Source: Caryophanales bacterium (GTDB lineage: Bacteria; Bacillota; Bacilli; CAJFEE01). Taken from it: a stretch of 64,000 nt of DNA. Below the pieces are notes generated by a model. That model saw only the letters and a list, made by a program, of their open reading frames with translations. It had not been told where the DNA came from and made no database searches. The position numbers and the translations under genes were made by a program. Where the stretch lies: NCBI GenBank assembly GCA_029256085.1, contig JAQSYP010000001.1, positions 1-64,000 of the forward strand, read 5' to 3'. The first letter of the stretch is position 1. Each line of letters starts with the position of its first letter. Below, in pieces: positions 1 to 64,000 of the stretch.

Positions 1-6
1 TAAGGT

Positions 7-95
7 GCCTGGGTGGCGGAATTGGCAGACGCACAGGACTTAAAATCCTGCGGTGAGTGATCACCGTGCCGGTTCGACCCCGGCCCTAGGCACCA
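7..95 (+). tRNA. tRNA-Leu (TAA)
   Basis: The acceptor strands GCCTGGG and CCTAGGC pair with one G-U. The anticodon loop CTTAAAA gives TAA. The long variable arm is typical of class II tRNA-Leu, and CCA is encoded. First visible member of a trnB-like array. Confidence 0.97.
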
Positions 96-102
96 TTTTA
101 AC

Positions 103-179
103 GCGCCCGTAGCTCAATTGGATAGAGCGTTTGACTACGGATCAAAAGGTTATGGGTTCGACTCCTGTCGGGCGCGCCA
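103..179 (+). tRNA. tRNA-Arg (ACG)
   Basis: The GCGCCCG/CGGGCGC acceptor is fully paired, the anticodon loop CTACGGA gives ACG, the T-loop GGTTCGACT is present and CCA is encoded. It lies 7 bp after tRNA-Leu. Confidence 0.97.
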
Positions 180-188
180 TATATAAAT

Positions 189-265
189 CGGGAAGTGGCT
201 CAGCTTGGTAGAGCACCTGGTTTGGGACCAGGGGGTCGCAGGTTCAAATCCTGTCTTCCCGACCA
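189..265 (+). tRNA. tRNA-Pro (TGG)
   Basis: The CGGGAAG/CTTCCCG acceptor is paired, the anticodon loop TTTGGGA gives TGG, and CCA is encoded. Confidence 0.97.
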
Positions 266-280
266 TTATAAATCACTTTT

Positions 281-356
281 GGGGCCTTAGCTCAGCTGGG
301 AGAGCGCCTGCCTTGCACGCAGGAGGTCAGCGGTTCGATCCCGCTAGGCTCCACCA
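281..356 (+). tRNA. tRNA-Ala (TGC)
   Basis: The GGGGCCT/AGGCTCC acceptor contains a G3-U70 pair, the alanine identity element. The anticodon loop CTTGCAC gives TGC. CCA is encoded. Confidence 0.97.
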
Positions 357-379
357 ATTTTATATTAAATTGTTAATAC

Positions 380-456
380 GGCGGTGTAGCTCAGCTGGCT
401 AGAGCGTACGGTTCATACCCGTGAGGTCGTGGGTTCGACTCCCTCCGCCGCTACCA
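380..456 (+). tRNA. tRNA-Met (CAT), elongator
   Basis: GGCGGTG pairs with CGCCGCT using two G-U wobbles, the anticodon loop is TTCATAC, and CCA is encoded. The sequence resembles the elongator tRNA-Met of the B. subtilis trnB array at the same array position. Confidence 0.93.
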
Positions 457-467
457 ATAATTTCATT

Positions 468-544
468 GGACCTTTAGCTCAGTTGGTCAGAGCAGACGGC
501 TCATAACCGTCTGGTCGTAGGTTCGAGTCCTACAAGGTCCACCA
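468..544 (+). tRNA. tRNA-Ile2 (CAT anticodon, lysidine type)
   Basis: The GGACCTT/AAGGTCC acceptor and anticodon loop CTCATAA give CAT. It sits between elongator Met and Ser(TGA), the slot of tRNA-Ile(CAU) in B. subtilis trnB, and closely resembles that tRNA. By homology C34 would be changed to lysidine by TilS so that it reads AUA. Confidence 0.85.
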
Positions 545-550
545 TATCAA

Positions 551-643
551 GGAGGAATACCCAAGTCCGGCTGAAGGGATCGGTCTTGAAAACCGACAGG
601 GGTGTAAAAGCTCGCGGGGGTTCGAATCCCTCTTCCTCCTCCA
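551..643 (+). tRNA. tRNA-Ser (TGA)
   Basis: Class II tRNA with GGAGGAA/TTCCTCC acceptor, anticodon loop CTTGAAA (TGA), a long variable arm and encoded CCA. The discriminator base is T, whereas most bacterial tRNA-Ser have G. Confidence 0.95.
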
Positions 644-703
644 TTTTTGTTAAGAAATGAATTTCTTAACAAATTTCATTTTATAGAAGTTTTTTATTAA
701 TAT

Positions 704-780
<77 letters not shown>

Positions 781-783
781 AAT

Positions 784-850
784 GGTCCCGTGGTGGAGCA
801 GAGGACTGAAAATCCTCGTGTCGGCGGTTCGATTCCGTCCCGAGCCACCA
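784..850 (+). pseudogene. Chimeric/truncated tRNA: tRNA-Asp 5' end fused to tRNA-Phe (GAA) body
   Basis: Only 67 nt including CCA, against about 76 for an intact tRNA. The 3' part is a good tRNA-Phe: anticodon loop CTGAAAA, T-arm, and CCGAGCC-A-CCA. The 5' end GGTCCCGTGGTG matches the start of Bacillus tRNA-Asp, not Phe (GGCTCGG). The acceptor therefore has C-A and C-C mismatches and the D-arm is about 9 nt short. B. subtilis trnB has fMet-Asp-Phe-His here, so a deletion from inside Asp to inside Phe explains the structure. Probably not a working tRNA; a local assembly collapse is the alternative. Confidence 0.8.
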
Positions 851-861
851 TTTCTTAATAC

Positions 862-938
862 GGCGGTTGTGGCGAAGTGGTTAACGCACCGGATTGTGGT
901 TCCGGCATTCGTGGGTTCGATTCCCATCAGCCGCCCCA
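862..938 (+). tRNA. tRNA-His (GTG)
   Basis: Includes the extra G-1 opposite C73 that defines tRNA-His. The GCGGTTG/CAGCCGC acceptor, anticodon loop TTGTGGT and encoded CCA are present. Confidence 0.96.
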
Positions 939-947
939 TTCATATTT

Positions 948-1021
948 GCGGGTGTAGTTTAATGGTAAAATGAGAGCCTTCCAAGCTCTGGTCGTGGGTT
1001 CGATTCCCATCACCCGCTCCA
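948..1021 (+). tRNA. tRNA-Gly (TCC)
   Basis: The GCGGGTG/CACCCGC acceptor, anticodon loop CTTCCAA (TCC), discriminator T and encoded CCA are all visible. Confidence 0.96.
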
Positions 1022-1024
1022 TAT

Positions 1025-1098
<74 letters not shown>

Positions 1099-1122
1099 CT
1101 CATTTTTAGAAATATTTAATAT

Positions 1123-1197
1123 TCCACAGTAGCTCAGTGGTAGAGCAACCGGCTGTTAACCGGTAGGTCGTAGGTTCGACCCCTACCTGTGGAGCCA
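1123..1197 (+). tRNA. tRNA-Asn (GTT)
   Basis: The TCCACAG/CTGTGGA acceptor, anticodon loop CTGTTAA (GTT), discriminator G and encoded CCA are present. Confidence 0.96.
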
Positions 1198-1202
1198 TTT
1201 AC

Positions 1203-1287
1203 GGAGAATTACCCAAGACCCTTGGTCAAGCGGTTAAGACACCGCCCTTTCACGGCGGTAACACGGGTTCGAATCCCGTAGGGGTCA
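1203..1287 (+). pseudogene. tRNA-Ser 5' remnant joined to 5'-truncated tRNA-Glu (TTC)
   Basis: 1203-1217 (GGAGAATTACCCAAG) is the start of a serine tRNA. It runs straight into a tRNA-Glu body: GACCCT, TGGTCAAGCGG D-arm, anticodon loop CTTTCAC giving TTC, normal T-arm, and AGGGGTC-A at 1280-1287. One C of the 5' acceptor strand is missing (six bases against seven) and no CCA follows. B. subtilis trnB ends Asn-Ser-Glu, so a Ser-to-Glu deletion is the simplest reading. The tRNA-Glu might still fold, but it has lost a pair. Confidence 0.72.
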
Positions 1288-1294
1288 TATCAAA

Positions 1295-1331
1295 AACTAT
1301 TAATAACTCAAAAGTTATTAATGGTTTTTTT
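1295..1331 (+). terminator. Terminator of the tRNA operon
   Basis: Stem AACTATTAATAACT / AGTTATTAATGGTT followed by a T-run; ends the tRNA array. Confidence 0.85.
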
Positions 1332-1441
1332 GGCTATAAGGAAAGTATAAACTTCTGTGCAGTTCATACTTTCCTAACGCATAAGTGCAACTACGGCTCT
1401 GCCGTCGCCCTTAAGGCTCGGCAATCGCCGAGTTTTCTTTA
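1331..1441 (+). repeat. Post-terminator repeat element (PTR), copy 1
   Basis: About 110 bp, starting GGCTATAAGGAAAGTAT directly at the terminator T-run and ending CGCCGAGTTTTCTTTA. It holds an imperfect hairpin (GGAAAGTAT...ATACTTTCC) and a terminator-like hairpin CTCGGCAATCGCCGAG plus T-run. Near-identical copies lie at 3717, 14718, 54004 and 60083. Confidence 0.95.
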
Positions 1442-1465
1442 TGTTTTGTGTAAATATTTTTCGAC

Positions 1466-1520
1466 AAGACGGTGCGGTTTCGAATGATAACTGGTGCAAA
1501 AATACAGTGCAATGTTGCAA
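1466..1520 (+). repeat. Degenerate GGTGC keyword array
   Basis: GGTGC/GTGC occurs four times in 55 bp (CGGTGCGG, TGGTGCAA, AGTGCAA, TTGCAA), preceded by TTCGACAAGACG. It resembles the better-phased array at 56615, which also follows TTCGACAACG. No gene is visible between 1441 and 1669. Confidence 0.5.
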
Positions 1521-1668
1521 TTCTAAGTATTAGATGAGCAATAAAAGCTATTCCCTTAATAAAAGTTAGAAAATGTGTAAAAAATGTGACAAAGTGATAG
1601 ATATAATACTTAGAAAATTGTATAATTATGATGATTTAGTCAAGTCAAACAGGGGGAGTTTGGTAGAG

Positions 1669-3651
1669 ATGAAGAGTTTGCAGAGGAAACTTATGATAGC
1701 GTTTTCAATTTTATTAACATTGGGAATGGTATTGGCACAATTAATAACATACTTACAAGTAAGCAATCAAGTTAAGGATGAAGTACAATCAAGGGGATAC
1801 TCTATGGCTACGGAGCTAAAGAGTGACATTCAAGAGACTATTAAAGAATACAGTCTAGATCTAGTAAGATATAGTAAAGATAGTAGAATTATAAAACTAG
1901 GATTAAACGAGGACCCAGAGGTAGTAGAAGAAATAAAAGCTGATTTTCAAATATATTTATCAAACAAAGAATCTGCAGAAGCTACATACTTTGCAACTCC
2001 AAACAAAAAATTCTACATTAAACCAGACGTAGAAATTCCGAGTGACTTTGATCCTACAAGTAGACCTTGGTATACTAAGGCGCTAGAAAGTACAGATAAA
2101 GTTATTTGGACAGATCCATATCTAGACGTAACTACTAATAAATTTATAATTACAGGTGCTAAGGCAGTACTTGATGCATCAAATAAAGTTGTAGGTGTTA
2201 TTGCAACAGATTTCACTTTCAGTGGGATTGAGGTGTTAATAAAAGATAAAGATGTTGGCTACAAAGGTTATCCGTTCTTAATTGATAAAGATGGGTTGGC
2301 AATTGTTCACAAGGATCATTCTGGTAAAAGTATTAAAGAAAATAGTTTTTATAATAAAGTCCTAACTAGTTCTAAAGGAACAGCAACTGGAGAAAATAAC
2401 GGTGCTAATAGCGTGTTATTCTATGATACAGTTGGGGAGACTAACTGGAAAATTGGTGTAGTATATATAGAAGATAATCTATATAACATTTTAGATGAAA
2501 TAATGATCGCTTCAATAATAACAGCAATTGTGGCACAAATTGTTACGTTAATAATTAACTATTTCTACTCGTTAAGCATTGCTAAACCAATTCGAGAACT
2601 TGCATCCGAAGTTGAAAAAGTTGCTCAAGGTGATTTAACAGTACATGTAAATCCAAAAACGAAAGATGAAGTTGGACAATTGACAACAAGCTTTAATAAC
2701 ATGGTTAGTCAAATGAATAGTTTAATAGTAGAAGTTGACAAGTCAGTACTAGATGTAAAAACTTCTTCAGAAAACTTAAGTGCTATATCTGAAGAAAGTA
2801 TTGCTACATCTGAAGAGGTTGCTTCAGCGATGGGTGATGTTGCGAAGGGCTCTGCGCAACAAGCAACTGACGTAGAAAAAGTAATGATGAGCACGGAAGA
2901 TCTTGGAAGTATGATAGAAAGTGTAAATGTTTCAATTATCGAAATGAACAAGCTTTCTGAAGAGTCTACTAAAGCATCTAACGAAGGAAAAAATAAGGTA
3001 GTTCAACTTAGGAGTCGAACTTCTGAAACTATGAGTGAAATTAATTCAGTTGAAAGTACAATAGCCGAATTAGTAGATAGAGTGAAAGAAATTGAGAGTA
3101 TTATCGGTACTATTAACGATATTTCTGCGCAAACTAATTTACTCGCATTAAATGCAAGTATAGAAGCAGCGAGAGCAGGAGATTCTGGCAGAGGATTCGC
3201 AGTAGTTGCAGAAGAAGTGAGGAAGTTAGCTGAACAATCTGCAAGTGCAACTGAAGAAGTAAGAAGAACAATAAATGGTATTCAAGAGGAAACTAAACAT
3301 GCAGTAAGCGCAATGAATAAAACGAAACAAATTAGTCTACAAACTGAAGAGGCTGTTAACACTACTGAAAATGCATTTATGGTAGTTACAGAAGTATCAA
3401 CAAAATTAGTAGACCTAATTAATAAAGTATATAAAGAAACTAAAAGTGTACACGAGGCGAAGGATATCGTATTAGAAGGTGTGAAAAACATTTCGCATGT
3501 TACACATCAATCAGCTGCATCCGCAGAGGAAGTAAGTGCCTCTACTGATGAACAGCTAACAGTCTTAGGTAATATTGCAAAGTCTGCTGAAGTATTAAAT
3601 GAGTCGAGCAACAAGCTATCCGATGTTATTAAAGTGTTTAAAGTAAAATAA
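1669..3651 (+). CDS. Methyl-accepting chemotaxis protein with dCache sensor
   Basis: Transmembrane chemoreceptor that would signal through CheA/CheW. Order: short cytoplasmic end, TM helix near residues 7-27, extracellular double-Cache sensor (about 30-270; DPTSRPWY is the usual Cache ligand-pocket signature), second TM (about 280-305), HAMP, then a long coiled-coil signalling domain with the conserved tip around [20 protein letters not shown]. The frame is open from ATG 1573, but I chose ATG 1669: GGGGGAG lies 10 bp upstream and the protein then starts MKSLQRKL just before the TM helix. A TATAAT at 1602 lies inside the longer version. Ligand unknown; single gene with its own terminator. Resembles the McpA/TlpA group of B. 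subtilis. Confidence 0.93.
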
Positions 3652-3666
3652 TTAAAAATAAATTCG

Positions 3667-3717
3667 AACAAGCTGTCCCATAGTCATTTTATATGACTTT
3701 GAGACAGCTTGTTTTTT
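3667..3717 (+). terminator. Terminator of the chemoreceptor gene
   Basis: AACAAGCTGTC / GACAGCTTGTT stem with T-run; PTR copy 2 starts inside the T-run. Confidence 0.85.
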
Positions 3718-3830
3718 AGCTATAAGCAGTAAAGTATAAACTTATGCGTAGTTCATACTTTCCTAACGCATAAGTGAAACTACGCCTCTGCCTTCGCCCC
3801 TAAGGCTCGGCAATCGCCTAGTTTTCTTTA
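3717..3830 (+). repeat. Post-terminator repeat element (PTR), copy 2 (diverged)
   Basis: AGCTATAAG...TAAAGTATAAACTTATGCGTAGTTCATACTTTCC...GGCTCGGCAATCGCCTAGTTTTCTTTA. It differs from copies 1, 3 and 4 at scattered positions. Element start and end are the same. Confidence 0.93.
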
Positions 3831-3935
3831 AATTTTATGTAATAAATTATATAGTTTTGTCGACTTGAAGGTTAAACGTTTCATGAAATAGAAATTTACT
3901 CTTTATACATATAAAATGAGGTGATTTTTGTGTTG

Positions 3936-5798
3936 ATGGAAGTGCTATCTCCAATCGAAAAATATTTATTTCATGAAGGTAATTATTTTAGGTGCTTTGA
4001 GACGTTTGGGGCACATATTAATAATAATGGGACAAGATTTTGTGTTTGGGCGCCTCATGCAAGGGAAGTAGCTGTAGTTGGTGACTTTAATGAGTGGAAC
4101 GGAATCAAGCATAGAATGGTTAAGGTTAACAATGAAGGTATTTGGGAGCTAGAAATTAGTGATATATCAATAAACAGTCTCTATAAATATGAAATTACTA
4201 CACATGATGAACAGAAGTTTTTTAAGTCAGATCCATATGCTTTTTATTCAGAGCTGAGACCAAATACGGCATCAATAGTGGTGGATATAGACAACTATGA
4301 ATGGAATGACTCTAAATGGATTAACGATAGATTATTCAACGGAAATTACGAGAAACTGCCATTATCAATATACGAACTTCATATTGGAAGTTGGAAAAGG
4401 AATAAAGATGGTTCTTTCTTAACATATAAAGAGCTTGCAAACGAATTAGTGCCCTACTTAAAAAAGTACAGATTCACACATGTAGAACTATTACCAGTTT
4501 CAGAGCACCCTCTGGATTTATCTTGGGGGTATCAGACAATAGGATATTACAGCATTACAAGTAGATATGGTACTCCAGAAGACTTCATGTTTTTCGTCGA
4601 TGCACTGCATCAAAATGGTATTGGAGTAATATTAGACTGGGTACCAGGTCATTTCTGTAAAGATTCTCATGGTTTATATATGTTTGATGGATACCCAACA
4701 TACGAGTACAAAACAAGCGACGTAAGGGAGAATGTTGTATGGGGTACTTCAAACTTCGACTTATCCAAAGGGGAAGTACAAAGTTTCCTTATCTCAAATC
4801 TTATTTTTTGGATAGAAAAGTACCATATTGATGGTTTCAGAATCGATGCTGTTGCTAATATTATTTACTGGAATAATAAAGGTAGAAATGAAGCAAATCC
4901 CTTTGGCGTTGAATTTTTAAAAAAATTAAATCATACAGTAAAAAATATACACCCTGATATTCTAACTATTGCAGAAGATTCTACAGATTGGGAAGGTGTA
5001 ACAGACACTATAGAAAGTGGCGGATTAGGATTTAATTATAAATGGAACATGGGCTGGATGAATGACGTACTACAATACGTTGAAGCAGATTTCTCACAAA
5101 AAGAAAGTCTACATAATAATTTAACCTTCCCTATGCTTTATAATCACACAGAAAAATTCATATTACCCCTTTCACATGATGAAGTCGTTCACGGTAAAAA
5201 ATCACTATTAAATAAAATGCCAGGAGATTATTGGGATAAATTTGCGCAATTTAGGCTACTTATGGCATTTATGATTACCCACCCAGGTAAAAAACTTATT
5301 TTTATGGGATCTGAAATTGGTCAATTTGATGAATGGAACAATGAAAAGGAATTAGATTGGTTCCTAGAAGAATATCCACTTCATGCTGCACTAACAGATT
5401 TTAATGAAGATGCTTGGAATTTGTACTACAAGACAAAAGCGTTTTGGGAACTAGATTATGAAAATGAAGGATTCCAATGGATAGATTGTCACAATCATGG
5501 TCAAAGAATTTATTCATATATTAGATCAGGAAAAAAACCAAATAGTGACTATGTAGTAGTATTAAACTTTTCGTCAGTAACATATCACGGCTATAAAGTC
5601 GGTGTTACAAATATGGGTGAATATAAAGAAATTATAAATACTGATAAGAAAAAGTATGGCGGTTCTGGACAGATAAATCACAAAAAAGTTAAGGCAAGAA
5701 ACGAACCATTCCATGGAAAGGATTACAGCATAGATATAACTCTACCACCGTATGGAGCAACTATACTTAAACTGGTCAGGAAAAGGAAGGGAACTTAA
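3936..5798 (+). CDS. glgB: 1,4-alpha-glucan branching enzyme GlgB
   Basis: Makes alpha-1,6 branches in glycogen (GH13). About 620 aa, the usual Bacillus length. An N-terminal CBM48 ([20 protein letters not shown]) is followed by the GH13 barrel with [21 protein letters not shown] (Asp nucleophile), TIAEDST (acid/base Glu) and [14 protein letters not shown] (transition-state Asp), then a C-terminal beta domain. GAGGTG at 3918 could serve GTG 3930, TTG 3933 or ATG 3936; ATG is listed, but the true start may be a few codons earlier. Its TAA overlaps the glgC ATG (TAATG), so the genes are translationally coupled. First gene of glgBCDAP; the next terminator is after glgP. Confidence 0.97.
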
Positions 5799-6940
5799 TG
5801 GTTGGAAAGCGCGTTGTAGCAATGCTATTAGCTGGTGGTAAGGGTAGTAGACTTAATACTTTAACAAAAGGGATAGCGAAACCAGCTGTACCATTTGGTG
5901 GTAAATATCGAATAATTGACTTTACATTAAGCAATTGCTCTAATTCTGGAATTGACACAGTAGGTGTTTTAACACAATATGAACCGCTAGAATTAAACAG
6001 CTATATCGGAATTGGTAGTGCGTGGGACTTAGATAGAACTTTTGGTGGGGTAACAGTACTACCACCTTATAGTGAAGAAGATTCCATGAAATGGTACTCA
6101 GGAACGGCAAGTGCAGTATATCAAAATATTAATTTTTTAAAAAAATATAATCCTGAACATGTTTTAATACTTTCGGGAGACCACATATATAAGATGGATT
6201 ATAGCAAAATGTTAGATTACCATACTGAAAATAACGCAGATGTTACTATTTCAGTCATTAAAGTTCCATGGGAAGAAGCATCACGATTTGGGATTATGAA
6301 TACAAATGATAAGATGGAAGTTATTGACTTTGAAGAAAAACCTAGTTTACCACAGAGCAATCTTGCCTCTATGGGAATTTATATTTTTAGGTGGGAAATT
6401 CTTAAAGACTTTTTACAGATTGATAATTGTAATGAAAATTCTTCCCATGATTTCGGTAAGGACGTAATCCCAGAGTTAATAAAGAGCAAGAAAAGAGTTT
6501 ACGCATATTATTTTGACGGGTATTGGAAAGATGTTGGTACCGTAAAGAGTTTATGGGAAGCAAACATGGATTTACTATATAAAAATCGGTTAGACCTATA
6601 TGATCCTAATTGGAAAATATATTCAGTTAATCCACATCAACCCCCACAATATATATCGCCAACAGCAGAAATAAAAAATTCATTAATAAATGAAGGTTGC
6701 ATTATAAAAGGTAAAGTAAACCACTCAGTTATTTTTCAAGGAGTGACAATTGCTGATAATGCAACTGTTATTGATTCTGTCATAATGCCTGGTGTCAGTA
6801 TTGAGGAAGGGGCAGTAATTGAAAGAGCAATAGTCCCTACGGATTATATAGTTAAGAGAGATGCAGTGATTAGACCTAAAGATGAGAACGATATAATTTT
6901 AGTAGGTGATTGTGAGTTTGCAATTAATGGAGGGGCTTAA
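5798..6940 (+). CDS. glgC: Glucose-1-phosphate adenylyltransferase, catalytic subunit GlgC
   Basis: Makes ADP-glucose from ATP and glucose-1-phosphate, the committed step of bacterial glycogen synthesis. 380 aa. The N-terminal nucleotidyltransferase has the intact [20 protein letters not shown] loop, and the C-terminal left-handed beta helix carries hexapeptide-like repeats ([20 protein letters not shown]). In Bacillus the GlgC/GlgD pair forms the working enzyme and GlgC carries catalysis; intact active-site residues here agree. The start overlaps the glgB stop by 1 bp. Confidence 0.97.
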
Positions 6941-6941
6941 A

Positions 6942-7961
6942 ATGAAAAATAACATGTTATGCATTATAGATGCAACAACATATTCTGAATCCCTACATGA
7001 TCTAACTAGTTACAGATCCTTAGCAGCCCTTCCATTTTTAGGGAGATACAGATTAATTGATTTTCCTTTATCAAATGCAGTTAACTCTAACATAACAAAT
7101 GTTGCAATTGTAACTAGATATCATCATAGAGCTATACTTGATCATCTTGGTAGCGGAAAATCATGGGACCTTGATAGAAAAAATGATGGACTATTTTTAT
7201 TCCCAAGTGAACTTTACACAGATTATGATTACACGCACTCACTCAGAATCTTAAGTAACCACGTTGATTATTTAAAGAGAAGTTCACAGGAATACGTAGT
7301 ATTAACGAATTGTTATACGATTTGTTATTTAGATTACGAAAAAATTCTAAAGTTTCATCTTAACCATAAACAAGGAGTAACATCAATTGTAAACAAGGGT
7401 AATCCTTTAGACATATATTTAATACGCAAAGATTTACTTATTGAACTAATTGAAGGATGTTCATTTACTAATGGTGAGTCAGTATATGAAATATTGTATA
7501 AAGGCAATGCGAAAGTAACATTTGAAGAGTATGAACATAGTGATTTCGTGGCCCAAATAAACTCATTAGATTCATATTTTGAAAGTAGCATGCAACTTTT
7601 AAAGCCTGAGAATTGGAAGCAACTGTTTAAATATGCTAAGCCAATTTTTACAAAGGTTAAAGATGAACCACCAACTTTTTATGGAGAAAATTCAAGTGTT
7701 AGTAATTCATTAATTGCAAATGGGTGCGTTATAAATGGGGTAGTTGAAAATAGTATTATTTTTCGAGGTGCCGTAGTTGAAGAGGGCGCAATTGTGAGAA
7801 ATAGTATTATTATGCAAAGAGGCAAGGTACTTAACAGTAGTGTTTTAGAGAAATTGATAATAGATAAAGATATAATTATTTCAAATGAAAATAATTTTGA
7901 CAATGAATATCCAAAAATAATACCAAAAGGATATAAACAAGGAGCGATGATTAATACGTGA
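6942..7961 (+). CDS. glgD: GlgD, regulatory subunit of ADP-glucose pyrophosphorylase
   Basis: GlgC paralogue, about 339 aa, that lacks the GGxGxRL nucleotide loop (the N-terminus reads IIDATTYSESLHDLTSYRSL). It keeps LPFLGRYRLIDFPLSN and the C-terminal beta-helix repeats. This is the known pattern of Bacillus GlgD, which stimulates GlgC rather than catalysing. I chose ATG 6942, just after the glgC stop, because GGAGGGG ends 6 bp upstream; an earlier in-frame ATG would sit inside glgC. Confidence 0.95.
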   Translation: MKNNMLCIIDATTYSESLHDLTSYRSLAALPFLGRYRLIDFPLSNAVNSNITNVAIVTRYHHRAILDHLGSGKSWDLDRKNDGLFLFPSELYTDYDYTHSLRILSNHVDYLKRSSQEYVVLTNCYTICYLDYEKILKFHLNHKQGVTSIVNKGNPLDIYLIRKDLLIELIEGCSFTNGESVYEILYKGNAKVTFEEYEHSDFVAQINSLDSYFESSMQLLKPENWKQLFKYAKPIFTKVKDEPPTFYGENSSVSNSLIANGCVINGVVENSIIFRGAVVEEGAIVRNSIIMQRGKVLNSSVLEKLIIDKDIIISNENNFDNEYPKIIPKGYKQGAMINT

Positions 7962-9394
7962 GAGTTTTATTTACTGTTTCAGAATGTGTTCCTTTTGCTA
8001 AATCAGGTGGGTTAGCTGATGTTACTGGCTCACTCCCTAATGCCTTGAAAGAAAATGGTCTTGATGTAAGAGTAGTAATGCCGCTGTATAAAATAATTAG
8101 TGATAAGTATGATGCAATACTTAGTTTCGTTGGTCACATTAACGTTAACGTAGGGTGGAGAAATCAATACTGTGGTGTCTATACAACTAAGCTAAATAAT
8201 ATTGATTACTATTTCATAGACAATAAGTATTATTTTGATCGTGAAGGATTTTACGGGCATTTTGATGATGGAGAACGATTTGCCTATTTTAGCACTGCGT
8301 GTATCGAGTTTATAAGATTAATAGATTTTAAACCTGACATAATACATTGTCATGACTGGCATACTGGAATGATTCCATTTTTATTAAAGTATAAGTACAG
8401 ATACGATGAATTATATCAGGATTTTAGATCGATTTTCACAATTCATAATTTGCAATATCAAGGTGTGTTTAGCAAAGAATGTCTAAAAGACTTCTTTGAT
8501 TTAGGCGAAGAATATTTTAGTTCACACTTATTAGAATTTAACGGTTGTATTAGTTATATGAAAGCTGGAATTGTTTCTGCAGATCAAATTACAACAGTTA
8601 GTCCAACATATAGAAATGAAATTCAATATGAATTTTTTGGTGAAAATTTAGATGGTTTACTAAGAGATAAATCATATAAATTGAGTGGGATATTAAACGG
8701 CATTGATACAAAAATATACAATCCGTCTGACGATAAACTTTTAAAATATAATTACGATATGTCGACAATCGAAAAAAAGGTTCTCAATAAAAAAGATCTT
8801 CAACAGGAATTAGGACTTCCAATAAATAGTCATATACCAATAATAGCAATGATAACAAGGCTTACGTGTCAAAAGGGGATTGAACTCGTACAGCATATTT
8901 TACATGAGGTTCTACAGGAGGATGTTCAATTTATTCTACTTGGCTCTGGTGATAGTGAATATGAGTCTTACTTTAGGTATATGGAAATGAACTTTAAAAA
9001 TAAGGTTAGAGCATATATTGGCTTTAATGAGGAACTTGCTCATAAAATTTATGCAGGCTCTGATATATTTGTAATGCCATCGTTATTTGAACCATGCGGT
9101 CTGGCTCAAATGATTGCTTTAAGATACGGCACAATTCCAATTGTTAGGGAAACAGGTGGATTAAATGATTCAGTGTGTTCCTATAATGAGTTAACTGATG
9201 AAGGAAATGGTTTTACTTTTCATAATTACAATGCTCATGAATTACTTTTTACAATTAAACGAGCGTTTAGATATTACTATGATAAAGACATATGGAGAAG
9301 AATCATGAGTAATGCAATGGATTCTGATTTTAGCTGGTATTGTTCAGCAAAACAGTATAAAAGCTTGTATGAACAAGTGAGGACTTTAGTTTAA
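7958..9394 (+). CDS. glgA: Glycogen synthase GlgA (GT5)
   Basis: Extends alpha-1,4-glucan from ADP-glucose. 478 aa, family length. The N-terminal SECVPFAKSGGLADVTGSLP carries the KxGGL ADP-glucose motif. The C-terminal GT-B lobe has ITRLTCQKGIELV and PSLFEPCGLAQMIALRYGTI, the retaining-glycosyltransferase E-x7-E region. The start is GTG 7958, overlapping the glgD stop (GTGA); AAGGAG upstream is about 13 bp away, slightly far. Confidence 0.96.
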   Translation: MRVLFTVSECVPFAKSGGLADVTGSLPNALKENGLDVRVVMPLYKIISDKYDAILSFVGHINVNVGWRNQYCGVYTTKLNNIDYYFIDNKYYFDREGFYGHFDDGERFAYFSTACIEFIRLIDFKPDIIHCHDWHTGMIPFLLKYKYRYDELYQDFRSIFTIHNLQYQGVFSKECLKDFFDLGEEYFSSHLLEFNGCISYMKAGIVSADQITTVSPTYRNEIQYEFFGENLDGLLRDKSYKLSGILNGIDTKIYNPSDDKLLKYNYDMSTIEKKVLNKKDLQQELGLPINSHIPIIAMITRLTCQKGIELVQHILHEVLQEDVQFILLGSGDSEYESYFRYMEMNFKNKVRAYIGFNEELAHKIYAGSDIFVMPSLFEPCGLAQMIALRYGTIPIVRETGGLNDSVCSYNELTDEGNGFTFHNYNAHELLFTIKRAFRYYYDKDIWRRIMSNAMDSDFSWYCSAKQYKSLYEQVRTLV

Positions 9395-9409
9395 ATAAGG
9401 GGTGCGATA

Positions 9410-11776
9410 ATGTTTGCTGATAAAGAAGTTTTCAAGAAACTTTTCACTGAAAGATTACAGGAATATTGTGGCACGCCTTTTTATGAATCAACGATACAGA
9501 ATCAATATCACACACTTGGAAATATGGTTCGCGAACACATTAGTAAAAAGTGGATTGAAACTAATGAGAAGTATAGAAAAGGTAATTTAAAGCAAGTCCA
9601 CTACATTTCAATTGAATTTTTATTAGGTAGACTTTTGTGTATGAACCTAACTAATTTAGGTATTTCTGACACAATTGAGCAAGGGTTGTCCGAACTTGGA
9701 ATTGATATTAAAGATGTCATGGCAGAAGAAATTGATGCTGGATTAGGAACAGGTGGATTAGGAAGACTAGCTGCTTGTTTTTTAGATTCACTCGCATCAC
9801 TCAATTTGCCTGGTCATGGCCATGGAATAAGGTACAAGTATGGACTATTTAATCAAAGAATTGTTGATGGATATCAAGTTGAAATGCCGGAAACTTGGCT
9901 AAAGCATGGTAATGTATGGGAGGTTAGAAGACCTGACCAAGCTGTAGAAGTAAAATATAATGGTGAAATTAAAACTGTAAATAATGATAATTATTTAGAA
10001 TACCTTCACGAGAACTATGAAGTAGTTTTGGCAATGCCATACGATATACCAATTGTAGGTTACGGGAGTCAAACAGTTAACACATTAAGACTTTGGTCAG
10101 CTGAACCAGCGAACTATCCAATTCAAAAGAATCTTATTACGTATAAACGTGAAACAGAAGCGATTACAGAATTTATTTATCCAGATGATACTAATGATGA
10201 CGGAAAGATTTTACGGTTGAAACAGCAGTATTTTCTTGTCTCCGCAACACTACAGAATCTAATTAACTCCTTTAAAAAATCTAATAAAAATATCCACGAA
10301 CTCAGTCATTTTTTATCAATACAAATTAATGATACTCATCCGACTCTAGCAATTCCAGAACTAATGCGGTTACTTATGGATGTTGAAAAATTAGGATGGG
10401 ATGAAGCGTGGGATATAACTACAAAAGTTTTTAATTATACTAATCACACAATAATGAATGAAGCTTTGGAAAAATGGCCAATTCGTTTATTTCAGCCATT
10501 ATTACCAAGGATTTATATGATTATAGAAGAAATTCATAAGCGATTTGAGGAAGCTAATAAGGACAATAACTTAGAGAAACTTTCTATTTTATGGGATGGC
10601 TATGTAAGAATGGCCAATCTTGCAGTTATTTCAAGTAATAAAGTTAACGGTGTTGCAAAGGTTCATACAGAAATTTTGAAAAGACGTGTTCTTTATGATT
10701 TTTATAACATTTATCCTGAGAAATTTACTAACAAAACGAATGGGATATCTCATAGAAGATGGTTACTAAAGGCAAATCCCCAACTTGCAAGCCATATAAG
10801 TAATGCAATTGGTACTGATTGGATAACAGACTTAGATAACCTTAAAGAACTTGAACGATTTTCAGATGATAATGAATACTTGAATAAATTATTACAAGTG
10901 AAAAGACAGCGCAAAGAAATGTTAGCGGATATAATTTTAGAAAAAAATAATATCGCTGTTGATTCAGATTCTATATTTGATATCCAAGTTAAAAGAATGC
11001 ATGCATATAAACGACAGCTTTTAAATGTACTTAATATTATGCATTTATATAATAAAATTAAAGATGAACCAAATACAATTTTCACACCAAGAACGTTTAT
11101 TTTTGGAGCGAAAGCTAGTCCAGGTTACTACTATGCAAAAAATATTATTAAATTAATTCATTGTGTGGCTGACTTAGTCAATAGTGATCCAAATACGAAA
11201 AATCTAATAAAGGTTGTTTTTTTAGAAAATTATTGTGTTTCACTTGCTGAAAAAATAATGCCCGCATGTGATATTAGTGAGCAAATCTCGACTGCAAGTA
11301 AAGAGGCATCTGGAACAGGTAACATGAAATTTATATTAAATGGTGCAATAACAGTTGGTACCCTCGATGGAGCAAATATTGAAATTTATGAACATGTCGG
11401 CGATTTTGGAATGTATAAATTCGGGTTAACTGTAGACGAGGTAATAAATTACGAAAAGTATGGTGGGTATAGCTCATTTGATTATTATCATCATGATAAA
11501 AGAATTCAAAGAGTTGTTGAGCAGTTAGTAAATGGAACACTTTCCAAGGTGAAGAATGAGTTTGAAATGATTTATGATTCTTTGCTATATCAAAATGACC
11601 AATATTTTGTGTTAAAGGATTTTTCAGCTTATGTAGATATCCAAGAGAGGATTTCTAATGATTACGTAAATCATCATCTTTGGTCACAAAAAATGTTAAC
11701 GAATATAGCAAATTCAGGATATTTCTCGTCAGATCGGACTATAAAGGAGTATAGTGATGAAATCTGGGGGATATAA
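9410..11776 (+). CDS. glgP: Glycogen phosphorylase GlgP
   Basis: PLP-dependent phosphorylase (GT35) that releases glucose-1-phosphate from glycogen. 788 aa, close to the B. subtilis protein. EASGTGNMKFILNGA contains the PLP-binding Lys. FDIQVKRMHAYKRQLLN, NDTHPTLAIPELMR and TNKTNGISHRRW are typical active-site stretches. Last gene of the operon, 15 bp after glgA with its own SD (AAGGGGTG). Building and breaking down glycogen are thus in one transcript. Confidence 0.96.
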   Translation: MFADKEVFKKLFTERLQEYCGTPFYESTIQNQYHTLGNMVREHISKKWIETNEKYRKGNLKQVHYISIEFLLGRLLCMNLTNLGISDTIEQGLSELGIDIKDVMAEEIDAGLGTGGLGRLAACFLDSLASLNLPGHGHGIRYKYGLFNQRIVDGYQVEMPETWLKHGNVWEVRRPDQAVEVKYNGEIKTVNNDNYLEYLHENYEVVLAMPYDIPIVGYGSQTVNTLRLWSAEPANYPIQKNLITYKRETEAITEFIYPDDTNDDGKILRLKQQYFLVSATLQNLINSFKKSNKNIHELSHFLSIQINDTHPTLAIPELMRLLMDVEKLGWDEAWDITTKVFNYTNHTIMNEALEKWPIRLFQPLLPRIYMIIEEIHKRFEEANKDNNLEKLSILWDGYVRMANLAVISSNKVNGVAKVHTEILKRRVLYDFYNIYPEKFTNKTNGISHRRWLLKANPQLASHISNAIGTDWITDLDNLKELERFSDDNEYLNKLLQVKRQRKEMLADIILEKNNIAVDSDSIFDIQVKRMHAYKRQLLNVLNIMHLYNKIKDEPNTIFTPRTFIFGAKASPGYYYAKNIIKLIHCVADLVNSDPNTKNLIKVVFLENYCVSLAEKIMPACDISEQISTASKEASGTGNMKFILNGAITVGTLDGANIEIYEHVGDFGMYKFGLTVDEVINYEKYGGYSSFDYYHHDKRIQRVVEQLVNGTLSKVKNEFEMIYDSLLYQNDQYFVLKDFSAYVDIQERISNDYVNHHLWSQKMLTNIANSGYFSSDRTIKEYSDEIWGI

Positions 11777-11805
11777 GTGTAAGATAAAATTCTTATATAA
11801 AAATT

Positions 11806-11839
11806 GGCGCTCGTACCTTGAGCGCCTTTTCTTTTTTAT
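11806..11839 (+). terminator. Terminator of the glg operon
   Basis: GGCGCTC / GAGCGCC stem followed by TTTTCTTTTTT. It may also serve the convergent gene below. Confidence 0.9.
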
Positions 11840-11845
11840 ATAAAT

Positions 11846-12625
11846 TTATTCACCATCCAACATGTTTCCGATAGATCCTAATATACTACCTTGTTCACGA
11901 GCAGGGACACGGCTAATAATTCTGTCTGCTAGACGATTAAATGGAAGTGATTGTACCCAAACTTTTCCTGGTCCAGATACTTTTGCGAAAAATAGGCCTT
12001 CACCACCAAAGAATGCTGACTTAACGTTGCCTACATATTCAATGTCATAATTAACATCTTTAGTTAAAGCAACAAGACAGCCTGTATCAATTCTAAGAGA
12101 CTCTCCAGGTGATAACTCGCGTTCAACGATTGTTCCTCCTGCATGTAAAAATGCAAGACCGTCACCCTCAAGCTTTTGCATTATAAAACCTTCACCACCA
12201 AAAAATCCTGTGCCAAGTTTTCGTTGGAAATCAATTCCAACTGAAACCCCTTTAGCAGCACATAGAAACGAATCCTTTTGGGCAATTAATTTTCCACCTA
12301 ACTCACTTAAATCAACAGGTATTATTTTACCAGTGTAAGGAGCAGAGAAGCTAACTTTTTTCTTACCAATACCTTGGTTAGTAAAAACAGTCATAAATAG
12401 GCTTTCACCTGTTAAAAGTCTTTTGCCACTACTTACAAGTTTACCTAAAAACCCTTTACTTTGCCCTGAAGCATCACCAAAGATTGTCTCGAAGGTTATA
12501 CCATCCTCCATCATAAGCATTCCGCCAGCTTCCGCTATAACACTTTCTTGTGGATCCAGCTCGATTTCAACAAATTGCATATCATCGCCATAGATATAAT
12601 AATCAATTTCATGTGCGTTTCTCAT
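11846..12625 (-). CDS. AIM24 / TIGR00266 family protein
   Basis: 259 aa, soluble, rich in glycine-containing beta strands: the repeats VIAEAGGMLMMEDGITFET, FFGGEGFIMQKLEGDG and FFGGEGLFFAKVSGPG are typical of the AIM24 (formerly DUF124) tryptophan-RNA-binding-attenuator-like fold. The molecular role is not known in Bacillus; the family name comes from a mitochondrial protein. ATG has AGGAGGAG upstream. Alone on its strand, convergent with glgP. Confidence 0.88.
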   Translation of the reverse strand: MRNAHEIDYYIYGDDMQFVEIELDPQESVIAEAGGMLMMEDGITFETIFGDASGQSKGFLGKLVSSGKRLLTGESLFMTVFTNQGIGKKKVSFSAPYTGKIIPVDLSELGGKLIAQKDSFLCAAKGVSVGIDFQRKLGTGFFGGEGFIMQKLEGDGLAFLHAGGTIVERELSPGESLRIDTGCLVALTKDVNYDIEYVGNVKSAFFGGEGLFFAKVSGPGKVWVQSLPFNRLADRIISRVPAREQGSILGSIGNMLDGE

Positions 12626-12867
12626 TGTACTCCTCCTAAAATGTTACTTAAGTATAATGTTAAATCAAAAAAAAATAATAGTAAAATGATAAGATAATTA
12701 AAATTTTAAAAAATATCCATAAAATTCCAGATAAAAAATGTATTAAACTGTCAATAATATAGATGTAACACATTTCATTACTATTTATCTTCATTTATTA
12801 TAGATCTTTTTTTAGATTAAAATGTTTTTTGAAGTAAATAGTAACAATTCTTTGGAGGTTTTTTATA

Positions 12868-13068
12868 ATGCAACATGGTAAAGTAAAATGGTTTAATGCA
12901 GAAAAAGGATTTGGATTCATCGAAGTTGATGGTGGAGAAGATGTATTCGTACATTTCTCAGCTATTCAAGGCGAAGGGTTTAAGTCATTAGAAGAAGGTC
13001 AAGCTGTAACTTTTGAAATTGTAAAAGGTGATCGTGGAGATCAAGCAGCTAACGTTCATAAAGCATAA
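12868..13068 (+). CDS. Cold-shock protein (CspA/CspB family)
   Basis: 66-aa single cold-shock domain. KGFGFIEV (RNP1) and DVFVHFSAI (RNP2) carry the aromatic nucleic-acid-binding residues. It would act as an RNA chaperone. Strong SD (TTTGGAGG) before ATG. The roughly 240-bp AT-rich gap upstream leaves room for the long 5' UTR usual in csp genes, but I could not fix a promoter. Single gene with its own terminator. Confidence 0.97.
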
Positions 13069-13077
13069 CCAAAAGTT

Positions 13078-13106
13078 AAAGCTCCAGTCAAACGACTGGA
13101 GCTTTA
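13078..13106. terminator. Bidirectional terminator between csp and the TspO-like gene
   Basis: Perfect stem AAAGCTCCAGTC / GACTGGAGCTTT with a 4-nt loop. Confidence 0.9.
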
Positions 13107-13113
13107 ATTATTT

Positions 13114-13569
13114 CTAATTACTACCAAGTAAATATATTGCATATGTAAAAAATGTGGATAGTGTTGTCCAAATCCCGTAAGGTAACAATAAGAAAAATGA
13201 AGTCTTTTTAATTTTTCTCGAAAAAATTATCAAAACCCAGGTACTTACTGCTAATAAGAAGCATTCGATAAAAATTAGAAATAAATCAACGCTTTTAAAC
13301 GGTAAAACTAAGTATGCAGTATTCAAAACCAAACAAGTAAACAAAGATCCCCAGAAGGTAACATTTTCTAACTTCTTTTCTTTGTAGATTATTGTTGCTG
13401 CCAAAGCAATTAGTCCATAATTGATTGCTAGAGATAATCCGATTAGTTTGTTTGAAAGGAAAAAATTTGGAAAAATTAATTGTATGTGTTGAGAGAAGTC
13501 TGTAAAAAAGAAGTAATTAGGAATTGCAAAAAATATATACAAGGTAAAGAATAAGTAGAAATTTTTCAT
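13114..13569 (-). CDS. TspO/MBR-like membrane protein (YtaB-like, divergent)
   Basis: 151 aa with five likely TM helices. The last helices read INYGLIALAATIIYKEKKL and LLLPYGIWTTLSTFFTYAIY, matching the layout of TspO/MBR proteins (C-terminal LLPYxxW...TY). The Trp-rich WxPPxW loop expected early in TspO is not recognisable, so porphyrin/ligand binding is doubtful. ATG at 13569 is preferred over a GTG 15 bp upstream because GGTGAG lies 10 bp before it. Confidence 0.6.
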   Translation of the reverse strand: MKNFYLFFTLYIFFAIPNYFFFTDFSQHIQLIFPNFFLSNKLIGLSLAINYGLIALAATIIYKEKKLENVTFWGSLFTCLVLNTAYLVLPFKSVDLFLIFIECFLLAVSTWVLIIFSRKIKKTSFFLLLPYGIWTTLSTFFTYAIYLLGSN

Positions 13570-13646
13570 ATTCAATAAACTCACCGACCCACTTGAATTT
13601 CTTTATCTAATATATATTCAAGTGTTGTCCTATTTACGCCAGAAAA

Positions 13647-13672
13647 AAGCGAGCTAATTACAGCTCGCTTCA
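13647..13672 (-). terminator. Terminator downstream of yteA (beyond the tandem array)
   Basis: AAGCGAGCT / AGCTCGCTT stem, with the T-run on the minus strand (plus-strand AAAAAA at 13643-13648). The array at 13738-13878 therefore lies between the yteA stop and its terminator, so it is probably transcribed. Confidence 0.8.
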
Positions 13673-13709
13673 GTTTGTCGAAATGACTTGGTCTCTTAGA
13701 TTGAATTAA

Positions 13710-13900
13710 TAACTTTTATCATTAACTTTTAACTATTCATCACTAACTTTTACCTATTTATCACTAACTTTTAACTATATATCACTAACTTTTAACTATA
13801 TATCACTAACTTTTAACTATATATCACTAACTTTTAACTATATATCACTAACTTTTAACTATATATCACTAACTTTCCGCAATATTTAATCCAAATTAAA
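13710..13900 (-). repeat. 21-nt tandem array, family A (copy A1)
   Basis: Seven to eight units of 21 bp; the plus-strand core is ATCACTAACTTTTAACTA, then TAT or TTT. The last unit runs into TTTCCGCAATATTTAATCCAAA, a flank shared with the array at 46995. Units are adjacent with no spacers. Confidence 0.95.
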
Positions 13901-13913
13901 AAATAAGCTTAAA

Positions 13914-14621
13914 TCAAATATTATTGTCATTCCCTAAATAAAGATCTTCATCATAGTTATCTAAATCGCGTTCATATTGCTCATGGACTTTACTTGGGTA
14001 AACAGTTATGTTATTTCCATATATATCAGTTCCGATGAAATTTTCAAAAGCTTCTACATAGCCAACGCTATCATGTGCATCGAGATACGTATCGCTATAC
14101 TCTTCTAAATCATGTTGAAGAAAATCTCCTGGGGTGTCGCTAGTTCCATACTGAGCAACATCTTGCCATGAATCCTCTGCATCATAAAAAGTTGCATCTC
14201 TATTGTCATTTACCATTGTGCTAAAAGGAACTCCTAAAACATCTTCTTCAATTGGTCTATCATTAGATATTTTTTGATCTGGGGTATGTTCTTTACAATA
14301 TAAAGTATAAGGAACAGCCTCTAATCTTTCAGGGTCAATATCTTTTTTACAAACTAAACAAACACCATAACCGCCTTCATCAATTGCTTGAAGAGCCTTA
14401 TTTACTTTTTCTAACATAATACTTGAGTGTTGCTTAAGTGATAGATCTTTTCCACGTTCAAATTCTTCGGTTCCAAGATCGGCTGGGTGATTATCATAAC
14501 TTGATAATTCACCAACGGAAGCCTGTTGACTTCTCTCTTCTAAAAACGATCTAGATTCTAATTCATCTTTCATATTTACAAGCATTGTATGCAATTTATC
14601 AACTTCATTATTATCTAACAA
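13914..14621 (-). CDS. yteA: YteA-type sporulation protein (TraR/DksA zinc finger)
   Basis: 235 aa. The N-terminal coiled-coil half ends in a DksA/TraR-type C4 finger (YGVCLVCKKDIDPERLEAVPYTLYCKEH), but only three Cys plus a His are apparent. The C-terminal half is acidic (DLEEYSDTYLDAHDSVGYVEAF), as in the YteA sporulation family. Probably made during sporulation and perhaps touching RNA polymerase by analogy with DksA; the role is not established. It sits beside the men genes, as in B. subtilis. Confidence 0.88.
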   Translation of the reverse strand: MLDNNEVDKLHTMLVNMKDELESRSFLEERSQQASVGELSSYDNHPADLGTEEFERGKDLSLKQHSSIMLEKVNKALQAIDEGGYGVCLVCKKDIDPERLEAVPYTLYCKEHTPDQKISNDRPIEEDVLGVPFSTMVNDNRDATFYDAEDSWQDVAQYGTSDTPGDFLQHDLEEYSDTYLDAHDSVGYVEAFENFIGTDIYGNNITVYPSKVHEQYERDLDNYDEDLYLGNDNNI

Positions 14622-14689
14622 GGATTACACCTCTTTCATTTTATGTTCTAAGTTTAGTGTCTCCTTTATGACAGAAACTTTGCACAAAA

Positions 14690-14718
14690 AAAGAAAAAGT
14701 GTAATCCACTTTTTCTTT
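14690..14718 (-). terminator. Terminator downstream of menA
   Basis: AAAGAAAAAGTG / CACTTTTTCTTT stem; the minus-strand T-run follows. PTR copy 3 lies between this hairpin and the menA coding sequence. Confidence 0.8.
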
Positions 14719-14814
14719 AGCTATAAGGAAAGTATAAACTTCTGCGCAGTTCATACTTTCCTAACGCATAAGTGCAACTACGGCTCTGCCGTCGCCCTTA
14801 AGGCTCGGCAATCG
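14718..14814 (+). repeat. Post-terminator repeat element (PTR), copy 3, 3' end lost in menA
   Basis: Identical in most positions to copy 1 from AGCTATAAGGAAAGTAT to GGCTCGGCAATCG, then breaks off and continues as menA. The expected CCGAGTTTTCTTTA end is missing. Read on the minus strand, this element supplies the last residues and stop of MenA. Confidence 0.95.
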
Positions 14815-15693
14815 TGTAGCAACCATTGCAGGCATCATTTCGATTGGTTTTGTTTTTCCAATGAATCCCTTTGTGGCTTTAATAGCTTTTGGAATACTTA
14901 GAAGAACGAGTAAGTAAAACCAAGCATGAGGTGTAACTATTGTCATGTATATAACTAGTAAGAACGAAATTAGGAACATAACTCCTAAGAAAATAATTGA
15001 ATTCTTTTTCCCGAGCAGTATTGCTAAGGTTTTTCTACCGCAAACCTTATCGTTATCAAGGTCGCGAATGTTATTTGCTGTTAAAATTAATGCAATTAAT
15101 ATTGAAGTTGGAAGAGAATGCATAACAGACTCCCAAGTAACTTGTCCTGCTTGAATATAGAAAGATGTACAAATAATGAATACGCCCATAAAAATAGCTG
15201 CTACAATCTCACCAAATGGCGTATATGCGATAGGGATGGGGCCACCAGTATAGAAATAGCCTGCAGCCATACTTACAAGCCCTAAAGCCAATAATATCCA
15301 TGAGGTTTCAGCAGATATATAAACACCTAATAAAAATGCAATTGCATAAAAGATTAGGGCTAAATTTTTAACAGTTTTAGGCTTAACACCATGTCTAACT
15401 ATTGCTCCACCAATACCAATAGACTCAGCATTATCTAGTCCACGCTTATAATCGTAATATTCATTAAACATATTAGTTGCAGCTTGTATTAACATACATG
15501 CGATCAACATTGCAAAGAATAGTGAATATTGAATGTCTAATGTGTCAAGATATTTAATAGCTGATGCAGTTCCAATGAACACAGGAACGAATGAAGCCGT
15601 TAGTGTATGTGGTCGTAATAAATGCCACCAAACGCTGAAATTTGATTGGTTTGGGTTATTAGTTTGCACATTAGAGTTTATTTGTGTTTGCAT
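14761..15693 (-). CDS. menA: 1,4-dihydroxy-2-naphthoate prenyltransferase MenA, C-terminus replaced by repeat sequence
   Basis: Attaches the polyprenyl tail to DHNA in menaquinone synthesis; UbiA superfamily membrane enzyme with about eight TM helices. Both Asp-rich motifs are present: NEYYDYKRGLDN (about residue 80) and NIRDLDNDKVCGRKT (about 205). After KPIEMMPAMVAT the frame enters PTR copy 3 and ends RLPSLKGDGRAVVALMR. UbiA proteins normally continue there with a last hydrophobic helix, so the end is probably truncated and rewritten. Motifs for catalysis remain, so function may persist. I use ATG 15693 (TTGGAGGA 6 bp upstream). Divergent from menF. Confidence 0.93.
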   Translation of the reverse strand: MQTQINSNVQTNNPNQSNFSVWWHLLRPHTLTASFVPVFIGTASAIKYLDTLDIQYSLFFAMLIACMLIQAATNMFNEYYDYKRGLDNAESIGIGGAIVRHGVKPKTVKNLALIFYAIAFLLGVYISAETSWILLALGLVSMAAGYFYTGGPIPIAYTPFGEIVAAIFMGVFIICTSFYIQAGQVTWESVMHSLPTSILIALILTANNIRDLDNDKVCGRKTLAILLGKKNSIIFLGVMFLISFLLVIYMTIVTPHAWFYLLVLLSIPKAIKATKGFIGKTKPIEMMPAMVATRLPSLKGDGRAVVALMR

Positions 15694-15843
15694 AATATCC
15701 TCCAATAATGGTTTAAAATTATAGTTATCAAAATTAAAAATAACTTTGCTTATTTAAGATAAAACTAATATTAGGTTATGTAAAGAATTTTTTAATAAAC
15801 TAACTGTAAAATATGACAATATTTCTAGATAAATTTGTAAATA

Positions 15844-15872
15844 TTGACAGTTATTCCCAGCGATTGTATGTT
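15844..15872 (+). promoter_or_regulatory. Sigma-A promoter of menFDHB
   Basis: TTGACA (15844-15849), 17-bp spacer, TATGTT (15867-15872), about 45 bp before the menF start. Confidence 0.7.
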
Positions 15873-15918
15873 AAAAGAGGTAAAAAAGCAACGTAAATAC
15901 TAAATCGGAGGAGAAACA

Positions 15919-17277
15919 ATGACTTTAATTAAAAATGAACATCTTGAAGCAGAACTCCTCTCTGCAAAAACAAGATACAATAAACAACAATATATTTTTA
16001 GTACAACTTTTGAAACTAATCTAATAAGTATAGAAGAATTACTTTACTTAATGGATACGGAAGATGGTTTTTACTGGTCAAACTATGATAGAACTCTTGA
16101 GTTTATCGGGATCTCCCCAGTCGTTACTGTAGTTTCAGATGAAGTGTCAAATAGGTTCGAGAATATTGAACAAGCATACATAAATCTTAAACAACAATTT
16201 TACTCAGAAAAGAGTAAGCCGATATTATTTGGAGGATTTTGTTTTGATGAAATGTTAGATCAAAATCAAATATGGGACAAATTTGAACAAAATGAATTTA
16301 CTCTTCCTAAATTTTTATTTATTAAGGAAGAAAATGAAATTAAATTGATTTATTGCGCTCACGATAATGGTGCATTAAATAAAGAGCATATAGAAACAGA
16401 AATTCAAAATTTATTAAGAAAGCCTACACAAAATATTAATTTTAATAAAGAAGTTATAAGTAGTGAAACAATGGAATTTTCTGACTGGGAAAATATGCTC
16501 AATAAAGCTAAAGATAAAATAAATTCAGGATTAATAAAAAAAATCGTTTTATCTCGTACATATGAATTGGAGTTTACTGAGGAAATCCCTGTTTCAATAA
16601 TTGCCAACAATTTATTAGAAGTTCAAAAGGGGAGTTATATTTTCTTATATAAGAAAAATGGGGCATGCTTCATTGGAGCTACCCCAGAGCGATTAGTTCA
16701 ATGTAACGATCAAGTCATTTACTCAGCATGTGTAGCTGGTTCGATAAAAAGAGGCGAAACAGAAGAAGAGGATATTAGTCTCCAAAATGAGTTGCTAAAT
16801 GATCCGAAAAATTTACAAGAGCATCAGTACGTAGTTGATGTTGTTGAGAGGGCAATGGAACTTTATGCAGATAAGGTTGAAATTCCATCTAAGCCTACAA
16901 TCCTAAAAAATAAGTTCATACAGCATTTGTACACTCCAGTGAGAGGGATATTAAAAGAATCTTCTACTATATTGAAAGTAGTTGGTGAACTTCACCCTAC
17001 ACCAGCATTAGGTGGAACTCCAAAGGAAGAAGCATTATCTCAAATTAGAGATTTAGAGCCTCACAGTAGAGGTTGGTATGCAGCCCCAATTGGCTGGATT
17101 GATTTAAAAGGTAATGGTGAATTTGCTGTTGCAATTAGATCAGGAATTATTGAAAAGAATAAGGCGTTATTATATGCAGGTTGTGGCGTTGTAGAGCAAT
17201 CTGATCCGCAGTCAGAATACATAGAGACCAATATTAAGTTTAGACCGATGCTTTCGGCCTTAAGAGGGAATGAATAA
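15919..17277 (+). CDS. menF: Isochorismate synthase MenF
   Basis: Converts chorismate to isochorismate, the entry to menaquinone. 452 aa, chorismate-binding family. KKIVLSRTYELEF, GATPERLVQ, AGSIKRGETEEED, HPTPALGGTPKEEAL and SRGWYAAPIGW are the conserved active-site blocks. SD CGGAGGAG. Overlaps menD by 8 bp. The N-terminal third is poorly conserved, as is usual. Confidence 0.95.
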   Translation: MTLIKNEHLEAELLSAKTRYNKQQYIFSTTFETNLISIEELLYLMDTEDGFYWSNYDRTLEFIGISPVVTVVSDEVSNRFENIEQAYINLKQQFYSEKSKPILFGGFCFDEMLDQNQIWDKFEQNEFTLPKFLFIKEENEIKLIYCAHDNGALNKEHIETEIQNLLRKPTQNINFNKEVISSETMEFSDWENMLNKAKDKINSGLIKKIVLSRTYELEFTEEIPVSIIANNLLEVQKGSYIFLYKKNGACFIGATPERLVQCNDQVIYSACVAGSIKRGETEEEDISLQNELLNDPKNLQEHQYVVDVVERAMELYADKVEIPSKPTILKNKFIQHLYTPVRGILKESSTILKVVGELHPTPALGGTPKEEALSQIRDLEPHSRGWYAAPIGWIDLKGNGEFAVAIRSGIIEKNKALLYAGCGVVEQSDPQSEYIETNIKFRPMLSALRGNE

Positions 17278-19024
17278 TATGGATCATCGTGATACTTTAA
17301 CATATTTTATAGGTGCGTTTATTGATGAACTTGCTAAAGCAGGGGTTGGGGATGTTGTAATTAGTCCTGGATCAAGATCAACACCACTTTCTGTTCTATT
17401 TAAAGACAGCGAGATGTTTAATACATATTTACATGTTGATGAGAGATCAGCTGCTTTTTTCGCATTAGGGATAGCAAAATCTAAGCAAAAACCAGTTGTA
17501 TTAGTATGTACGTCTGGAAGTGCTGCAGCAAACTATTTTCCTGCTATTGTAGAGGCATCACATTCAAGGATTCCTCTACTAGTAATAACTGCTGATAGAC
17601 CACATGAACTAAGAGATGTTGGCGCACCACAGGCTATGAATCAAACAGACTTATATGGCAGTTTTGCCAAGTGGTATGTTGATACGTTATTGCCGGATAC
17701 GTTTGATAAATCTTATGCGTATATTAGAACAGTTGCTAATAGAGCAGTTGCAACGGCATCGACAAAGCCAGAAGGTGTAGTACACTTAAATATGCCTTTA
17801 CGTGAACCATTACTGCCGAACTTAGAGTTAGAAGAAAAATTTACATATGGTGCAAAGAAAACATGCTGCCACACTAATTACTATTCAGGAAACAGAATTC
17901 CTAATATGGAAGCTGTTCAGCGCCTTGGACATACACTTGAATCAAAATCAGGAATAATATTATGTGGGCCAGAGAACAATGATAACTATGTTGAAGCTAT
18001 ACTAAAGCTTTCAGAAACGTATAATTTACCAGTTCTAGCAGACCCATTATCACACGTTAGAAAATATAAACACGATAATATTATAAGTGGATATGACACT
18101 ATTTTAAGAAGTGAAGGGGCAAAAAAGGCTTTAAAACCTGAATTCATTATTAGATTTGGGGCAATGCCAGTGTCTAAATTTTTAGGACAGTTATTAGAAA
18201 ATAACAGACAAAGTGAAGTTTTCGTAGTTGATAGCGGAGATGAGTGGCGCGATCCGACATTAGAAGCAAGCTCAATGATTTACACTGATGAAGTTGCGTT
18301 ATGTGAGGCATTAAGTAATTTAGAAGTTCGCGAACATGAAACGCAAATGAATACGTTGAATCAATGGAAATATGCAAATCAGACAATTATTAATATAGCT
18401 GAAGATTTTTGTTTTACACATCCAGAAATGGAAGGGTACATATATAAAACTTTATTAGATAATATTGAGGATGGAAGTGCTGTATTTGTAAGTAATTCAA
18501 TGCCGATAAGGGATATCGACTCTTTTTATTTAAATAATAAAGATATCGATGTATTTGCAAATCGTGGTGTTAATGGGATTGACGGTATTATTTCCACATC
18601 ATTAGGTGTTAGTACTGAATATACAAAAACTTACTTAGTAATTGGGGACTTAGCCTTTTTCCATGATTTAAACGGGTTGTATTTAGCAAATGCCAATAAT
18701 CTATCTCTAACTGTAATTTTAATCAATAATAATGGCGGGGGCATTTTCTCATTCTTACCGCAATACGGAGAGAAGAAGCATTTCGAAGCCCTTTTTGGAA
18801 CACCACTTAACGTTGACTTTTCACACGGTGTGAAAATGTATGGTGGCAATTATATTAAAGTAGACAACCCAGAGAATTTTAATGAAGCGTTACAACAAAC
18901 TAGTAAGCAAGAGGGCTTACAAGTAATTGAAATTGTAACTGAACGCGAAACAAATATGCAGCTTCATCGTGAGTTTTGGAGTATTGTTTCTGACTCATTA
19001 AATGGCTATTTTCAAAAGGACTGA
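17270..19024 (+). CDS. menD: SEPHCHC synthase MenD
   Basis: ThDP-dependent addition of 2-oxoglutarate to isochorismate. 584 aa. VISPGSRSTPLSVLF and the Glu in HVDERSAAFFALG match the ThDP-activating N domain. GDLAFFHDLNGLYLANANNLSLTVILINNNGGG is the ThDP/Mg motif (GD...NN; shown in parts: GDLAFFHDLNG and VILINNNGGG). ATG 17270 overlaps menF; ATG 17279 is equally possible given AAGAGGG at 17260. Confidence 0.95.
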   Translation: MNNMDHRDTLTYFIGAFIDELAKAGVGDVVISPGSRSTPLSVLFKDSEMFNTYLHVDERSAAFFALGIAKSKQKPVVLVCTSGSAAANYFPAIVEASHSRIPLLVITADRPHELRDVGAPQAMNQTDLYGSFAKWYVDTLLPDTFDKSYAYIRTVANRAVATASTKPEGVVHLNMPLREPLLPNLELEEKFTYGAKKTCCHTNYYSGNRIPNMEAVQRLGHTLESKSGIILCGPENNDNYVEAILKLSETYNLPVLADPLSHVRKYKHDNIISGYDTILRSEGAKKALKPEFIIRFGAMPVSKFLGQLLENNRQSEVFVVDSGDEWRDPTLEASSMIYTDEVALCEALSNLEVREHETQMNTLNQWKYANQTIINIAEDFCFTHPEMEGYIYKTLLDNIEDGSAVFVSNSMPIRDIDSFYLNNKDIDVFANRGVNGIDGIISTSLGVSTEYTKTYLVIGDLAFFHDLNGLYLANANNLSLTVILINNNGGGIFSFLPQYGEKKHFEALFGTPLNVDFSHGVKMYGGNYIKVDNPENFNEALQQTSKQEGLQVIEIVTERETNMQLHREFWSIVSDSLNGYFQKD

Positions 19025-19030
19025 TTTCAA

Positions 19031-19855
19031 TTGTTCATAAATGTTAGTGGCGTAAATTACTTTGTAGAAGTTAAAGGTGAAGGAAAACCTCTACTATTAC
19101 TTCATGGATTTGCTAGTACACATGAAACATGGACCGATTGTGAAAAGTATCTTTCTGATGGATATAAATTAATTTTTATTGATTTAATAGGACATGGTAA
19201 AACTGAATCACCCGATGATACTGAGAGATACAATATTAAACAGCTTTGCTTTGATATTAAATACATTTTAGATAAAATATATGTTAATAATACTAATATA
19301 TTGGGTTATTCAATGGGAGGTAGGGTAGCACTTTCATTCCTAATGTATTTTCCGGAAGTAGTGGACAAGCTAATATTAGAAAGTTGTACACCAGGTTTAA
19401 GGTCCGAAGATGAAGCTAAATTACGTCAACAGTCTGATCAGCAACTATCTGAGAAAATTTTGAAAAACGGTATTGAATGGTTTTCAGAATTTTGGGAGAA
19501 GCAACCGATTTTTGAAAGTAGACGTCGAATTACTAAATCTGAAATGGAAAGTATTAGAAAGCAGCAGTTGCAATCAAATACTTTGGGACTTGCTAATAGT
19601 CTACTTGGCTATGGAACAGGCTTTCAACCATCATGGTGGGAAAATTTGCCACAAATTTCTCATCAGATTTGCATTATATGTGGCGAACTAGACCAAAAGT
19701 TTTGTAAAATAGGAAAAGAGATGGAAAAAATACTACAAAATGCGACATATTTTGAAGTCGCAAATGTTGGTCATACAGTACATTTAGAAGCTGAAGAGGC
19801 TTTCTATAGTATTGTGGAAAGTTTTCTATCTTTAAATATAAAGGAGGTACAGTAA
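19031..19855 (+). CDS. menH: SHCHC synthase MenH (alpha/beta hydrolase)
   Basis: Removes pyruvate from SEPHCHC. 274 aa alpha/beta-hydrolase: [12 protein letters not shown] oxyanion region, nucleophile Ser in [11 protein letters not shown], Asp in CGELDQKF and His in VGHTVHLE. Start TTG 19031 with AAGGA 10 bp upstream; no ATG fits. Its stop overlaps the menB ATG (TAATG). Confidence 0.93.
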
Positions 19856-20673
19856 TGTCTTTTAATTGGGTTTCTGAACGTACATACGAAGATATCAAAT
19901 ATGAAACATACAATGGCATTGCAAAAATCACAATTAATCGCCCAGAGGTTCGCAACGCATTCCGTCCGCAAACAGTTATGGAATTAATTGAAGCTTTTTC
20001 AATCGCACGTGATGATTCTAAAGTAGGAGTAATCATTTTAACAGGTGAAGGTGAGCATGCATTCTGTTCTGGTGGTGACCAGAAGGTTCGTGGGCATGGT
20101 GGATATGTTGGTAACGACCAAATCCCACGTTTAAACGTATTAGACTTACAACGTTTAATTCGTGTTATACCTAAGCCAGTAGTAGCGATGGTTGCAGGGT
20201 ATGCAATCGGTGGAGGACACGTATTACACGTAGTATGTGATTTAACAATTGCTGCTGAGAATGCTAGATTCGGACAAACTGGTCCATTAGTAGGTAGTTT
20301 CGATGCTGGTTATGGTGCTGGCTACTTAGCTCGTATCATTGGTCACAAGAAAGCTCGTGAAATCTGGTATTTATGTCGCCAATACGATGCACAACAAGCA
20401 TTAGATATGGGCTTAGTAAACACAGTTGTTCCTTACGATCAACTTGAAACAGAAACTGTTGCATGGTGCGAAAGAATGCTTGAAATGAGCCCAACAGCTC
20501 TTCGTTTCTTAAAAGCATCAATGAATGCTGACACAGACGGTTTAGCTGGTTTACAGCAGCTTGCTGGTGATGCAACTTTACTTTATTATACAACTGAAGA
20601 AGCAAAGGAAGGCCGTGACGCATTCAAAGAAAAGCGTAAGCCAGACTTCGATCAATTCCCTCGTTTCCCATAA
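19855..20673 (+). CDS. menB: 1,4-dihydroxy-2-naphthoyl-CoA synthase MenB
   Basis: Ring-closing crotonase-family enzyme, 272 aa. [16 protein letters not shown] carries the oxyanion/active-site loop and [19 protein letters not shown] the second oxyanion strand; [20 protein letters not shown] is the MenB signature. Codons are visibly more biased (CGT, TTC, GGT) than in the flanking men genes, suggesting high expression. SD GGAGGT. A strong terminator follows at once, so menE/menC are not read through as in B. subtilis. Confidence 0.97.
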
Positions 20674-20683
20674 GTTAAACACT

Positions 20684-20715
20684 AAAACCCACTCAAGAAA
20701 AATTGAGTGGGTTTT
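20684..20715 (+). terminator. Terminator after menB
   Basis: AAAACCCACTCAA / TTGAGTGGGTTTT stem; ends the menFDHB transcript. Confidence 0.92.
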
Positions 20716-20737
20716 GCTTTGATGACGTTTCTTAAAA

Positions 20738-20830
20738 GTTAATGATAAGTAGATGATAAATAGTTAAAAGCAGATGATAAATAGTTAAAAGCAGATGATA
20801 AATAGTTAAAAGTTAATGATATATATTTAA
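20738..20830 (+). repeat. 21-nt array, family A (copy A2, opposite orientation to A1)
   Basis: Three to four units built on GATGATAAATAGTTAAAAG, period 21 bp. The core is the reverse complement of arrays A1 and A4. Confidence 0.93.
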
Positions 20831-20862
20831 TTCTCGCTAATTTACATAAGTGGAAGTTAAAA

Positions 20863-20890
20863 AAGCTACTAGCAACATAGCTAGTAGCTT
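20863..20890 (-). terminator. Terminator of glnS
   Basis: AAGCTACTAG / CTAGTAGCTT stem with minus-strand T-run; overlaps the end region of the gene only slightly before its stop. Confidence 0.85.
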
Positions 20891-20895
20891 CACAA

Positions 20896-22554
20896 CTAAA
20901 TTTTAAACGAACTTTTTAAAGAAACTATTAAGTTAAAGACAGGTTGATCTGGCTTTGAATACTTTGTGTCTACGTTAAAATACCCATGGCGGAAAAACTG
21001 GAATTTATCTTGTGGTTTGACGTTTGCTAAGCTAGATTCGATAAATCCTTTGGCAACGTACAATGACGTTAAATTAACTCTATCTAAGAATGATGAGTTT
21101 AAATCTAGTTCATCAGATTCTGATTCATCTAATATTAACGGGTCATATAAACGGAACTCAGCTGGAACAGCATTTGTTGCTTCAACCCAGTGGATTGTTC
21201 CTTTAACTTTACGTCCAGTAAAACCTGTACCACTTTTAGTTTCAGGATCATAAGTACACTGAATTTCGAAAATATTTCCATCGGTATCTTTTAGAACATC
21301 AACACATTTGATAAAGTAAGCATTTTTTAAACGTACTTCATTACCAGGGAACAATCTAAAATACTTACTAGGCGGGTCTTCCATGAAATCATCACGTTCA
21401 ATATAGATTTCACGACCAAAAGGTATTTTAATTTTACCCATTTCAGGAACTTCAGAGTTAACTTCAGCTTCTAGCCATTCAATTTGACCTTCAGGATAAT
21501 TTGTAATTACAACTTTTATAGGATCTAAAACTCCCATTGTACGAGGAGCCTTTAATTTCAAGTCTTCACGGATGAAGTGATCGAGCATTTGTGAATCTAC
21601 AACACCAGTTGTTTTAGCAACTCCTATTTCTTTACAGAAAGCTCTAATTGCTTCAGGTGTGTAACCTCTACGACGCAAACCTGAAATTGTTGGCATACGA
21701 GGGTCATCCCATCCATCAACGAATCCTTCTTCAACTAACAACTTCAACTTACGTTTACTCATAACAGTATTAGTAATATTTAAACGACCAAATTCATACT
21801 GATGTGGTGTTGATTCCATCTCACATTCACGTATTACCCAATCGTAAAAAGGTCGTTGGTCTTCAAACTCTAAAGTACAAATTGAATGCGTAATGCCTTC
21901 AATAGCGTCCTCTAATGGATGAGCAAAAGCATACATAGGGTAAATACACCACTTGTCACCTGTATTATGGTGTGTAGCGTGTGCAATTCTATATAATGCA
22001 GGGTCGCGAAGATTAATGTTTGGTGAAGCCATATCAATCTTAGCTCTTAAAACTTTTTCACCATCTTTAAATTCACCGTTGCGCATTCTAGTAAATAAAT
22101 CTAAATTTTCTTCTACAGTACGACCTCTGTAAGGACTTTCTTTTCCAGGAGCTGTTAAGGTTCCGCGATATTCACGCATTTCTTCAGCACTTAAGTCATC
22201 GACGTATGCAAGTCCCTTCTTAATTAAAATCACTGCACGATCGTACATTTGTTCGAAATAATCCGAAGCAAAAAATAATCCGTCCCAGTCGTAACCTAGC
22301 CACTTTACGTCCTCTTTAATTGAGTTAACAAATTCAACGTCTTCTTTTAACGGGTTAGTATCGTCAAAACGAAGGTTAGTTTTTCCATTGAATTCATCTG
22401 CTAGATCGAAATTTAAAACTATAGATTTTGCATGACCGATATGTAAATAACCATTTGGTTCTGGTGGGAATCTTGTAACTACAGTGTTATGCTTACCAGA
22501 CTCCAAATCTGAAATAACTATGTTTCTAATGAAGTTCGAACTATTATGTTCCAT
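20896..22554 (-). CDS. glnS: Glutaminyl-tRNA synthetase GlnS
   Basis: Charges tRNA-Gln directly. 552 aa, class I synthetase: [17 protein letters not shown] contains the HIGH motif, [12 protein letters not shown] the KMSKS-like loop, [16 protein letters not shown] the GlnRS-type stretch and [17 protein letters not shown] the bacterial/eukaryotic GlnRS connection. The C-terminal beta-barrel anticodon domain is complete. Most Bacillus lack GlnRS and make Gln-tRNA with GluRS plus GatCAB, so this is an accessory gene. It lies on the opposite strand between menB and menE, splitting the usual menFDHBEC operon. No T-box is visible upstream. Confidence 0.95.
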
Positions 22555-22637
22555 TTTTACACCTCTTACGAATTAAAAAAGTTTTCATCAAGCTTATTTA
22601 TATCATAATTATAGAAACTTTTCTATATTTGCACCAT

Positions 22638-22666
22638 TTGAAGTTAACGCTACAACAGTTTATATT
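22638..22666 (+). promoter_or_regulatory. Candidate promoter of menEC
   Basis: TTGAAG (22638-22643), 17-bp spacer, TATATT (22661-22666). A separate promoter is needed because menEC is cut off from menB by a terminator and glnS. Confidence 0.55.
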
Positions 22667-22702
22667 AAATATAAGATATAAAATTTAGGAGAGTTATTAA
22701 CT

Positions 22703-24148
22703 ATGATAACTAAAAGTCCAAATTGGTTAATGCAAAGGGCGCGTTTAACCCCTGACAAAATTGCTATCGAAACAAATAACCGAAATATAACCTTCAAACA
22801 ACTGTTTGAAAAAAGTCTAATATTAAGTAACTATTTTTCCAATCATAATATAAAAAAACATACACACGTTGCGGTTTTTATGAAAAATAGTATTGAAATT
22901 ATTGAAGTGATATTTGCCTTACATAATCTTGGTGCTGTAATAGTATTTTTAAACAATCGTTTGACTAATGATGAATTAACGTGGCAGATAAAAAATAGTG
23001 ACTGCGAATTTCTCATTAGTGATGTTAACATTTCTTTTGATGATATAAATATTCTATTATCCTCAGATTTCCCAATTACAATAAATAATAGTACGGAAAT
23101 CCAAAATGAATTTATTTATGAAGATACGGCAACGATAATGTTCACATCGGGTACAACTGGGAAACCTAAAGGCGTTATGCAAACATACGGTAATCATTAT
23201 CATAGTGCAATTTTATCTGCATTAAACTTGGGACTTCATTCAAATGATAAATGGCTCTTGAACCTACCAATATTTCATATTAGTGGCTATTCAACGTTAA
23301 TTAAGAGTGTGATTTATGGAATGACAATTGTTCTTCCTGAAAATAACGATTCTAAAACGATTGTAGAAGCGATCCAAAAGCATAAAGTTACTCTCGTATC
23401 TTTTGTAGCAAAAGTTCTAAGTGATATTTTGCATGTTGATGGAGATCTCACAAGTGTCAGAGCTGTTTTATTAGGTGGGGGTCCAGCTTCATCTAGTTTG
23501 TTAAAAAGCGCAGCTGATCGGGGCTTGCACGTTTACTTATCTTATGGCATGACCGAAACAGCGTCCCAAGTTGTAACACTCACTCCAGACTCAATATCCC
23601 AAAAGCAAGGATCTGGCGGAAGACCATTATTTTTAAATTCCTTAAAAATAATTGAGGATGGTAGTATTGAAAATGGCTATAAAACAGGTGAAATATTAGT
23701 AAAAGGCCCAACAGTAATGAAAGGCTACTATAAGAATCCTGTTGCAACAGAAGCCGCATTTGAAGGAGAATGGCTGAAAACAGGCGACATAGGCTATATA
23801 GACAACGAAGGATTCTTATATGTTTTAGACAGAAGGAAAGATTTAATAATTTCTGGTGGTGAAAATATATATCCAGCAGAGATTGAAGCTGTAATCGGCT
23901 CACATCCTGAAGTTATAGAAGTTGGAGTTACTGGAATTAGAGATGATAAGTGGGGACAAGTTCCAGTTGCCTTTTATGTTAGTAATTCTGGTGACGATGT
24001 AGATCTTGAGATTTTTTGCAAAGAAAGACTAGCAAAATATAAGGTCCCAAAACGATATATAAAAGTTAACAAACTACCTCGGAATGCTACAGGAAAGCTG
24101 AAAAGACATGAACTTATAAACTATTTAATAAAGGATAACCTATGTTGA
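22703..24148 (+). CDS. menE: O-succinylbenzoate--CoA ligase MenE
   Basis: Activates OSB to OSB-CoA; ANL superfamily, 481 aa. P-loop TIMFTSGTTGKPKGVMQT, YGMTETASQVVTL (A5), KTGDIGYIDNEGFLYVLDRR (A7/A8) and the terminal PRNATGKLKRHEL with catalytic Lys (A10). SD AGGAGAG. The stop overlaps the menC start by 7 bp. Confidence 0.95.
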   Translation: MITKSPNWLMQRARLTPDKIAIETNNRNITFKQLFEKSLILSNYFSNHNIKKHTHVAVFMKNSIEIIEVIFALHNLGAVIVFLNNRLTNDELTWQIKNSDCEFLISDVNISFDDINILLSSDFPITINNSTEIQNEFIYEDTATIMFTSGTTGKPKGVMQTYGNHYHSAILSALNLGLHSNDKWLLNLPIFHISGYSTLIKSVIYGMTIVLPENNDSKTIVEAIQKHKVTLVSFVAKVLSDILHVDGDLTSVRAVLLGGGPASSSLLKSAADRGLHVYLSYGMTETASQVVTLTPDSISQKQGSGGRPLFLNSLKIIEDGSIENGYKTGEILVKGPTVMKGYYKNPVATEAAFEGEWLKTGDIGYIDNEGFLYVLDRRKDLIISGGENIYPAEIEAVIGSHPEVIEVGVTGIRDDKWGQVPVAFYVSNSGDDVDLEIFCKERLAKYKVPKRYIKVNKLPRNATGKLKRHELINYLIKDNLC

Positions 24149-25242
24149 AAATTAAACAAATAAAGCTACATGTTATAAATATGAAGCTTAAAAATCAATT
24201 TAAAACATCACATGGCGTGTATGAAAATAGAAAGTCTATTATTGTTGAAGTTATTGATAATGATGGAATTACTGGATGGGGTGAGGTAGTAGCTTTTGAA
24301 CACCCTTGGTACACTGAAGAAACTGTATCTTCATGTTTAACAGTTATTAAAGAGATTTTGGCACCTATTATGTTGTCAAATACTTTCACGCATCCTAGGG
24401 ATTTAGTCGAACTATTTAATAAATACAAAAGAAACAATATGGCAAAAGCAGGATTAGAAAATGCGCTCTGGGACGTCTTTGCAAAAAGACAAAATAAGCC
24501 ACTTAGGGAAGTTTTAGGTGGTGTAAGAGAAAGTATTGATGTAGGCGTTGCTGTGGGTATATTACCATTTGCTGATCTAGTAAAAAAAGTTGAACAAAAC
24601 CTAGAAATTGGCTACAAGAGAATCAAACTCAAAATCGATAAAGATAGTTTTAATAATATAGCAGAGCTGCGAAAACTTTTTCCGAATGCACCTTTAATGG
24701 TTGACGCAAATAGTTCATTTACGTTAGATGATGTTGAGTTTTTAAGAGAGTTGGATGATTTAAATTTAATTATGATAGAGCAACCACTTAAGGATAATGA
24801 TTTTTTAGAGCATTCGAAATTACAAAAACTAATTAATACTTCAATTTGCCTTGATGAGAGTATCCATTCTCTAGAAGATGTTGAACTTTCTAACCATTTA
24901 GGGAGTGCCCGAATTATAAGTATTAAGCAAGGTCGTGTTGGTGGATTGCATAACGCCATAGGAATACATAACTATTGTTTAAATAATAATATACCAGTCT
25001 GGTGCGGTGGGATGCTTGAAATGGGCATTGGTAGGGCACATAATATTGCGTTAGCTACGTTAGAGAACTTTGTTATTCCAGGTGATATTTCAGCATCATC
25101 TAACTATTGGGAGACAGATATTATACAACCCGAAATAGTTGTTAATAATGGCGTAATTGATTGTTCAAATGGCCCTGGCATTGGTTATGAAATTAATAGG
25201 AAGCAACTTGAAAAAGTTACAGAAAAGAGCTATTTCCTTTAA
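24142..25242 (+). CDS. menC: o-Succinylbenzoate synthase MenC
   Basis: Dehydrates SHCHC to OSB; enolase superfamily, 366 aa. KxK acid/base pair in YKRIKLKIDKDS, metal ligands in MVDANSSFT (Asp), MIEQPLKDND (Glu) and CLDESIHS (Asp), and Lys in IISIKQGRVGG. NSAR/OSBS-type sequence typical of Firmicutes, so some racemase activity is possible. Confidence 0.94.
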   Translation: MLKIKQIKLHVINMKLKNQFKTSHGVYENRKSIIVEVIDNDGITGWGEVVAFEHPWYTEETVSSCLTVIKEILAPIMLSNTFTHPRDLVELFNKYKRNNMAKAGLENALWDVFAKRQNKPLREVLGGVRESIDVGVAVGILPFADLVKKVEQNLEIGYKRIKLKIDKDSFNNIAELRKLFPNAPLMVDANSSFTLDDVEFLRELDDLNLIMIEQPLKDNDFLEHSKLQKLINTSICLDESIHSLEDVELSNHLGSARIISIKQGRVGGLHNAIGIHNYCLNNNIPVWCGGMLEMGIGRAHNIALATLENFVIPGDISASSNYWETDIIQPEIVVNNGVIDCSNGPGIGYEINRKQLEKVTEKSYFL

Positions 25243-25262
25243 GATAAATAGCTCTTTTCTAA
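25222..25262 (+). terminator. Terminator after menC
   Basis: GAAAAGAGCTATTT / AAATAGCTCTTTTC; the stem starts inside the last codons of menC. Confidence 0.88.
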
Positions 25263-25289
25263 TATTATAATATTTGGCTTAAAAATCTA

Positions 25290-25405
25290 AATAAATGGAT
25301 TAAATATTAAAAAAACGGATTAAAAAATTAAAAAAACGGATTAAAAAATTAAAAAAATGGATTAAAAAATTAAAGAAACGGATTAAAAAACTTATAAATC
25401 GGCTT
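25290..25405 (+). repeat. 21-nt array, family B (copy B1)
   Basis: Five or six repeats of (A/C)(T/C)GGATTAAAAAATTAAA with a 21-bp period, intergenic, between the menC terminator and the K+ channel terminator. Confidence 0.93.
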
Positions 25406-25449
25406 ATAACGGGAGTGGGAAGAGCAAATTAAAATATGTGTTACCTGAA

Positions 25450-25495
25450 AAAAAAAGAAAATGCACAGTGAAGTCCACTTCAATGTGCATTTTAA
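25450..25495 (-). terminator. Terminator of the potassium channel gene
   Basis: AAAATGCACA...TGTGCATTTT stem extended by GTGAAGT/ACTTCA, with minus-strand T-run. Confidence 0.85.
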
Positions 25496-25500
25496 ATAAA

Positions 25501-26322
25501 TTACTTAACTAAACCGTCTCTTAGCTCAGTTAAAATGTCATTTACTTTACCTGGGTTTAGCGCTGCTAATGCTCCAAGTTCAGAAACTAGATCTTCGCCA
25601 AAAATATATTCATCTATTTTTGCATGTTCGAATACTTGAACATTTTTCTTATCGACGATCTCGACAAGTGAGTGGATATGTTTAAAGTTTCGTTCAATCA
25701 TTGAGCTAATTAATAATGTTTTGCCATCAGCTGCTTCTGTATCTTCATAAAGTTCAGGATTAGCAAAGATTACTAAAGTTTTAGCATCTTTTAAGTTAGC
25801 TTTTTCTAAAGTTTCTTTCTTAGAGGCTAGCCCTTGAACGTAATGTAAGCGAGGGTGTTCCATCGGTGTCTCACTCAAAACATCTACTAATACAATTTCA
25901 ACGTTTTCATCTTGCTCAAGTATATTTTGAATGAAACGACGGCTTTTCTTACTATAATAAATAACTACAATATGATCTTTACCCATATAAGTTAATCGAC
26001 CCTCTCTTTTCTTAATATTATAAGAACCTACAGTATCAACTAATTTTGTGACTAATAATGCAAATGTTACGTAACCAAATACCATCATCACCATTGCATA
26101 AACTTTACCAAAGTCCGTTTTCGGAGAAAAATCCCCGTACCCAACAGTTGAAATAGTAGTCATTGTCCAATAAACACCATCTAATACTGTAGGAAATGTC
26201 TCCGGTTCTAAATTATGCATAAACATTCCTGATGCTAATAATATTGTAGTGAAAACCGGTAGGATCCATTTCCACTTCCAATTAAAAACAACCTTTCTAA
26301 ACCTATAAAGATAAAACTTCAT
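25501..26322 (-). CDS. Potassium channel protein with TrkA-N (RCK) domain
   Basis: 273 aa, two-TM channel subunit. TISTVGYGDFSPKT is the selectivity filter (TVGYGD) between TM helices; after about residue 110 comes a TrkA-N/RCK-like domain (HIVVIYYSKKSRRFIQNIL). YugO-type of B. subtilis. Start ATG 26322 (SD GGAGTGATG); an upstream in-frame ATG adds an unsupported extension. Confidence 0.9.
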   Translation of the reverse strand: MKFYLYRFRKVVFNWKWKWILPVFTTILLASGMFMHNLEPETFPTVLDGVYWTMTTISTVGYGDFSPKTDFGKVYAMVMMVFGYVTFALLVTKLVDTVGSYNIKKREGRLTYMGKDHIVVIYYSKKSRRFIQNILEQDENVEIVLVDVLSETPMEHPRLHYVQGLASKKETLEKANLKDAKTLVIFANPELYEDTEAADGKTLLISSMIERNFKHIHSLVEIVDKKNVQVFEHAKIDEYIFGEDLVSELGALAALNPGKVNDILTELRDGLVK

Positions 26323-26392
26323 AACATCACTCCAATGAGTTTCGATATAACTAATATATTTATTATAACTCAGATTTAATAACAAGAATAAA

Positions 26393-26420
26393 AAAACTGC
26401 TGTCACAAGACAACAGTTTT
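26393..26420 (-). terminator. Terminator of cydAB
   Basis: AAAACTGCTGTC / GACAACAGTTTT, one mismatch, T-run on the minus strand. Confidence 0.85.
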
Positions 26421-26427
26421 CTATAAT

Positions 26428-27453
26428 TTAATAACCTTTAGCTTCGTCTGTAGTAATTTTCTTTTTGAAAAGTGTATATGACCAAATTTGATAGCCAATT
26501 ACGATTGGAACCATAATTACTGCAACAATAAACATTAATTGTAAGTTCTTTTGGCTTCCAGATGAGTTATACAACGTTAAACTATATGCTTCATCAATTC
26601 GAGAAATTAACATGTTCGGGAACATCCCGATAAAGCCTGTTGCAGATAACGCGAAAATTGTTATACAAACTGAAGCAAAAGCTGATTTGATTTTATTTTT
26701 AAATATAAAGTAAATTGTAGCTAAAGAGATTAATAAAGTAGCAACTGGAGCAGAGAAAAGAACAGGATATTCATTGAAATTATCTGCAATCCTACTTTCA
26801 TTCATAGTTCCAACAAAGAACATTGCGATTGCAGCAGCAGCAACAGGGGCTGCAAACTTAGCAATCTTATATGATCTCGAAACAACTTCTCCAGTATTTT
26901 TAATCATTACCCATAACGCGCCTGACGTCATGAATAGAGCTATAAATACTAATCCACCTAATATGCTGTATGCATGAAGTAATTTGAAGAAACTACCTTC
27001 ATAGCCATTTTCACCAAGTAACAGTCCATAATATAAATTAGAGAATGCTACACCTAATAAAAGAGGTAAAGCGTATGAACTAATTGTAAATGCCCATTTG
27101 AAAAATTTCTGCCATAATGGGTTATCATCTTTATGCATAAGTTCTAAACCAGCACCTCTAAAGAAAAGTGCGAAAAGTAGGAGTAACATTGCTTCGTATA
27201 GAGAGCTAAACATTGTAGCATACACGGCTGGGAAGGCTGCAAACGTTGCACCACCAGCTGTTACTAACCAGACTTCATTTCCACCCCAGAAAGGACCGAT
27301 CGTTTCTTGAAGCTGATTTCTTTCTTTACGATTTTTTGTAACTAAAGGAAAAATCATTCCAGTGCCAAGAGAGTACGCGTCGAGTATAAAATATACTGTC
27401 CAGATAACTCCCCAAAGAACGAACCAAATAATTGCTAAAGTATCAAGAGACAT
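26428..27453 (-). CDS. cydB: Cytochrome bd ubiquinol/menaquinol oxidase subunit II CydB
   Basis: 341 aa, about eight TM helices. N-terminal IWFVLWGVIWTVYFILDAYSLG and ETIGPFWGGNEVWLVTAGGA are family signatures. Partner of CydA in the high-affinity terminal oxidase. Overlaps the cydA 3' end by 11 bp. The cydCD transporter genes that follow in B. subtilis are not here. Confidence 0.95.
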   Translation of the reverse strand: MSLDTLAIIWFVLWGVIWTVYFILDAYSLGTGMIFPLVTKNRKERNQLQETIGPFWGGNEVWLVTAGGATFAAFPAVYATMFSSLYEAMLLLLFALFFRGAGLELMHKDDNPLWQKFFKWAFTISSYALPLLLGVAFSNLYYGLLLGENGYEGSFFKLLHAYSILGGLVFIALFMTSGALWVMIKNTGEVVSRSYKIAKFAAPVAAAAIAMFFVGTMNESRIADNFNEYPVLFSAPVATLLISLATIYFIFKNKIKSAFASVCITIFALSATGFIGMFPNMLISRIDEAYSLTLYNSSGSQKNLQLMFIVAVIMVPIVIGYQIWSYTLFKKKITTDEAKGY

Positions 27454-28789
27454 GTTTTACGCCTCCTTTTTGTACGTTAATTGCTTGAGCAGGACCCTTA
27501 CGTGCATATTTAATTAATAGATAAATATCTGCAAAACCAAGTATTAAATAGAAGAATACTAAACTACCTAATGAAAAAACGATTTGTGAAGTTGCAAGTG
27601 GTGATACAGCATCAGCAGTCTTCATTAATCCATAAACTGTCCAAGGTTGACGGCCGGCTTCGGCAACAACCCATCCAGCATTAATTGCAATATACGGAAG
27701 AACAACTGAGTATGACATTATTTTTAAGTAGCGTTTTGCGTCAACTAACTTGTTTTTAACTTGTAAATATGCTCCGTACGCTGTTGCAAATATGAAGAAC
27801 ATACCAAGAGCTACCATTATTCTAAAGCTCCAGAATACTAGTGGAACATTAGGTCTTTCATCTTTAGGAATATCCTTTAAACCTGTGATTTTCCCGTTTG
27901 GATCATTAGTGAAAAGAAAGCTTCCTAGTTTAGGAATTGATATAGCTTCAACACTATTTTTCTCATTTTCTCCATCAGGTATTTGGATTAGGTGGAAAGG
28001 TTGCCCTTTGCCCGTTTCCCAAACTGCTTCTAAAGCAGCACCTTTTGCTGGTTGTTTCTCTACTACATACGTTCCATATTGATGCCCGATTGCTGGTGTT
28101 GCTAGTGATGCAAATAAGGCCATTACAAGAGCGTATTTAAATGACTTTTTAAAGAATTCAAGCTCATTTTTTCTTAGAATGTGATATGCACTAATAGCTA
28201 GTACGAAAAATGCACCGCAAATATATGCGCTAATAACTGTATGGAAGAACATATACCACGCATATGGGTTAGTAACTAGTGCTGTAAATGATTCAAGCTC
28301 TGCGCGATTATTTCTAATTACATACCCAACTGGATTTTGCATGAAGCCATTAGCAGTTATTATCCAGAGCGCAGAAATATTAGTACCTAAAGCTACCATC
28401 CAAATTGAAAATGCCCTTAGTTTTGGAGATATTTTATCTCTACCAAACAACCATATACCCATGAAAGTAGATTCTAAGAAGAAAGCTACTAAAGCTTCGA
28501 TTGCTAGTGGCGATCCGAATATATCTCCCATGTATTTTGAATACTCAGACCAGTTCATACCAATCTGAAATTCCATTGTTAGTCCCGTTATAATACCTAA
28601 AACGAAATTAATAGCAAACAACTTGCCCCAGAAGTCTGCCATTCGTCTGTACAGTGGATTTAAAGTACGAGCATACTTCGTTTCCATAACAGCTAATAAT
28701 ATTACTAGCCCGATTGTTAATGGAACAAAGATGAAGTGGAATCCAACTGTTACAGCAAACTGAATTCGGCTTAACATTAAAGCATCCAT
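27443..28789 (-). CDS. cydA: Cytochrome bd oxidase subunit I CydA
   Basis: 448 aa. Heme ligands are expected at the N-terminal His (FAVTVGFHFIFVPLTIG) and Met, with GRQPW(T)VYGLMKTADAVSP the conserved loop end. The Q loop is short, as in Bacillus. Quinol oxidase for low-oxygen growth, fitting its place near the menaquinone genes. SD AGGGGGATGG. The upstream gap contains TTTACA...TGTAAA half-sites, but not a clean Rex box. Confidence 0.95.
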   Translation of the reverse strand: MDALMLSRIQFAVTVGFHFIFVPLTIGLVILLAVMETKYARTLNPLYRRMADFWGKLFAINFVLGIITGLTMEFQIGMNWSEYSKYMGDIFGSPLAIEALVAFFLESTFMGIWLFGRDKISPKLRAFSIWMVALGTNISALWIITANGFMQNPVGYVIRNNRAELESFTALVTNPYAWYMFFHTVISAYICGAFFVLAISAYHILRKNELEFFKKSFKYALVMALFASLATPAIGHQYGTYVVEKQPAKGAALEAVWETGKGQPFHLIQIPDGENEKNSVEAISIPKLGSFLFTNDPNGKITGLKDIPKDERPNVPLVFWSFRIMVALGMFFIFATAYGAYLQVKNKLVDAKRYLKIMSYSVVLPYIAINAGWVVAEAGRQPWTVYGLMKTADAVSPLATSQIVFSLGSLVFFYLILGFADIYLLIKYARKGPAQAINVQKGGVKHVS

Positions 28790-28850
28790 TTTCCATCCCC
28801 CTAATTCTTCTTAAATAATAATTATTATAATTAAACTCTACGTTTACAAC

Positions 28851-28877
28851 TTTATAATAGTGTAAACCTATTGTCAA
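28851..28877 (-). promoter_or_regulatory. Candidate cydA promoter
   Basis: Minus-strand TTGACA (28877-28872) and TATAAA (28856-28851) with a 15-bp spacer, shorter than ideal. The inverted TTTACA/TGTAAA halves overlap it. Confidence 0.4.
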
Positions 28878-29082
28878 TGGCTTTTATAAAACTTATTTTT
28901 TTACGTATAGTAAAAAATCTGTGGTAAATAAGTGTGGCTATAATTCTTTATTATCAATTAATAATTATTATATTTTAATTATAAATATTCTAAAAGATTA
29001 TGTAAATAATAAAGACTGTATGTATGCTTTTATGATATTATCAAAATGAAAATTAAAATATTTTGGGGGTAGAATAACACCT

Positions 29083-29646
29083 ATGAATTTATTAAATGAA
29101 ATACTAGAATTCAATAAAAATTTCGTTGAAACTGGACAGTACGAACCATATAAGACAACTAAATTCCCTGAGAAGCGTTCAGTTGTTTTTTCGTGTATGG
29201 ATACACGATTAGTTGAATTACTACCTCAAGCTATGAATATTAAAAATGGTGATGTAAAAATTATAAAAAATGCTGGCGCAGTTATTACGCATCCTTTTGG
29301 AAGTATTATGCGTAGTATAATTGTTGCTGTTTATGAATTAGGTGCTGATGAAGTAATTGTTATTGGACACCGTGATTGCGGAATGGGTAAAGTCCAACCT
29401 TCTTCAGTATTAAGTAAAATGGTTGATAGAGGGATACCACAAGACACGATTGACACATTAGAGTTTTCTGGACTTCATTTAGATGAGTGGCTTAGAGGCT
29501 TTGATTGTGTAGAAGATAGCGTAGCGCATAGCTGTAAGATGATTAAAGATCATCCTTTTATGCCGGATGGGGTTCCTATCCACGGGTTAGTAATTGATCC
29601 TGAAACAGGAAAGTTAGATTTGATTGTTAATGGTTATGACGTTTAG
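29083..29646 (+). CDS. Beta-class carbonic anhydrase (YtiB-like)
   Basis: 187 aa. [10 protein letters not shown] (Cys and the Asp-Arg dyad) and [11 protein letters not shown] (His, Cys) give the Zn site of beta carbonic anhydrases. Interconverts CO2 and bicarbonate. Same position next to ytjA as ytiB of B. subtilis. SD GGGGGTAG. The 3' end overlaps the convergent yidD gene by 20 bp. Confidence 0.92.
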
Positions 29647-29854
29647 GAGGAACAGGATCGATTCCGCCTTGATGAAAGGGCTGACACTTAGCAATTCTAA
29701 CTATTGTTAAATAGCTCCCTTTTAAAGCACCATGAATCTTAATTGCTTCAAGGCCATAGGTGGAGCAAGTCGGGTAAAATCTACATGTAGGTGGTTTTAT
29801 TGGGGATATAAATTTTTGATAGAACCTTATGAACTTTAAAAGTAGATATTGCAT
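29627..29854 (-). CDS. yidD: Membrane protein insertion efficiency factor YidD (YtjA)
   Basis: 75 aa. [27 protein letters not shown] and GGIDPVP carry the family signature with its conserved Cys residues (part shown: [16 protein letters not shown]). Helps YidC/SpoIIIJ insert membrane proteins. ATG 29854 chosen over a 21-codon upstream extension because of GGTGAAAC before it and family length. Confidence 0.93.
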
Positions 29855-29900
29855 AGTTTCACCGTTTCCGATTATTTTCTTAAATATATTATAATTACAT

Positions 29901-29930
29901 GCCCCTTGCAAATGCAAAGGGCTATTTTTA
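29901..29930 (+). terminator. Hairpin between yidD and ytkD
   Basis: GCCCCTTGC / GCAAAGGGC with TATTTTTA after it on the plus strand; possible terminator for the carbonic anhydrase transcript. Confidence 0.55.
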
Positions 29931-30038
29931 AATTTAAAGAATTTGGCAAAGTCAAGTTTATTTTAGCTATACTTTTTAATAGAATAGCGCATGTAGTATA
30001 ATAAGAAAATCAAAGTTTCGTACATAAGAGGTTTTAAG

Positions 30039-30512
30039 ATGATATCATTCAGAGATTATTATAGGAATTTAGTTAATTTGGATTTTAGTTGTAATCCATT
30101 TTCTGATAATGCGAGAAATGTATTTGTAATTACAAGTTATAAAGATAAATGGCTTCTCACAAAACATAAAAGCAGAGGGCTAGAATTTCCTGGTGGTAAG
30201 GTTGAAGAAGGAGAAACAAGCTTCCAAGCTGGGATTAGAGAAATAGCTGAAGAAACTGGTGGATACATAGAAGAGCTTGTTTATATTGGTCAGTATGAAG
30301 TTCATAGTAAAGAACAAACAATAGTAAAAGATATTTATTTTGGAGAGGTTATTAGAATAGATGATCAGGAACATTTCTATGAGACTGATGGTCCAATACT
30401 AATCGATGAGCTTCCAGAAAACCTTGAGTTTAATACTGACTACAGCTTTGTAATGAGAGATCTTGTAGTTAAGGAGAGCCTTAAGAGGTTAAAGGAGTTA
30501 AACTTAATTTAA
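30039..30512 (+). CDS. ytkD: Nudix nucleoside triphosphatase YtkD
   Basis: 157 aa. Complete Nudix box GGKVEEGETSFQAGIREIAEETGG (G-x5-E-x7-REIxEETG; key residues E and REIAEE). B. subtilis YtkD cleans oxidised nucleotides such as 8-oxo-dGTP. Followed 12 bp later by the YtmA-like gene; probable operon. Confidence 0.9.
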   Translation: MISFRDYYRNLVNLDFSCNPFSDNARNVFVITSYKDKWLLTKHKSRGLEFPGGKVEEGETSFQAGIREIAEETGGYIEELVYIGQYEVHSKEQTIVKDIYFGEVIRIDDQEHFYETDGPILIDELPENLEFNTDYSFVMRDLVVKESLKRLKELNLI

Positions 30513-30524
30513 TAGGTGAACTAG

Positions 30525-31325
30525 ATGCACGAAGATGGGACAATTATAGAGAAGATTAAATTTCCATCACCAAACGCTAAGGTGAGAGTTTTTTTAATAA
30601 CATATTTAAGTAATGGAAAGAGATTAAAGGGGTTTCTTGCTGAACCAATTGATAATGGCTTATTTCCTGCACTTTTATATTGTCGTGGTGGTGCAGGGAA
30701 TGTTGGTAAAGTAAGGCTTAGCCGTATAACACAATTTGCAAGTAGCGGGATAATTGTGTTTGCGCCTTTTCAACAAGGTAATGGTGGAAGTGAAGGTCAT
30801 GAGGATTTTTGCGGAGAAGATACTAAGGATTTATTTGACGCTTTTAAGATTCTTAACAGTCATCTAAAGGTTTTAAAAAATAGCATACATGTTTTTGGAT
30901 TTTCTAAGGGTGGGGCAACGGCGCTATTTTGCGGAATTAAAATTCCTGAACTTGCTTCAGTTATTACTTGGAGTGGTGTAAGTAATATGTTTTATACATA
31001 TGAAGAACGAAATGATCTCAGGAGAATGCTGAAGCGATTAATAAGAGGCACACCTAGTAAAAACAAGGTAGCTTATATTAGAAGAAGTCCGATTTTTTTT
31101 GTTGATAAAATCAATTGTCCAGTTTTAATAATTCACGGAACTGCAGATCAAAACGTACTGATAAGACACGCGTTTGAATTAGAGTCTGAACTTAAATCAG
31201 CAGGGAAAAGAGTAGAGACTTTATATTTTGAAGGTTTAACACATTATTTTCCGACAAAGACTAATCAGGAAATAGTAAAACACATTTGTAATTGGATAAA
31301 ACAAATAGAACCAGACTTCTTTTAA
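30525..31325 (+). CDS. YtmA-like prolyl-oligopeptidase-type hydrolase
   Basis: 266 aa alpha/beta hydrolase of the S9 type. Nucleophile Ser in VFGFSKGGATALF, Asp in IHGTADQNVL, His in GLTHYFPTK. Substrate unknown. Same gene pair and order (ytkD-ytmA, next to pckA) as B. subtilis. Confidence 0.85.
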   Translation: MHEDGTIIEKIKFPSPNAKVRVFLITYLSNGKRLKGFLAEPIDNGLFPALLYCRGGAGNVGKVRLSRITQFASSGIIVFAPFQQGNGGSEGHEDFCGEDTKDLFDAFKILNSHLKVLKNSIHVFGFSKGGATALFCGIKIPELASVITWSGVSNMFYTYEERNDLRRMLKRLIRGTPSKNKVAYIRRSPIFFVDKINCPVLIIHGTADQNVLIRHAFELESELKSAGKRVETLYFEGLTHYFPTKTNQEIVKHICNWIKQIEPDFF

Positions 31326-31347
31326 TAGTCTAAAATTCTATTATTAC

Positions 31348-31493
31348 TCTCGCAGAAACTGCTCGCTTTCCGCGGATTAGGCAGACCCAAAAACTTATTG
31401 GCTCGCTTTCCTCGGGCATTCCGCAAGCCTCCTCGACTCGTTCCTCGCCTGTGGGGTCTTGCATGGCCTGCTTTTCCCGAAGGAGTCTCGCAG
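31348..31493. repeat. GCTCGCTTTCCGCGG palindromic element, copy E1 (expanded)
   Basis: Starts CTCGCAGAAACTGCTCGC and ends CCCGAAGGAGTCTCGCAG, forming long imperfect inverted ends. The middle differs from E2 and E3 and repeats the motif GGCTCGCTTTCC internally. Clearly GC-richer than its surroundings. The remaining bases to 31600 show no gene. Confidence 0.88.
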
Positions 31494-31606
31494 ATCATTT
31501 ACATCAAACATTAATAAAAGTGGTGTTCAAAAGTCTCTACTAGACGTTGGGAATCTTGAACCTCATTCATTCAGAGCGAATAAGTTTTGCTTATTTACCT
31601 TTTACT

Positions 31607-31642
31607 AAAAAAATAGAACCAGACTTTTGATAGTCTGGTTCT
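31607..31642 (-). terminator. Terminator of pckA
   Basis: AGAACCAGACT / AGTCTGGTTCT stem with minus-strand T-run. Confidence 0.9.
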
Positions 31643-31652
31643 TTATTCTTTA

Positions 31653-33242
31653 TTATTGTACTACTGGTCCGCCTAAGCGAACGATTTCTTCAGAAACATT
31701 TTCAAATTTCTTGAAGTTGTTGTTGAATGCTGCAGCTAATTCATGAGCTTTAGTATCATAAGCAGATTTATCTTCCCAAGTATTGCTAGGTACTAGAACT
31801 TCATCAGGTACACCAGTAACGTGTGCAGGGATTTCAAGACCGAAGATTGGTTCTTTAATAGTTTCAACAGTATCTAATTCTCCATTTAATGCAGCTTGGA
31901 TCATTGCACGAGTGTAAGCAAGCTTCATACGAGAACCTACTCCGTACTCTCCACCAGTCCAACCAGTGTTTACAAGGTAAACATTAGCGTTGTGTGCAAC
32001 AATTTTCTCACCTAACATTTCAGCATAAACTGAAGGGTCTAATGGTAAGAAAGGAGATCCAAAGCAAGTTGAGAAAGTAGCTTTAGGAGACGTGATTCCA
32101 CGCTCAGTACCAGCTAACTTAGATGTGTAACCACTCATGAAGTGGTACATTGCTTGCTCTTTAGATAATTTGCTGATTGGAGGCAATACGCCAGAAGCAT
32201 CAGCAGTTAAGAAAATAATGTTAGATGGTTGACCAGCTAAGCTTGGTACCATGATATTGTCAATTGCAGTAATTGGATATGCTGCACGAGTATTTTCAGT
32301 TAATGAGATATCATCATAATCCGCAACACGTGTATTTTCATCTAATACAACGTTTTCTAGAACAGAACCAAATTTAATTGCGTTATAAATTTGTGGTTCT
32401 TTTTCTTCAGTTAAGTTAACACATTTAGCGTAACATCCGCCTTCAATGTTAAATACTCCGTTTTGTGACCAACCATGCTCGTCATCACCAATTAGTCGGC
32501 GGTTTGGATCAGCTGATAAAGTCGTTTTACCAGTACCTGATAATCCGAAGAACAATGCTACGTCACCTTCATTACCTACGTTAGCTGAACAGTGCATTGA
32601 TAGTACTCCACGCTTAGGTAAGAAGTAGTTCATGATAGAGAAGATAGACTTCTTCATTTCACCAGCATACTCAGTCCCACCAATTAGGATAATACGCTTT
32701 TCAAAAGATACAATAATGAAAGCTTCTGACTTAGTTCCATCAATAGCAGGATCAGCTTTGAAGTTTGGTGCACTTACGATTGTAAACTGCGCATCATGTG
32801 AAGCAAGCTCTTCAGAAGACGGACGTAAGAATAATTGGTGTGCAAAAAGGTTGTGCCATGCAAATTCATTTACAACTTGAATAGGTAAACGATAGTTTTC
32901 ATCCGCACCTGCGAAACCTTTGAATACGAATAACTCATTTTTTTCTTTTAAGTAGTTAACTACTTTTGCATATAACTTTTCGAAAGTTTCTTCATCTATT
33001 GGTTGGTTTACAGAACCCCAGTTGATATCGTCCATAATTGATGGCTCAGCGACAATAAACTTGTCTTCAGGAGATCTACCAGTATATTTACCTGTTGTTG
33101 CTCTAACTGCTCCAGTAGAAGTTAGAACACCTTCATTTCTTTGTAACACTTTTTCAACTAAACTTGGTACAGATAGGTTCACTTGAACGCTTGTGCTATT
33201 TAAAAGCTCAGCAAGTTCGTTTCGAACATCCACAGTTGTCAT
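31653..33242 (-). CDS. pckA: Phosphoenolpyruvate carboxykinase (ATP) PckA
   Basis: Converts oxaloacetate to PEP in gluconeogenesis. 529 aa. [16 protein letters not shown] (P-loop), IGDDEHGW (Mg site), [25 protein letters not shown] region with the Mn-binding Lys/His context (part: [12 protein letters not shown]) and [18 protein letters not shown]. Divergent from metK, as in B. subtilis. Confidence 0.97.
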
Positions 33243-33474
33243 TGATAATACCCTTCTTTCTTATCCTTTTTTTGTTTTTTATACAGGAAGCAACAAGGTG
33301 CCTCAAAATTTACATGCTGTATTTTTACTTAACTGTAAATTAGTATAACACATTAAAATATTAGTGTGTACCATTTATTTTTATAAAGATGTGAGATATT
33401 TTTGAATAAAAAAACTAAACAGACTATAGTATATTCGACAAATTAATTTAATTATGAAAAATTAATGTTAATTA

Positions 33475-33503
33475 TTGACAGTATTAAGGTAATAATGTAA
33501 CAT
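33475..33503 (+). promoter_or_regulatory. Sigma-A promoter of metK
   Basis: TTGACA (33475-33480), 17-bp spacer, TAACAT (33498-33503), just upstream of the S-box. Confidence 0.8.
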
Positions 33504-33522
33504 CTTTACGAACGGATACTAT

Positions 33523-33690
33523 CTTATCTCGAGATGGCAGAGGGGGACAGGCCCTATGAAGCCCAGCAACCATTATTACATTAGTAATAAAAAGGTGCTT
33601 AACCTGCTGCAAGGTGTTAGACCTTGAACGATAAGAGCTGAAAGGCATACGAATTTTCGACCTTTCCTCAAATGGAAGGGTTTTTTTATT
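33523..33690 (+). ncRNA. SAM-I riboswitch (S-box) with terminator, metK leader
   Basis: CTTATCTCGAGATGGCAGAGGG, GGCCC.ATGAAGCCC.GCAACC, AAGGTGC, and the closing GATAAGAG (33630) are the S-box core. A terminator CCTTTCC/GGAAGGG plus seven T (33660-33687) follows, with an alternative pairing region before it. Binding of SAM should end transcription before metK, giving product feedback. Confidence 0.95.
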
Positions 33691-33774
33691 GCGTTTTTTT
33701 GGGATAATAGTAAAGATGTACAATGAGATTAGTTCCGTATCAAATCAAATAAATATATTGTAGGAGGCAGAAAA

Positions 33775-34974
33775 ATGACTAACAAACGTCGTCTTTTTAC
33801 TTCAGAGTCAGTTACAGAAGGACATCCTGATAAAATTTGTGACCAAATCTCTGATTCAATTTTAGATGCTATCTTAGCAAAGGATCCTAATGCACGTGTA
33901 GCATGCGAAACCTCTGTAACAACAGGGTTAGTTTTAGTTGCAGGTGAAATCACAACTTCTACATATGTAGACATTCCTAAATTAGTTCGTGGGACAATTG
34001 CAGAAATTGGTTATACTCGTGCTAAGTACGGATTTGACGCTGAAACTTGTGCAGTATTAACATCAATCGATGAGCAATCTGCTGACATCGCAATGGGTGT
34101 TGACCAAGCTTTAGAAGCTCGTGAAGGTTCAATGACAGAAGAAGAAATCGAAGCAATTGGTGCTGGTGACCAAGGTCTAATGTTTGGTTATGCTAATAAC
34201 GAAACTGAAGAATTAATGCCATTACCAATCGCAATGTCTCACCGTCTTGCACGTCGTCTTACTGAAGTTCGTAAAAATGGAACTTTAGGATACTTACGTC
34301 CTGATGGAAAAACTCAAGTAACAGTTGAATATGATGAGAACAATACGCCAGTTCGTATTGATACAATTGTAATTTCAACTCAACATGATCCAGATGCAGA
34401 ACACTCTCAAATCGAGAAGGATTTAAAAGAGCACGTAATTACACCAGTAATGCCTACAAACCTTATCGATGAAAATACAAAGTACTTTATTAACCCAACT
34501 GGCCGTTTCGTAATCGGTGGACCACAAGGTGACGCTGGTTTAACTGGTCGTAAAATTATCGTAGATACTTACGGTGGATATGCTCGTCACGGTGGCGGTG
34601 CATTCTCTGGTAAAGATCCTACAAAAGTTGACCGTTCAGCAGCTTATGCAGCTCGTTACGTTGCGAAAAACATCGTAGCAGCAGGACTTGCTGATAAAGC
34701 AGAAGTTCAATTAGCTTATGCAATCGGTGTAGCGAAGCCAGTATCAGTAGCAATCGATACTTTCGGAACTGGTAAAGTTTCTGAAGATAAATTAGTTGAT
34801 TTAATCGTTGCTAACTTCGATCTACGTCCAGCTGGAATCATCCGTATGCTTGACTTACGTCGTCCAATTTACAAGCAAACTGCTGCTTACGGTCACTTTG
34901 GCCGCACAGACGTTGACCTTCCTTGGGAGCGTACTGACAAAGTTGCGACATTAAAAGAGCAAGCAGGTTTATAA
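33775..34974 (+). CDS. metK: S-adenosylmethionine synthetase MetK
   Basis: Makes SAM from Met and ATP. 399 aa. [28 protein letters not shown] and [19 protein letters not shown] are the family signatures with ATP, Mg and K+ sites. Codon use is strongly biased (CGT, GGT, TTC), as for a highly expressed gene. SD TAGGAGGC. Confidence 0.98.
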
Positions 34975-34983
34975 TTTAATTAT

Positions 34984-35018
34984 AAGCACCCTTCACTTTT
35001 TGTGGAGGGTGTTTTAAT
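34984..35018 (+). terminator. Terminator after metK
   Basis: GCACCCTTCAC / GTGGAGGGTG stem and T-rich tail. Confidence 0.85.
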
Positions 35019-35026
35019 TTGGTGTT

Positions 35027-35150
35027 TTTTCGACGAAATTTGACAAGAGCGTACGGAAATTTTAGATTTACGTACGAAAATATTAAAAAAGCGTACGGAA
35101 AACTCGAAAAACGGTACGGAAATATCTAACTTACGTACGAAAGCGAGTTT
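35027..35150 (+). repeat. 21-nt phased keyword array, family C (GTACG)
   Basis: The keyword GCGTACGGAAA or ACGTACGAAA recurs five times exactly 21 bp apart (35049-35140), while the 10-12 bp after each keyword differ. Preceded by TTTCGACGAAATTTGACAA. Confidence 0.9.
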
Positions 35151-35164
35151 TCAAGCAAGGTGAA

Positions 35165-35199
35165 AATAAAAAAACAGCTTTTTCCTTAGAAAAAGCTGT
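35165..35199 (-). terminator. Terminator of the 350-aa membrane protein gene
   Basis: ACAGCTTTTTC / GAAAAAGCTGT with minus-strand T-run. Confidence 0.85.
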
Positions 35200-35202
35200 A
35201 CA

Positions 35203-36255
35203 CTATTTAATCTGTTTAGTTAATTCTTCATAAAATCTATTAGGTTCATCTATATTAAGTACAATTCGATCTACTTTTCTTTGAATTCCGTACAAAAGGT
35301 TCAGAGTTTGTGGTTCTTTAAGCAAAATCTCAAAAGTAGGCTTCTCGATAATGAAATCAATAACCCTTGCGTCGAAAAGAGTAGCTAATTCTTTTCTTGT
35401 GAATTTTTCTGGACCATCATAATATTTAAATTCTTTAATCGAATCAAGAGGTAATTCCATACTTTTGGATAAACCAGTTTGAAGATACAATTTTTCATCA
35501 GATAAAATAAATGGAGTTAATCTAGTAGCATTAATTTCGCCTAAAAAATAAAGAACCGTATACACATTCAAAAATAATACTACATAAGCAACGATTTCAT
35601 TCCATCCATGAAGAAGATAGTGAAAACCAACTGATTCAATAACTATTGCATGAATTAACATTATATAAACCGACATTACACTTGTCTTATTATGATATGT
35701 GAACGATTGACCATTAGACACTTTGATTTTCTTATTCCAACTAAACAGAGAATAATAAAAAATAGCAAATTCTGAAAGAAACACTTGTAAAACTTTTTGA
35801 TTCGGTAGGTTCTTATCTAACGACAGTCGCAAATTATAAAGAAACAAAGAGTTTTCAAGACTAAGTGCCTTATATTCCCTAATTAACTTTGGTAGCTTAG
35901 TCAAGATTTTGTAAAAGATATAAAGCTCAAGAAGTACAAATAAACCTTCAGAAAATAAAATAACGTAAGGTAAGAATGCATATTGCTGTATGTGGGCATT
36001 TGGAATAATTAAGTAAGCTGCACCATAGCCGGCTAATATAACAACACCCATATACTTTAATGAGTATTTTTTTCTAATAATGAGAAAGTACGTTATCAAA
36101 GGTATGACAATTAGAAAATCGATTATCGACCCTAGAACAACGCCACTCGGAATAGGGTTATATATAGGAATATGATATAAAGTGTAATTAGCAAAGACAA
36201 TTAGAGTAATAAAACCTACATATAAAAGAAGGCTACGTTTTTTGATTATTGTCAC
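35203..36255 (-). CDS. Multi-pass membrane protein, unknown function
   Basis: 350 aa. N-terminal half with about five hydrophobic helices (LYVGFITLIVFANYTLYHIP to LLELYIFYKIL), a soluble stretch, then two to three further helices around 195-245. The C-terminal tail (KLYLQTGLSKSMELPLDSIK...) resembles a short PH-like beta domain such as those of bacterial membrane proteins of the bPH2 type. Start is GTG with AGAGGTG upstream. Paired with the lipoprotein gene 13 bp upstream, probably one operon. I do not recognise the family. Confidence 0.8.
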   Translation of the reverse strand: MTIIKKRSLLLYVGFITLIVFANYTLYHIPIYNPIPSGVVLGSIIDFLIVIPLITYFLIIRKKYSLKYMGVVILAGYGAAYLIIPNAHIQQYAFLPYVILFSEGLFVLLELYIFYKILTKLPKLIREYKALSLENSLFLYNLRLSLDKNLPNQKVLQVFLSEFAIFYYSLFSWNKKIKVSNGQSFTYHNKTSVMSVYIMLIHAIVIESVGFHYLLHGWNEIVAYVVLFLNVYTVLYFLGEINATRLTPFILSDEKLYLQTGLSKSMELPLDSIKEFKYYDGPEKFTRKELATLFDARVIDFIIEKPTFEILLKEPQTLNLLYGIQRKVDRIVLNIDEPNRFYEELTKQIK

Positions 36256-36268
36256 TTAACTTCACCTC

Positions 36269-36754
36269 TTACTTTTGAATATCTTCGACTGAAACAGTAA
36301 CATCTGTTACATTTTCTACATCATCACGCTTTAATTCGAATAATGCAACTCGAGCAGCCATATCCATTGTGCCAATTTGAGGTATGATGCGCTTAACTTT
36401 GAGCTTAAGATTTTCACCATCACGAATAGCGTTAGCTGGTTCAAGTAAGTTTGATCCGCTGCTTTCATTAGTAACATAAGCATAAACAACTTTTTTCTTA
36501 AAAAAATCATCGTCATATTTCATTACAACTTCTTTATCTTCTTCTGTGAATGGTACGTGCTGTTCAAGAAACTCGTTCATTAATTTCGTACTATCAATCT
36601 TAATTGCCTTATCAGTTAAATTGTTTTCATCCCAATTAGCTCGGTAAGCACCAACCCCGAAATCTAGATCAACTGGACCACTGCTTTTTTCTTTACCACA
36701 GCCAACTGCCATCAAAATTAATAAACCAACTAATACGAGATAAAATTTTTTCAT
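36269..36754 (-). CDS. Lipoprotein, unknown function
   Basis: 161 aa. Signal peptide MKKFYLVLVGLLILMAVGC with lipobox LMAVGC (Cys19), then a ~140-aa extracellular domain with no motif I know. SD AGAGGTCGTG. Cotranscribed with the membrane protein downstream. Confidence 0.85.
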   Translation of the reverse strand: MKKFYLVLVGLLILMAVGCGKEKSSGPVDLDFGVGAYRANWDENNLTDKAIKIDSTKLMNEFLEQHVPFTEEDKEVVMKYDDDFFKKKVVYAYVTNESSGSNLLEPANAIRDGENLKLKVKRIIPQIGTMDMAARVALFELKRDDVENVTDVTVSVEDIQK

Positions 36755-36927
36755 GTGATCACGACCTCTATTTAAATGTTAAATCAATTATATTATTAAA
36801 TTCATGTTGTAGCCTAATATTTTTTGGAATTTATGGTATCATACTAAAGGATTAAGTGTATTTATTTTTTTGTTAATTTAAAGTAATATACTATTGTTAC
36901 CAAAAATTTACTAAAAGGATGTTATAT

Positions 36928-38010
36928 ATGTCATTAAAATTTGCAATTATCGGCTGTGGACGTATTTCTTATAACCATATCGCAGCAGCAATAGAAAATA
37001 ATATGGAAATCGTAGCACTTTGTGATGTTGTAGCTGAAAATATGGTAGATAAAATTAAGAAATTTGATCTACCAGAAACTACACCTCAATACTTAGATTA
37101 TAAAGAAATGATTCAAAAAGAGAAAATAGATTTAATCGGTATTTGCACAGAAAGCGGTAAGCACGGTTATATCGCATTAGACTGTATCGAAGCTGGAATT
37201 CATTTAGTAATTGAAAAGCCAATCGCTCTTTCTTTAGAAGAAGCAGATGCGATTATTGAAAAGGCAAAAGAAAAAAATGTAAAAGTAAGTGCTTGTCACC
37301 AAAACCGATTCAATAAATCTATCCAAAAAATTAGAGAAGCTGTTGAAGAAGAGCGTTTCGGTAGAATGCTTCACGGAACAGCTCATATTCGTTGGAACAG
37401 AGGGGAAGACTACTACACTCAAGCACCTTGGAGAGGTACTTGGGAGCAAGACGGCGGGGCTTTAATGAACCAATGTATCCACAATATCGATCTTCTTCGT
37501 TGGTTAATGGGTAACGAAATTGTTGAAGTTGTTGGTATGACTGATAATTTAATGCATGACTTTATTCAAGCAGAAGATTTTGGAATGGCTATGATAAAGT
37601 TTGCAAATGGAAGTTACGGTATTATTGAAGGTACAACTAATATCTTCCCTAGAAACCTTGAAGAAACGTTATACCTTTTCGGAGACAAAGGTACTGTTAA
37701 AGCTGGAGGTAAGTCTGTAAACATTATCGAAGAGTGGCATTTTGCTGATAACAAAGATAATGCAGAAGAAGTAAAGGCAAAGTACCAAGAAAACCCACCA
37801 AACGTATATGGCTTTGGTCACAATCCGTTATATGCAGACGTAATGGATGCAATTATTAATGACAGAGAACCATACGTAACAGCAGAAGATGGAAGAAGAG
37901 CACTAGAGCTAGTACTAGCAATCTACAAGTCATCAGTTGAAGGTAAGAGCGTGAAGTTACCTTTAGAAAAATGTTCTTCATTAGATTTCAAAGGTACATT
38001 TGATAAATAA
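36928..38010 (+). CDS. Gfo/Idh/MocA-family oxidoreductase
   Basis: About 360 aa. Rossmann motif IIGCGRISYNH at the N-terminus, EKPIALSLEEAD with the catalytic Lys, and NQCIHNIDLLRWLMG with the conserved His-x3-D. NAD(P)-dependent sugar or inositol dehydrogenase family; in sequence type close to WlbA/surface-sugar dehydrogenases, but no sugar-pathway neighbour supports a substrate. ATG 36928 is preferred because the earlier ATG overlaps the SD (AAAGGATG). Confidence 0.9.
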   Translation: MSLKFAIIGCGRISYNHIAAAIENNMEIVALCDVVAENMVDKIKKFDLPETTPQYLDYKEMIQKEKIDLIGICTESGKHGYIALDCIEAGIHLVIEKPIALSLEEADAIIEKAKEKNVKVSACHQNRFNKSIQKIREAVEEERFGRMLHGTAHIRWNRGEDYYTQAPWRGTWEQDGGALMNQCIHNIDLLRWLMGNEIVEVVGMTDNLMHDFIQAEDFGMAMIKFANGSYGIIEGTTNIFPRNLEETLYLFGDKGTVKAGGKSVNIIEEWHFADNKDNAEEVKAKYQENPPNVYGFGHNPLYADVMDAIINDREPYVTAEDGRRALELVLAIYKSSVEGKSVKLPLEKCSSLDFKGTFDK

Positions 38011-38027
38011 GAAATTAAACTAAAAAT

Positions 38028-38060
38028 AGACGATTACATCTTCATGATGTGATCGTCTTT
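38028..38060. terminator. Bidirectional terminator
   Basis: AGACGATTACATC / GATGTGATCGTCT between two convergent genes. Confidence 0.88.
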
Positions 38061-38067
38061 CTGTGTT

Positions 38068-38394
38068 TTATGGAACTTCAATATGATCTGCAACTCTGGC
38101 TTTCAAAATTTCAATTAAATCATCGTCCATATAACCATAATCATCAGGAATATCCAAATTTATCAATGTTTTACTAGATATTTCGTTACCAAACTTCTCT
38201 TTTACACGATTCACGTGTTTCTTTTCCATTACGAAAATTATATCTGCCCAACCAATATGACCGCTTGTAATTTTAACTCGTGCACCGGATTCTGTTCCAG
38301 CAGACCTAACACTATAACCATTAAAATTATGAAAAACTTTCTCAGCCGTTGGACTTCTCCACTGATTTTTACTACAAACAAAAAGTATCTTAAT
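38068..38394 (-). CDS. Small low-molecular-weight protein tyrosine phosphatase (COG4551-like), probable AUU start
   Basis: 108 aa. The N-terminus ILFVCSKNQWRSPTAEKVF holds the CxxNxxRSPT phosphate loop of LMW phosphatases, the middle SAGTESGARVKITSGHIGWA and the end LDIPDDYGYMDDDLIEIL with the general-acid Asp region. Reading back, the frame hits TGA at 38403-38401 without any ATG, GTG, TTG or CTG. At the position where homologues have Met stands ATT (38394-38392), and AAGGA lies 9 bp upstream, ideal for it. So either ATT is used as start (known for infC) or the start codon has been lost by one mutation. Confidence 0.75.
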   Translation of the reverse strand: MKILFVCSKNQWRSPTAEKVFHNFNGYSVRSAGTESGARVKITSGHIGWADIIFVMEKKHVNRVKEKFGNEISSKTLINLDIPDDYGYMDDDLIEILKARVADHIEVP

Positions 38395-38510
38395 TGTTAA
38401 TCATCCTTATTAATTAGTTTGGTTTTCTTGTTTTAGATTTTTCTAAACCTATAAAAATATTTTCTTATCTATTATGATAATATTATTATAAAAAGTACCA
38501 GGGGTAAATT

Positions 38511-38879
38511 ATGACATGTGTTTTTTGCGAAGGGAAATTTACTGTAGTCCTAGAAAACAATTTAGCTGTAGGCTTTTATGATAAATATCCAGTTCAAAAA
38601 GGTCATCTATTAATAATTCCTAAAAGACATATTAAAAGTTATTTTGATGTCTCACAAGACGAACTGAGTGATATTCATAAACTAATTTTAGAAGGTAAAA
38701 AAATTATTGATACTAAATTTAGTCCTGATGGTTATAACGTAGGCGTAAATATTGGAGAGTTTGGTGGTCAAACTGTGCCACATTTACATTTTCATTTAAT
38801 ACCAAGATATAAAGGTGATATTGATGATCCAAGAGGTGGAATTAGAAAAATGATTCCAAATTTAGTTCAATATCCATAA
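38511..38879 (+). CDS. HIT-family nucleotide hydrolase
   Basis: 122 aa. C-terminal HLHFHLIPRY is the HIT triad (HxHxHx), and N-terminal CVFCEGK is a Cys pair seen in zinc-binding HIT proteins. The family hydrolyses nucleotide phosphoramidates, dinucleoside polyphosphates or AMP adducts. First of three genes with gaps of 14 bp or overlaps; SD AGGGGTA. Confidence 0.9.
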   Translation: MTCVFCEGKFTVVLENNLAVGFYDKYPVQKGHLLIIPKRHIKSYFDVSQDELSDIHKLILEGKKIIDTKFSPDGYNVGVNIGEFGGQTVPHLHFHLIPRYKGDIDDPRGGIRKMIPNLVQYP

Positions 38880-38893
38880 AGGATGGGGTAGAA

Positions 38894-39220
38894 ATGCCAG
38901 TACATAACAAATTAGTTCGTGATAAAATACTTCAAATAATAGAGGAATCAGGTAAGGATTATTCGTCTATAATTCTTGATGAAAAAGAATATGTGTTACA
39001 ACTCAGAAAAAAATTACTTGAAGAAATAGACGAATATTTAAGTGCGAAAAATGATAATGAAGCAATTGAAGAATTAGCTGATATTCTTGAAGTTGTAAAC
39101 TGTTTAGCTAAGATTCATAAAGTAAATCCTGAAAAACTCGAACACGTTAGGAAGGATAAAGAAGATAAACGTGGAAGTTTTAAAGAAAAGGTATTTTTAA
39201 TCGAGGTACACGATGAGTAA
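38894..39220 (+). CDS. MazG/PRA-PH-like nucleoside triphosphate pyrophosphohydrolase
   Basis: 108 aa all-alpha. HNKLVRDKI, KLLEEIDEYL and EELADILEVV give the ExxE...ExxD metal pattern of MazG-like folds. Likely splits NTPs or a modified nucleotide to NMP and PPi. The stop overlaps the helicase start by 8 bp, so the two are translationally coupled. Confidence 0.88.
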   Translation: MPVHNKLVRDKILQIIEESGKDYSSIILDEKEYVLQLRKKLLEEIDEYLSAKNDNEAIEELADILEVVNCLAKIHKVNPEKLEHVRKDKEDKRGSFKEKVFLIEVHDE

Positions 39221-41654
39221 TGTTAAATTAATTACAAACAACTTACTTGATGAATTAAAGGATAAATTTGCAACAGCAGATGAAATTTATATATTAGTTT
39301 CCTTTTTAATGAAATCAGGAATTGAATCAATAAAAGATAGTTTAGAAGATGCATTGTTAAATGGTGCAGAAGTTTTTATTTGTTGTGGAGATTATCTACA
39401 TGTTACTCAACCGGAAGCACTCGAAACATTACTTGGTTTAAAAGCTAAATATCATGATTTAAATATCAGATTAGTAAATAGTAATGGGAAATCTTTTCAT
39501 CCAAAAGCTTATATTATCAATAGTAAAGACGAAGGAAGAATGATAGTGGGTTCTTCTAATCTTTCAAGGAGCGCACTAACTTCCGGAGTAGAATGGAATT
39601 TATCAATTGATAAAGATGTAAATGAAAATGTGTATTTAGATGCACTCAAAGAATTTGATAATATTTACTATGCAAATAACACAGTAGAATTGAATGTGGA
39701 AATACTTAAAATATATACAAAAGAATATGCAAATAAAGCTGTAAATAATGAGTTATTAAAAAATTGGGTTGAAAAAGAGAGTAATACAAACCCAGAGATA
39801 ACACGTAAAGATAATGTTCTAGCAGAAACAAATGAAGTATATCAAATTATTGAGCCAAATGAAGTTCAAAAGCTAGCGTTAGAGGAACTGAGAAAGACTC
39901 TTCATGATGAACATGAACGCGGTTTAGTCATAATGGCAACAGGTTTAGGAAAAACATATTTAGCTGCTTTTTTTTCAGATGAAAATAAAGAATTTTTAAA
40001 TAGAGTTTTATTTGTTGCTCATAGAGAAGAGATTTTAACTCAGGCAAAGCTAACTTTTTCGCGAGTTGTAGATGGGGCTAGTTTTGGTTTTTATAATGGT
40101 GTTGAAAAAAATAAGGAAGCAAACTATATTTTTGCATCTGTGCAAACATTGGGAAAAAAGAAGAATCTAAATGAATTCTCTCCTAATAATTTTGACTTAA
40201 TAATTGTTGATGAATTTCATCATGCAGCCGCACCTACATACAAAAAGATAATAGATTATTTTAAGCCTAAGTTTTTATTAGGTATAACAGCCACTCCTGA
40301 TAGGGCAGATGGTGGGGACATATTCGCTATATGTGATGGAAATGAAGTATTCAGATATGAATTTCCAGAAGCAGTTGAGAAAAGGTGGCTTTCACCATAT
40401 AGATATCTAGGTGTGTACGATGAGATTGACTATACACAAATTAAATGGACTGGTAAGGAATATGATAGGGAAGATTTAGAGTTACGCCAATTAAGTAACG
40501 ATATTGCAGATAAGGTTTTTAATGCATGGAAAAATAATAAACAAACTAGAACTCTAGTATTTTGTTCTTCAATAAGACAAGCTGAATTCCTAAGTGAATA
40601 TTTTCATAGTCAAGGAGCATCCTGCGTAGCATTACATTCAAAATCTAAAGTTTCTAGGAAGAGCGCAATTAATAGTTTAGAATCACAGGATATTGAAATT
40701 ATATTTACAGTAGACTTATTTAACGAAGGTGTAGATATTCCGAGTGTCGATACATTAATTTTTGTAAGACCAACAGAATCATTAACTGTTTTTATTCAAC
40801 AAATAGGTCGTGGATTAAGGCTGCATAAAGGCAAGGAATACTGTACAATAATTGATCTAATCGGAAATTACCGGAATGTAGAGATGAAACTTTCTGCGTT
40901 AGCAAAAACTGGATTAAAGTGGAAGAACGCTACGGATTTAAAAGAATTTGCCCCAAGTGGTTGTACAATTGAATTTGACTTAGAAACAATAGACTTAGTT
41001 AATCAATTGCGAAAGAGAAGTCAAACTCTTATAGATAGATATGAAGATTACTACTTTGGATTAAAATCTGAATTAGGAAGAAGACCGAATATTTTGGAGT
41101 TTCATTTAAAATACAACCTTAAGTTTTTAATTGATAATTCTAAGGGTATTAAGTCATATTTTGATTTCTTAAATAAAATAAATGAACTTAATCAGTTAGA
41201 GGAACAATGTCTATTTGTCTATAAAGATTGGCTAAATGAGGTATCAACTACATTAATGAACAAAAGTTATAAGATGGTAATGTTAGCGCAGTTCCTAGAT
41301 AAAGGGCAAGAAAAGTGGACAAATCCAGAAAATATAGCAAACATTTCATACGGCTTTTACAATTATATTACTTCAAAAAATTATAGAGTAATAAAAGACG
41401 GTAATGATTTAGAGTTTAATAGAGAACTAGGTTACAACGAGAAAAAAGTAATAAATAAAATAAAGGAAATGCCCGCAAGTAAATGGTCTAATACTAGTAA
41501 TGGATTTGTTAAACTTGATAAAAATAATAATATAATACATTTTGACGTTATGGTAGAACAAGAACATATGGAAATATTATTTAATTGGACGAAAGAAATC
41601 TGTGAATATCGCTTACATGAATATTTCGAGCGCAAACCTTCAATTAAAAATTAA
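39213..41654 (+). CDS. PLD-like nuclease domain fused to superfamily 2 helicase
   Basis: 813 aa. Residues 1-160: phospholipase-D-like domain, with FHPKAYI (HxK) and VGSSNLSRSAL as its single HKD-type half-site. Residues 210-560: SF2 motor with LVIMATGLGKTYLAA (Walker A), IIVDEFHHAAAPTY (DEFH), LLGITATPDRADGG (III) and QQIGRGLRLHKGKEY (VI). Residues 560-813: helical C-terminal domain of unknown function, perhaps DUF3427-like. PLD-helicase fusions are common in defence or repair loci. The gene ends in its own terminator. AT-rich even for this genome. Confidence 0.9.
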   Translation: MSNVKLITNNLLDELKDKFATADEIYILVSFLMKSGIESIKDSLEDALLNGAEVFICCGDYLHVTQPEALETLLGLKAKYHDLNIRLVNSNGKSFHPKAYIINSKDEGRMIVGSSNLSRSALTSGVEWNLSIDKDVNENVYLDALKEFDNIYYANNTVELNVEILKIYTKEYANKAVNNELLKNWVEKESNTNPEITRKDNVLAETNEVYQIIEPNEVQKLALEELRKTLHDEHERGLVIMATGLGKTYLAAFFSDENKEFLNRVLFVAHREEILTQAKLTFSRVVDGASFGFYNGVEKNKEANYIFASVQTLGKKKNLNEFSPNNFDLIIVDEFHHAAAPTYKKIIDYFKPKFLLGITATPDRADGGDIFAICDGNEVFRYEFPEAVEKRWLSPYRYLGVYDEIDYTQIKWTGKEYDREDLELRQLSNDIADKVFNAWKNNKQTRTLVFCSSIRQAEFLSEYFHSQGASCVALHSKSKVSRKSAINSLESQDIEIIFTVDLFNEGVDIPSVDTLIFVRPTESLTVFIQQIGRGLRLHKGKEYCTIIDLIGNYRNVEMKLSALAKTGLKWKNATDLKEFAPSGCTIEFDLETIDLVNQLRKRSQTLIDRYEDYYFGLKSELGRRPNILEFHLKYNLKFLIDNSKGIKSYFDFLNKINELNQLEEQCLFVYKDWLNEVSTTLMNKSYKMVMLAQFLDKGQEKWTNPENIANISYGFYNYITSKNYRVIKDGNDLEFNRELGYNEKKVINKIKEMPASKWSNTSNGFVKLDKNNNIIHFDVMVEQEHMEILFNWTKEICEYRLHEYFERKPSIKN

Positions 41655-41661
41655 GCAATTT

Positions 41662-41694
41662 AAAAAGCACCCCCCAGTGGATTGCTTTTTTTTT
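41662..41694 (+). terminator. Terminator of the HIT-MazG-helicase operon
   Basis: AAAAAGCA / TGCTTTTTTTTT stem with a long loop. Confidence 0.65.
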
Positions 41695-41734
41695 AAACTT
41701 TATCCTTATATAAAATATTCTTAATTAAAAATAG

Positions 41735-41764
41735 TTGACATCAAACTAATTCATCGCATATACT
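41735..41764 (+). promoter_or_regulatory. Sigma-A promoter of the yceI-family gene
   Basis: TTGACA (41735-41740), 18-bp spacer, TATACT (41759-41764). Confidence 0.75.
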
Positions 41765-41778
41765 TATCTTAAATTAAG

Positions 41779-41798
41779 TTATCTTGAATTCGAGATAA
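41779..41798. promoter_or_regulatory. MhqR-like operator
   Basis: Near-perfect 20-bp palindrome TTATCTTGAATTCGAGATAA with one mismatch pair. It matches the consensus I know for the MarR-type regulator MhqR (TATCTCGAATTCGAGATA), which responds to quinones. It starts about 15 bp after the -10 box, so a bound repressor would block transcription. Confidence 0.7.
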
Positions 41799-41836
41799 TA
41801 TTAATAAATATAAAATATCCAATGGGGGAATATAAA

Positions 41837-42367
41837 ATGACAATTTCAAAATGGGCAGTAGATAACGCACATAGCAGTATTGATTTTTCAGTAAGACATA
41901 TGATGATTGCAAACGTAAAAGGATCTTTCCAAAACTTTGATGCTACAATCGAGGCTGATGTAACAGACTTAACAACTGCAAACATTGCATTCAATGTTGA
42001 GTTAGCAAGTATCGACACTCGTAACGAAGATCGTGACAACCATCTTAGATCAGCTGATTTCTTTGATGTAGAAAATCATCCGACAATGACATTCAAATCA
42101 TCTAAGATCGCTCGCGTAGACGAAGATGAGTATGAAGTTACTGGAGAATTATCATTACACGGAGTAACTAAAACAGAAACATTTAAAGTTACATTTGAAG
42201 GTCAAGGTAAGGATCCTTGGGGTAATGAAAAAGTTGGGTTTAGTGTAAATGGTTCAGTAAACCGTACTGATTATGGTTTAACTTGGAATGCAGCCCTAGA
42301 AACAGGTGGAGTTTTAATTGGTGATAAAGTAAAAGTGTCACTTCAAATTGAAGCTGCAAAGGCTTAA
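41837..42367 (+). CDS. YceI-family protein
   Basis: 176 aa, beta-barrel lipocalin-like fold. WAVDNAHSSIDFSVRHMMIANVKG and LTGELSLHGVTKTETF-type strands (here VTGELSLHGVTKTETF) are family signatures; the family binds polyisoprenoids or quinones. No signal peptide. ATG 41837 is used; the earlier ATG is part of the SD (GGGGGAA). The MhqR-like operator fits a quinone-stress role. Confidence 0.92.
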   Translation: MTISKWAVDNAHSSIDFSVRHMMIANVKGSFQNFDATIEADVTDLTTANIAFNVELASIDTRNEDRDNHLRSADFFDVENHPTMTFKSSKIARVDEDEYEVTGELSLHGVTKTETFKVTFEGQGKDPWGNEKVGFSVNGSVNRTDYGLTWNAALETGGVLIGDKVKVSLQIEAAKA

Positions 42368-42380
42368 TAAAAATCCATAA

Positions 42381-42422
42381 AAAGAACGCAGGACACAATA
42401 TATAAGTGTGCCTGCGTTTTTT
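42381..42422. terminator. Bidirectional terminator
   Basis: AACGCAGG..ACAC / GTGT..CCTGCGTT between convergent yceI-family and exporter genes. Confidence 0.88.
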
Positions 42423-42423
42423 A

Positions 42424-43035
42424 CTATTTTAATAAATTAATAGCTAAGTAAATAGCAAGTCCCCACATAATTAAGGCAGAAGCTCGATTCAAGATCCTCA
42501 TTAGTGTCCCTGAATTGTCTAACCGTCCAACTTGTCTTCCAAGAAGAGCGAGTACTCCGAACCAAATCCAAGAAACGATTATACAAGTAATACTGAAAAC
42601 AATTTTTTCGAATCCAGAATATTGTAAAGAGCTTGTACCTATTACACCAATCGTATCTAAAATTGCATGAGGATTTAAGATAGAAATTGAAGCTGTATAG
42701 ATAATTTGCTTCTTAATTGGTAAAACAACAACTTCGGAGTCAACCTTCTTAACTTCACTTCTCCATGTAACCAATCCCATAAAAAGCAGAAATAAAACAC
42801 CTATACTCATTAAAATTAATTCAATCCACTCATTAGCAAGAACAAGAACCGATACACCTGTAACAGCAAGTGTTATTAATATTGTATCGCAAATACTAGC
42901 CACAATTACAACGGGTAAAACGCGCCAGAAAGAAGATTGAATAGCCCCTTGTTGGAATACAAATACATTTTGTGCCCCTAAAGGCATTATTAGTCCAAGT
43001 GCTAATAACGTAGCATGTAAAATAATTTCAATCAT
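42424..43035 (-). CDS. LysE/ArgO-family amino-acid exporter
   Basis: 203 aa, six TM helices. LGLIMPLGAQNVFVFQQGA is the LysE/ArgO N-terminal signature and LNPHAILDTIGVIGT the conserved fourth-helix motif. Exports basic amino acids in known members; substrate here unproven. SD TAGGAG. Confidence 0.9.
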   Translation of the reverse strand: MIEIILHATLLALGLIMPLGAQNVFVFQQGAIQSSFWRVLPVVIVASICDTILITLAVTGVSVLVLANEWIELILMSIGVLFLLFMGLVTWRSEVKKVDSEVVVLPIKKQIIYTASISILNPHAILDTIGVIGTSSLQYSGFEKIVFSITCIIVSWIWFGVLALLGRQVGRLDNSGTLMRILNRASALIMWGLAIYLAINLLK

Positions 43036-43174
43036 TTTTTATTTCTCCTATTTTTTTAACCCTTTTTTGCATAATAGGGGATTGTCCTATCACCGATAGC
43101 TAGCATTATAAGTATACTACTAACAGTAGGACAAGATTATTCTACCACAAGTGAAATTGAAGGTTTTGATTAAA

Positions 43175-44368
43175 ATGAAAATATATAGAAAGAAGTCGAT
43201 TAAAGACCTAATTCCAGATGAAATTATACTCCACCCAATATATGGTAATGATGGAGTATTATTTTTAAAGAGGTACAGTGTTATAACAAATTCGATAATT
43301 ATTAAATTAAAAAAATATTTTCCATCAAGTGCAGAGATTATCGTAACCCATAACCTCAAAACTTTTGAAATTTTCGAGGATTCTAGAATATTCGAGGATA
43401 GGAATTTTCTAGAGAGTCTTAAAATTATAGTTGGAAAATTCAATATGTATACTAGTGAAGACTTGGACTTTGAAGATTATATTGATGAGAGAGCAGAATT
43501 AAATAAGGAAGAAATTGTAATTGTAAATGATCATAAGGAAAACAAAACTGAGCTTGAAAAATTTTATAATTATCCATTATGGGAGAGTTTCAAACAGATA
43601 TTTGATTCTCAGCACTTAATTAATAGAATTTCAATAATAAAGCAGTTATTTTTCGAGCGAATTGAGCAAGAGCAAATATTGAAGACATATTATAAGGAAC
43701 TCGAGTCATATCATGAGGCTCTAGAAGTTAGTAGCATAAATACTTGCATTGTATCTATTATGATTGGTTTAACATTGGAGTTAAGAGATGAACAATTAAT
43801 AGAGTTAGCAATAGCCTCACTATTTGCAAATATAGGTTTTATTAGGCAATCGAAAGACGAATATTTTACCTATGTTAAAGATGGAGAGCATACTGAGACA
43901 ACAATAAAACATATTAAAAATTCAGTTGAGATAATTTCATCCTCTTATATAGGAAAAAGAAAAAATATTGTAATGGGAATATTAGACCATCATGAGTGTG
44001 TTGATGGTTCAGGGTTACCTAATAAGAAATTAGGAAATCAAATTCACCTATTCGCAAAAATAATTTCAATTTCTAAACTATACGACCAGCTTGTTAGAGG
44101 ATTTTTTGGAAGAAAAACAATGAAGTCGACGCAAGCACTACAATATATATGGGAACAAAGAGGAAGAACTTTAGATAAAAATATTGTAAAGGTTTTTATT
44201 TATCGAACTAATATATTTAAGATAAATGAGGAATATACATTACCTGATAATCGTACTGGAAAAATCATTGGATTTACGGACTATATTAACTTTCCTTTAT
44301 TTCCAATCATTTTGTTAAATAACGGTGAAATTAGAGATTTATATTTTGAAAGAAAAAAACCGGATTAA
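43175..44368 (+). CDS. Degenerate HD-GYP-type protein
   Basis: 397 aa. The C-terminal part (about 200-360) has the HD-GYP layout: the second half is intact (ILDHHECVDGSGLPNKKLGN), but the first metal motif, normally LLHDIGK, reads SLFANIGFI, so both the His and Asp are gone. The N-terminal 190 residues are uncharacterised. Probably lacks c-di-GMP phosphodiesterase activity and may act as a binding or partner protein. ATG 43175 preferred to GTG 43151 (AAGG 11 bp upstream). Confidence 0.8.
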   Translation: MKIYRKKSIKDLIPDEIILHPIYGNDGVLFLKRYSVITNSIIIKLKKYFPSSAEIIVTHNLKTFEIFEDSRIFEDRNFLESLKIIVGKFNMYTSEDLDFEDYIDERAELNKEEIVIVNDHKENKTELEKFYNYPLWESFKQIFDSQHLINRISIIKQLFFERIEQEQILKTYYKELESYHEALEVSSINTCIVSIMIGLTLELRDEQLIELAIASLFANIGFIRQSKDEYFTYVKDGEHTETTIKHIKNSVEIISSSYIGKRKNIVMGILDHHECVDGSGLPNKKLGNQIHLFAKIISISKLYDQLVRGFFGRKTMKSTQALQYIWEQRGRTLDKNIVKVFIYRTNIFKINEEYTLPDNRTGKIIGFTDYINFPLFPIILLNNGEIRDLYFERKKPD

Positions 44369-44392
44369 CTTAAATGTTAATTCGGTTTATTC
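44357..44392 (+). terminator. Terminator after the HD-GYP-like gene
   Basis: AAACCGGATTAAC / GTTAATTCGGTTT stem; overlaps the last codons. Confidence 0.85.
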
Positions 44393-44410
44393 TGTATTTA
44401 TATAAAAGAC

Positions 44411-45787
44411 CTATACCTCTTTTGATTGCTTTGAACTATAAAATGTATAAACGAGAGTACCGACTAACATATAGATAATGAACCCAGCCCATATACTAAA
44501 GCTCATTTGTATCATTAAAAATAGACAAGATACGACAGTTAGAATTACGAAAAATCCAGCGTAAGGAACTTTAAAAGGTCGTTCGATTTCGGGATTCGTT
44601 TTTCTAAAAACATACAACCCTATCGCTACTAATAAAAATGTAAATAGCAAAACGATATTTATCAAACTAGCCAAATATTGAAGATCTACAAAACCAGCTA
44701 TAACAGCAGAGATTAAGCCATTAACCCAAATGTTAAACGTAGGCGTTGAATTTTTCGGATTAATAGAAGAGAATCTCTTTGGGATTAAACGGTCTACTGA
44801 CATTGAGTATACTATTTGTGAGTTTGCAAACATCATCATGAAAATTACAGTCGTCATCCCAATTACGGCAGCAGCAGAAATTATTGAAGCAAGTGTACCC
44901 ATTCCTGCCTCTGTAAGAGCGTATGCAACAGGGTGCGCGACATTTAGATCTTTATAACTAACCATTCCTGTTAGAACAAATGAAACGCCAATATATAGAA
45001 TTGCACAAATTGCTAATGATGCTAATATTCCTATTGGTACAGTCCTTTGTGGGTTTTTTGCGTATTCAGCTGTTGTTGCAACACTATCAAATCCTAAGTA
45101 GACAAAGAATAGTACTGAAGCGCCTGCGAAAATTCCATCAACACCATAAGGCATAACTGGTGTAAAGTTAGCTGTATCTACATGCCCAACACCTACTGCT
45201 ATAAATAATATTATTGCTGCAAGCTTTATATATACAATTATTTTATTAATCATTGTACTTTCTTTAGCACCAAGGCTTAAAACAAAAGTTATTAATAAAA
45301 CTATAAAAACTGCTAAGATATCTATTTTTCCACCTTGAGTAAAATTGTGAGAACTTAAGGATGATGGCAATGTAACTCCCATATCTTTAAGAATTCCTTG
45401 GGAATATGCTGACCAGCCGCCTGAGATTGCAGCAGGCGCTAAAATATACGCAAGAATCGAACCCCATCCCGATATAAAAGCAAAATACTTACCTAATGAG
45501 ACGCTTATATACGAATAGCTTCCACCAGGAACTGGTACTGCTGATGAGAATTCTGCAAAACATAAAGCAATAAGACCACAAACAATGATTCCTATAAGTA
45601 AAGATAAAAAGATTCCAGGCCCTGTTTGCGTTGCAGCAACAATTCCGGTTAAAACGAAAATTCCTGTACCAATAATTGAACCTATGCCTAGTAGTGTTAG
45701 GTCAAGTGCACCAAGAGTTCTTGGCGTATTTTTTCTTCCTGATAGACTAATTAGTTTGTGGACGTCAATTCTTTCAAATAATTTCAT
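44411..45787 (-). CDS. Amino-acid permease (APC superfamily, YfnA-like)
   Basis: 458 aa, twelve TM helices. GSIIGTGIFVLTGIVAA (GTGIF substrate-binding unwound helix) and AVPVPGGSYSYISVSLGK are typical of the CAT-like APC group. Preceded by a T-box leader on the same strand, so expression follows the charging of one tRNA; if my reading of the leader is right, tRNA-Asn. SD CGGAGGAG. Confidence 0.92.
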   Translation of the reverse strand: MKLFERIDVHKLISLSGRKNTPRTLGALDLTLLGIGSIIGTGIFVLTGIVAATQTGPGIFLSLLIGIIVCGLIALCFAEFSSAVPVPGGSYSYISVSLGKYFAFISGWGSILAYILAPAAISGGWSAYSQGILKDMGVTLPSSLSSHNFTQGGKIDILAVFIVLLITFVLSLGAKESTMINKIIVYIKLAAIILFIAVGVGHVDTANFTPVMPYGVDGIFAGASVLFFVYLGFDSVATTAEYAKNPQRTVPIGILASLAICAILYIGVSFVLTGMVSYKDLNVAHPVAYALTEAGMGTLASIISAAAVIGMTTVIFMMMFANSQIVYSMSVDRLIPKRFSSINPKNSTPTFNIWVNGLISAVIAGFVDLQYLASLINIVLLFTFLLVAIGLYVFRKTNPEIERPFKVPYAGFFVILTVVSCLFLMIQMSFSIWAGFIIYMLVGTLVYTFYSSKQSKEV

Positions 45788-45826
45788 GGTTTCTCCTCCG
45801 AAATAATAAGTCTTTTAGTTTGGAAA

Positions 45827-45883
45827 TCAACCATAAACGGACCAGGCCCGCACCTCATTTGGATTTTGTATAGCAATTAACAT
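45827..45883 (-). CDS. 18-residue leader ORF between T-box terminator and permease
   Basis: ATG 45883 with strong AAGGAGTG upstream encodes MLIAIQNPNEVRAWSVYG and stops 39 bp before the permease start. It lies after the T-box terminator, so is made only when the leader reads through. It may be a translated leader or a chance ORF; no homologue known to me. Confidence 0.45.
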   Translation of the reverse strand: MLIAIQNPNEVRAWSVYG

Positions 45884-45908
45884 TTAAATCACTCCTTATA
45901 TAAAAATA

Positions 45909-46115
45909 AAAAAGCCCTCTACACTAAAAAATAGTGTAGAGGGCGATTAATTACCGTGGTGCCACCTCAATTGTTTTTCTTTAAATAAGAAAAACCTCTC
46001 ATTCGAGTACTTGTCAACTGACGTTATACTCTATCCTTTTAACGGTGGAGATCCGGGCTACCTACTTGAATAATCGTTCAGTATACCTCTCATGGGCCCA
46101 TTCATTTTATTAACC
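45909..46115 (-). ncRNA. T-box leader of the amino-acid permease
   Basis: On the minus strand: stem I region with CCGTTAAAAGGATAGAGTAT, then the T-box core AGGTGGCACCACGG (45954-45968) and a terminator GCCCTCTACACT / AGTGTAGAGGGC with T-run (45909-45943). The T-box base C (TGGC) would pair with discriminator G. AAC at 46025-46023 (TATAACGTC) is the best specifier candidate; tRNA-Asn in this genome has discriminator G, which fits. The specifier is uncertain. Confidence 0.85.
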
Positions 46116-46301
46116 GTACTTGCTTTTCACCATCCGCAAGCTCTCTATAACGATAAGAATAAAATTACTCTTCCCATTCAAAAATTTAAAGTTATTTTTT
46201 TATTAATTGTATTTCGGAATTCGTATAATTGCAATAGAAATCTTTTGATGTATTTTTCTTACAAAATCAATAGAAATACTTGGAGATTTTGTGGCGAATA
46301 T

Positions 46302-46307
46302 GTTATA
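46302..46307 (+). promoter_or_regulatory. -10 box of the 134-aa membrane protein gene
   Basis: TATAAT with TTGGAG 18 bp upstream (46278-46283), 26 bp before ATG. Confidence 0.5.
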
Positions 46308-46333
46308 ATTATGTGTACAAGGGGGATGAAAAG

Positions 46334-46738
46334 ATGAATTATGTAATTCATATGGCAATTGGTTTTTCAATGTTAATTTCCGTTATTTTTCCATTTGTAG
46401 GTATGTCACTCCATAGTATCGAGCCTCAACAAAAAATAGATAAAAGTCAACTAATGATAAACGCACACTACATACAATTAACATTACTTTTAGTATCAGT
46501 TGTAACCGGTTCCATTTTACTAAACGGGTTTCCGATGGTAACTTGGACGTTTGTAGCATGGGGTATGTATATTATAATCATAACATGTGTAGTAAATATG
46601 ATAAAAAATGCAAAAATTGTAATTGTTGAAACAAAAAGACGAGTTTATCCAAGAAAAATTATTAATAGATATATAAACTGGTCGTTTTTAAATGTTTTAG
46701 CAGTATTTGCAATGTTATTTTATAAATCGTTTTATTAA
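46334..46738 (+). CDS. Small membrane protein, unknown
   Basis: 134 aa with four hydrophobic helices (about 2-24, 43-62, 68-90, 112-133). Short charged loop KNAKIVIVETKRRVYPRK. SD GGGGGATG. An upstream ATG would start before the -10 box. No family recognised. Confidence 0.8.
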   Translation: MNYVIHMAIGFSMLISVIFPFVGMSLHSIEPQQKIDKSQLMINAHYIQLTLLLVSVVTGSILLNGFPMVTWTFVAWGMYIIIITCVVNMIKNAKIVIVETKRRVYPRKIINRYINWSFLNVLAVFAMLFYKSFY

Positions 46739-46748
46739 AAGTACATGC

Positions 46749-46860
46749 GCAGAAACTGCTCGCTTTCCGCGGGCACGGCCTCAACTAATTTTCGCAAGTT
46801 TCACTTGCAAAAATGGATTTTCGGCTCGTGCTGTTTCCGCTGGAGTCTCGCAGTTTTTGC
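46749..46860. repeat. GCTCGCTTTCCGCGG palindromic element, copy E2
   Basis: GCAGAAACTGCTCGCTTTCC ... GCTGGAGTCTCGCAGTTTTTGC with inverted ends. The inner TTTTCGCAAG...CTTGCAAAAA is a second hairpin. Some 95% like copy E3 by eye. Any reading frame through it is fortuitous. Confidence 0.93.
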
Positions 46861-46894
46861 TTTATGTAGATTATGTAAGAACTTTATAAAATTT

Positions 46895-46932
46895 TAAAAA
46901 AGCCTTTAGGATAATCCTAAAGGCTTTCGTCT
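46895..46932. terminator. Bidirectional terminator
   Basis: Perfect AAAGCCTTTAGGAT / ATCCTAAAGGCTTT; on the minus side it lies beyond array A4, which is therefore in the ytoA 3' UTR. Confidence 0.9.
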
Positions 46933-46994
46933 TTTAAATTGCTCCAATCAACTAAATTGAACTTTAATCAGATTAGTTTCCAGAGGATTCATTA

Positions 46995-47128
46995 ACTTTA
47001 TGTACTTTATCACTAACTTTTAACTATTTATCACTAACTTTTAACTATTTATCACTAACTTTTAACTATTTATCACTAACTTTTAACTATTTATCACTAA
47101 CTTTTTTCCGCAATATTTAATCCAAAAA
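46995..47128 (-). repeat. 21-nt tandem array, family A (copy A4)
   Basis: Five units with core TATCACTAACTTTTAACTAT, period 21 bp, ending in CTAACTTTTTTCCGCAATATTTAATCCAAA, nearly the same flank as array A1. Confidence 0.95.
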
Positions 47129-47145
47129 AGAAAATGAATCTTATA

Positions 47146-47664
47146 CTAAAGACTTTTTACAATACTTTTATAATATTTAGCTTTTTCAACGTAACTTCTC
47201 TGACCACGATACATGTCTTCAATATCTTTCTCAGTTAGTTCACGAACAACCTTTGCGGGATTACCTACTGCAAGTGACCTTGGTGGTATTACTTTTCCAG
47301 GAGTAACAACTGCTCCAGCTGCAATCAAAGTTTCTTCTCCAACTTCAGCACCATCTAACACTACAGCCCCCATACCTATTAAGGCACCTTTTCGAATTGT
47401 GCAGCTATGTAATACAACATTGTGGCCAATCGTAACTTTATCCTCTATAATTACAGGAATATCAGTACTTTGGTGAATAACAGAACTTTCTTGGATATTT
47501 ACACCTTTGCCAATACGAACAGGGGCTAAATCAGCACGAATTGTTGTATTAAACCAAACGGAGCTTTCTTCTTCAATTTCCACATCACCAATAATAGTTA
47601 CATAATCAGCAACGAACACCGATGAATCGATTTTTGGAGTTTTATCTTTATATGGATAAATCAT
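47146..47664 (-). CDS. ytoA: Gamma-carbonic-anhydrase-family protein YtoA
   Basis: 172 aa left-handed beta helix with hexapeptide repeats (VTIIGDVEIEEESSVWFNTT and onward). Zn ligands expected in SVIHQS, TIGHNVVLHSC (two His). Family: gamma-CA/PaaY-like; whether it hydrates CO2 is unproven. ATG 47664 with AAAGGAAG; a six-codon extension upstream overlaps the SD. Confidence 0.9.
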   Translation of the reverse strand: MIYPYKDKTPKIDSSVFVADYVTIIGDVEIEEESSVWFNTTIRADLAPVRIGKGVNIQESSVIHQSTDIPVIIEDKVTIGHNVVLHSCTIRKGALIGMGAVVLDGAEVGEETLIAAGAVVTPGKVIPPRSLAVGNPAKVVRELTEKDIEDMYRGQRSYVEKAKYYKSIVKSL

Positions 47665-47747
47665 AAAAAAACTTCCTTTCAAACGTAATTTGTTTCGATA
47701 ACATGATAATACTAATAATAAATAAAAAAATACAGCAGGAGGTACAA

Positions 47748-48821
47748 ATGCAAAAAAAATTATATCCTATTAAATTTATGTACTACACTTATAAGTATAT
47801 TTTTCCAGCTGTACACAAGTATTTAGATGTTTGGAAGGAAAAAGCAATTGCTATTCCAAATTTGGAACTTAGAAAACAGGCTTTAGCCTCTATCAATACA
47901 AAGACATTTCATTGTGAAGGTGGAGCAATTTTTGCATTTTTAACTAAAAATACAGTAGATGATTGCGTTAGATTTGTTGTTGCATTTCAAACGATTAGTG
48001 ATTACTTAGATAACTTATGTGATAGAAGCACATCACTTGATCCTGAAGATTTCACACAATTACATAAATCAATGGAAGATGCGCTTAATCCTGACGCTCC
48101 TTTGCAAAATTACTATATGTATCGTGAAGAGCAGAATGATGGAGGGTACTTACATAGTCTTGTAAAAGAATGTCAGGGGATTTTGCGTAAAATTAAAAAT
48201 TACGATGAAATTATGCCATTATTGACAGAGCTAAACGCATTATATAATGATCTTCAAGTTCATAAGCACGTAAGACATGATGAGAGAGAAGACCGACTTA
48301 TAAACTGGTTTGGCACACATCGTGAAAAAGTGCCACCGATGACATGGTATGAATTTTCTGCCTGTACAGGTTCGACACTCGCAATATTTTGTATGATTGC
48401 CTATGCCTTAAAGGAAGAACACGATAGACAACATTTTGAAACAATATTTAATGGGTATTTCCCGTTTATTCAAGGCGTACATATTCTTTTAGATTATTTA
48501 ATTGACATAGAGGAAGATAAAGCAGGCGGTGATTTAAACTTCTGCACTTATTATGAGAAGTTGAACCACTTATATGCGACACTGAAAAATTTCTATCAAC
48601 GGGCAAAGGAAATTTTAAAGGGTGTAGTTGATTACGCATTTCATTGTTTAGTTCTGGACTCATTGTTTGCGATGTATTTAGCTGATCCAAAAGTAAGTTT
48701 ATTGAAAGTGGAGAGGAATTTATTAAGGAAAATACGTGCAATAGGTGGTTTTAATACTAAGTTTTTTTATTGGAATGTGAAAGCATATCGGAAATTAAAG
48801 CCGCATAAGGTATTTGGGTAA
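47748..48821 (+). CDS. ytpB: Tetraprenyl-beta-curcumene synthase YtpB
   Basis: 357 aa DUF2600 family. B. subtilis YtpB cyclises C35 heptaprenyl diphosphate in the sesquarterpene pathway; FQTISDYLDNLCDRS contains the Asp-rich DxxxD region and LDYLIDIEEDKAGGD a second metal stretch. ATG 47748 after GGAGGT. Neighbour order ytoA-ytpB matches B. subtilis. Confidence 0.92.
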   Translation: MQKKLYPIKFMYYTYKYIFPAVHKYLDVWKEKAIAIPNLELRKQALASINTKTFHCEGGAIFAFLTKNTVDDCVRFVVAFQTISDYLDNLCDRSTSLDPEDFTQLHKSMEDALNPDAPLQNYYMYREEQNDGGYLHSLVKECQGILRKIKNYDEIMPLLTELNALYNDLQVHKHVRHDEREDRLINWFGTHREKVPPMTWYEFSACTGSTLAIFCMIAYALKEEHDRQHFETIFNGYFPFIQGVHILLDYLIDIEEDKAGGDLNFCTYYEKLNHLYATLKNFYQRAKEILKGVVDYAFHCLVLDSLFAMYLADPKVSLLKVERNLLRKIRAIGGFNTKFFYWNVKAYRKLKPHKVFG

Positions 48822-48825
48822 ATAA

Positions 48826-48851
48826 AAAAATCTAAGGAGAACCTTAGATTT
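48826..48851. terminator. Bidirectional terminator
   Basis: AAATCTAAGG / CCTTAGATTT between convergent genes. Confidence 0.8.
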
Positions 48852-48853
48852 GG

Positions 48854-48982
48854 TTATTCAGAAGTGTTTTTTGATTTCCTTTTTGTAAATTTTTCAATTA
48901 GCAATAGTGTTCCACCGATTAATATTATTGGAATAATAAATATACCACATAATATAAGTAATGCATTTAGCAACTTTACCAT
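48854..48982 (-). CDS. 42-aa single-TM membrane peptide
   Basis: MVKLLNALLILCGIFIIPII then LIGGTLLLIEKFTKRKS and a polar tail: one long hydrophobic helix and a basic end. Strong SD (AGGGGGAT) before ATG and a shared terminator with ytpB. It resembles in size and place the small YtzI-type peptides near ytpB in Bacillus, though I cannot confirm homology. Confidence 0.7.
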   Translation of the reverse strand: MVKLLNALLILCGIFIIPIILIGGTLLLIEKFTKRKSKNTSE

Positions 48983-49100
48983 AATACAATCCCCCTAGTT
49001 GGATTATTAAATTACGAAAAAAGAGCCTTACTTAATATTATTAGAAACCTTATTGCAATAAGAACGGGTTAATTTGTATATATTATTAAAATAAAAATCC

Positions 49101-49212
49101 GCAAAAAACTGCTCGCTTTCCGCGGGCACGGCCTCAACTAATTTTTGCAAGTTTTTCACTTGCAAAAATGGATTTCGGCTCGTGCTGTTCCCGCTGGAGT
49201 CGAGCAGTTTTA
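49101..49212. repeat. GCTCGCTTTCCGCGG palindromic element, copy E3
   Basis: GCAAAAAACTGCTCGCTTTC ... GCTGGAGTCGAGCAGTTTT; same internal CTTGCAAAAATGGAT hairpin as E2. Confidence 0.93.
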
Positions 49213-49247
49213 CACCCTTAAGTCACTTTTATTTATCTTAGAATATT

Positions 49248-49820
49248 TTACTTCTTTTCGATTGCTAAAATATATGGTGGGTTATTTTGTTGGTTTATAA
49301 ATCCGTATTGCAGAATGTGACCGACATCTTGTGAAAAGTCACTCAAATAATTTTTAATATCCTCACTTTCAATCATTCCTTCAGCATGACCAGGATATAT
49401 AACCAAAATTACAATTCCGCCCGAAACGGTATTATTTATTGCAGCATTAATTGCTTTAATAGTGCTTTCTGAATTAGTTGTAACTGTTTTATCACTACCT
49501 GGTAAATATCCAAGGTTAAAGATTGTAGCTTTGATTTTAGCCTTATGTTCGTCTTTCAAGTAGTTGTCGATAAATTCATGGGATTTCTGCAACAAAGTGA
49601 CCCTATTTAGTACATTATTTTCATTTAAGCGCTCTGTTGTTTTTTTTATAGCCGGTTCTTGAACGTCGAATCCGTAAACTTTTCCTTTATCACCAACGAG
49701 GTTTGCTAGAAAAAGTGTGTCGTGACCATTACCAACTGTTGCATCGATAACGATATCTCCTTCACATACAAACTCTTCTAATAAAAACTTAGCATACTGT
49801 AACACTTTTTTGATTTTCAT
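49248..49820 (-). CDS. mnmM: tRNA wobble-uridine methyltransferase MnmM (YtqB)
   Basis: 190 aa Rossmann SAM methyltransferase: VIDATVGNGHDTLFLANLVG (SAM loop), VYGFDVQEPAIKKT and FNLGYLPGSDK (catalytic NLGYLPG). The YtqB family was shown to make the final methyl of mnm5(s2)U in Gram-positives. Two bp from ytqA, one operon with it. Confidence 0.92.
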   Translation of the reverse strand: MKIKKVLQYAKFLLEEFVCEGDIVIDATVGNGHDTLFLANLVGDKGKVYGFDVQEPAIKKTTERLNENNVLNRVTLLQKSHEFIDNYLKDEHKAKIKATIFNLGYLPGSDKTVTTNSESTIKAINAAINNTVSGGIVILVIYPGHAEGMIESEDIKNYLSDFSQDVGHILQYGFINQQNNPPYILAIEKK

Positions 49821-49822
49821 AA

Positions 49823-50776
49823 TTAATTATTCCTTACAAATTTTTTTCCTTGCCAAGTGTCCTGGGCAAGAAGCTCAGCATCAATGGCATTTAATACTTC
49901 CCATTTTTTCAAACTCCACATCGGCCCAATCATAAGATCACGTGGACCATCGCCGGTTAATCGGTGGATAATTATTTCTGGTGGAATTAATTCTAATTGT
50001 TTCACAACTAGTCTAACGTAGTCATCTTTTTCCATTAGTTTTAGATCTCCACGTTCGTATTGCTTGACCATTGGCGTATCTTTTAATAGATGTAGTAAAT
50101 GGATTTTAACTCCTTGAACATCGAGTTGGCTGATTTCACGGACGGTTTCGAGCATCATTTCTTCGTTTTCTAATGGTAAGCCGTCGATTATGTGGCAACA
50201 AACTCGGATATTATGTTTTCGTAATTTTTCAACAGCTTTCTTATATGTTTCATAAGTATAGGCACGGTTAATGAGCTTGGCAGTTGAGTCATGTATCGTT
50301 TGAAGCCCCATTTCAATCCAAAGATACGTACGTTTATTTAGTTCGGCTAAGTACTCTATAACGTCATCTGGAAGACAATCTGGCCTCGTCCCAATCGAAA
50401 TGCCAACAACATTTTCATACGAAATAGCTTCTTCAAATTTTTCTTTTAGAACAGAAACGGGAGCATAAGTGTTTGTAAAAGCTTGGAAATATGCAATATA
50501 TTTACCACTTTTCCACTTATCGTGCATTCTTATTTTAATTTTTTCGAATTGCTCACTTAAAGGCTCTGCACGATTACCTGCATAATCACCAGAACCCGAT
50601 GAACTACAGAAAGTACAACCACCGTATGTAACGAAACCGTCCCGATTCGGACATGTGAACCCGCCATCTAAAGATATTTTCATTACTTTCTCACCGAAAT
50701 GCTCACGTAAATGGTAATTCCATGTATGGTATCTTTTGTTATCAAATGAGTATTTAAAAGGATTATTATTTTTCAA
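49823..50776 (-). CDS. ytqA: Radical SAM protein YtqA (TIGR01212 family)
   Basis: 317 aa. The N-terminal CPNRDGFVTYGGCTFCSSSG gives the three Fe-S Cys (C-x9-12-C-x2-C pattern), followed by a TIM barrel with GIGTRPD-type motif (ISIGTRPDCLPDD) and a second Cys pair region. It is always beside ytqB; the tRNA wobble pathway is suspected. Highly conserved in Bacillus. Confidence 0.92.
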   Translation of the reverse strand: MKNNNPFKYSFDNKRYHTWNYHLREHFGEKVMKISLDGGFTCPNRDGFVTYGGCTFCSSSGSGDYAGNRAEPLSEQFEKIKIRMHDKWKSGKYIAYFQAFTNTYAPVSVLKEKFEEAISYENVVGISIGTRPDCLPDDVIEYLAELNKRTYLWIEMGLQTIHDSTAKLINRAYTYETYKKAVEKLRKHNIRVCCHIIDGLPLENEEMMLETVREISQLDVQGVKIHLLHLLKDTPMVKQYERGDLKLMEKDDYVRLVVKQLELIPPEIIIHRLTGDGPRDLMIGPMWSLKKWEVLNAIDAELLAQDTWQGKKFVRNN

Positions 50777-50903
50777 AATTTCACCTTGCTTTAAGAAATA
50801 GATATTTGAATTTTATCATTAGTAATATATAACAACAAATTATTATGATTAATTTTTTCGTTTAGGAAAAAATAACCGTGTAAAACTCTTTAGGAGGATT
50901 AAC

Positions 50904-51176
50904 ATGGGAATAAGACATAGTATTGAAGTATTCGTTGAAAATGCAACGCAAACAATGGCAAAAGCTGAATATATGATTTCTGAGGCGAGTAAAGTTGAGC
51001 GCAATCATTACCCACCAAGTGAGTACACTAGCGCCCAACAAGAACTTGAAAAAACACTTCAAGAATTAGATACGTTAATGGCGAGTTCAAATGCTCAACA
51101 GCGAGCCGACCTACAACGTCTGAAAAATCAGTTGTTAACAGTGCAACATGATATGATTACAAATCCTTATTTATAG
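50904..51176 (+). CDS. ytzC: DUF2524-family protein YtzC
   Basis: 90 aa all-helical protein (RHSIEVFVENATQTMAKAEYMI, then ELEKTLQELDTLM heptads). SD TAGGAGG. Function unknown. Likely cotranscribed with the 56-aa gene 12 bp downstream. Confidence 0.85.
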   Translation: MGIRHSIEVFVENATQTMAKAEYMISEASKVERNHYPPSEYTSAQQELEKTLQELDTLMASSNAQQRADLQRLKNQLLTVQHDMITNPYL

Positions 51177-51188
51177 GAGGAATTAGAG

Positions 51189-51359
51189 ATGGTTAGAAAA
51201 AGAAGTAAATCTAATAATCCGGAGCAGAAATCAAATTTCGCAAAAAATATGATGACTGAAATGGGCGAAGATGATCCAGTTAAAAAACTTAAACTGCAAA
51301 ATTCTAAAAAATCCCAACCAGTTAAATCAAACCAAAAAAATCAAGAATCAAAAGAATAA
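51189..51359 (+). CDS. 56-aa basic, disordered small protein
   Basis: Starts MVRKRSKSNNPEQKSNFAKN and ends NQKNQESKE: 13 Lys, many Asn/Gln/Ser, one acidic patch GEDDP. SD GGAGG at the end of ytzC. Composition resembles small spore proteins, but no SASP motif is present. Confidence 0.75.
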   Translation: MVRKRSKSNNPEQKSNFAKNMMTEMGEDDPVKKLKLQNSKKSQPVKSNQKNQESKE

Positions 51360-51365
51360 CATTTA

Positions 51366-51402
51366 AGAGGAGTTGTCCCAATTAGGGCCAACTTCTTTTT
51401 TA
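51366..51402 (+). terminator. Terminator after the ytzC operon
   Basis: AGGAGTTGTCCC / AGGGCCAACTTCT with T-run. Confidence 0.8.
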
Positions 51403-51419
51403 ATGTATGGATCAAATAA

Positions 51420-51530
51420 TTATATCTTCGGATCGAAAAATTAAATTTTGGATTGAAAAATTAAAGTTTTGGATTAAAAAATCATTTTTTGGATTAAAAA
51501 AACTATTTTTGGATCAAAAACTTAGATCAA
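51420..51530 (+). repeat. 20-21-nt array, family B (copy B2)
   Basis: GGATCGAAAAATTAAATTTT and GGATTGAAAAATTAAAG-type units; five GGAT keywords 20-21 bp apart, the tails variable. Confidence 0.88.
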
Positions 51531-51569
51531 TCACAAACCATTTTTTTAGGTTATTATTAAATAATAGGA

Positions 51570-52412
51570 ATGGAGTTGATTAAGATCTTAAATAACAAAA
51601 TATTATGGTCTCTACTCGTAATAATTTTTCTTATGATATTTTTACATATTCAAAATAACTGGTTAGAAACAACAGATATATCGGTTAAGTCACAAAAAAC
51701 ACCTGATAATTTCAAAGGATATAAAATAGTCCAGTTATCTGATTTACATAATAAAATGTTCGGTAAAAATCAAGAGACATTAGTTGAGAAAGTAGAAAAA
51801 ATTAATCCGGATATTATAGTTATCACAGGCGACATCATTGATAGTCGTAGATATGATTCAAATCCAAGTTTAACTTTAGTAAAAAAACTGGCTCCAAATT
51901 ACCCGATCTACTATATTACTGGAAATCATGAACAGAGAATAGATGGATTAGATGGTCTAATTGAAAAGCTAAAAGCAAACGGTGTTGTTGTTTTAAGCAA
52001 TGAATCAGTTGAAATTGAAATTAAGGGTCAAGAGATTCTCCTGTCTGGTGTAGAAGATCCATCTTTCCCAGTCGATTCTTATGATGAGAATGAACAAATC
52101 GCACGTAATCTTGAAAAAGTACAAAAAGAGGATATTTTAAATATTTTACTATCCCACCGTCCAGAATACTTCGAGCAGTATGTTGAGTCTAATTTTGATC
52201 TAGTTTTCTCTGGACATGCACATGGTGGTCAATTTGACTTACCTTTTTTGGGGGGAGTATTAGCGCCAAACCAAGGATTGTTTCCTAAGTATACTAAAGG
52301 TATTCATTCGAAAAATAATACTAAAATGATTGTCAGTAGAGGACTTGGAAATAGTATTTTTCCTTTTAGGTTATTTAATAGGCCTGAAATTATAGTTGCT
52401 ACTTTAAAATAG
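51570..52412 (+). CDS. Membrane-anchored metallophosphoesterase (YkuE-like)
   Basis: 280 aa. One TM anchor (LWSLLVIIFLMIFLHIQNN), then the two-metal core: QLSDLHN, ITGDIID, ITGNHEQR, LLSHRPE and FSGHAHGGQFDLP. Acts outside the membrane on an unknown phosphoester; the UDP-diacylglucosamine or LTA-type substrates of relatives are only possibilities. Start uncertain among ATG 51570 and nearby codons as the SD (AGGAATGGAG) overlaps it. Confidence 0.88.
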   Translation: MELIKILNNKILWSLLVIIFLMIFLHIQNNWLETTDISVKSQKTPDNFKGYKIVQLSDLHNKMFGKNQETLVEKVEKINPDIIVITGDIIDSRRYDSNPSLTLVKKLAPNYPIYYITGNHEQRIDGLDGLIEKLKANGVVVLSNESVEIEIKGQEILLSGVEDPSFPVDSYDENEQIARNLEKVQKEDILNILLSHRPEYFEQYVESNFDLVFSGHAHGGQFDLPFLGGVLAPNQGLFPKYTKGIHSKNNTKMIVSRGLGNSIFPFRLFNRPEIIVATLK

Positions 52413-52498
52413 ACAGTAATCCCCGAGTTTTCTTTGTTGAATATATTTGTGAACTGCTCTAAAATCATAATGTTGACCAAAAAAAGGGAGAGTTCACA

Positions 52499-53698
52499 AT
52501 GCCAAATAAAGTTAAATGGCTAGTTATAGCTATGGTTATATTTCTAATGGGGTTATCGTTTCTATGGCCGTTGAATTCGATCTACTTGCACAATGAGCTT
52601 GGCAAAAGTATGTACGTTACAGGAATTGTTCTAGTATTTTTCAACCTAACAAACCTTATTGGGAATTTTGTCGGTGGTTGGATGTTTGATAAATTTGGAA
52701 GCAAAAAGGCAATAAGTATTGGCGTTACAATTAGTACTATTGGATTAATAAGTATGCTAATTGACAAGGGTTGGCCAAACTTTGCAGTTAACATAGCAGT
52801 AATTAGCTTGGGCACTGGTCTAGTATTTCCGGCAATGTATGCCCTCGCTGCAGTAATTTGGCCAGAAGGCGGCCGCAAAACATTTAACTATATGTATGTT
52901 GCAGCAAATCTAGGGGTTGCAGCAGGATCTTCGGTAGCTGGAATAATTGCGGATATTTCTTTTACGTATGCGTATGCAGCAAACCTAGCATTATTTTTAT
53001 TATTTTACGTAATCATGATCACTAAAGTTAATATGAGTAGTGAGCATAAAAAAGAAAATAAGCAGAGTGTAAAGGGATTTGCTGAAAGACCAGCGACTAA
53101 CTTACTTGTATCATTTACATTATTAAATTTTGGATATTTGTTATGTTGGTTTGCCTATGTTCAGTGGCAGACACCGATAGCAACAGAAGTTATAAAAAAT
53201 GGAGTAAGCTTATCAGAATACTCGTTGTTTTGGACTATGAATGGGATTGTTATTGTTGTTGGCCAGCCAATTTTAAATAAGGTAATTGAAAAGTGGCTTC
53301 ATAGTAATAAAAGTCAAATATATGCTGGATATGTAGTATTTATTTTATCTGTTCTATATTTATTTACTGCAAGCAGTTTTAAAGATTTTATGTTCGCTAT
53401 GTTTTTGATGACGGTAGCGGAAATGTTAATATGGCCAGCGATTCCTGCGATAGCGGATAAGCTAGCACCAGTTGGGCAAACTGGCAAATACCAAGGTATT
53501 GTCGGTGCTATGAGTTCAGCAGGCCGTATGTTTGGTCCAGTTGTTGGTGGGGTAATCTATGATAGTAAAGGTATAGACGCAGTTTATACATTTCTAGTTG
53601 GACTGTTAATATTCGGTTTTTTATCTGTAATCTTATCGTTCAAACTATCTGAAAGACATATCAAACAAGTACAAATCGCAGAAACAACAACAGCATAA
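52499..53698 (+). CDS. Major facilitator superfamily transporter
   Basis: 399 aa, twelve TM helices. MFDKFGSKKAISIG is the MFS loop-2 motif and the C-half repeat ends GPVVGGVIYDSKGIDAVY. YttB/drug-efflux-like subgroup; substrate unknown. SD AAAGGGAGAG. Confidence 0.9.
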   Translation: MPNKVKWLVIAMVIFLMGLSFLWPLNSIYLHNELGKSMYVTGIVLVFFNLTNLIGNFVGGWMFDKFGSKKAISIGVTISTIGLISMLIDKGWPNFAVNIAVISLGTGLVFPAMYALAAVIWPEGGRKTFNYMYVAANLGVAAGSSVAGIIADISFTYAYAANLALFLLFYVIMITKVNMSSEHKKENKQSVKGFAERPATNLLVSFTLLNFGYLLCWFAYVQWQTPIATEVIKNGVSLSEYSLFWTMNGIVIVVGQPILNKVIEKWLHSNKSQIYAGYVVFILSVLYLFTASSFKDFMFAMFLMTVAEMLIWPAIPAIADKLAPVGQTGKYQGIVGAMSSAGRMFGPVVGGVIYDSKGIDAVYTFLVGLLIFGFLSVILSFKLSERHIKQVQIAETTTA

Positions 53699-53784
53699 AG
53701 AACGTTATCACATTAACTTGTTTTTTTGAATAATTATAGTTAAAATAAGGAAATAATGACAAAATATTCTATACAATGACAAAG

Positions 53785-54004
53785 GAATAGTAGTAAGTCG
53801 AATACTTCAGAGAGTTGACGGATGGTGAAAGTCAATAGTAATGAGCTTATGAACTCGCCTTTTAGTACTAGTATTGAAAATAGTAAATACTAGCGTTGAT
53901 CAGCGATAATGATTTCAAGTGAGTACGAAAATGTGCTAATTTGGGTGGTACCGCGGGAACTTATAGCTCTCGTCCCTATGTTTATTTAGGGACGGAGCTT
54001 TTTT
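53785..54004 (+). ncRNA. T-box riboswitch, leuS leader
   Basis: Stem I with GGATGGTGAAAG loop, specifier loop GAACTCGCC in which CTC (53854-53856) codes Leu, T-box GGGTGGTACCGCGG (53943-53956) and terminator AGCTCTCGTCCCTA / TTAGGGACGGAGCT plus T-run. The T-box base T would pair with discriminator A, as in the tRNA-Leu seen at 7-95. Confidence 0.95.
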
Positions 54005-54114
54005 AGCTATAAGGAAAGTATAAACTTCGGGGTAGTTCATACTTTCCTAACGCATAAGTGCAACTACGGCTCTGCCGTCGCCCTTAAGGCTCGGCAATCG
54101 CCGAGTTTTCTTTA
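54004..54114 (+). repeat. Post-terminator repeat element (PTR), copy 4, inside the leuS leader
   Basis: AGCTATAAGGAAAGTATAAA ... CGCCGAGTTTTCTTTA, full length, placed between the T-box terminator and the leuS SD (TAGGAGG, 25 bp on). It must be crossed by every leuS transcript. Confidence 0.95.
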
Positions 54115-54139
54115 TTTGAATTAATTAGGAGGATTTTGA

Positions 54140-56560
54140 ATGGCTTTTAATCATCACGAAATCGAGAAAAAATGGCAAAAAGTTTGGGAAGAGAATAAAA
54201 CATTTAAGACGACTGAAGATACGTCTAAGCCTAAATTTTATGCTTTAGACATGTTTCCATATCCATCAGGAGCTGGTCTTCACGTAGGTCATCCTGAAGG
54301 TTATACTGCAACTGATATTTTATCAAGAATGAAGCGTATGCAGGGTTATAATGTTTTACACCCAATGGGTTGGGATGCATTCGGATTACCAGCAGAGCAG
54401 TATGCACTTGATACTGGAAATGACCCAGCAGAGTTCACTGAGCAAAATATAAATACATTCCGTCGTCAAATTAAGGCGCTTGGTTTTTCATATGATTGGG
54501 ATCGTGAAGTAAATACAACTGATCCTAACTACTACAAGTGGACACAATGGATTTTCTTGAAAATGTACGAAAAGGGCTTAGCGTACATAGATGAAATTCC
54601 AGTAAACTGGTGTCCAGCACTTGGAACGGTTCTAGCTAATGAAGAAGTAATTGATGGTCTATCTGAGCGTGGTGGTCATCCTGTAGAACGCCGTCCGATG
54701 AAGCAATGGATTTTAAGAATAACCGAATATGCAGATCGTTTATTAGAAGACTTAAACGAATTAGACTGGCCTGAAAGTTTAAAAGAAATGCAACGTAACT
54801 GGATCGGACGTTCAGAAGGTGCGGAAGTTAAGTTCCAAGTTGACGGATACGAAGATCAAATTACTGTTTTCACTACTCGTCCTGATACACTTTTCGGTGC
54901 AACATACTTAGTTTTAGCTCCTGAACATGCGTTAGTTAGTAAAATTACAACTGGGGAACAAAAAGCTGCAGTTGAGTCATATATCGATTCTATCAAGTCT
55001 AAATCTGACTTAGAAAGAACAGAACTTTCTAAAGAAAAGACTGGTGTCTTCACAGGTGCTTACGCAGTGAACCCAGTTGATTCATCTAAGAAAGTGCCTA
55101 TTTGGATTGCTGATTATGTATTAGCTACTTATGGAACTGGAGCAATCATGGCTGTACCAGCACATGACGAGCGTGATCATGAGTTCGCTAAAAAGTTTGA
55201 CTTACCAATCGTTGAAGTTGTAGAAGGCGGAAACGTTGATGAAGCAGCTTACGTTGGAGACGGTCTGCACGTTAACTCAGCATTTTTAAATGGATTAAAT
55301 AAAGAAGACGCTATTGAAAAAATGATTTCCTGGTTAGAGGCTTCTAAAGCAGGAACTAAAAAAGTTACTTATCGTCTGCGTGATTGGTTATTCTCACGCC
55401 AACGTTATTGGGGTGAGCCAATCCCAGTAATTCACTGGGAAGATGGTACAATGACAGCTGTTCCTTACGAGGACTTACCATTAGTTTTACCAAAGACTGA
55501 AGACATCCGTCCATCAGGTACTGGTGAATCACCACTCGCAAACATCGAAGATTGGGTAAGCGTTGTTGACCCTATTACTGGTAAGAAAGGTCGCCGTGAA
55601 ACGAACACGATGCCACAGTGGGGCGGAAGCTGTTGGTACTATTTAAGATACATCGATCCACATAATGCTGATGCGTTAGCTGATGCTGAAAAGTTAAAGC
55701 AATGGTTACCAGTTGATGTTTATATCGGAGGTGCAGAGCACGCAGTTCTTCATTTACTGTACGCTCGTTTCTGGCATAAGTTTTTATATGATCTTGGAGT
55801 TGTTCCGACTAAAGAGCCATTCCAAAAACTATTTAATCAAGGTATGATTCTTGGTTCAAACAATGAAAAAATGAGTAAATCAAAAGGTAACGTTGTAAAC
55901 CCTGATGATATTATTGATAGCCACGGTGCAGATACGTTAAGAACTTATGAAATGTTCATGGGGCCACTTGATGCATCAATCGCATGGAGTGAAAATGGAT
56001 TAGATGGTTCACGTCGTTTCTTAGACCGCGTATGGCGTTTGTTCGTTGACGAAAATAATAATCTTACTGGAAAAATTAGTGCTGAAGCAGAGGGCGGTTC
56101 TTTAGAAAAGTTATATAACCAAACTGTGAAAAAAGTTACCGAGGACTTCGAAAACCTACGTTTCAATACAGCTATTTCACAAATGATGGTATTCATAAAC
56201 GAAGCTTATAAAACTGAGGCTTTACCTAAGTCATTCATGGAAGGCTTTGTGAAGTTATTGTCACCAATCGCTCCACATCTTGCTGAAGAGCTTTGGGATA
56301 AGTTAGGTCACAATGACACTATAACTTACGAAGCTTGGCCGACATATGATGAATCTAAACTAGTTGATGACACTATTGAAATTGTATTCCAAGTTAATGG
56401 TAAGGTTCGTGGCAAAGGGCTAGTACCGAAAACAGCTACTAAGGAAGAAATGGAACAAGCAGCATTCGATGCAGTTTTAGTACAGGAACACATTGAGGGT
56501 AAAACTGTTCGCAAGGTAATCACAATTCCTGGTAAAATTGTAAATATTGTAGCAAATTAA
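54140..56560 (+). CDS. leuS: Leucyl-tRNA synthetase LeuS
   Basis: 806 aa. [20 protein letters not shown] (HIGH-type HVGH), editing domain around 225-410 ([19 protein letters not shown] and the GAVNPV-like stretch), and [20 protein letters not shown] (KMSKS). Complete C-terminal domain. Codons strongly biased. Regulated by the T-box. Confidence 0.98.
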
Positions 56561-56567
56561 TTTAGTT

Positions 56568-56597
56568 AAACAACGGGCTTCGGCTCGTTGTTTTTTT
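56568..56597 (+). terminator. Terminator after leuS
   Basis: AACAACGGGC-ttcg-GCTCGTTG followed by seven T. Confidence 0.9.
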
Positions 56598-56604
56598 GTT
56601 TGTT

Positions 56605-56700
56605 ATTCGACAACGCGGTGCAAAAAATCTAAAATGCGGTGCAGTCTTCAGAAAAAGCGGTGCAAAAAAGTTGTTTCGTGGTGCAATCACAGATATAACT
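56605..56700 (+). repeat. 21-nt phased keyword array, family D (GCGGTGCA)
   Basis: GCGGTGCA / GTGGTGCA at 56615, 56636, 56657 and 56678: exactly 21 bp apart, with the other 13 bp of each unit different. Preceded by ATTCGACAAC, as in the array at 1466. Confidence 0.92.
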
Positions 56701-56766
56701 TGTGTGTCATTTTTTTCCTAATATGATAAAATATATTGAACTATTTAAAGAACGGAGTGATGTATT

Positions 56767-56808
56767 ATGTTGAGAATTGAGATTGTATTAAAGGTGACTT
56801 CAGCTTAA
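56767..56808 (+). CDS. 13-residue leader peptide of the RsgA-like gene
   Basis: MLRIEIVLKVTSA, with SD GGAGTG 7-9 bp upstream. A hairpin GAAGGGCG...CGTCCTTC (56812-56842) follows, then the gene's SD. The layout is that of a ribosome-stalling attenuator, as upstream of erm and other ribosome-protection genes. Confidence 0.6.
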   Translation: MLRIEIVLKVTSA

Positions 56809-56811
56809 TTT

Positions 56812-56842
56812 AGAAGGGCGCAAACAAGATTGTCGTCCTTCA
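56812..56842 (+). promoter_or_regulatory. Possible attenuator hairpin
   Basis: GAAGGGCG / CGTCCTTC with one G-T pair and a 15-nt loop (GCAAACAAGATTGT within), between the leader stop and the RsgA-like SD (CAGGAGG). Confidence 0.5.
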
Positions 56843-56859
56843 TATTTCAGGAGGACAAA

Positions 56860-57927
56860 ATGGATTTAAGGAAAATAGGTTTTAATAAACAATTTTTAAA
56901 TTATCAAAAGAACGACTTAGATTTCGCCAGAGTCGTATTAGAGCATAAGCATATTTATCGAGTAACTGATGGAGTGAATGACTGGTTAGCAGAGCTTTCA
57001 GGCAAATTTAGGTTTAATGCACTTACGCGTACGGATTATCCTGCAGTTGGTGACTGGGTTTTAATTAAAAAACTACCTAATGAAAACCGTGTTATAATCC
57101 ACGAGGTTTTACCACGTTTAAGTTGTTTTTCAAGAAAAACAGCTGGTAGCAAAATTGAAGAACAAATAGTAGCAACTAATGTTGACTATGTTTTTCTAGT
57201 AAATGCTCTAAATAATGATTTCAACGTTAGAAGAATTGAGCGTTATTTGACACTCGCATGGGAAAGCGGTGCAAACCCGATCATTATTTTAACAAAAAAA
57301 GATCTATGTGAAGACGTAAGTTCTAGAATTAGTGCTGTAGAAGAGGTGGCAATAGGTGTCCCAATTCTCGCAGTAAACAGCATAGATGGTGATGGAATAG
57401 ATGCAATTTCTGAATATGCAAGTGAAGGTAAGACGGTAGCGCTTCTAGGTTCATCAGGAGCGGGGAAGTCTACATTACTAAATGCTCTTATTGGCACTGA
57501 ATTGCAAAAAACGCAGGATGTACGTGAAGGTGATGATCGTGGTAAGCATACGACAACCCATCGTGAACTATTTTTTCTCCCAAGTGGCGGAATGATAATT
57601 GATACTCCAGGAATGCGTGAGCTTCAGCTTTGGGATGGAGATGAAGGAGTAACAGTTACTTTTTCGGATATTGAAGAGATAGCATTAAGATGCAGATTCT
57701 CAGATTGCAGTCATGAGTCAGAGCCAGGATGTGCAATAAGATCAGCAATTGAAAATGGCGAATTGGAAACTTCTAGATACGAAAGCTATTTAAAATTACA
57801 GCGTGAAATAGCCTATTCTGCACGTAAACAAGATTCAGCACTTGCACGGGCTGAAAAAGAAAAATGGAAGAAGATCCATTTGCAGGCTCAACAGCATATG
57901 GACTTAAAGTATAGAAGGAAAAGATAA
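56860..57927 (+). CDS. RsgA-family small-subunit GTPase (probable second copy)
   Basis: 355 aa. OB fold (about 35-95), then the circularly permuted GTPase: ILTKKDL (G4), LLGSSGAGKSTLLNAL (G1), GKHTTTHRELFFL (G2), IIDTPGMREL (G3), and a zinc finger CRFSDCSHESEPGC. Members bind the 30S subunit late in assembly. The housekeeping Bacillus RsgA (YloQ/CpgA) sits elsewhere and is shorter, so this is likely an accessory paralogue. ATG 56860 follows AGGAGG. The leader peptide upstream suggests induction by ribosome stress. Confidence 0.88.
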   Translation: MDLRKIGFNKQFLNYQKNDLDFARVVLEHKHIYRVTDGVNDWLAELSGKFRFNALTRTDYPAVGDWVLIKKLPNENRVIIHEVLPRLSCFSRKTAGSKIEEQIVATNVDYVFLVNALNNDFNVRRIERYLTLAWESGANPIIILTKKDLCEDVSSRISAVEEVAIGVPILAVNSIDGDGIDAISEYASEGKTVALLGSSGAGKSTLLNALIGTELQKTQDVREGDDRGKHTTTHRELFFLPSGGMIIDTPGMRELQLWDGDEGVTVTFSDIEEIALRCRFSDCSHESEPGCAIRSAIENGELETSRYESYLKLQREIAYSARKQDSALARAEKEKWKKIHLQAQQHMDLKYRRKR

Positions 57928-57933
57928 AGTAAA

Positions 57934-57968
57934 GCAGTAGTCTATTAATTCGACTACTGCTTTTTTAA
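57934..57968 (+). terminator. Terminator after the RsgA-like gene
   Basis: AAGCAGTAGTC / GACTACTGCTTTTTT. Confidence 0.9.
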
Positions 57969-57974
57969 AATTAA

Positions 57975-58110
57975 AGTTTAATCCAAAAATATTTTTAATC
58001 CATTGTTCCAGATTTATAATCCAAAACGAATTTTTTTAAGCCATTGCCCCAAATTTATGATCCAAAACGAATTTTTTTAAGCCATTAACCAAGTTTTATA
58101 ATCCAAAAAC
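57975..58110 (-). repeat. 20-21-nt array, family B (copy B3, reverse orientation)
   Basis: ATCC/AGCC keywords every 20-21 bp; GGATTA... when read on the minus strand. A longer unit of about 41 bp (ATCCAAAACGAATTTTTTT plus AGCCATT...) is also repeated. Confidence 0.85.
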
Positions 58111-58196
58111 AAATTTCATGAATTGGCTTCATCATATTTTCTACACAAAATAATATTATCATAAAATATTATAAATATAATAGAAAGGATGGCAAC

Positions 58197-58670
58197 ATGA
58201 AAAAACTATTATTTTCCATAATATTTTTAATGCTGTTAGTAACTGCGTGCTCGCAAAAAGCCGAAGAACAACCGGTGAAAACTCCTGATACTACGCAAGC
58301 TCAACCTATGCAGTATGTACTTGGTAGTAATGATTGGAGTGTTATAACGTCTAGAACACCTGATGCTAAAATTCTTGAAGCCTATCAATATACTATAGAA
58401 AATCCTGATCCTTTAGCTCATATTCCGTGTTACTGCGGTTGTTATGAGTTAGACGGACACACTAGTGTAAGAGACTGCTTCGTCGACTCTGTAGACGGTA
58501 AAATTGTAAATCTTGATAACATGGGCTTTGGCTGAGGTATTTGCGTCGATATTGTCCGTGAGACAAAATTAGAGCTGCAAAACGGTAAAGACTTAAAAAC
58601 TATAAGAAATCAAATTGATGAAAAATACAAGGCAATTGCAGAACCTACACCAACACCAATGCCACAATAA
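58197..58670 (+). CDS. CYCXC (PCYCGC-motif) lipoprotein, probable selenoprotein with UGA at codon 113
   Basis: Lipoprotein: signal MKKLLFSIIFLMLLVTAC with Cys18 lipobox (LVTAC). The domain has HIPCYCGCYELDGHTSVRDC, the hallmark of PF13798-type PCYCGC proteins. The frame meets TGA at 58533-58535, yet continues GICVDIVRETKLELQNGK and IRNQIDEKYKAIAEPTPTPM before TAA 58668. This continuation is what family members have, and there the TGA position is Cys (Cys-Gly-x-Cys). Length with read-through is 157 residues. A SECIS-like hairpin lies 16 nt past the UGA. I therefore call Sec rather than a stop. SD AAGGATGG. Confidence 0.82.
58533..58569 (+). promoter_or_regulatory. UGA codon and candidate bacterial SECIS hairpin
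   Basis: UGA 58533-58535, then stem ATaTTGTC / GACAAaAT (58550-58556 and 58562-58569) with one A-A mismatch and a five-base loop CGTGA that has G at its second position. Distance from UGA to the tight stem is 16 nt, within the range known for bacterial SECIS. selA, selB and selC are not in the window. Confidence 0.6.
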
Positions 58671-58671
58671 T

Positions 58672-58702
58672 AAAAAGATGCTCGCATTGAGCATCTTTTT
58701 TA
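58672..58702. terminator. Bidirectional terminator
   Basis: AAAAGATGCTC / GAGCATCTTTT between the CYCXC gene and the convergent CcdA-like gene. Confidence 0.92.
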
Positions 58703-59425
58703 GTACCAATATAATATTGAGTCGTAGATTCCAATCAATAGTAAGGTTGTACCGGCTGCAATTTGAAAATACTTACCAACTTTTCTGCTTTTTTTCATTA
58801 ATGAACCACTAAAACCTAAATACGATATTATGCCAATCAAGACAAATACTGGTACCGCCGTACCAAGCGCGAATAATGAAGGTAAAATATAACCATAACT
58901 AATGGAAAGTGAGTAGGGGATAAGTGACCCGAAAAATAGGAAAAACATCGTTGGGCAAAACGCAAGTGAGAATAGGAAACCCATCGAAAATGATCCCCAA
59001 ATACCAGATGCTTTTGTTGAGTTGTTACCTGAAAATAAAATAAATTTAGGTTTCCAAATGCCTAAAAGTACTAGCCCAGTTAAAATTAGTAAAGGACCAA
59101 TTGTTTTTCTAATCCATGGGAAGTATGTTGGTAATTCATCTTGTAATTCACGTCCGGCTATCCAGACTATTCCACCTAAAAGCATAAATGCTAGAACCTT
59201 ACCGATCGTAAACGAGATGATATTCTTCCAACTTACACCTTTTTGAAGCGAACTATTGCTATAGAGGGTTATTGCACTAATATTCCCAGTTAGTTGACAT
59301 GGAGCGAGTGTGCCGACAATACCTAGTAAAAAGGCAAAGATAGCAGGAATAGAACGAGCAGCATTTGCGATATCCATCGTCTGACTCATTAGCTGGTTAC
59401 TTATTTGATTTATAGTAGAAAACAT
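58700..59425 (-). CDS. CcdA-like cytochrome c biogenesis / thiol-disulfide transporter
   Basis: 241 aa, six TM helices. The two membrane Cys that shuttle electrons in CcdA/DsbD-beta are visible: GTLAPCQLTGN (helix 1) and LAFCPTMFFLFF (helix 4). Would move reducing power from cytoplasmic thioredoxin outward, presumably to the adjacent CYCXC protein. ATG 59425 has AAGGAG; a frame open further upstream lacks an SD. Convergent with the selenoprotein gene. Confidence 0.9.
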   Translation of the reverse strand: MFSTINQISNQLMSQTMDIANAARSIPAIFAFLLGIVGTLAPCQLTGNISAITLYSNSSLQKGVSWKNIISFTIGKVLAFMLLGGIVWIAGRELQDELPTYFPWIRKTIGPLLILTGLVLLGIWKPKFILFSGNNSTKASGIWGSFSMGFLFSLAFCPTMFFLFFGSLIPYSLSISYGYILPSLFALGTAVPVFVLIGIISYLGFSGSLMKKSRKVGKYFQIAAGTTLLLIGIYDSILYWY

Positions 59426-59510
59426 ACTAATTCTCCTTGTTTTATCAGATACTAAAAGTATAATAGAAAAATATGTAGAAATTATAATCATAATTAAAGA
59501 GAGTGAAATT

Positions 59511-60068
59511 ATGGAATACCAAATAGTGAGTTGGTTTGAAAATTTAGGAATGCTAGCTATTTTTGTAAGTATTATTATAAATATTATAATTAGTATTCTA
59601 GGAGTTCTACCAAGCGTTTTCATAACTGCAGCAAATATTAGCTTTTTTGGCTTTAATCAAGGACTAGTACTTTCAATAATAGGGGAAGCCCTAGGAGCAA
59701 TAGTCAGTTTTTATTTATATAGAAAAGGATTTCGAAAACTAGAGCAAAAGTACAATCTTAACAATAAATATACTAAAAGATTACTGGCAACAAAAGGTTT
59801 CGATGCCTTTATTTTAATAATAGGTTTAAGATTATTCCCGTTCATACCATCGGGGTTAATCACTTTTGCAAGCGCAGGCAGTAAAGTTGGTATATTAAAT
59901 TTTTCGATTGCCAGTACTTTAGGTAAAATCCCTGCACTATTCATAGAAGCATACTCAATTCAGCAAGTCCTAGTATGGAGTTGGCAGGGTAAAGCGATTT
60001 TATTTTCAGTATCTGTATTTATAATAGCTTTTATAATATTTAAGAGATTTAAGAACAGCGATATTTAA
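59511..60068 (+). CDS. TVP38/TMEM64-family membrane protein (VTT domain)
   Basis: 185 aa, about five helices. Central GLRLFPFIPSGLITFASAGSKVG with the conserved GxFxPFxP-type re-entrant stretch, preceded by GEALGAIVSFYLYR. The family is related to DedA and may scramble or transport lipids/ions. The 5' end is divergent from the CcdA-like gene with an 85-bp shared promoter gap. Confidence 0.88.
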   Translation: MEYQIVSWFENLGMLAIFVSIIINIIISILGVLPSVFITAANISFFGFNQGLVLSIIGEALGAIVSFYLYRKGFRKLEQKYNLNNKYTKRLLATKGFDAFILIIGLRLFPFIPSGLITFASAGSKVGILNFSIASTLGKIPALFIEAYSIQQVLVWSWQGKAILFSVSVFIIAFIIFKRFKNSDI

Positions 60069-60082
60069 TGCTGTTCTTTTTT

Positions 60083-60170
60083 TCAGCTATAACGAAAGTA
60101 TAAACTTCTGCATAGTTCATACTTTCCTAACGCATAAATGCAACTTCGGCTAGGCAATCGCCGAGTTTTT
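60083..60170 (+). repeat. Post-terminator repeat element (PTR), copy 5, internally deleted
   Basis: AGCTATAACGAAAGTATAAAC ... GCATAAATGCAACTTCGGC, then directly TAGGCAATCGCCGAGTTTTT. About 26 bp (TCTGCCGTCGCCCTTAAGGC part) are missing relative to copies 1 and 4. Confidence 0.9.
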
Positions 60171-60253
60171 CTGTGAAAATAAAAAATTGTTGGGCTAAAA
60201 GTAGAGGACACTTAAAAAATCGTCAAACATATTATTGATGTTCAAGAATCTGC

Positions 60254-60280
60254 GGGAAAAGTATACTTTTCCCCTAGGGG
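60254..60280. promoter_or_regulatory. Two overlapping palindromes, possible CsoR-type operator
   Basis: GGGAAAAGTATACTTTTCCC (60254-60273) is a perfect 20-bp palindrome, and CCCCTAGGGG (60271-60280) a perfect 10-bp one. The second, in TTTTCCCCTAGGGGATAG, resembles G-tract operators of CsoR/CstR repressors (copper or persulfide). It lies about 130 bp before the small peptide gene. Assignment is inference. Confidence 0.45.
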
Positions 60281-60337
60281 ATAGCTGACCAAGATTTGTG
60301 ATTTATAAATCATTTGTGTTTCTTTATTATCTCATAA

Positions 60338-60365
60338 TTACATCACATTTTTTATTTAGTATAAA
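60338..60365 (+). promoter_or_regulatory. Candidate promoter of the 45-aa peptide and propeller genes
   Basis: TTACAT (60338-60343), 16-bp spacer, TATAAA (60360-60365), 40 bp before ATG 60406. Confidence 0.45.
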
Positions 60366-60405
60366 GGTATGTCATAAATAATTTGGTAGAGAAGGTGTTT
60401 AAAAC

Positions 60406-60543
60406 ATGAGAGAACTCTGTACTTTGATGGGTTCTAAATATAAATTATTTATTGGTATAAGTTTTCTTGCTGGAATAATTTTTCTAGGATATATGCTAGT
60501 AGAAATATTAAAAAGATTTATCGGTAATAATAATAAAAATTAA
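60406..60543 (+). CDS. 45-aa single-TM membrane peptide
   Basis: MRELCTLMGSKYKLFIGISF then LAGIIFLGYMLVEILKRFIG and a polar Asn/Lys tail. One Cys at position 5, one TM helix. SD GAAGGTG 8 bp upstream. Ends 18 bp before the propeller gene, so probably in its operon. Confidence 0.72.
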   Translation: MRELCTLMGSKYKLFIGISFLAGIIFLGYMLVEILKRFIGNNNKN

Positions 60544-60561
60544 TAGAAAAGGGGTACATAA

Positions 60562-61617
60562 ATGAAGAGAAAAGTTGCAACCGCGATTATGATAAGTACG
60601 TTTACTTACACTCTTATGGCTTGCTCGGACTCATCAGAAGTAAAAGTCGGAGATAAGAAAATCGAGAATACAAATATAGCTCAAAATAAAGATGTTGATG
60701 TTAAAGAAGTCGAAAAACAAGCTGCTAAGAAAGCAATAGATTATAGCGAAAATGACTTTTTTAATAAAAATAATTCTGTAAATGTCGATCATTTACATGG
60801 GGTCGGCTATGCGCATAATGATGGAAGTATATACTTTGCATCACATGATGGTTTAAAAATTTATAATAATAATACGTGGTATACGACGGAGAAAGAAAAT
60901 AACGATTACATGGGCTTTACAGCTGTTAATGAAGGGTTTTATTCTAGTGGTCATCCTGGCAAAGGCACAAGTTTACCTGATCCATTTGGAGTTGTTAAAA
61001 GCTTGGATGGTGGAAAAACGGTACTGTCTTTAGATTTATTACAAGTATCAGATTTTCATATAATGGATGTAGGATATTTCAATAATGATATTTTTGTTTA
61101 TAATACACATCAAAATACCAAAATGGATATAGGTTTATTTTACTCCAAGGATGACACCAAAACGTGGACAAAAGCCAAACTAGCAGGGGTTCCACAAGAA
61201 GTTTCTCAACCAGCAGATCATCCATCGTTTACACTGAGTGTTCATCCGAAAGAAGAGGGAAGAGTTGCTTTTGGTACTAGTGAGGGACTATATGAGTCAA
61301 AGGATTATGGTAATACATTTACTAAAGCTATAAATGAATCATTTCAAATAACAGCGACTAAATATACAGAAACTGGAATCTTAATGGGTATCTGGAATGG
61401 TGGTCCACAACTAGTTAAATGGACAAATGAAGGTCAGTTCGAACAATTCAATATTCCGAAATTTGTAGAGCAAGATGCTATTATGATGATTTCATATAAT
61501 CCAAAATCTGAAGGGGAAATCGTACTAGTATCTTATAAGGGCACAATTTATTTAACTAAGAATAGTGGAAAAGAATGGCAAACAATAGTACAAAATGGTA
61601 AATCAATAACTAAATAG
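60562..61617 (+). CDS. Beta-propeller lipoprotein (F510_1955 family, BNR-like)
   Basis: 351 aa. Signal with lipobox LMAC (Cys21), a Lys-rich linker, then from about 75 on BNR/sortilin-type blades: YFASHDGLKIYNNNTW, VVKSLDGGKTVL, FYSKDDTKTWTKA, LYESKDYGNTFTKA and LTKNSGKEWQTI (Asp-box like S/T-x-D-x-G-x-T-W). VDHLHGVGY near residue 78 has two His. Named a glycosylhydrolase family in databases, but no catalytic residue is evident; binding of a metal or partner is as likely. Confidence 0.85.
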   Translation: MKRKVATAIMISTFTYTLMACSDSSEVKVGDKKIENTNIAQNKDVDVKEVEKQAAKKAIDYSENDFFNKNNSVNVDHLHGVGYAHNDGSIYFASHDGLKIYNNNTWYTTEKENNDYMGFTAVNEGFYSSGHPGKGTSLPDPFGVVKSLDGGKTVLSLDLLQVSDFHIMDVGYFNNDIFVYNTHQNTKMDIGLFYSKDDTKTWTKAKLAGVPQEVSQPADHPSFTLSVHPKEEGRVAFGTSEGLYESKDYGNTFTKAINESFQITATKYTETGILMGIWNGGPQLVKWTNEGQFEQFNIPKFVEQDAIMMISYNPKSEGEIVLVSYKGTIYLTKNSGKEWQTIVQNGKSITK

Positions 61618-61621
61618 AAGA

Positions 61622-61662
61622 CAAGCTTGTAGAAAATTTCTCTATTTTCTACAAGCTTTTTT
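61622..61662 (+). terminator. Terminator after the propeller gene
   Basis: AAGCTTGTAGAAAAT / ATTTTCTACAAGCTT with T-run. Confidence 0.92.
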
Positions 61663-61669
61663 AAACTGA

Positions 61670-61805
61670 CTCAAGTAGATGATAAATTAGTAAAAGTAGA
61701 TGATAAATTAGTAAAAGTAGATGATAAATTAGTAAAAGTAGATGATAAATTAGTAAAAGTAGATGATAAATGTAGATGATAAATCAGTAAAAGTAGATGA
61801 TATAA
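61670..61805 (+). repeat. 21-nt tandem array, family A variant (copy A3)
   Basis: GTAGATGATAAATTAGTAAA repeated about six times at 21 bp; one unit is shortened (GATAAATGTAGATGATAAAT). Related to A2 by the GATGATAAAT core. Confidence 0.95.
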
Positions 61806-61851
61806 ATTTTCTCATTAAAAATCTTATTTGCATAAGGAGAAAATATATAAA

Positions 61852-61886
61852 AACGCGTATCAGCATTAAACTGACACGCGTTAATT
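61852..61886 (-). terminator. Terminator of the polyferredoxin operon
   Basis: AACGCGTATCAG / CTGACACGCGTT with AT-rich tail. Confidence 0.85.
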
Positions 61887-61888
61887 TA

Positions 61889-63262
61889 TTATACTCTATG
61901 GCCCATTGGTAATGTGAAGATGTAAATGTTCACAATAGTTAGTAGAATCATTAATAGGTAATAAGGCCATAATTTTTTCCAACCAGCTTTGTCACCAATT
62001 CTATAAGTTGTATATGCAGAACCTACAAAACCAAGTGCTATAATTGCAAATTGTAATAATTGTACAGTTGATGTTGTTCCAAATGCTATATTACTTCTAT
62101 CCATTTCTATTCCGATAAGAGAGAAGAAGTTCAGATAAATTGCTTTACCTTCCGTAATTAGATGGAAGAAGTTATGAGCTAAATGCCCAGCTAAGTCTAA
62201 TGGTATTATTGCATAACCGAATTTTGTAAAATTGTTTATTACATCTTGTTTTGTACCCTTAAATGCAGCTAATTTTGCAGTACCAAGAAGTAAAATGATA
62301 GGTATAATCATCGAAATAATGAATGCTACCGTAAAGTTAACGTTGTAGCTGTCAGTCATTGTAAATTTAGAAATGTATGCTAAAATGTCTTTCCAGACAG
62401 TTAACATCGTAATGTTTTGTACAAATACGATACCCATGATTACTGCTGCTAATGATGCATGTTCTAACTTAGGCTTCTTTAAGAACCAAAGCTCTTTCGT
62501 AGGTACTCTAGGTGTAATTACGATAGAATCATTAGGACAAGATTTCACACAGTTTGCACATAAGTTACAATCTGCACTGCTATCCATCGTTCTTACGTAA
62601 ACGAACATTGGACAACCTTCAACTTTATCATTACCTTTGAAACAAGATTGACTCTTACACGTTCTACAAATTTCTGGAGTTCCTCTAAGTGATAATGCAC
62701 CTGACCTAGAATAGTTTCCTGCTAGTCCACCTAAGAAACATAGTGTTTTACAGAATGCTCTTCTTTCATAGAAAACTGAAGTAGCTACAACCATTGTTAC
62801 TAATATTAATAATAGATAACCAGACCCACGAGGTGATTCAATAATCCCAAAAATATGGTCAGACCAAGTTATTAGAATAAAGAATAAGTCAATTAACCAA
62901 ATGCCGTATTTTTTAAGGAACTTAGGTAATGGTCTTTCACTACCAACTAGCTTTCGGACTATATCACTAAGCTTACCGAAAGGACATATTGCACACCAGA
63001 ATCTTCCTAAAAACAGGAATATAACTGGTATCATTGGCCACCAAAGTACCCACGTAGTAGAAGTACCGAAATTGCGACTAGGATTCATAGTTCCAGCTAC
63101 TAATTCGAATACAATTACTGAGAAAATTGCAAAGGCGATCCACTGAAAGATTCCAGGGTACCATCTACTTTTTAGAAATGCCTTAACAGGTCTATAATTT
63201 AGTAGGTTAAAAGGCTCTTTCGTTTCTACTTCTTCATTTTGCTTAGTTGCTAAGTTACTCAT
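61889..63262 (-). CDS. NapH/CcoG-type membrane polyferredoxin
   Basis: 457 aa, about ten TM helices. Cys motifs: FWCAICPFGKLSD, AFCKTLCFLGG, ICRTCKSQSCFKG with a CP downstream (EGCPMF), and CNLCANCVKSCPND (4Fe-4S ferredoxin). The second membrane pair reads CxxxCF rather than the usual CxxxCP. Members carry electrons between quinol and extracytoplasmic partners. Overlaps the upstream His-rich gene by 8 bp; the two are coupled. Confidence 0.9.
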   Translation of the reverse strand: MSNLATKQNEEVETKEPFNLLNYRPVKAFLKSRWYPGIFQWIAFAIFSVIVFELVAGTMNPSRNFGTSTTWVLWWPMIPVIFLFLGRFWCAICPFGKLSDIVRKLVGSERPLPKFLKKYGIWLIDLFFILITWSDHIFGIIESPRGSGYLLLILVTMVVATSVFYERRAFCKTLCFLGGLAGNYSRSGALSLRGTPEICRTCKSQSCFKGNDKVEGCPMFVYVRTMDSSADCNLCANCVKSCPNDSIVITPRVPTKELWFLKKPKLEHASLAAVIMGIVFVQNITMLTVWKDILAYISKFTMTDSYNVNFTVAFIISMIIPIILLLGTAKLAAFKGTKQDVINNFTKFGYAIIPLDLAGHLAHNFFHLITEGKAIYLNFFSLIGIEMDRSNIAFGTTSTVQLLQFAIIALGFVGSAYTTYRIGDKAGWKKLWPYYLLMILLTIVNIYIFTLPMGHRV

Positions 63263-64000
63263 TGTTAAGCCCCTTTCTACGATTCTTTAACTTAAGGAAT
63301 AAACCGATTAGTACAAATCCACCATTTAGTGCACCAAACGCACTTAATACTTTAATGTTTGGTGGCTCTTCCTTAACCGGTCCACCATGACCGTGCCCCC
63401 CAGCTTCTTCTTCATTTGCCGAGTCGTCATGTCCACCTTCAGAATCGCCATGACTATCTTCGGAATCACTATGGCCGTCTTCTTCTTTAGTAGAAGAATC
63501 ATCATGACCTGAATCTGAATCACCATGACTATCTTCAGAGTCGCTATGGCCGTCTTCTTCTTTAGTAGAAGAATCATCATGACCTGAATCTGAATCATCA
63601 TGACTTTCTTCAGAGTCGCTATGGCCGTCTTCTTCTTTAGTAGAAGAATCATCATGACCTGAATCTGAATCACTGTGCCCATCTTCAGAGTCGCTATGAC
63701 TATCTTCTTCTTTAGTAGAAGAATCATCATGACCTGAGTCTGAATCACCATGACTGTCTCCAGAATCACTATGCCCATGTCCTGAAGCTGATGCAGAATT
63801 GTTATTACTTCCTACATACCAATCAAGACCAAGTGTTAAAGGAGATAAAAATAAAACTAGAATAAGTGATATGTTAAAAGCTTGTTTTTTTGGTACTACA
63901 ATTCCATTTTTAAGTATATAGCTAACAAATGATAAAACGATTCCAGTTGGTATTAAGAAAACAGCGTATCGGCCTAAATCACTAAAGTGCTGTATCCCAC
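63255..64000 (-). CDS. His/Asp/Ser-repeat membrane protein (partial, 5' end beyond window)
   Basis: 247 visible residues, no stop up to the window edge. Two TM helices (VFLIPTGIVLSFVSYIL; ISLILVLFLSPLTLGL), then a low-complexity loop of about 125 residues in which HDDSSTKEEDGHSDSEDSHG recurs every 25 aa (75 bp in DNA; four copies at 63482, 63557, 63632, 63707), then a C-terminal TM (LSAFGALNGGFVLIGLFLKL) and basic tail. About 25 His and many Asp make the loop a likely extracytoplasmic metal-binding region (Zn, Ni, Cu or Co). It overlaps the polyferredoxin gene. I do not recognise the family. Confidence 0.82.
   Translation of the reverse strand, partial: GIQHFSDLGRYAVFLIPTGIVLSFVSYILKNGIVVPKKQAFNISLILVLFLSPLTLGLDWYVGSNNNSASASGHGHSDSGDSHGDSDSGHDDSSTKEEDSHSDSEDGHSDSDSGHDDSSTKEEDGHSDSEESHDDSDSGHDDSSTKEEDGHSDSEDSHGDSDSGHDDSSTKEEDGHSDSEDSHGDSEGGHDDSANEEEAGGHGHGGPVKEEPPNIKVLSAFGALNGGFVLIGLFLKLKNRRKGLNNE
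63405..63780 (-). repeat. 75-bp in-frame tandem repeat
   Basis: Four nearly identical units spaced exactly 75 bp (plus-strand CTTCTTTAGTAGAAGAATCA at 63482, 63557, 63632, 63707), with diverged edges. Whole codons, so copy number can change without a frameshift. Confidence 0.95.

Follow-up and report, generated by a model that had tools for sequence, protein, structure and literature searches.

An in-frame UGA very probably decoded as selenocysteine in a PF13798 lipoprotein gene of Bacilli, with a counterpart in Thermomicrobium roseum

We propose that the UGA codon at position 58533 of the window, the 64,000-nucleotide stretch of DNA analysed here, is decoded as selenocysteine (Sec) within a PF13798 gene, a reading to which we give a probability of about 0.96 from sequence comparison. 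The call draws on the Sec-decoding machinery of the source genome, on a TGA that 20 other genes of Bacilli and one gene of Thermomicrobium roseum carry in the equivalent column, on the co-occurrence of that codon with selA, and on a covarying bSECIS hairpin downstream of it; together these bear out the first-pass annotation, which had called the gene a probable selenoprotein. The gene and its surroundings are laid out as follows.

58182..58188, + strand: likely ribosome-binding site AGAAAGG, 8 nt ahead of the ATG, seen in the sequence itself
58197..58670, + strand: predicted selenolipoprotein gene of PF13798 (PCYCGC), coding for 157 residues including Sec113, from ATG at 58197 to TAA at 58668-58670
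58197..58250, + strand: predicted lipoprotein signal peptide, closing with lipobox VTAC, in which Cys18 would be lipidated; the Cys18 column is invariant and the PF08139 match weak
58428..58442, + strand: CYCGC motif (C78, C80 and C82, all invariant), with invariant H88 and C94 close by
58533..58535, + strand: TGA, the probable Sec113, opening U-x-x-C with C116 at 58542-58544; T. roseum and the 20 other Bacilli genes share TGA at this column
58552..58566, + strand: putative bSECIS hairpin 16 nt downstream of the TGA, 5-bp stem TTGTC/GACAA with pentaloop CGTGA at 58557-58561
58672..58700, no strand assigned: terminator-like inverted repeat, bidirectional, adjoining the read-through stop and common to the convergent DsbD_2 gene
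58700..59425, − strand: convergent gene for a DsbD_2/ArsG-like membrane protein, which matches PF13386 and has cysteines in APC and FCP

Read directly, the frame 58197-58670 holds a single in-frame TGA (58533-58535) with 44 codons beyond it, and its product is MKKLLFSIIFLMLLVTAC...IPCYCGCYELDGHTSVRDCF...MGFGUGICVDIVRETKLELQNGKDLKTIRNQIDEKYKAIAEPTPTPMPQ, where U stands for the TGA codon. The claim that these 44 codons form the normal C-terminal part of the family holds, as the score against PF13798 (curated cut-off 25 bits) rises from 45.9 bits for the protein stopped at the TGA to 95.1 bits for the read-through form, and the match, which ends at profile position 101 if stopped, then extends to position 153 of 153. 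The PCYCGC motif occupies residues 77-82 and the lipobox VTAC residues 15-18; lipidation at Cys18, which is invariant in 44 aligned proteins, is predicted, and the PF08139 match falls below its cut-off. The convergent DsbD_2 gene scores below the cut-off of the ArsG-type permease model NF040495 (141.8 vs 200 bits), and its product is a possible but unproven redox partner of the selenolipoprotein. In the gap directly 5' of the selenoprotein gene lies a 41-bp tandem repeat of about three copies (57988-58116). Further along the window, a repetitive open frame on the minus strand (63344-63778, with units IQTQVMMILLLKKK...) found no match in a Pfam search and is probably a low-complexity repeat read in one frame rather than a gene.

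Ten columns are invariant across the 44 aligned proteins (C18, Y63, C78, C80, C82, H88, C94, C/U113, C116 and T151), among them seven Cys/Sec, with the lipobox Cys counted, and one His. The alignment with PF13798 proteins that the first-pass annotation had proposed gives a full-length match with Cys at the Sec column, so the UGA stands where homologues carry Cys, as in bacterial selenoproteins. The earlier expectation of a CGxC pair in the Cys-only members is best widened to CxxC, since CGVC, CEIC, CLVC and CANC all occur there.

Sec in this family is previously known. NCBIfam model NF041379 is already named 'CYCXC family (seleno)protein', and a 2026 review, in its entry for OS_HP4, lists that selenoprotein under PF13798 with the motif UxxC (PMC13188914). 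U113-x-x-C116 is the sole CxxC-type pair in the window protein, so it most likely corresponds to the UxxC given for OS_HP4. The window protein thus shares family and Sec in UxxC with these entries as the review and the model describe them, but it is a Bacillota lipoprotein that misses the equivalog cut-off of NF041379 (62.6 bits, E 2.7e-17, vs 90 bits). All 44 aligned members match that model at E ≤ 0.001, the best at about 80 bits as converted from its E-value. With the window protein at 62.6 and the T. roseum protein at 55.6 bits, the lineage lies outside NF041379 as curated. A Cys-form PCYCGC lipoprotein of PF13798 is known from Parageobacillus (AOT13_14730; PMC13068155), and plasmid-borne Cys-form relatives are annotated as 'PCYCGC motif-containing (lipo)protein'. 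These have the same domain, lipobox and Cys/His pattern as the window protein, but carry a Cys codon in place of the TGA, mostly lack the SECIS pairing and mostly occur in selA-free genomes. The literature searched contained no description of a Bacilli Sec lineage of PF13798.

The fold of the protein bears on an alternative that concerns function and is compatible with Sec. An AlphaFold model with Cys in place of Sec has pLDDT 95-98 from residue 41 and places residue 113 just ahead of a helix spanning residues 114-128; a sequence search of solved structures returned no relative. The protein could be a remote CcmH-like thiol oxidoreductase of cytochrome c maturation, as CcmH, a three-helix fold, is the top match in both Foldseek and VIA-align and a Ccm cluster that includes a PF03918 protein is encoded in the source genome, yet we consider this unlikely. 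The Foldseek E-value is 0.89, and the VIA-align Z scores (5.8 for 2hl7 and 4.8 for 2kw0) are under 8, a range that according to the tool's own note commonly arises by chance. The hhalign match (73.9%) covers a stretch of 27 columns that leaves the CxxC misaligned, and the LRCxxCQ motif of CcmH stands in another register. Searched against PF03918, the window protein gave no match at E ≤ 10, and among the 44 members a single one matches, at E 0.035. We do not claim CcmH homology, the matches being suggestive and not significant.

The machinery needed to decode UGA as Sec is encoded in the source genome (2.63 Mb in 17 contigs), where the search for selA, selB, selD and tRNA-Sec (selC) that the first-pass annotation had proposed found all four. 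A profile search places selA on contig 15 (E 2.7e-167, 556.7 bits, over the cut-off), together with selB (372.6 bits, over the cut-off) and, adjoining selB, a tRNA-Sec with anticodon UCA (64.4 bits vs 47); selD scores 399.8 bits. At least two further genes of this genome bear TGA at a Sec position: selD itself (...SSKAGUGCKIG..., L074:1393-2445, contig 4) and the formate dehydrogenase alpha gene fdhA (...QARIUHSPTVAGLA..., L011:11845-14817, contig 15), which lies close to selB and tRNA-Sec. Also on contig 15, near selA, is a Ccm cluster of System I type in which CcmE, CcmF, CcmH, CcmB and CcmC score over their Pfam cut-offs (L012:7711-14320). Members of the class Bacilli usually use system II for cytochrome c maturation.

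The same TGA recurs in relatives. PF13798 matched in 161 of 399 sampled genomes of the class Bacilli, and the high-scoring copies among the matches listed were all free of a stop. When the low-scoring group was re-read on both strands, 19 loci in 18 genomes proved to have TGA where the window gene has it. Together with the window gene and a copy in Bacillus sp. cl95 (L013; 52% identity in the best segment, TGA in MGFG*GVCVDI), these make up a Sec set of 21 genes; TGA stands at column 113 in 21/21 of them and Cys in the other homologues. Two loci were kept outside the set. L044 has Cys at the column and, later on, a TGA in a shifted frame; L096 has no TGA at column 113 in its CYCGC frame. The L044 copy (L044:1477-1794, genome G221) appears as two separate PF13798 matches and is apparently frameshifted. 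Counting the window genome, 19 of the 399 sampled genomes carry a PF13798 copy with TGA exactly at column 113.

The distribution of this codon follows that of the Sec machinery. Over the whole sample selA exceeds its cut-off in 85/399 genomes, so Sec is not rare in the class Bacilli, which corrects the earlier remark that selenocysteine is uncommon in Bacillaceae. Bacillus sp. cl95 and every one of the 19 TGA genomes of the sample have selA; of the 141 genomes with PF13798 but not the TGA, 24 have selA and 117 lack it (Fisher's exact test, P = 3.9e-13, with one sub-threshold genome omitted). Of the 20 TGA genomes, cl95 included, 18 have a tRNA-Sec match, and the two without one are an assembly 79% complete and one in 420 contigs. 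Among eight Cys-form genomes, only G069 has a tRNA-Sec, and it also has selA.

A bSECIS is a hairpin shortly 3' of the UGA with a small loop and a G within the first two loop positions. In the window gene, the hairpin noticed in the first pass, 16 nt downstream with a G in its loop, is present (stem arms 58552-58556/58562-58566), and its CGTGA loop opens at nt 22 past the UGA with G second. Folded alone it is no more stable than shuffled sequences (z = -0.03), so a single hairpin is weak evidence and the claim is carried by comparison, in which it proves conserved and covarying over the 21 Sec genes. The innermost four pairs form in 21/21, and at the pairs 21-33 and 24-30, each joining third codon positions, both sides have changed in 8/20 and 13/20 distinct sequences, respectively. 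The covariation score is 0.564 vs 0.19 in shuffled alignments (0/500 as high) and at most 0.105 when the hairpin position is slid; because the 21 Sec sequences are related, the shuffle counts are not probabilities, and a fairer yardstick is given by the slid controls together with the Cys homologues. Among 47 distinct Cys-homologue sequences, just 10 form the loop-closing pair 24-30. RNAalifold predicts the same stem by itself. The loop is CGTGA in most Sec genes, CGGGA in L050, L051 and L062, and shifted in L056 and L059.

The codons that follow the TGA bear on two readings in which it acts, or once acted, as a stop. We compared eight gene pairs, and in seven of them pN/pS past the TGA was 0.10-0.27; in the eighth (L046/L072), with 4 differences only, the synonymous excess was unclear. 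These codons thus appear to be mostly under purifying selection. Partial termination is generally to be expected at a Sec codon, and the UGA might be a regulated stop that yields functional forms of 112 and 157 residues depending on selenium supply; the short form retains the CYCGC part and, at 45.9 bits, stays over the PF13798 cut-off. We regard this as improbable, since the comparisons made gave no sign of selection for the short form, and UxxC and the helices after it rank among the most conserved parts of the protein. That a nonsense mutation or sequencing error cut an ordinary Cys protein short, leaving the downstream codons as a relic, is very improbable: it draws on the in-frame TGA only, and on a window hairpin that is by itself unremarkable, whereas the TGA column is identical in 20 other Bacilli genes and T. 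roseum, selA occurs in every such Bacilli genome, the hairpin is conserved and covarying and the downstream codons are constrained. At the level of sequence comparison this truncation is already refuted. A code change, with UGA read as Trp or Cys via a suppressor, is extremely improbable, for although any such code would keep the frame open, a full Sec system with a UCA tRNA-Sec is present, the Sec relatives L048, L051, L052 and L063 use TGA as a real stop, and the TGA stands at the Cys column only and is followed by the SECIS.

Decoding of the TGA as Sec also extends, very probably, to another phylum. A plasmid search found that T. roseum gene WP_012642643.1 (NC_011961.1:573004-573459; L111:5842-6297) has TGA at the window's column, in MTFGUGICIDI, followed by a hairpin with stem ATCACG/CGTGAT and loop CGTGA. 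Its TGA column is identical to that of the window gene and its SECIS the same, but it comes from a different phylum, is carried on a plasmid and is annotated by NCBI as a truncated protein ending at 573321, at the TGA. It is the only annotated example that came to light.

Sec and Cys appear to have replaced one another more than once within the family. Sec/Cys labels placed on an unrooted IQ-TREE phylogeny of 45 proteins require at least three changes, each forced by well-supported branches. The Cys-form gene L053 (L053:1450-1944, genome G056) is sister to the Sec-form L051 with support 100/99 and nested in a Sec clade. It serves as a natural control for the SECIS, as two pairs of its hairpin no longer form. 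Searches of G056 found no selA over the cut-off and no tRNA-Sec match. Most simply, on this unrooted tree, L053 would represent a recent loss of Sec to Cys.

In the mechanism we propose, SelA, SelB, SelC and SelD would insert Sec at UGA 58533, directed by the bSECIS hairpin 16 nt downstream. The product would be an exported PCYCGC/CYCXC selenoprotein, lipid-anchored through Cys18 on the outer face of the membrane, whose mature form would carry the invariant C78-Y-C80-G-C82, H88, C94 and Sec113-x-x-Cys116. The Sec113-x-x-Cys116 pair at the helix start may form a redox centre of one selenol and one thiol; the set of CYCGC, H88 and C94 may bind metal, act as a disulfide relay, or both. A redox UxxC together with such a Cys set points to an extracytoplasmic oxidoreductase or a redox-controlled metal handler. 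From this motif chemistry and the variable gene neighbours, we consider that the protein is probably a lipoprotein that serves thiol/selenol redox chemistry or metal handling at the outer face; a more specific role in copper handling or respiratory enzyme assembly is put forward only tentatively.

Gene neighbours were tallied at the Sec loci alone, within 1.5 kb (4 kb for L013). They include SCO1 and ZnuA (L047), a TlpA-like redoxin (L045), a CsoR-like repressor (L046), COX4_pro (L048), Nramp and ArsR (L055), a cation efflux protein (L066), a multicopper oxidase (L013) and, in the window, DsbD_2. Metal transport and respiratory assembly recur as themes, but no conserved operon partner was found among these neighbours, each family appearing once or twice; as hardly any neighbour recurs and Sec loci alone were tallied, the theme is a lead only.

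Conventional gene annotation would cut these TGA-bearing PF13798 genes short, and about 20 related bacteria share the feature. The Sec lineage, present in 19 of the 399 Bacilli genomes, is missed by NCBI's curated selenoprotein model at its cut-off, and the genes would be captured by lowering the NF041379 cut-off or by building a new NCBIfam model. It is conceivable, though doubtful, that an as yet uncurated selenolipoprotein subfamily, ranging across many Bacilli families to Thermomicrobiota, uses its outer-face site of Sec-x-x-Cys and CYCGC for handling copper or other metals, or as a source of reductant for the assembly of respiratory enzymes, with Sec and Cys forms swapping as the machinery comes and goes. 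The pattern of Sec and Cys on the tree, including L053 with its decayed SECIS in a genome that has no selA over the cut-off, makes the loss of Sec traceable directly among close relatives.
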